A DNA stretch of 23,222 bases from a virus: positions 1 to 23,222 of the IMG/VR virus record IMGVR_UViG_3300025137_000308; one strand, written 5' to 3'. How positions within the stretch are numbered: the stretch's first letter is position 1; each line of letters opens with the position of its first letter. The translations under genes and the position numbers were made by a program. The notes beneath the pieces are model-generated. The model did not search any database. It was not told the origin of the DNA and saw nothing but the letters and a program-made list of their open reading frames with translations. Shown here piece after piece: positions 1 through 23,222 of the stretch.

Positions 1-778
1 GGCGGCAGGTGTAGGTAAAACCACTTACGCCCACGTTATCGCTAATCATTTCGGCTACCCCTTACATATATTCAATGCTTCATCTAAGAAAACTAGAGGT
101 ATAGCATTTGTTGAAGAAGAGTTATTGCCCTTGACACGTTCCGGCAACTATAAACAATACATACTACTAGACGAAGCAGACCAATTAACACCCGAAGCAC
201 AGGGTGCTTTGAAGGGTGTAATAGAGAATGCCCAAGGTCTTTTCATTCTTACTTGTAATAATATCGAAAAAGTAAGTCCTTACTTACGTTCAAGATGTAG
301 GACATTAGAGTTTAGACCGATAGAGATAGATGAAATGTTCAAGAGATTACAATATATCGCTGTATATGAGAGCGTTTCTATAACTGATGGAGAATTGCGT
401 ATGATTTGTGAAGCACATAATGGCGACTTAAGGAATGCTATCAATGCTTTGCAGGCTTACGACTCATTAGGCGAACAGAAAGGTAAAGCATTCCTACATA
501 GTTTAATGGTAAAAGAGTTTGATAGTAAGTTTCTATTAACTCTATGTTTTCGTGAGAAAGATTTCACTAATGCTATGAAGTTGTTCGGTAAGAACGATGT
601 AAAGCAGACCATAAGAAGCGTATTTGATTACGCAATAGAGTCCGATGCTACTAGCAACGGCAAAATGACAGTCATTGATGCGGCTATAACAGCCGAAAGG
701 GATTTGATGAGTGGGATTGATGAAGATATTGTCAAGGGTAATTTCTTGAGAATGTTGATGCAACCGCATTCTTTATAA
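1..778 (+). CDS. rfcS: Replication factor C small subunit (clamp loader ATPase), 5' partial
   Basis: Clamp-loader AAA+ ATPase that would open and load the PCNA-like clamp encoded downstream. The frame is open from base 2 at the window edge, giving 258 visible residues; about 50 N-terminal residues lie outside if it has the usual archaeal length of about 320. The fragment begins inside Walker A (AAGVGKTT). Walker B is LLDEAD at fragment residues about 55-60, sensor 1 is TCNN at about 84-87, and the RFC-typical SRC arginine-finger motif is at about 97-99. GDLRNAINAL at about 138-147 fits the sensor 2 region. The TTG at 125 is internal and not the start, because Walker A lies upstream of it. No large subunit is visible, so it may act as a homopentamer or with a host large subunit (inference). 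Family call is firm. Confidence 0.93.
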   Translation, partial: AAGVGKTTYAHVIANHFGYPLHIFNASSKKTRGIAFVEEELLPLTRSGNYKQYILLDEADQLTPEAQGALKGVIENAQGLFILTCNNIEKVSPYLRSRCRTLEFRPIEIDEMFKRLQYIAVYESVSITDGELRMICEAHNGDLRNAINALQAYDSLGEQKGKAFLHSLMVKEFDSKFLLTLCFREKDFTNAMKLFGKNDVKQTIRSVFDYAIESDATSNGKMTVIDAAITAERDLMSGIDEDIVKGNFLRMLMQPHSL

Positions 779-779
779 C
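772..779 (+). promoter_or_regulatory. TATA-like box TTTATAAC before the ssDNA-binding candidate
   Basis: The 8-mer TTTATAAC overlaps the RFC stop codon. It resembles the archaeal TATA box. With the usual spacing of about 26 bases to the start site, transcription would begin near 801, leaving a short leader with GAGGT before the ATG at 819. The same 8-mer occurs at two other gene boundaries (3823 and 8258). No clear BRE was identified, so this is a candidate only. Confidence 0.35.
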
Positions 780-818
780 CGTATTAGGGACGAGACAAGA
801 ATAACTGAGGTACAAAAA

Positions 819-1988
819 ATGAGTAACCAAATGCTAGAAAATATTGCTAAAACGCTGAACGTAGCGCCCGAAGTGGTGCAAAATAGGGCTGATGAAGTCC
901 TTGTAGAACAAGGGGGTGCATGGAGAAATGCAGGCCGTTCTGATGAAGATTGTGCGGTACTCGCACTAAGAGTCGCAGGGCGACAAATCTCTTCTGAATC
1001 TGCTAGACTACGAAGAACAGGCTCGGATGTTTTTGAGGGTATGTTTATTTCTGTACCGCGACCTAAAGAGTGGGGTAAAATACTATACAATAAGATGAAG
1101 AATCAACTTATGACTGCTACTGATGATGTACGACAAGTATTGATTGACAGTGGTGCGGTTGTTGTCTTTGAAGATAACAATGATGGAACGTACACAAGAT
1201 TGGCGGCAGAAATGTTCGGTATGGGTACTGAAAGTGATGTAGGTTCTCTACCAAAGCACACGATGATGCTTAATGGTAACACACATTTCTTTGTAGTATG
1301 GGATAAGAATAACCCAACATTCCCATCCGGTGATGCTAACTTCAAATACGGTGCGGCTCGACCTCAAGATGAGAGAGAAAGAACATCATTATTCTTTGGT
1401 CGAAAACAAGGTACTAATGATTCCTTAAAAATACTTAAAGTAAGTGGTAATGGTGCGGCGGCTGACAGACAATACCCGTCATTCACTCCATTAACTATAC
1501 CTATGAAGGGTGGCAAAAATGATAGATGCTACTTAAACGCAGATGTCTCAGTACATACTGTTGATGCTTCTTTGGCCGACTTATTTCAAGGTGCGCCTAC
1601 TGACATCATAGGTGGTCTGATTGGTGAAGAGAATCTTCTAGCCGGACTATCTGAATTAGGTACATACTACGACACATACAATGGTAAAGACGGTTGGTGG
1701 GATAGAAACTGCGCTGTTATTACCGAAGTAATACATATCGACCCAAGAGACAAAGGTGGGTATATCTTAGTTTGTGCTGATACAGACATGACATCTATGG
1801 CAGGTACGGTAGATGTATATTGTGATGAAGAAATTGACTTTGCAGTAGGAACAAAGATGCTACTACTAGGTGGGGCTTGGAGAAGTAGAGAAGGCGAAGA
1901 TAGATTATCAGTCAATGGTTGGTATGCTTTCGATGTCATCCCTCAGATGGTCGAGCCTGTCGTGGAAAACGACGGGTGGGAACAATGA
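819..1988 (+). CDS. Candidate OB-fold single-stranded DNA-binding (RPA-like) protein
   Basis: A 389-residue soluble protein that I do not recognise with certainty. The N-terminal 60 residues look helical (MLENIAKTLNV, then an Ala/Arg/Glu-rich stretch). The rest is rich in alternating hydrophobic and polar residues like beta strands, and the last about 110 residues (VITEVIHIDP, GYILVCADT, GTVDVYCDEEIDF, MLLLGGAWRSREGEDR, LSVNGWYAFDVIP) read like an OB-fold beta barrel. It has no P-loop, no cysteine cluster and no signal peptide. It lies between the clamp loader and the chaperonin genes in a replication operon that otherwise lacks an obvious ssDNA-binding protein, which is the main reason for the RPA-like guess. 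The ATG at 819 is preceded by GAGGT at 806-810. Its stop overlaps the next start (ATGA). Confidence 0.45.
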   Translation: MSNQMLENIAKTLNVAPEVVQNRADEVLVEQGGAWRNAGRSDEDCAVLALRVAGRQISSESARLRRTGSDVFEGMFISVPRPKEWGKILYNKMKNQLMTATDDVRQVLIDSGAVVVFEDNNDGTYTRLAAEMFGMGTESDVGSLPKHTMMLNGNTHFFVVWDKNNPTFPSGDANFKYGAARPQDERERTSLFFGRKQGTNDSLKILKVSGNGAAADRQYPSFTPLTIPMKGGKNDRCYLNADVSVHTVDASLADLFQGAPTDIIGGLIGEENLLAGLSELGTYYDTYNGKDGWWDRNCAVITEVIHIDPRDKGGYILVCADTDMTSMAGTVDVYCDEEIDFAVGTKMLLLGGAWRSREGEDRLSVNGWYAFDVIPQMVEPVVENDGWEQ

Positions 1989-2275
1989 AGGCCGTAGGTG
2001 ATTACGTTATCCTAAAGATGGCTGAGACAATCAGTACATCAGGTCTTATTACCGCAAAAGAATATGTTGTTGATAGTATAGGTTCTCTCGTACCCCTAAA
2101 AATAGGGTGCGGAGATACCGTACTGTTCAATGGTGATAAGATACAGATGACATTGGATGACGGTAGGGTTTGCCTACATTATTCTGACATCTTAGCATTT
2201 GATGGTGAGGAAGTACCTTACTATATAGGTGGAGAAGAATACTACGACCGAGACGTGCATGACGATTTTATATGA
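1985..2275 (+). CDS. groES: GroES-like co-chaperonin (cpn10)
   Basis: A 96-residue cpn10 protein, the usual length, expected to form the lid of a group I chaperonin. The N-terminus MKAVGDYVILK matches the GroES start pattern (PL-D-V-VK). A flexible region follows, with SGLIT at residues about 18-22 in the place of the hydrophobic mobile-loop tripeptide that docks on GroEL. CGDTVLFNG and the C-terminal YSDILAF match later cpn10 strands. Unlike typical GroES it carries an extra acidic, Tyr-rich tail (EEVPYYIGGEEYYDRDVHDDFI region). I chose the ATG at 1985, which overlaps the upstream stop as ATGA; the frame is open to a TTG at 1919, but the 22 extra residues do not look like cpn10. The groEL-like gene starts 9 bases downstream, and the pairing strengthens the call. 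Confidence 0.85.
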   Translation: MKAVGDYVILKMAETISTSGLITAKEYVVDSIGSLVPLKIGCGDTVLFNGDKIQMTLDDGRVCLHYSDILAFDGEEVPYYIGGEEYYDRDVHDDFI

Positions 2276-2284
2276 GGTATTTTT

Positions 2285-3829
2285 ATGGAAACAATATTAA
2301 CAGGAATGGAAGCAAAGAGTAAATTACTCAAAGGTGTGAACAAGGTTGCTAACGCAGTCAAGGGTACTTTAGGGGTGAATGCAAGAACGGTTATCATTCA
2401 GAACCCTAACGGTATGCCTGTCATTCTTAATGATGGTGTTACTGTTGCTAGGGCTATTAATGATGCAGACCCTTACGTACAAATGGGTATAGACTTACTT
2501 AAAGAAGTCGCTAGCGAAGCACAGGAGAAGTCGGGAGACGGTACTACTACTGCTACGCTTATAGCACAGGCTTTGTGTAATGGTTCTCTTACCTTGATAG
2601 AACAAGGTGTGAGTCCTATTGTTATTAGAGATGCTTTGGCTCACTTCTTAGAAGAAACAATACATTTCCTTAATGCGACTAAGACTGATGACTTCTCTAT
2701 CGAAGATGTGGCTACTATCGCCGCTAACAATGACCCATCGTTGGGTAAATTAATAGCAGATGTAGTTGCTAAGACAGGTAGCAAAGGTACTGTTACCATA
2801 GAAAAAAGTCCTACCTTTGAAACATACACAGAAGATGTGCAGGGGTTAGAGGTTCTATCGGGCTACGCACATAATGTTATGATAAACAGCCCGAAGGCTA
2901 GGTGCATCTTAGATAATCCTATGGTTATAGTAACAACCGAAAGGATTGAGACGTTCAATGCTTTGATACCTGCTTTAGAGTTAGCAGTCAAAGACAACAA
3001 ACCTATTGCTATATTCTGCACCGACTTTAATCATCAAGCGTTACAGAATCTTTTAGTCAATATAGCACAGGGTAAAATAAGTGCATTATTAGTTAAGCCA
3101 TCGGGTATGCCCGACGAACAACAAGCATGGTTGGAAGATATAGCATTAGTTACTAAAAGTAATTTGTTCAAGACTTCTCTAGGAGAATCTATCACTAAAC
3201 TAACTTCATTTGATGTAGGCTCATGTGATAAAATACAGGCTTCTGCTTTGACTACTATAATTACAGCGAGTGGAGAGTCGTCTGATGAATTAAATGAACA
3301 CCTAGATTCTTTGGCTTCTTATGAAGAAGAAGCAACTAATGATTGGATGCAACAATATTATAACAATCGTATATCAAGATTGACTAATGGTATATCTAAG
3401 ATATATGTCGGTGGTAAATCCGAGGTCGAACAACTAGAAAGAAAAGAACGTGTGGATGACGCAGTAAATGCTTGTCGTTTGGCTATGAATGGTGGTGTGG
3501 TAGCAGGTGGAGGTTCAGCACTATACTTCGCTCAAATGAGCCTAACCCCCTACCCCGAAGATGTATCAAGACACATTGGAAAATTATTTTGTCTTGGGTT
3601 AGAAGCACCCATAACTGCGATAATAGAGAACGCAGGTAATAATACAGGCGAGATACCTATAAATAAATACGGTCAATATATTTGCGGTAAAACTACTGAT
3701 GTTAGAAACGCATTTGATGATGGGGTTATTGACCCCGCACAGGTAACAATTAACAGTTTAGAATCTGCGGTTAGTGTAGCGGCATTACTTCTTATGACTG
3801 ATGCGGCAATACTTACTGAAAGTTTATAA
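2285..3829 (+). CDS. groEL: GroEL-like group I chaperonin (cpn60)
   Basis: ATP-driven protein-folding chamber subunit of 514 residues. It follows the GroEL pattern along its length: GVNKVANAVKGTLG (17-30), NDGVTVARAI with Asp50, and the nucleotide loop SGDGTTTAT with Asp85. KERVDDAVNA with Asp392 corresponds to the hydrolytic Asp398 of E. coli GroEL, and GGVVAGGGSAL follows it. The ATPase residues are therefore all present. It differs from E. coli GroEL (548 aa) by ending at MTDAAILTESL, right after the equatorial domain, so the Gly-Gly-Met tail is absent. The start is ATG at 2285, preceded by GAGGT overlapping the groES stop. Archaea normally use group II thermosomes, so a group I pair in this context points to acquisition from a bacterial-type source (inference). 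It may fold virion proteins. Confidence 0.95.
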   Translation: METILTGMEAKSKLLKGVNKVANAVKGTLGVNARTVIIQNPNGMPVILNDGVTVARAINDADPYVQMGIDLLKEVASEAQEKSGDGTTTATLIAQALCNGSLTLIEQGVSPIVIRDALAHFLEETIHFLNATKTDDFSIEDVATIAANNDPSLGKLIADVVAKTGSKGTVTIEKSPTFETYTEDVQGLEVLSGYAHNVMINSPKARCILDNPMVIVTTERIETFNALIPALELAVKDNKPIAIFCTDFNHQALQNLLVNIAQGKISALLVKPSGMPDEQQAWLEDIALVTKSNLFKTSLGESITKLTSFDVGSCDKIQASALTTIITASGESSDELNEHLDSLASYEEEATNDWMQQYYNNRISRLTNGISKIYVGGKSEVEQLERKERVDDAVNACRLAMNGGVVAGGGSALYFAQMSLTPYPEDVSRHIGKLFCLGLEAPITAIIENAGNNTGEIPINKYGQYICGKTTDVRNAFDDGVIDPAQVTINSLESAVSVAALLLMTDAAILTESL

Positions 3830-3830
3830 C
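3823..3830 (+). promoter_or_regulatory. TATA-like box TTTATAAC before the RecA-like gene
   Basis: A second copy of the TTTATAAC 8-mer, overlapping the groEL stop codon. Its centre is about 26 bases before the ATG at 3853, so a transcript starting from it would be nearly leaderless from that ATG. It would leave out the alternative ATG at 3838. This supports the 3853 start, but an AGAGGA Shine-Dalgarno candidate between the two ATGs suggests translation from a longer read-through mRNA also occurs. Candidate only. Confidence 0.35.
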
Positions 3831-3852
3831 CCTAGTAATGAGAGGAATATAT

Positions 3853-4797
3853 ATGAGCGCATGGGGAACACAAGCAACACCTACGACTAAAAAACAGACT
3901 GCCGAACCTGTAAATAGGTTCGATGAAGGTTATTACAAAGACCTGTTTGAGAACAATAGAACAAACTCTATTACTCATAGATGTGCATTTATTGGACACG
4001 AAAATACTGCTAAGACAGGTACGGCACTTTCTTGTTTAAGAACAGAAATTGAGGCAGGTAAGAATGTCTATATCTTTGATGTAGATAACTCCGCTAAGTC
4101 TACGGTAGACCATGTATTCCCTGACTGCCCTAACATAATAGTTTTACCTCTTCACGATGAGACAGATGATTCTATATTTGATTCTGATAACAACGTAGAT
4201 TACAAAGCATTGTTAGATAAGACTTCATGGTACGTTAATATACTTGCTGAGAAAGTTAAGAATGACCCTGAATCAGTTGGTGGAGTTATCTTCGACGGTG
4301 GTTCTACATTCCTTAAATGGTGTGAACACGCTATGAGGGCATCACTACTAAGTCGTGGTGTCATTGAGACAGAAGATGGTGCATTCAATCAGAAAGAATG
4401 GAGAGAGCGTAACCGTCTTTATAGAAATGTACTAACTAGAATACACAGCCTCAACGTGGCTAAAGTTTACTTCACCTTTCACCTAAAGGCCGTATCACAA
4501 TTCATGGATGACGGTACAGGTAAGAAAGTATTGATGACTGTTGGTTTCAGACCTGAATGGGAGAAAGGTACTATGAGAAAGTTTTCTCAGCAGATATTCC
4601 TATCTAGGTTTATGAAAAAGGCCGACCCTGCCGCCGGAGTAGAAGGTGATAGGACGCTCGCTGATGGTGAGTGGGTTGTACGTGCTACTGTCGAAGAGAT
4701 GAAAGGTAGTAACATAGAAAGAGTCGGTACTAAGCATGACATACTCAAAGTATCTAACGGTAATGTAGAGTGGTTCGGATTACCTTTCATGGAGTGA
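3853..4797 (+). CDS. RecA-fold ATPase (Sak4/RadA-like recombination ATPase)
   Basis: A 314-residue P-loop ATPase, probably a single-domain RecA-like protein for strand annealing or recombination, like the Sak4/AAA_24-type proteins of many head-tailed viruses. Walker A is GHENTAKT at residues 48-55, where Ala53 replaces the usual Gly before the Lys. Walker B is GVIFD with Asp148. IHSLNVAKVYFTFHLKA at about 193-209 resembles the strand-plus-polar segment after Walker B in RecA folds. The N-terminal 40 residues are polar and probably disordered. I chose ATG 3853 because AGAGGA lies just upstream and a TATA-like box is correctly spaced; the ATG at 3838 would add only MRGIY. It sits 4 bases before the clamp gene. 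RadA itself is less likely, since the N-terminal HhH domain is missing. Confidence 0.7.
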   Translation: MSAWGTQATPTTKKQTAEPVNRFDEGYYKDLFENNRTNSITHRCAFIGHENTAKTGTALSCLRTEIEAGKNVYIFDVDNSAKSTVDHVFPDCPNIIVLPLHDETDDSIFDSDNNVDYKALLDKTSWYVNILAEKVKNDPESVGGVIFDGGSTFLKWCEHAMRASLLSRGVIETEDGAFNQKEWRERNRLYRNVLTRIHSLNVAKVYFTFHLKAVSQFMDDGTGKKVLMTVGFRPEWEKGTMRKFSQQIFLSRFMKKADPAAGVEGDRTLADGEWVVRATVEEMKGSNIERVGTKHDILKVSNGNVEWFGLPFME

Positions 4798-4801
4798 TTA
4801 T

Positions 4802-5608
4802 ATGATTACTGTTGATAGTAACTCCTTAACGTGGTTACTAACTTTGTCTCAAAGGAAACAAAATGTTTCCGGTAAAGTAATGCCACAGGTTCATTCTTTG
4901 ATGATGAGAGCAGTAGGTAGTAGACTTACTGCCTGCTCTCTTGTTAAGGATGGCTTGTCGTCATTGACATTATTATCTATACCTTGTTCCGGCACAGGAG
5001 ATTTTGCTATATCTGATATAGATGCTTTCTTAGGTGCTTTGAAATATCATGGTAATGCTATCACGTTAGAAATTGGTGAGGATAAAATTATCTTAAAATC
5101 ATCTAACAAACAAACTACTATGACTTCATCCGATAAGGCTTTAGCGTTTCCTCATACATCTTCTAATGTTAATGAGTGGGAGGCCAAGTCTGTAAGGTTG
5201 GCTACTAAGATAGACCTACAAGATATTACTTATCAATTGAATAGTGGAGGTAAAAGAAAACCTTTCACTTCTTGGTTAGACATAGACACTACCACTTTGT
5301 ATGAAGCATTTAGGTGTGATAATATGAACAACCAAAGATACAACCTATACACAGTAACTTCTGATGAGAGAGGATTATGTGTGGAAGTAGGTAAGAATCT
5401 TAAAGGTAAAACTATCTCTCAAATAGACCCACAACCACAGGCTGTTTTCGAGGCAGTTTATATGGGTGGTTTAGAGTATGTTTTTAAAGAGTTAACAGGC
5501 ACAGCAAGCGTACACTTTTTTGACTTTAGACCCGAAGGACAGGGTATCAGAATGCTAATTACATTAGGTGATGGCGACTTTATTTTCCAAGCGAGTAACT
5601 TGGGGTGA
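4802..5608 (+). CDS. pcn: PCNA-like sliding clamp
   Basis: A 268-residue protein with the length and layout of an archaeal or viral PCNA (about 250 aa), expected to form a trimeric ring that tethers the polymerase. Two repeated beta-alpha-beta halves are discernible: the first includes LTACSLVKDGLSSLTLLSI and FLGALKYHGNAITLEI (about residues 38-98). The second ends with GGLEYVFKEL, VHFFDF, GIRMLITLG and DFIFQAS, which correspond to the last domain of sliding clamps. Sequence identity to cellular PCNA looks low, so the call rests on pattern and on its place between the clamp-loader/RecA-like genes and the polymerase. The start is at ATG 4802 with GGAGTGAT over the stop of the preceding gene. 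Its own stop lies inside the Shine-Dalgarno of the next gene. Confidence 0.75.
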   Translation: MITVDSNSLTWLLTLSQRKQNVSGKVMPQVHSLMMRAVGSRLTACSLVKDGLSSLTLLSIPCSGTGDFAISDIDAFLGALKYHGNAITLEIGEDKIILKSSNKQTTMTSSDKALAFPHTSSNVNEWEAKSVRLATKIDLQDITYQLNSGGKRKPFTSWLDIDTTTLYEAFRCDNMNNQRYNLYTVTSDERGLCVEVGKNLKGKTISQIDPQPQAVFEAVYMGGLEYVFKELTGTASVHFFDFRPEGQGIRMLITLGDGDFIFQASNLG

Positions 5609-5612
5609 TTAA

Positions 5613-5873
5613 ATGGATTTAGAAATGACAGATTTAGAATTAGGGAAAAACAAAAGAATGATTGATGGGTATGATGTATTTATTACTATCTTACCTAGTG
5701 ATGCAGAACCACTGTATAGAGATTATGAGTGGCTGAATGCACAATATGTAAAGCATGGTAAAAATATGGAGACTATTGCTATTGAATGTGGCGTTACACC
5801 AATGTGTATTAATAATTGGCTACGCCGCCACAACATTGATACCCGTAGTAGGGGCGCAAGAAGGGTGAATTGA
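5613..5873 (+). CDS. Small helix-turn-helix DNA-binding protein
   Basis: An 86-residue protein. Residues about 38-80 form a helix-turn-helix of the kind found in resolvase/transposase-like and HNH-associated domains: WLNAQYVKHGKNMETIAIECG as helices 1 and 2, then VTPMCINNWLRRHNI as the recognition helix. The C-terminus is basic (RSRGARR), suiting DNA contact. The N-terminal 35 residues are acidic and unrecognised. The gene begins 4 bases after the clamp stop with GGGGTGATTAA as ribosome site and ends 1 base before the next start, so it belongs to the same operon. It could be a regulator of the replication block or an origin/packaging-site binding protein; the sequence does not decide between these. 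Confidence 0.6.
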   Translation: MDLEMTDLELGKNKRMIDGYDVFITILPSDAEPLYRDYEWLNAQYVKHGKNMETIAIECGVTPMCINNWLRRHNIDTRSRGARRVN

Positions 5874-5874
5874 T

Positions 5875-6021
5875 ATGGTTAACTACACACAACGATGGCC
5901 TTCGTGTGAAAGATGCGGTGCAACTTTCTCTTGGGTTTTCGTGGAACATATAGACAACGCAGAAATATATGAGTGTGAACATTGTAATGACCTTAAGATG
6001 TTTAGGCATGATGTAGAATGA
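5875..6021 (+). CDS. Small zinc-ribbon protein, 48 aa
   Basis: A short gene, supported by its tight fit: its ATG is 1 base after the HTH gene stop and its TGA overlaps the polymerase ATG (ATGA). The protein has two CxxC knuckles, CERC at residues 11-14 and CEHC at 34-37, separated by a mixed strand-like stretch (TFSWVFVEHIDNAEIYE). That is the layout of a zinc ribbon. The specific function is unknown. It may be a DNA- or protein-binding accessory to the polymerase, with which it would be translationally coupled. It is one of four such small cysteine proteins in this block. Confidence 0.75.
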   Translation: MVNYTQRWPSCERCGATFSWVFVEHIDNAEIYECEHCNDLKMFRHDVE

Positions 6022-8255
6022 TAGTCGAAAAGACGAATGGGAGAAATGTTCTCATAAGGGCTAGAGATAAAGACGGTAAAAGATACGAGAAAACTATTAC
6101 AGGCTATTGGCCTTACTGCTACATGGAAGATGAAAATGTACCATACGTAGCGGAAGCAGTTAGAACCGAAGCAGGTTATACAGGTCTGTATGGAGAATCT
6201 TTAACTAAAGTTTATTGTTCTACCCCTCACGATGTAAGGCAACTGTCTTACGCAGGCTCAACATGGGAGGCTAACGTACCCTACACTAACAAAGTTCTTT
6301 GTGATTATATTAATGATGGTAACGAACCTATACCTAACTACAAACATAGAACTTGGTATCTCGATTGTGAATGGTCGCCAACGACAGGACACATGAGAGT
6401 TATTGTAGCCTATGATAATTTTACCGGAAAAGAATATGTATGGTTTGTTGAGGCGACGCTTGCGGAGCGAGGTTTGAAGGATGGGGAAGGTGTACCTTAT
6501 TCCGAGTTAGGTGAATACAAATATGAAACTCCCGCTATGGCGTTTCCTAATGAGCGTTCTATGCTCATACACTTTATGAGAATACTAAAGAATTGCGACC
6601 CCGATATTATTACAGGGTGGTATGTAGTAGGTGCTGACATAAAACAGATAGTCGAGCGTACTAGAGCGTGTGGGCTACCCTCATATGCTCTATCTCCACT
6701 TAGGAGGTTAAGATATGAGTATGGTGATTGGGAACAACCAATAGTAGGTAGGAATTGTATAGACTTGATGCTTGCTGTTTCTAAACTATGGGAAATGAAG
6801 AATGGAAAACTACCTTCTTACAAACTAAACGATGTAGCAGAAGAAATATTAGGGGAAAAGAAAGTAGAATTAGAGAAAGGACACGACGAATCTTGGTATG
6901 AAGATAGAGATTTATACATACACTATTGTAGACAAGACGTGAGACTACTACCTAAGTTAGATGATGCAGTAAATGCCTTAGATTACTATACGGCTCTACA
7001 ACACATAGTACAATGTGAGATTAAGAGTACACCATTCATAACTAAGATGTTTACTAACTTAGTTTTAAGAGATAAAGACTTTGATAGAAAGATACCTACT
7101 CAACCACAATTTTCTAAGGTGGATTATGAAGGTGCTGAGATTCTCAAGGTGGAAGCAGGGGTGTACGACAACGTAGGTATCTTAGACATACGTGCTATGT
7201 ACCACTCTAATGCCGCTAAGTATAATATTAGTTGGGATAGTTTAGACCCCGAAGGTGTGGACTGTGGTAACGGCTCTAAGTTTAAACAGGGTGAGAAAGG
7301 TTTGTTAGTTAGACAAATGGAACTGATGACTACGTTTAGAAATGAGTTTAAAATGAAGATGATTATGACCGAAGGTGATGAGAAAAAGAAATGGGATTGT
7401 ATGCAGTTTGCCGCTAAGACTCTAGTTGCCTCTATGTATGGTGTAGCGGGAGATGCTAAGTACGGTATGTATCATCCCGAAATAGCGGCGGCTATCACAT
7501 ACACTTCAAGAGAAACACTAGGGCAACTTATGGAAAATGCTAGAGAGGCAGGGTTTGATGTCATTTATGGACATACTGATTCTGTATTCTGTGTTATACC
7601 TACTCCCGAAGAAGGGTTAGAAAAGTTAGGGTTAATTAATGATAAGATGTACCCTATCGTAACCGAGTTTGAAAAGTGGTGTTCTCGTATAATAATGGTG
7701 GCTAAGAATAGATATACAGGTATGGTTACTTGGACTGATGGTGAGTATCACGAACCAAACATTTACGTTAAAGGTATTGAGATGAAACAAAGCAGAATGC
7801 CCCCTGTTATGAAAGCCGCTATGTTAGATACTATTACCGGAATATTAACTAATGAACAAGAGACTGCTGTAACTGATAGATTATCTACTATGGTGGATTC
7901 GGTAATCAAGGGAGAAACAGACCCAATAGACCTATGTATGAAGGGTAAATTAGAGAGAGATATAAGCCAATACAAAGTACTGTCCGGCTCATCAGCAGGT
8001 GCGGCTTGGGCTAACGAATATCTAGGTAAAGGATATAGAAAAGGCTCATTCTTTTTAGTTACCTTAAATGAAGATGGTAAGTATATAGCATTCGATAACC
8101 CAAAGGATGTCGAAGGTATAGAAACCGTAGGTACTAAGGTTATGGTGGATAGATTTGTCATAAAAAAAATAAAGCCATACTTTGATTTGGCAGGATGGAG
8201 TACTCAACCCATAGAGAATGCTAGGAATGGACTAGCAGATATGAGTTGGGTGTAA
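6018..8255 (+). CDS. polB: Family B DNA polymerase with 3'-5' exonuclease
   Basis: Replicative DNA polymerase of 745 residues. The exonuclease carboxylates are all present: Exo I YLDCEW (Asp116, Glu118), Exo II region TGWYVVGADI (Asp207), Exo III YCRQD (Tyr303, Asp307). In the polymerase domain, motif A is LDIRAMYHSN (Asp390), motif B is KTLVASMYG from Lys467, and motif C is YGHTDS with Asp521. The N-terminal 100 residues (WPYCYMEDENVPYV) fit the polB N-terminal domain, and YVKGIEMKQS is the later KxxE-like palm/thumb segment. Two substitutions stand out: motif B has Ala where the usual KxxxNxxYG has Asn, and motif C has His for the first Asp of DTD. The catalytic Asp of motif C is kept, so activity is expected. 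No intein and no clear C-terminal PIP box were seen. The start overlaps the upstream stop. Confidence 0.97.
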   Translation: MIVEKTNGRNVLIRARDKDGKRYEKTITGYWPYCYMEDENVPYVAEAVRTEAGYTGLYGESLTKVYCSTPHDVRQLSYAGSTWEANVPYTNKVLCDYINDGNEPIPNYKHRTWYLDCEWSPTTGHMRVIVAYDNFTGKEYVWFVEATLAERGLKDGEGVPYSELGEYKYETPAMAFPNERSMLIHFMRILKNCDPDIITGWYVVGADIKQIVERTRACGLPSYALSPLRRLRYEYGDWEQPIVGRNCIDLMLAVSKLWEMKNGKLPSYKLNDVAEEILGEKKVELEKGHDESWYEDRDLYIHYCRQDVRLLPKLDDAVNALDYYTALQHIVQCEIKSTPFITKMFTNLVLRDKDFDRKIPTQPQFSKVDYEGAEILKVEAGVYDNVGILDIRAMYHSNAAKYNISWDSLDPEGVDCGNGSKFKQGEKGLLVRQMELMTTFRNEFKMKMIMTEGDEKKKWDCMQFAAKTLVASMYGVAGDAKYGMYHPEIAAAITYTSRETLGQLMENAREAGFDVIYGHTDSVFCVIPTPEEGLEKLGLINDKMYPIVTEFEKWCSRIIMVAKNRYTGMVTWTDGEYHEPNIYVKGIEMKQSRMPPVMKAAMLDTITGILTNEQETAVTDRLSTMVDSVIKGETDPIDLCMKGKLERDISQYKVLSGSSAGAAWANEYLGKGYRKGSFFLVTLNEDGKYIAFDNPKDVEGIETVGTKVMVDRFVIKKIKPYFDLAGWSTQPIENARNGLADMSWV

Positions 8256-8257
8256 AG

Positions 8258-8265
8258 TTTATAAC
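8258..8265 (+). promoter_or_regulatory. TATA-like box TTTATAAC after polB
   Basis: A third copy of TTTATAAC, in the 33-base gap between polB and the next gene, which is among the widest plus-strand gaps here. Its centre is about 27 bases before the ATG at 8289, again the spacing for a nearly leaderless transcript. A strong AGGTGA at 8276-8281 also precedes the ATG, so the gene can be read from an operon mRNA as well. Candidate only. Confidence 0.35.
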
Positions 8266-8288
8266 GGTAATACAAAGGTGAAAGAGAT

Positions 8289-8573
8289 ATGAAAGACGAC
8301 GATTTAGAGATGTTTATGAAAGAAACGGTAAAGGTTATTCAGTATATGGGTAATGATGTAATGAAATTACAGATGATGTTCTATAATTTATTAGACGACA
8401 TGGGTAAAATGGATAGAGTAGTCTGTCCGTCATGTAACGAAGAAGTTATCAGACCTATACTACCTAACATACCACTAGAAGATGTTTGCCCGTCATGCGG
8501 TGAAAGTTTGTTTGACAAAAACCAAATGTCTATTGACGATTGGGATAACGGAATAACAAGAGAAGAAGAGTGA
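8289..8573 (+). CDS. Zinc-ribbon protein, 94 aa
   Basis: The first about 42 residues form a Met-rich, probably helical segment (MKETVKVIQYMGNDVMKLQMMFYNLLDDMG). A zinc ribbon with two CPSC knuckles follows, at residues 46-49 and 67-70. The tail is acidic. The ribbon resembles those of archaeal transcription or replication accessory proteins, but I do not recognise the family. AGGTGA at 8276-8281 is the ribosome site. The nuclease gene begins 4 bases after the stop, so the two are probably translated together. A role in transcription (TFIIB/TFS-like) or as a nuclease/polymerase partner is possible; the sequence does not decide. Confidence 0.75.
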   Translation: MKDDDLEMFMKETVKVIQYMGNDVMKLQMMFYNLLDDMGKMDRVVCPSCNEEVIRPILPNIPLEDVCPSCGESLFDKNQMSIDDWDNGITREEE

Positions 8574-8577
8574 AACA

Positions 8578-9408
8578 ATGCTTTCTTCTTATAACCCTGC
8601 TGATGAAGGCTCACTAAGAGTTAGTAAGTCATCGTTTATGACATACAAAATGTGTCCTCGACAATTCTATTGGAGATACATAGCAGATATACCTACTGTA
8701 CCACCAACAGAAGAAATGATTCGTGGTGTTGCCATACATAATGTTATGGAGAGAGGTTTATTAGACGGTGCAGACGTGCTGATGGAAGCGGCGAAACAAG
8801 AAGGTGTAGCAGACGATGATGGAGTTGATTCATTAAATATTCTATTACATCAGATAGCACATGACATGGGTGGATTCGAGGTAGTAGAGGCAGAAGTTAA
8901 GCATGAAGTCTACGAAGTACTGAATGGGCAACCTATTGTATGGGTCGGTCTTATAGATGGTGTACTAAAGCATCCCGAAACAGGTAAACTAATCTTAGTT
9001 GAATTAAAGACAGGTAAAATGAATATGGGTAAACTAGGTAGGACTAGAAAGGAATTAGTATATTACACTAGACTGCTAAGAAAGTTAGAAAAATACGAAG
9101 ATGTATCACATTTCTTATATATCACCCCTGATTATGAATACGACGCGGAAGATAAATTATTACTAGAGGGTGCTAAGAGAGGTAAGACTATGTGGCTTGG
9201 TGCTGAGAAGGGCTTTGCTCTTTTAGAGCCGTTTAGAGAGAGGTCGTATAAAATATTTGAGGAATCATTATATGACACTATTGAGTCTCTCACATCCCAA
9301 CAGTGGCCTATGAATTGGAATGATTACTTCTGTCCAATGTGGTGTGATTTTTCACTAGATTGTGAGGCGGAACTCAACGGCATTAAGGAGTGGAATATAG
9401 ATGAATAA
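8578..9408 (+). CDS. Cas4/RecB-like PD-(D/E)XK nuclease with Fe-S cysteines
   Basis: A 276-residue nuclease of the PD-(D/E)XK superfamily. The N-terminus has SxSSFMTYKMCPRQFYWRY, the typical RecB/Cas4 entry motif with Cys26. The active site is seen as RGVAIHNVMERG (His54), GLIDGV (Asp127) and VELKTGK (Glu142, Lys144), with ELVYYTRLL after it as the last helix. Three more cysteines near the C-terminus (Cys252, Cys256, Cys262 in YFCPMWCDFSLDCEAEL) complete the four-cysteine set that binds a 4Fe-4S cluster in Cas4 and AddB. Expected activity is ssDNA end processing during replication-recombination. There are no CRISPR or cas neighbours, so this is a replication/recombination enzyme rather than part of an immune system. 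Its stop overlaps the next start. Confidence 0.88.
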   Translation: MLSSYNPADEGSLRVSKSSFMTYKMCPRQFYWRYIADIPTVPPTEEMIRGVAIHNVMERGLLDGADVLMEAAKQEGVADDDGVDSLNILLHQIAHDMGGFEVVEAEVKHEVYEVLNGQPIVWVGLIDGVLKHPETGKLILVELKTGKMNMGKLGRTRKELVYYTRLLRKLEKYEDVSHFLYITPDYEYDAEDKLLLEGAKRGKTMWLGAEKGFALLEPFRERSYKIFEESLYDTIESLTSQQWPMNWNDYFCPMWCDFSLDCEAELNGIKEWNIDE

Positions 9409-9568
9409 ACCGGAAATTATATGTCAAACGTGCGGTAAAATGGATGCTTGGGAAGGCGAGGAAGAAGTTTGGAGAGTAACAGGAGAAGAAGGACACAAAC
9501 CTGAACTCATGACTTTATTGGCTTGCTCCTGTGGTGCTACCTATACTTTTGCGGTAAAAGAAGAGTGA
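9401..9568 (+). CDS. Small cysteine-rich (zinc ribbon-like) protein, 55 aa
   Basis: A short gene whose ATG at 9401 overlaps the end of the nuclease gene by 8 bases, and whose stop is 5 bases before the primase start, so it fills the gap exactly. The protein has CQTC at residues 8-11 and CSC at 42-44, with an acidic linker (WEGEEEVWRVTGEEGHKPE) between. This is probably a treble-clef or zinc-ribbon site with one shortened knuckle. GGAG lies about 11 bases upstream of the start. The family is not recognised; coupling to the primase suggests an accessory role (inference). Confidence 0.7.
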   Translation: MNKPEIICQTCGKMDAWEGEEEVWRVTGEEGHKPELMTLLACSCGATYTFAVKEE

Positions 9569-9573
9569 TTATT

Positions 9574-10581
9574 ATGCTTCTGTTTCCGAGAGAGATTGGG
9601 CTTCGCCGTTCACAATGCTTTTCTCGTAAAACTTTTGATGACTACATAGATAAAGTAAATGGTAAAGCATCTTGCTACACATCTTTGTATGCTTTTCAAA
9701 GAAAAGACCCTATTAGGCCTTGGAAATATGACGTTGAGAGCGTCATTATGGATAGAGCATGGTGGGATTTTGATATTGAGGAAGGTGGTTCTATGGATGA
9801 TGTAAAGAATGATGTGGCTACGCTCATATCTCGTTTAGACGGTGATGTAAGGACTGTCTTTACAGGTAGAGGATTTCATATACATCAGATGTTTAAGCGG
9901 CCCGTAATCGGCACAAGTATTGCTAGGCATATAGACAGGTATGAGAGAAGTGTGGCTAGTGATTTGGCTACTTTAGACGGCGTAGGGCATCCACAAAAAC
10001 TAACAAGAATACCCAACACATATAATACAAAAAGAAGTAAGTGGGCTGTAAATATACCTACGCTAGATTTTGTTAAAGACCCATTGAATTACGACATACC
10101 TACCACTCCTAACAGGGAGTATGATGTGTATGACCCATTTAGAGGTAGGGCTGTGGATAGCGAGTTTGATATAGTCAAATGGATTTCTAATAACCCTATA
10201 CCTAAAGACCTACATAGTAATGTATTTCACGGTGAGATAACTTCTTCCGGCCAAATACCTATACCTCCGTGTATAGCCTCGGCCATGACGCATGAGAACC
10301 CTAAACACCCTGTTAGGTTGGCTTTAGGTTATCATCTAGTTGAGAATCTTAGGTTGTTTGCAGACCCAAAAACATTGAGTACAGCAGACAAAAGAAAGAT
10401 AGTTGATGAAGCAGTTGCTTTTATCGAAAAATTAAATTGGAGAGATTTCAAACCTAGTATGTCTAGGATGCAATTGTTTTCTATCATAGACCATGAACAA
10501 CCACCGTCTTGTTCTTGGCTATCCGCTAACGTAGGATGCAAAGGTTCTTGTTGGAGAGATGACGGTACAAGGAGAGTATAA
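9574..10581 (+). CDS. Archaeo-eukaryotic primase, PriS-like core with PriL-like Fe-S region
   Basis: A 335-residue primase that appears to join small- and large-subunit parts in one chain. The catalytic core has WWDFD (Asp65, Asp67), TGRGFHIH (98-104, the SxGxH-type motif) and LTRIPNTYNTK (Arg145), the three AEP motifs. The C-terminal third has PPCI with Cys233, a helical stretch (HPVRLALGYHLVENLRLF), then Cys313, Cys322 and Cys326 (SCSW ... GCKGSCW), a pattern like the 4Fe-4S domain of PriL. It would make RNA or DNA primers for PolB. I chose the ATG at 9574, with GAGTGATT over the upstream stop; the frame is open to 9523, but those 17 extra residues overlap the preceding gene and are hydrophobic/cysteine-rich without family resemblance. 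Confidence 0.85.
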   Translation: MLLFPREIGLRRSQCFSRKTFDDYIDKVNGKASCYTSLYAFQRKDPIRPWKYDVESVIMDRAWWDFDIEEGGSMDDVKNDVATLISRLDGDVRTVFTGRGFHIHQMFKRPVIGTSIARHIDRYERSVASDLATLDGVGHPQKLTRIPNTYNTKRSKWAVNIPTLDFVKDPLNYDIPTTPNREYDVYDPFRGRAVDSEFDIVKWISNNPIPKDLHSNVFHGEITSSGQIPIPPCIASAMTHENPKHPVRLALGYHLVENLRLFADPKTLSTADKRKIVDEAVAFIEKLNWRDFKPSMSRMQLFSIIDHEQPPSCSWLSANVGCKGSCWRDDGTRRV

Positions 10582-10583
10582 AA

Positions 10584-10742
10584 ATGATGAACCTAATTAG
10601 TTTAACCGAAAAAGAAATGGAAGCCTGCACTATATGTCATAACGCTTGGACACTAAAAACTTCAAGAGAAAAGTACTGTGGCGATTGTAATTCACACATC
10701 ATTATATTAGAGGATGAGGTTTACCATACATTAGGATGGTAG
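10584..10742 (+). CDS. Small zinc-ribbon protein, 52 aa
   Basis: A short gene filling the 162-base gap between the primase stop and the XPF-like gene, with 2 bases and 1 base of spacing. The protein has CTIC at residues 15-18 and CGDC at 32-35 with a short strand-like linker, a compact zinc ribbon, followed by HIIILEDEVYH. A second ATG at 10587 is possible as the start. GGAGAG lies 6-8 bases upstream. Function is not recognised. It is the fourth small CxxC/CxxC-type protein in this replication block, all coupled to a neighbouring replication or nuclease gene. Confidence 0.72.
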   Translation: MMNLISLTEKEMEACTICHNAWTLKTSREKYCGDCNSHIIILEDEVYHTLGW

Positions 10743-10743
10743 G

Positions 10744-11451
10744 ATGTTACTAGTAGATGATAGAGAAAACCCAAAAGTAATTAACAAGTTGTTAATGCGT
10801 ATGGGTGAAAATAACGTAAAAGTATGTAGAATGGTGAGTGCTGATTATGCTATGGGTACTTGGGGTGTTGAGGCTAAAGAAATTAACGACCTTTTTCGTT
10901 CCATTCTTGGTATTGGTCGCAATAGAACTATCGTTTCTCAGTTGAGAGACTTACAGGATAACTACGACAATCCCGTACTAGTAGTTTATGGTGCAAAGTT
11001 AAAACCTTGGGTAGCCACCGGAAGGCCATCAGCAAAACAAATTGCTACCGAAATGTCTCGTATGAAAAAAGTAAATACACAATTCAAAATGACATTTCAT
11101 CAAAGATTCCCTAAAATTAAATATATGGAATTGAATACTATGGATGAGTTTGTCGAATGGTTAGTAGTAAATCATACCCAACTAGGAATGGCTTTCTCTA
11201 ATCACGATTCAGATACACAAAAGGCTATAAAAAAAGGAGAATTAGACCCTCGTATCGCATTTCTTTCTTCCGTAAAAGGAGTAACCCCCACTATGGCTCA
11301 AGATTTATTAGAAGAGTTTGGTAGCATACCTAAACTACTTAGGGTTAGGACTACGCAAAAAGCAGTTATGGCTGTCAAGGGTGTAGGTAGGCAAAGAGCG
11401 CAGGATATACTAGCACTAAGAGATAACTTAGAAGATGTACCATTCAAGTGA
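10744..11451 (+). CDS. XPF/ERCC4-type structure-specific nuclease with HhH motifs
   Basis: A 235-residue nuclease of the XPF/Mus81/Hef superfamily. The ERCC4 domain starts at the N-terminus with VDDREN (Asp5, Asp6, Arg7, Glu8). The central motif reads VEAKEIND (Glu43, Lys45, Asp49), where the usual ERKxxxD has Ala in place of Arg. VLVVYGAKL is the following core strand. The C-terminal part (about 170-230) contains two helix-hairpin-helix units, VKGVTPTMAQDLLEEFGS and VKGVGRQRAQDIL. There is no helicase domain, like the short crenarchaeal XPF. It would cut flaps, forks or recombination intermediates. Short archaeal XPF enzymes work with PCNA, but no PIP box is evident at the C-terminus here. 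Its last 8 bases overlap the end of the convergent tail gene. Confidence 0.9.
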   Translation: MLLVDDRENPKVINKLLMRMGENNVKVCRMVSADYAMGTWGVEAKEINDLFRSILGIGRNRTIVSQLRDLQDNYDNPVLVVYGAKLKPWVATGRPSAKQIATEMSRMKKVNTQFKMTFHQRFPKIKYMELNTMDEFVEWLVVNHTQLGMAFSNHDSDTQKAIKKGELDPRIAFLSSVKGVTPTMAQDLLEEFGSIPKLLRVRTTQKAVMAVKGVGRQRAQDILALRDNLEDVPFK

Positions 11452-14400
11452 GAGTAGAAAACTTTGCAGAAGAAGAAGGTGTGTGTGCAGAAGCACGGTG
11501 CATTTTTACTTCTAAATCGTGTAATATTATTGAAGATTCATTTGCTGTGTCATTTGCTGTTGCGGGTACTCTACTTATTGTTACCTTAATATTATTACCT
11601 ATTACATCCACTCCTTTCAAACTCGTAGTAGGCATTAAAATAATATTTTGTTTGTTTAACCCTCTACTTACATTTATTGTATTAGTTATATTCTTACCCG
11701 TATCTTCTAAACATTCTATGGTGACATATAATATTCCGTATTCCATAAGTGATAAAACTCCACCATGACTTACACAAGCAGAAATACTTATTCTGTTACT
11801 TAGCACATCTTTAGGTACGACAAAAGAAGTTTGTATAGATACTTCTTGATTAGAAATTGATGATGAATCACTTGCTTGTAATCCTTTACCCGCAAAAACA
11901 TAACCTTCTGCTGTTCTTATAGCAGTCCCGCTTATGGGTGTTATATCAACACTCATTCCCTCTATACCTCTCATACTAGAAGGTGTAGGGGGTATAGGTG
12001 TTTGTCCTAATATACTAAACTTAGAATCTCCCGACAGCATATCATTTTGTATATTCATTCTGTTATGGTTATTAAGTATCGCAGATTTCTTTTTATTACT
12101 AAAGGTTGCTATTGATTCTTCGTTCCCATCATCCCTACCATCTTTGTTTTTTTGGGTATCATCATCTAAAGCAACATTTGAAGGGTTGTTAGGTATAGGT
12201 ACGTAACCTCCTTCTCCATAAACCCCTTGACTTATTCCAGTAGAAGTTCCTTGAGTTGAAGATGAGCCACCTTGAATATTTTGATTTATTTCTGGAAATA
12301 AGAAACTCATAAAGCCTTCTGTCGCTATGGATTCATCTCTCTCTAAATTTAGGGTTACATCTTCTGTCTTTCCTGCGTTAATAGACCAATCTAATGCTTT
12401 TATTACTAAAGTTTCAGAGTTTAAACCTAAACCTGCATCGGTAAAGGAAACATAAGTAGCAGGGGTGTAAGAAACATCTCTTGTTATCAGAATCTTAGGT
12501 GCATACCATTCTGCCCTAGTGGTCTTAAACCCACCACCCATCTCGCTGTATTCTCTCATACCTAGAGGGAATATTGTATTAGTGTTTGTTGCTACCTGCG
12601 CTAAGATATTAGCGTCTGTTGGGTCGCCACATCTATGACGCAGTAAAGCCCTACAATATTCTGCGTTAAAACTAACTACCATGTTTCCTACGCTTGTATC
12701 GCTGTATGTCGAAGGTAAAGCCAACTCATAAAAACCACTATGTTTTACATTTACACTTGCTACACTTTTGTTTGTTGGGTGAATTGCCCTAGTTTCACCG
12801 ACAAAAGAATAATCCGCTACGTGTATAGTAAACTCGGCAGTATCTATGGTAGCATCACTTTCTTGTGAAGCCTTCAAATCTATCCATATACGCATAGGCT
12901 CTCCATAATTGTCGCTAACAAATGGTGTGTTATTGGGTATGTGTACGATTTGTACGGCGTTAGATATAGACCCACTACCATACCAATAAAAATTGTCAGC
13001 CCAAGGAATATCACCACTTGTAGTTACGTCTTTACTTATCCCATATCTTGCATACAAATCAGTAGATGTTTTTTGGTTGCCATCTAAAGCATTTACCATG
13101 CCATTAAACAAAGCACCACCTGTACCTAATCTAGTCCAATTACATACCTTAGTATAGTCATCATCTGTACCTTCTAAGGCAACGTAAGAATCTGCTATAT
13201 ACCCATACCTACCCGTACCTATCATTTTGTATTGCTCGCCTTCTTCTAAAATAGGACTTGCAGTTATTTTTAAGGGTTTTTCTTTGTAAGTATTGTATTG
13301 TTTTTTGGCTAATATTTGTGCTTCTAAACTTTGTGTAACCGTAGGATATTCTAATATCTTCCATCTAGTACTATCTGTGAGATTTGTGGCCGGATAATCC
13401 ACAAAACTTTTACCGTTATTATAATATACTCTCACATTAGTAATTTGTGATGTAGTAGTAGCACTCATATTACTTATTCTTATATTATTTCTTGATAAAA
13501 CTTTACCACTATTATATTTAGGTCTAAACTCAAATCTGTTGTCTCTACCTATTAAGAATGAAAAACTAGTATTGAGGTTATTTTCTGTACCGACACCACT
13601 ATTACTTCTTATGTTTTGAATAGTACTTAAAAATGTCTTACCTTTACTATTTACTATTGAGCCGTAACTATCATTACTACTTGTGGAATTGTAGGTTGTC
13701 ATATTAGAAGTGATTGGTACGTTATTAATATCATACATTGTTCTAACGGTTGTGGGGGGTAGCCAAGTGTCCATAATAGAAGCATTCCACAATGTTCTAA
13801 ACTTATCGCTCTCCCAAAAAGTACCACTGTTTTTGTTTTTGACATCTCCTTCGATGTGCATTAATAATCTTAACATATATTGACTGTGTACTGTGGCATG
13901 AACCTCCATAGAGGTTGGTTTAGTACTATCCTCTGTTAAATCGTAGTTTGTAATTATTCCGTAATCATCCCAAGTTTGGGAAGTAGAGGTATGTATATCC
14001 CAAATGTTTTGTTCTAAGGATGTTAAATCTGTGCCGGCACTTTCAGTTATGTTTTGTTCTGCCACCATAAATATTTTACCCAATTGAACGGGTACTTCGT
14101 AGGTATCACCCGCAGCCCAAGTACCGCTTACCTTCAACACGGTTTCACTAATTACTTCTATTATATATTCTCTTGTATAAACACCACTTCTTATTTTTTT
14201 AATTAACATACCTTGTTTTAAGCCCGCAGTAACATGGCCTGCACTAGCGTTAGTTATTGTTGTAAACGTATTGAAGGATTCAATAGTACTGACGATGGGA
14301 TTCGAGTCTACTGAACTAGGGGAAGTGTATTTTGTACCTAGTTTATTATGCCAAGCAAAATAATAAGTTTCAGTAGTTCTATTTTCACCACTACCAAAAA

Positions 14401-17400
14401 CAGTAATTAATTTACCTACTCCGGTGTCATCAAAATCAGTTGCGTCATCAATAGGTATTCCCTTGTCGTTTTTAATAAAACCATCACTTGCTAGTGTGGC
14501 AGTAGAAATTAATCTATATTGTGCAGGATGCCCCCCCGTTATATCTGAGGTTGTTTGATATGAAGCAGTAGCCTCGGCCCAATAATTATCTATAAGTGCA
14601 GGAAACCCTTGTCTGACTTGTACGTAGTCTCCTAAATCCGTACCTAGACCCGATACCATACCTGTTCTACCCCCATTTATATTACTATTAAGGTTAAAAA
14701 AAGGTGACGAATCAATAATTAATAAAGCACCGCCTTTAGTTTCCCAATCTTTATATTGAGAGTAGTCTTGGTCGCTACCTGTTGTAGTATAGAAATATCC
14801 TTTGGAATTACTTCCTCCGGTTATCGACATAGTAGCACTAGTAAAGGTACTAGACGTAACTAAATAATTACTCTGTACGTTTGTTATTGTATGGTAGCCA
14901 TCATGGGATGCAGTACCTACTAAGTAGACTAAATCACCATTAGCAAATCCTGTAATTGGTGTTGATGCGCCGTTAATTCTTAGTTTTCCATTTCCGTCAT
15001 TCTGTATAGGATTTGTAATTGCTAAGTTTTTAGGGTCAGAATAATTTACAGGTTTGGAAAATGGTTTGTTTGTAATTGGTTCGATAGTAGTATCTAAGTT
15101 CCAAATACTTATGTCTTTATTTACTTCTAAACTACCAAAAGTATCAATGTTACCGTCTGCATCAAATTGGTCTGCGTAATACATATTTATATTATAATTA
15201 TCTTCTAAAGGATATTGTAACCCAAATGCCTTTTTCCTTTTAGAACCGTCTGCATCTGCTAATCCATTATTTCTCATGTCGGCCCACAATAACCAAAGAT
15301 GTTTGTAATCATCACTAATATTTTGAAATTTTATTTTATTTGTCGAGCCGGAAACTGTGAAATTTATATATTTACAACCTATTAAATAATATTTATTATT
15401 AGTATTTATTTTACCTTCGTAAACAAACTTGCCTTTAAAAGCATCTACATTTCTATTTGGGATAAAAGTACTATTATCCCATATTTCTGCCACACCACTA
15501 GAAGAAGCAGCAGAGTAAGCAGCAGAAGTTATTTCTATTGTTGTTGTAGAAGGAGTGACAGAAGTGCTTATTAATAATTGATTGTCATAATTACTACCCA
15601 ATTGTTCTTCTGCTATCTTACCAAATTGATACCTAAACCATAATGAGTTAGGTAAATCTCTCATCCATTTTGCGTGTATCGCTCTATGTCTAAGTGGCGC
15701 GCCTAAATCTGTGAAAAAACTACTCTCTACTCTACCATAATCTTTAGACCATTCAAATCTATCAGTCAAAGTTAACATAGTATCAAAATCAACAGGAGAA
15801 ACAAAAACAGGAGTGTTTAGACCATAGGCAGAAGTGATACCACTAACACCTGTTAAAGTATTATTACTTCTATTTGTCCATGTAATAGTCCTTCTCATTA
15901 ACGGTGAATTACTTCCACCCATTTCTGCTGTTCCGTTTGTAGGGAAGAGAGAAGCGTCATCCAATATAATAGCGGTTGCCCCGGAAACAGCAGCGTTTGC
16001 TAATCTAGAAACAGGTGCATAAGAACCATGTTCTGCGTACTCAAAAGGATATTCGGTAAAGGTTTGTACTACCCATAGTGGGGTGGCTGACCAATTTATA
16101 CTACCTATTGATTCTATTTGTGGGCCTTGAGTGTCGTGTGTTATTCCTGTTGCGGTAACTGTGCTGTCATAATTATTAAAATACCCTACTATTTTATATA
16201 CGCTTTTAACTTTATGTCTACCAATATATGCAGAACTAAGTCCTGTTGAATTATCCATAGCCTCTTTGTTAATATAGAAATAATCGTGTATATTTAAAGA
16301 AGGGTCTGCGTCATAATATACATTCATAAAATGTGGCCCTTCGTGGGAAGATATATCACTATATTTTGGGTGATTTTCTTTAAACTCTCCCCAAGCATTA
16401 GCGTGGTCTTGATAAGTGTAATCTGTTCCTGTCGATACAAAGTTAACCCACTCATCATAAGACGGTAAGGCGCTTTGTTGGTTTCCTATGTATATTATTT
16501 TTGCTGTTTCAGCAGAAAAAGACAAATCACCGGAAGCAAAGGTTAAAAGAGCGCCACTAACTGCTGTTGGTGTTATACTAGTAGCGTTATGGTTTTTACT
16601 CACTATATCTATTGCTGTTGAAGTACTTATTTCATGTGTAGCACTACTTAAATGTACCAAAGTATTTCCCGAAGCATCCTTTTGAAAGCCTAATATGTGT
16701 AACCCCTCGTAATTTTCCTCTATACTGTTAGGGCCGAAAATTTCATTTTCGTTGTTATACATTTGTATAGGTAGACCAGAGTTTTGTTGTGTTCTCTGTG
16801 TACTTGTTTCCAAATAACTACTATTTACATCAAAACCTACATCATTATTTGTAATTTTTAATTTTGATGCACCGAGATTCATTATGTCTTTAAATCCTTT
16901 AGCGTCGTATAACCAATAAGGTGTTTCTTCTGCTTCATCGTTTAAATTTTCTTGGCCTATTTCCCAAAGAGGTACTTGCTTACCTAAAAAGGATAAAGAA
17001 TCTTGGGCGCTAAAGGTTAAACTTCTTTCTCTTTTTCTTTGGTCTATTTTAAAATTAGTAATATCACCCCTATACAAAGGTCTATCTATTCTATTATTTT
17101 TATCTGCAAAGAATAAAACTTCCCAATCTAAAGGAGAGGATGAAGTAAATAAATCGGTTACTGATTCTACATAATCTCCTGCGTTTAAACCAGTATCACC
17201 ATTTGCCGCTCTGTCTGCCTCATCTGTTACCTTTGCAGTAAAATTACTTATACCATTAACTTGTTTATTTAGTCTAACACTTTGTATTTGTACTTCGTCA
17301 CTAGTCGTAATATCATCAGTAAGATACCTTACCATGCCTACTCGGTCTAACATTAAATATGATACGTAACCAAAATTACCATTACTACTTTCTTGGCTAT

Positions 17401-18574
17401 TAACTGTCATTTGCCAACCATATAGTGAAGAAGCAACTGTATTAGTACCTTGAGGCATAGAACCGTTTAAAACAACTCTTGTTCCGTTAACATAAACATC
17501 AAACTTACCTGTTGAATATTTCATAACAAAATCAATATCTAACCAAGCATCATCATTACTATATGATTGTAAATTAGAGCCGTCATATAAAAGACCATAA
17601 GAATCATATGCACTTATTATACCTGAAAAGGTATTACTTAAATCTAAATTGTATGTTACCGCAGGAATACCTGCGTGTCCTGCGTCAGACGTTAAAACAG
17701 TAGATGTTGGAGTAGGAAACCCTATCTCAAACTTTATACCTACCTCATCCCATTGAGAAGAACCTTCTGCAATAAAACTTCTTAAGGCTAACCTAGTGGT
17801 AAAAACATCCCTATCTAACTGTGTGTTTAATTTACCGTCATATATTATAGTTGGTATATCCTGTGAATCTGTGTGTGCTTTTCTAGTTGTTTGTACGCAA
17901 AGAAAGGGTTTTTTTGAGGGAGAAGTAACTTCAGCAAAAACCTTTGAGGGAATTACACTACTACTTTGTACTAGTTTTTCTCCCATCCAAGAACCTGTAA
18001 GATGCGCTCTTTGTGAGAAGTTTCCTGTTGTGGAAATAAACCCTGCGTTTTCAGCAGCAAAGTTAGTAGCGTCAAATCTTTTCATATCTGCTCTACCAAA
18101 AGTAGCGTCGTTGTCACCAACAGATATTATATAAGAACTATTAGTATCGTGTCCATTTACAAATCTTTGATAACCTACGTTACCTTCTGATGTACTACCA
18201 CCAAATCTGTATCGGTTGGCTACGTGTCCGTCGGGGTATTGTAATTGTACTCTACCCTCCCACTCAGAAGAATTATTTCTTTTACTGTCTAATGTTAACC
18301 ATTCAAACACTCCGTTGTTACGAAGATATTGGTTATCACCATCAACCCCACTAACGTGAGTAGAGTTTATTAATTTTCTATCCGCTATACTAAATCTGTA
18401 TCTTGGGTTGAGAGAAGCCTCACCGTTCATAGGATTTCCAAAATGACTTACTGCTACTGAGTATGATGTATCAGAGGGTAGTTGTAAATTATCGGGAATA
18501 GCCCTAGCCCCATTAAAATCATCGTAATAGCCCGCAAGCCATACTTGATATATTTTTGTTACTTCTCTTACCAC
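11444..18574 (-). CDS. Giant baseplate hub / tail-tip protein, 2376 aa
   Basis: This structural protein follows the tape measure gene, the position of tail-tip/hub proteins. Its middle has a hub-like first half at about 425-530 (VQIQSVRLNKQVNGISNFTAK ... LYRGDITNFKIDQ ... LTFSAQDSLSFLG), resembling gpD/gp27-type hubs. A matching later part sits at about 1672-1790 (GRDNRFEFRPKYN, ITNVRVYYNNGKSF, LEAQILAKKQYN). Between them lies over 1100 residues of insertion. About 240-415 looks like a concanavalin/LamG sandwich (DIDFVMKYSTGKFDVYVNGTR). Small beta modules common in phage tips occur near 858-885 (SGATAIILDDASLFPTNG), 1210-1245 (GDLVYLVGTASHDGYHTIT) and 1437-1485. A Ser/Gly/Asn-rich linker at about 2095-2190 leads to a C-terminal beta domain. 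The start is GTG at 18574 with AGGTGA upstream. Host recognition by the inserts is inference. Confidence 0.8.
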   Translation of the reverse strand: MVREVTKIYQVWLAGYYDDFNGARAIPDNLQLPSDTSYSVAVSHFGNPMNGEASLNPRYRFSIADRKLINSTHVSGVDGDNQYLRNNGVFEWLTLDSKRNNSSEWEGRVQLQYPDGHVANRYRFGGSTSEGNVGYQRFVNGHDTNSSYIISVGDNDATFGRADMKRFDATNFAAENAGFISTTGNFSQRAHLTGSWMGEKLVQSSSVIPSKVFAEVTSPSKKPFLCVQTTRKAHTDSQDIPTIIYDGKLNTQLDRDVFTTRLALRSFIAEGSSQWDEVGIKFEIGFPTPTSTVLTSDAGHAGIPAVTYNLDLSNTFSGIISAYDSYGLLYDGSNLQSYSNDDAWLDIDFVMKYSTGKFDVYVNGTRVVLNGSMPQGTNTVASSLYGWQMTVNSQESSNGNFGYVSYLMLDRVGMVRYLTDDITTSDEVQIQSVRLNKQVNGISNFTAKVTDEADRAANGDTGLNAGDYVESVTDLFTSSSPLDWEVLFFADKNNRIDRPLYRGDITNFKIDQRKRERSLTFSAQDSLSFLGKQVPLWEIGQENLNDEAEETPYWLYDAKGFKDIMNLGASKLKITNNDVGFDVNSSYLETSTQRTQQNSGLPIQMYNNENEIFGPNSIEENYEGLHILGFQKDASGNTLVHLSSATHEISTSTAIDIVSKNHNATSITPTAVSGALLTFASGDLSFSAETAKIIYIGNQQSALPSYDEWVNFVSTGTDYTYQDHANAWGEFKENHPKYSDISSHEGPHFMNVYYDADPSLNIHDYFYINKEAMDNSTGLSSAYIGRHKVKSVYKIVGYFNNYDSTVTATGITHDTQGPQIESIGSINWSATPLWVVQTFTEYPFEYAEHGSYAPVSRLANAAVSGATAIILDDASLFPTNGTAEMGGSNSPLMRRTITWTNRSNNTLTGVSGITSAYGLNTPVFVSPVDFDTMLTLTDRFEWSKDYGRVESSFFTDLGAPLRHRAIHAKWMRDLPNSLWFRYQFGKIAEEQLGSNYDNQLLISTSVTPSTTTIEITSAAYSAASSSGVAEIWDNSTFIPNRNVDAFKGKFVYEGKINTNNKYYLIGCKYINFTVSGSTNKIKFQNISDDYKHLWLLWADMRNNGLADADGSKRKKAFGLQYPLEDNYNINMYYADQFDADGNIDTFGSLEVNKDISIWNLDTTIEPITNKPFSKPVNYSDPKNLAITNPIQNDGNGKLRINGASTPITGFANGDLVYLVGTASHDGYHTITNVQSNYLVTSSTFTSATMSITGGSNSKGYFYTTTGSDQDYSQYKDWETKGGALLIIDSSPFFNLNSNINGGRTGMVSGLGTDLGDYVQVRQGFPALIDNYWAEATASYQTTSDITGGHPAQYRLISTATLASDGFIKNDKGIPIDDATDFDDTGVGKLITVFGSGENRTTETYYFAWHNKLGTKYTSPSSVDSNPIVSTIESFNTFTTITNASAGHVTAGLKQGMLIKKIRSGVYTREYIIEVISETVLKVSGTWAAGDTYEVPVQLGKIFMVAEQNITESAGTDLTSLEQNIWDIHTSTSQTWDDYGIITNYDLTEDSTKPTSMEVHATVHSQYMLRLLMHIEGDVKNKNSGTFWESDKFRTLWNASIMDTWLPPTTVRTMYDINNVPITSNMTTYNSTSSNDSYGSIVNSKGKTFLSTIQNIRSNSGVGTENNLNTSFSFLIGRDNRFEFRPKYNSGKVLSRNNIRISNMSATTTSQITNVRVYYNNGKSFVDYPATNLTDSTRWKILEYPTVTQSLEAQILAKKQYNTYKEKPLKITASPILEEGEQYKMIGTGRYGYIADSYVALEGTDDDYTKVCNWTRLGTGGALFNGMVNALDGNQKTSTDLYARYGISKDVTTSGDIPWADNFYWYGSGSISNAVQIVHIPNNTPFVSDNYGEPMRIWIDLKASQESDATIDTAEFTIHVADYSFVGETRAIHPTNKSVASVNVKHSGFYELALPSTYSDTSVGNMVVSFNAEYCRALLRHRCGDPTDANILAQVATNTNTIFPLGMREYSEMGGGFKTTRAEWYAPKILITRDVSYTPATYVSFTDAGLGLNSETLVIKALDWSINAGKTEDVTLNLERDESIATEGFMSFLFPEINQNIQGGSSSTQGTSTGISQGVYGEGGYVPIPNNPSNVALDDDTQKNKDGRDDGNEESIATFSNKKKSAILNNHNRMNIQNDMLSGDSKFSILGQTPIPPTPSSMRGIEGMSVDITPISGTAIRTAEGYVFAGKGLQASDSSSISNQEVSIQTSFVVPKDVLSNRISISACVSHGGVLSLMEYGILYVTIECLEDTGKNITNTINVSRGLNKQNIILMPTTSLKGVDVIGNNIKVTISRVPATANDTANESSIILHDLEVKMHRASAHTPSSSAKFSTLT

Positions 18575-18582
18575 GTATTCAC

Positions 18583-21500
18583 CTAGCCCTGTAAGATATT
18601 ATAACCTCTTAAGTTAGCCCTTCCCTCTATCTCTTCTATAATCATATCTGCTACTTGAGGTACAGTCATACCGTTAAAATTGTTAGTCATAATAACTTCG
18701 GTCGTAGTAACTAATGTTTCTACCCCTTGTTGATTTACTTGTCTAATTAAATCCCCTGTTAATTTATTCCTATCAAACCCATAGAACATTTCTTCTCTAG
18801 CATTACCAAAGTTTGATATTTCATCAGTAACAGCATTATAAGTTTTACCTAAATTATTTAAATCTGCATTTTCATCTTCTAACAAATTTCTTACAGTATC
18901 ACCATATTCTTCTGCGGCAATTTCTAATTGTGCGTAACTTGTTACTCCGTGTTTATTAATAAATGCCAGTAATGATTCATTAGAGTCTTTAAACTCTTTA
19001 TCAATAAAGCCTTTTCTTTTTTTAATTTGTCCACTGTTTAACCAAGGTAGTTTTTTCTCAAGCCATTCATCTTTTAAACTGTCGGTTTGTTTTGATATTT
19101 CTTCAAAATATGCTTTGGCAGGTGATATATCAAAAGAATCTTCTTTAAACGCTTTGATACCCTTTGCCGACATCAACGCTCTTCTTTCTTCCATTATCCC
19201 TTCAACTTTAGTTTTAGTTAACTCTTCATTTGAACTATCTAAAGCATTTAATAATCTGTCTTGTTCTGCTAATTCTGCATTTATGTTTATAGAATCATCA
19301 AGTAATATTTCAATTACTCTACTAGTATCTAACATAGTTGACCCAAAATCTTCTGCTGTATCTGTTGCGTCTTTAGTAGATTTAGTAAGATAAGAATATG
19401 CTTCCGTTAATAGATATATAGCACCAACAACAATAGTAATTACTCCACCCTTTGCGGCTAAACTCATTTGAGCAAACTGTAATTGTTTAGTACTCACGGT
19501 TGCTTTTTTCTGTGCTAAATCTAACGCTCCTAAAGCAATCGCTTCCTGTTTCATAGCCTCTGTTAATATTTCCGTAGTTTTCGCTTGGAATATATTAGCA
19601 ACAGCAGAGGACATGGCTTTATACGCTTGCGCTGCCATAGCCATTCCATTCAATATAATTCCCAATCTCATAACTTTTTCATTTTTAGTAAACATCATCA
19701 TAGCAGAACCAACCGAACTCAGACCAATAGACATTTGATTAAAACCCTTTGCTCGTATTTTAACTTTTCTCTCTTCTATTTCAGTCATCAATGCAGAAGT
19801 TCTTAATTCAATTTCCTTATAACCTTCTACTTTGTAATGGAAAGTTCTGCGATTGGCTATCTTTTGCCTCATAGTTTTTTGTATTTGTGTCCTTTCCTTT
19901 AATAAATTATCTCTTGTTATTGTTGCTTCATTGTTTTGTAGTCTTTGGGCCTCAGTAAGTTGTTCTGTTGCACCTTCATATTGCCTTGTTATGCCAACAA
20001 CGGGGGCTAACTCATTCTTTATCTCACCTAATCTAATGCTTAATGTTTCTAATTCACCATCAAGCCTACCGATATTAGTAACTGATTTCTTAAATTCGGT
20101 AGTGTTCAAATTTTTACCTTCATTTGCTTTTGCTCTCTTTTTTCTTTCTTCTGCAATCGCTACTTCTCTTACGGATGCTGCTAGTTGTTTTTCTAACGCT
20201 ATCTCATCTATTGTATAACCGATGTCTGTCTTAGAATTATCCATACCGGCTATCTTTTCACCATTCAACGCTCTTGTTATTGCGTGTTGAGTTTGTAAAG
20301 CAATATTCATATTTTGTAATGATAATAACATATTAAAAGCAGGGCCGGCAAAAGACTCCATTGATTTTGCTAAAAAGATTGGCACTTTTATTAAAGCACC
20401 AAAAGGACTTTTAGCCAAAGCATTTATTTGTTGAACAAATACCGTTTGTCTTTCTGTAACGGCTGTTAATGTAGGTAACAACTCGTTTCCAAGAACACCT
20501 ACTTGGTTTTTATATGCCGCTTCTGCTTCTTGTAGTTGGAATAATTCTGTATCTCTTCTTCTTTCTATCTCATCCATAGCAGGAAACATAGCGATTGTTG
20601 CCTCAAACTCTAGTTCTTTTACCCTATCTACGTTTTCTAATAGTTTAATAAGACGAGTATAATGCCTGTTACCGGCTACTTGTTGGGCTAAGGCAGTTTG
20701 TTCCTCACCACTCATTTCTCTATACTTTACCGCTAAGTCTTGTAGTACATCAGAAAAAGGCCTCATATTCCCTTCTGAATCTGCTACGGCTATACCTAAA
20801 TCTTCAACTGCTTTTCTTGAGCCGTTAATATCAGCACCAAGCCTAGCGTACATCATACGTAAAGCACGACCACCCTTACCTTGTTCTTCACCGGCCTCAA
20901 TAAGAGTAGCGGATAAAGCAGCCATACTTGCTATACTTTCATTAGTCAACTCAGCCTGTGATGCGAATTGATTCATAACGAAGGTAATCTGTTCCATCGT
21001 AGCAACCGACCTGTTTTCAACCGTGTTAAGTTGGTCGAGAACACGTATAGAATCCCTACGTATTACGTTTGCTTCTTCTTCTGCACTCATACCTTCTTCT
21101 ATATTCTTAGTCATAAACTTAGTTTGTTGTTGTAAATTTACCATTCTTTGCATAGCAGCGTCAGTTTCCATATCACTTATTAAACCAAACATCATACCTA
21201 TTTCTGTACCTTCTCCTAAAGAAGATGGGCCGAGTACACCACTTAATTGTGCCATTTTAGCACCTGCCAACATAGCCTCGTCAGCAGTAAAGGCATAGGC
21301 CAAACCTATGTCGGTTATCATTTCAGCCGCTTGTGCCATTTCCTTTTCGTTCATATCTAAAAACTTTTCTAATTGTATTCTTGCTTCTTCTATTTCTTCT
21401 GTTATAGGGATTACATGGTCTAAAAGTTGTGTAAATTGGTCGCCAATTTCTTCAGCCGCTTCTTGAATACCCGAAAAAGTATCTAAATACAAAGCCTCAA

Positions 21501-21666
21501 ATACGGTTTGTTGTGCTTTGGCATCTTGAATTAATCTTCCTGCTTGGAAAGTACCTACGATGTCGAAGAAAACCCTAGACGCACCGGCACGTAAAACTAG
21601 TAAAGTAATAGCGCAGACTATTGGAAATAAACCTGTGAACATAGGAAGGATTGTCGCATCAATCAT
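18583..21666 (-). CDS. Tail tape measure protein
   Basis: A 1027-residue tape measure protein that sets tail length and is ejected ahead of the DNA. Residues about 8-27 form a hydrophobic segment (FPIVCAITLLVLRAGA), and more hydrophobic stretches lie at about 640-690 and 740-755 (ITIVVGAIYLL), suiting membrane insertion. Residues about 120-370 match the TP901-type tape measure core: EMITDIGLAYAFTADEAM, then QITFVMNQFASQAELTNESIASMAALSATLIEAG, GRALRMMYARLGAD and FSDVLQDLAVKYREMSGEEQTALAQQVAG. Long polar helical regions occur at about 470-630. By the rule of about 0.15 nm per residue the tail would be near 150 nm (rough estimate). The start is ATG 21666, with AGTGATGATT spanning the end of the chaperone gene. 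The tail-tip gene starts 8 bases after its stop. Confidence 0.93.
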   Translation of the reverse strand: MIDATILPMFTGLFPIVCAITLLVLRAGASRVFFDIVGTFQAGRLIQDAKAQQTVFEALYLDTFSGIQEAAEEIGDQFTQLLDHVIPITEEIEEARIQLEKFLDMNEKEMAQAAEMITDIGLAYAFTADEAMLAGAKMAQLSGVLGPSSLGEGTEIGMMFGLISDMETDAAMQRMVNLQQQTKFMTKNIEEGMSAEEEANVIRRDSIRVLDQLNTVENRSVATMEQITFVMNQFASQAELTNESIASMAALSATLIEAGEEQGKGGRALRMMYARLGADINGSRKAVEDLGIAVADSEGNMRPFSDVLQDLAVKYREMSGEEQTALAQQVAGNRHYTRLIKLLENVDRVKELEFEATIAMFPAMDEIERRRDTELFQLQEAEAAYKNQVGVLGNELLPTLTAVTERQTVFVQQINALAKSPFGALIKVPIFLAKSMESFAGPAFNMLLSLQNMNIALQTQHAITRALNGEKIAGMDNSKTDIGYTIDEIALEKQLAASVREVAIAEERKKRAKANEGKNLNTTEFKKSVTNIGRLDGELETLSIRLGEIKNELAPVVGITRQYEGATEQLTEAQRLQNNEATITRDNLLKERTQIQKTMRQKIANRRTFHYKVEGYKEIELRTSALMTEIEERKVKIRAKGFNQMSIGLSSVGSAMMMFTKNEKVMRLGIILNGMAMAAQAYKAMSSAVANIFQAKTTEILTEAMKQEAIALGALDLAQKKATVSTKQLQFAQMSLAAKGGVITIVVGAIYLLTEAYSYLTKSTKDATDTAEDFGSTMLDTSRVIEILLDDSININAELAEQDRLLNALDSSNEELTKTKVEGIMEERRALMSAKGIKAFKEDSFDISPAKAYFEEISKQTDSLKDEWLEKKLPWLNSGQIKKRKGFIDKEFKDSNESLLAFINKHGVTSYAQLEIAAEEYGDTVRNLLEDENADLNNLGKTYNAVTDEISNFGNAREEMFYGFDRNKLTGDLIRQVNQQGVETLVTTTEVIMTNNFNGMTVPQVADMIIEEIEGRANLRGYNILQG

Positions 21667-21668
21667 AT

Positions 21669-22315
21669 TTAATCATCACTACTCTTGCCCTCATTAGGCA
21701 CTCCGCTATCTCTCAATATGTTGAGTAGTTCGTTGTTGTTGTTTAATAGTTTGCGTTTTTCCCTTCTTTGGTCACGTCTAGCAACTGCACCCTTAGCATC
21801 TGTTTTAGACGCTTGGGTTGTCACTTCTTTAATATTATCATTTATATTTGCTGCTATTATTAAATCTAAATCCATTAAATGTCTACCGCCCTCTACATTA
21901 TATTTTAACCATAAATCCGAGGGTAAAACCCCCTTGAAGGCCATACATAGAGAGGGGGCTACTCTAATAAAGTCTATAAAGGGACAGCGCCATCCTTGTC
22001 GTCGCCTCTTACAAAACTTAATATTGACATTAATTCCTCAGTAGTTAGCATATTTACATCAATATCTTCGCTTAATATACACGGGGGAATCCATACACCT
22101 ATTTGCGTAGTTAATCCACCATCTAAATCTTCTATGATAGCAGAAAACTCTTCATTTTGTTCGTCTGTCCAATTTTCCGGTTCACCTGCGTGGCGCATTT
22201 TTCTAAACGCTTTACCTTGTGCAGTAGTTACTGCTAACTTTTCCATACCGGAGGCTTGTCTAACCCAAATCTTTGTTCCATCTTCTAACTCTATTTCTTT
22301 CTTCAATACAGGCAT
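21669..22315 (-). CDS. Tail assembly chaperone, -1 frameshift fusion product (about 215 aa)
   Basis: Inferred long product of the two-frame tail chaperone locus, equivalent to lambda gpGT. Ribosomes would read the 113-residue frame from 22315, slip back one base on C CCT TTA (21983-21977), and continue in the -1 frame to 21669. The -1 frame is open from the heptamer: it adds IDFIRVAPSLC, then the 91 residues beginning MAFKGVLPSDLW. That join reads smoothly as protein, and the pattern fits GT-type tails, which recruit the tape measure protein. The downstream half ends in a basic then Asn/Asp-rich segment (RRDQRREKRKLL). The ATG at 21944 could also start a separate 91-residue protein, but it lacks a clear ribosome site. 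The gene lies directly before the tape measure gene, the conserved position of this pair. Confidence 0.75.
21927..21960 (-). other. Stem-loop downstream of the slippery site
   Basis: On the minus strand AGCCCCCT (21960-21953) can pair with AGGGGGTT (21934-21927), with five G-C pairs, two A-T pairs, a terminal-side G-T wobble and an 18-base loop. It begins about 16 bases after the heptamer, farther than the usual 5-9, so its role as frameshift stimulator is possible but not certain. A pseudoknot or an alternative fold could shorten the distance. Confidence 0.5.
21974..22315 (-). CDS. Tail assembly chaperone, short (gpG-like) product
   Basis: The unshifted product of the same locus, 113 residues, ending at a TAG immediately after the slippery heptamer. 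The N-terminus is beta-like (VLKKEIELEDGTKIWVRQASG), as in many tail chaperones that start with a short strand pair describing a quantity to be multiplied. It continues into a helical body (MEKLAVTTAQGKAFRKM, NWTDEQNEEFSAIIEDL) and ends LSFVRGDDKDGAVPL. No family is recognised by sequence alone; the call rests on gene order (tube, chaperone, tape measure) and on the frameshift arrangement. The start is ATG 22315; the ribosome site is weak (GTGTGG). Confidence 0.75.
   Translation of the reverse strand: MPVLKKEIELEDGTKIWVRQASGMEKLAVTTAQGKAFRKMRHAGEPENWTDEQNEEFSAIIEDLDGGLTTQIGVWIPPCILSEDIDVNMLTTEELMSILSFVRGDDKDGAVPL
21977..21983 (-). promoter_or_regulatory. -1 programmed frameshift slippery heptamer CCCTTTA
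   Basis: On the minus strand the upstream frame reads GTC CCT TTA TAG, so the heptamer C CCT TTA has the canonical X XXY YYZ form in the correct phase. The zero-frame stop follows it directly. The -1 frame (CCC TTT ATA GAC) is open into the downstream chaperone half. Both tRNAs can re-pair (CCU to CCC, UUA to UUU). Confidence 0.8.
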
Positions 22316-22372
22316 AATACCACACTCTCGCTCTCGCTAATACTATGTAAAAGGTATTCCTTTAATAAAGAA
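22316..22372 (-). other. 57-base intergenic gap with a small inverted repeat
   Basis: This is the widest gap in the tail block, between the 67-residue gene and the chaperone gene. It holds AAAGG-AATA-CCTTT (22363-22350 on the minus strand) followed by one more T, an A/T-rich stretch TTTATTAAAG that could act as a weak TATA box, and a short GCGAGA tandem repeat near 22327-22338. It may tune expression of the chaperone and tape measure genes relative to the abundant tube protein. Evidence for either a terminator or a promoter is weak. Confidence 0.25.
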
Positions 22373-22576
22373 TTACTCTTCTTTCTTTTCTTTTACGGGT
22401 AAAACAACTTTAGTTTTAGGTTTTTCCTCTACCTTTTTAACAACTTTAGCCTTTACTTTTAACATTGGGTATTGCTTACAATACTTCATAACTTTTCTTT
22501 TATCAGTCATAGACAAAAGTGTTTCCATCATGTGTTCCGGTATATCTCTATTTAATGAATCTATAAAATCTTTCAT
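22373..22576 (-). CDS. Small Lys-rich protein of the tail module, 67 aa
   Basis: The first about 38 residues look helical (FIDSLNRDIPEHMMETLLSM, then KRKVMKYCKQYPML), and the rest is a Lys/Val/Pro/Glu-rich tail (VKAKVVKKVEEKPKTKVVLP), probably disordered. I do not recognise the family. It is well supported as a gene by a strong GGTGATTAA just before the ATG at 22576 and by a gap of only 9 bases from the tube gene stop. It lies where some siphoviruses have an extra tail chaperone or tail completion protein; that role is a guess from position. Confidence 0.6.
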   Translation of the reverse strand: MKDFIDSLNRDIPEHMMETLLSMTDKRKVMKYCKQYPMLKVKAKVVKKVEEKPKTKVVLPVKEKKEE

Positions 22577-22585
22577 TTAATCACC

Positions 22586-23222
22586 TTAGTATGCAGAATC
22601 TTTATCAGAACCAAGCATTGTTACATTCATAGCCTTATTTGCACCACTTGCTGTTGCGTCATATAGTGCTACGAAACCAACACTCATTGTGTTTGTATCT
22701 CTTCCGCTTACGTTAGCGGTAGGTGTTTCCCATCTAATATGATAGAAATGGAAAGTAATGTGGTTTGTACCTGCTTCATCAGCAAACTTTAATACCATTG
22801 TTGGTGCGTCATCAACAGTTGAATAATCTAATCCGTCTGTTGAAACTAATGCTGAATAATCCGGCTCATCTAATGCTTGGTCGCCATAAAGTACCTTGTT
22901 AAACTCGACTGTTCCTGTAATCTCTCTTCGTTGCATCTTTGGTTGGCTACCGTATGTGCTTTGTCCTATTGCATATGCGTTATCTGTGTCGGGGTTTAGA
23001 CTAATTTGGAAATCAACTGATTTAACACTTGCTGATGCCGCCGGTGCTGTACCTGTTACATCGTCAAACTTTACCTCACCGTTAGCAAAGTAAAGAGCGT
23101 CAACTGCGTCTCCTGCATAAGTAACTGTTTGTGGGTCAATTTCCACTACTGCACCTACTGCTTGGCTAGTACCTAAGTCGCCGGTAAGCGTTAAAGTATC
23201 TGTGCTTAAGCCCGACCAAGTA
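22586..23222 (-). CDS. Major tail tube protein, 5' partial
   Basis: The frame is open to the right edge of the window, giving 211 visible residues; the apparent GTG start at 23146 is internal, because the upstream in-frame sequence (TWSGLSTDTLTLTGDLGTS) continues without a stop and is similar in character. The protein is beta-rich and low in Lys and Cys, with strands such as SVDFQISLNPDTDNAY, REITGTVEFNKVL, TMVLKFADEAGTNHITFHFYHIRW and TMSVGFVALYDA. These fit the tube fold that stacks as hexamers. Its place upstream of the chaperone and tape measure genes is the conserved one. No sheath gene is visible between tube and tape measure, but a sheath would lie upstream, outside the window, so siphovirus versus myovirus is not settled. 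Confidence 0.8.
   Translation of the reverse strand, partial: TWSGLSTDTLTLTGDLGTSQAVGAVVEIDPQTVTYAGDAVDALYFANGEVKFDDVTGTAPAASASVKSVDFQISLNPDTDNAYAIGQSTYGSQPKMQRREITGTVEFNKVLYGDQALDEPDYSALVSTDGLDYSTVDDAPTMVLKFADEAGTNHITFHFYHIRWETPTANVSGRDTNTMSVGFVALYDATASGANKAMNVTMLGSDKDSAY

Follow-up and report, generated by a model that had tools for sequence, protein, structure and literature searches.

A putative −1 frameshift site, conserved among relatives, at the tail assembly chaperone locus of an archaeal-type marine virus

Frameshifted tail chaperones and the affiliation of the virus

The chaperone frameshift of lambda G/GT is conserved in long-tailed dsDNA phages according to Xu, Hendrix and Duda (2004), in the account that the review PMC5009743 gives of that work. 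In tailed viruses of haloarchaea, frameshifted tail chaperones have been reported for HVTV-1 and HCTV-1, -2 and -5 (PMC5009743, PMC8211752) and for Hardycor1 (PMC7911831), and HSTV-2 likely uses a +1 frameshift (PMC5009743, PMC8211752); for HVTV-1, we read the GGGAAAG site and the joined gene directly in the sequence. Frameshifting in archaeal viruses is therefore not new in itself, and the suggestion in the preliminary description of our locus, that the site is a new sign of the mechanism on archaeal ribosomes, had been anticipated by these reports. For the Aoguangviridae/Magrovirales, PolB, an RFC small subunit, GroEL/ES, two opposed gene clusters and an annotated tail assembly chaperone have been described, in a profile that leaves frameshifting unmentioned (PMC10768690). 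Our literature search found no relevant paper tying magroviruses or other Poseidoniales viruses to frameshifting, which does not prove absence elsewhere.

Here we describe a locus in a viral DNA stretch of 23,222 nucleotides, analysed as a whole and referred to as the window. It has in common with lambda G/GT the gene order before the tape measure gene, a short form with a rarer −1 fusion as the predicted products, and an X_XXY_YYZ heptamer near the end of the first ORF. The lambda slip site is purine-rich. The window and its relatives differ from lambda in a pyrimidine site, C_CCU_UUA/G, in an archaeal-type host and in the lack of detectable sequence similarity to known chaperone families. 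With HVTV-1, HCTV-1/-2/-5 and Hardycor1, the window shares the setting of an archaeal tailed virus with a −1 chaperone directly before the tape measure gene; the sites of these viruses are G_GGA_AAC/AAG/AAT or A_AAA_AAC, unlike the pyrimidine site of the window family, and pyrimidine slip sites are not among the haloarchaeal ones in the literature examined. A sequence link between the window family and the HVTV-1 chaperone was also sought, and the comparison gave no significant similarity. Within the literature searched, the family-wide record, the pyrimidine site and the dependence of base X on the A-site codon (X/Z) appear to be new. With this locus, the users of programmed frameshifting would come to include viruses that infect uncultured marine archaea of very high abundance.

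Regarding affiliation, the best matches of the window PolB are haloarchaeal tailed viruses and its clamp loader is closest to the archaeal RFC small subunit. The window also codes for an ERCC4 nuclease and a GroEL, the latter about 32-35% identical to the phage GroEL compared. Together with two oppositely transcribed clusters and a tail assembly chaperone, PolB, the RFC small subunit and GroEL are common to the window and the Aoguangviridae/Magrovirales, and the view that this is an archaeal-type virus is borne out by the match of PolB, the RFC small subunit, the ERCC4 nuclease and GroEL to the Aoguangviridae gene set. YSH_150918 carries PCNA, MCM and TFB genes; the candidate clamp (PCNA) ORF of the present virus gave no sequence match. 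Among 12 long relatives, whose contigs are fragments, no TFB was found, and MCM-like matches were weak and confined to 3 of the 12. A search for host genomes carrying the chaperone found none. By its predicted genes, the virus matches the Magrovirales, an order of viruses of marine Poseidoniales; the host is likely a member of the Poseidoniales, as judged from replication genes, gene content and the literature rather than from a tree or a host genome.

Slip site and reading frames of the chaperone gene

On the minus strand, the 113-codon ORF of the window ends in GAT GGC GCT GTC CCT TTA TAG, in which the heptamer C CCT TTA stands in the right phase and is followed at once by the zero-frame TAG (21983-21974). 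The −1 frame stays open over 21 codons ahead of this TAG and 101 codons beyond it, and it runs through 11 codons into a 91-residue downstream half, as the preliminary description had read it; the junction peptide, GAVPL|IDFIR, is likewise the one given there. The features are listed in Table 1.

Table 1. Positions of features in the window (numbered from its first letter)
Feature	Position	Strand	Remarks
GroES-like ORF	1985-2275	+	just upstream of GroEL; assigned from its place and appearance only; no match to a family
GroEL, bacterial-type	2285-3829	+	PHROG 5725, E 3e-104
2376-aa protein	11444-18574	-	no match in PHROG; follows the tape measure gene; probable tail tip or fibre protein
Tape measure protein, 1027 aa	18583..21666	-	PHROG 28 (E 2e-21); 11 other tape-measure families also match
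−1 frame extension (T-like half)	21669..21977	-	102 codons after the slip, and stop; −1 coding periodicity from the slip on
Stop of −1 extension	21669-21671	-
8-pair stem AGCCCCCT/AGGGGGTT	21927..21960	-	one G-U pair; loop of 18 nt; begins 16 nt past the heptamer; no support for a role
First ATG of −1 frame, start of 91-aa ORF	21942..21944	-	probably no translation start
11-codon stretch IDFIRVAPSLC	21945..21977	-	readable by frameshift only; slip to first ATG
First codon of −1 extension, ATA	21975-21977	-
TAG stop of zero-frame ORF	21974-21976	-	read in the sequence
Slippery heptamer C_CCT_TTA	21977..21983	-	phase right for −1; TAG directly after
Zero-frame ORF, 113 aa, gpG-like tail assembly chaperone (putative)	21974..22315	-	AF2 pLDDT 95; weak 2OB9 fold match; between tail-protein and tape-measure genes
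67-aa lysine-rich ORF	22373..22576	-	between tail protein and chaperone; no family match
Tail protein, probably tail tube protein	22586..23221	-	truncated at the end of the window; minor tail protein PHROG 290 (E 8e-6)

The gene order is tail protein, 67-aa ORF, chaperone pair and tape measure, in which the identification of the tube protein is weak (PHROG 290). No significant sequence match was obtained for the chaperone pair against the Pfam and PHROG chaperone families. The top PDB fold match of the first half is 2OB9, the HK97 tail assembly chaperone, with an E value of 0.18 and a probability of 0.57, which is not significant alone; this half also has several weak matches in BFVD named tail assembly chaperone. 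The second half has as its best BFVD match a viral protein of 85 aa with 47% identity, about the length expected from annotation at the internal ATG, and a frameshift would account for annotation of the second half as a short gene in its own right. A chaperone of G/GT type is the best account of the gene order and fold matches. The earlier assignment of the two frames as gpG/gpGT equivalents agrees with the gene order, the 2OB9 match and the BFVD names, while the fold matches are individually weak.

Taken with the comparative data below, these sequences make it very probable that the two frames are one tail assembly chaperone gene of the lambda G/GT type in a Magrovirales virus, yielding a short form and a fusion by −1 frameshifting. 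We infer the slippage itself, the slip rate and the chaperone role, and envisage the following course. Most ribosomes would end at TAG and release the 113-aa short form. In a minority, with CCU in the P site and UUA in the A site, both tRNAs would slip back by one base onto CCC and UUU, and the slipped ribosomes would continue in −1, giving a fusion of 215 aa. By analogy with the roles of the two forms in lambda (PMC5009743), the short form would serve as a coat on the tape measure protein, with the rarer fusion recruiting tail tube protein.

In a single genome, the slip site and the frame layout are suggestive only and could have arisen by chance. When the codons of the 113-codon ORF were shuffled, 0.69 in-phase heptamers were found anywhere in the ORF, and the probability that one falls by chance on the final two sense codons in a single gene is about 1%.

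Conservation and evolution of the slip site

IMG/VR was searched for relatives with the first ORF and, separately, with the −1 half, which gave 100 loci, counting the window, that differ from one another over the junction. Of these 100, 99 retain a slip site of unchanged position and phase, with the −1 frame after it; this rules out a chance origin of the site and is the outcome of the alignment of related contigs that had been proposed as a check. The search with the −1 half alone added 10 distinct loci, all 10 with CCCTTTG and, upstream of it, a first ORF of the expected kind. This comparative support is far stronger than any from a single genome.

The site takes several forms among the 99 loci: C_CCT_TTG in 48, C_CCT_TTA in 15, N_CCT_TTT in 24 (N being C in 15), N_CAT_TTT in 2, and AAT_TTT_TTG, equivalent to T_TTT_TTG one codon later, in 10. 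A full X_XXY_YYZ is present in 88 and absent in 11. The term "textbook heptamer" therefore holds for the window and those 88 loci, but not for the remaining 11 relatives, nor for one contig in which the second half lies in +1. The latter, L037 (IMGVR_UViG_3300025110_000229, 5001-5345), has the site GTA TCC TTT CGT TGA, two bases longer than in relatives, and is the only relative with its second half in this frame. It may represent a real switch of frameshift polarity or an indel error in assembly; a pattern search for sister contigs gave that same contig only. Judged from its description, HSTV-2 would likewise have the opposite polarity in the same gene pair.

Changes were counted by the Fitch method on a tree of the fused proteins (99 sequences). 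Ahead of the site, zero-frame third positions mostly underwent 21-38 changes apiece; over the 99 sequences, no change was counted at the third base of the P-site codon or at the two T that follow it. Right after the site, the fast positions are the third positions of the −1 frame, and the codon periodicity of the related loci thus changes frame at the slip site. Among pairs with identical amino acids, the Pro codon was always CCT, while other codons agreed in 30-70% of cases.

A protein-level need for Gly-Ala-Val-Pro-Leu, with the slippery match incidental, would also keep the heptamer, and the zero-frame residues at the site are themselves conserved. The conserved bases, however, include third positions: X is C over Val, Ile, Leu, Thr and Pro codons, the Pro codon is CCT and the Leu codon TTR. 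Moreover, the relatives with AAT_TTT_TTG have changed residues and kept slipperiness, and no Leu-type locus was found with other synonymous codons at the site and the −1 arrangement unchanged. We consider this explanation hardly credible. Nor do we give more than negligible weight to transcriptional, rather than ribosomal, slippage as the source of the fusion. T-runs of six do occur in the AAT_TTT_TTG and CCT_TTT_TTG types, but the run in the window and in most relatives is no more than CCCTTT(A/G), too short for the usual polymerase slippage, and the codon phase, the C run and the T run are all under selection. Ribosomal −1 frameshifting remains the preferred reading of the site.

The conservation of base X depends on the A-site codon. 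Where this codon is Leu (UUA/UUG), X is C in 63 of 63 loci with 0 changes, although the first base of X's own codon changes 14 times in these loci; the X-bearing codon specifies Val, Ile, Leu, Thr or Pro, and the Leu codon is always TTR. As background, about 10% of Val and Ile codons end in C. In the 36 Phe-type loci (A-site UUU), by contrast, X changes 13 times, a contrast with few independent origins, as the tree has only two Leu/Phe transitions; other nearby third positions change less in the Phe type than in the Leu type. As read from these sequences, the rule is that X is always C with an A-site Leu codon UUA/UUG and drifts with the Phe codon UUU. The tRNA-Phe may thus be able to slip alone on UUU.

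Tentatively, and with slightly less than even confidence, we suggest that the family may represent a natural mutagenesis experiment on −1 slippage in archaea. With a Leu A-site codon UUA/UUG, both tRNAs would have to re-pair and X would be fixed as C; with Phe UUU, re-pairing of one tRNA-Phe would suffice, which would leave X and even the Pro codon free to drift; and the lineage of L037 would have moved to +1 at UUU_C to make the same fusion. The link between the A-site codon and the freedom of base X amounts to a rule, open to testing, for how archaeal ribosomes slip, a subject on which very few cases have been studied.

Start signals of the second half and candidate RNA stimulators

Without any frameshift, the two frames could be separate overlapping genes, with the 91-aa protein made from its own ATG by translational coupling. 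The ATG of the window lies 11 codons after the slip, an ATG is present in the overlap in 65 of 85 loci, and the proximity of stop and start permits coupling. Among the same 85 loci, the distance from the slip to the motif F/Y-K-G is 16 codons in every one, but 20 have no ATG in the overlap, and 13 of these also have no GTG or TTG; no ATG further upstream in the −1 frame was found in the 20. The absence of an overlap ATG from 20 of 85 loci argues strongly against independent initiation.

The Shine-Dalgarno (SD) energy of the overlap ATGs, calculated with an anti-SD sequence assumed to be canonical, is -2.5, compared with -7.0 for the start of the chaperone (G), -6.6 for that of the tape measure and -3.4 for random positions. 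A strong ribosome site of its own for the downstream frame, named beforehand as a finding that would speak against frameshifting, is thus not seen, the SD strength being at background. Ahead of the ATG, the codons show the changes of a −1 coding sequence: in extension codons 5-10, which lie beyond all zero-frame stops but short of the ATG position, 2043 of 2916 differences fall at −1 third positions. The consensus of the extension before the ATG is F-x-x-V-A-P-S-L-C, and in the AF2 models the extension is confident at residues 1-50, with the pre-ATG residues within a predicted helix (pLDDT >90). The conservation of the slip site against codon usage likewise speaks against separate genes. From these features, the ATG of the 91-aa ORF is probably not a translation start, and we regard two separate genes as very improbable.

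A GC-rich 8-bp stem after the site had been noted in the window. The stem is present, but a stimulator role for it is not borne out: folding of a 60-nt stretch proved no more stable than that of shuffled sequences (z +0.75), the stem is invariant in 12 close relatives and hence without covariation, and no conservation was seen beyond this clade of 12. A universal RNA stimulator was also sought, and rejected: alifold on all 78 aligned sequences gave no structure, and the mean single-sequence z was -0.5.

Two clades have structures of their own. In the AAT_TTT_TTG clade, an 8-bp hairpin, GTGAGGGT-TGC-ACCCTCAC, lies 5 nt after T_TTT_TTG (alifold z -3.2) and is a plausible stimulator in this clade only. 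The hairpin is near-invariant in L138, L139, L140, L142-L144 and L148. In the CCT_TTT clade, a two-part stem lies 5 nt after the A-site codon (z -1.8).

The coding sequence upstream of the slip site is SD-like, with an energy of -8.6 compared with -8.0 for synonymous shuffles, 0 of 100 shuffles being as strong; the position of the stretch varies from 4 to 19 nt, and the related sequences are not independent. This points weakly to a possible stimulator role. In the 24 nt upstream of the slip site, the R-G-D-D-x-E-G codons are conserved in all loci and are Shine-Dalgarno-like beyond synonymous shuffles. Within this stretch, GGA is avoided as the Gly codon (2 of 99).
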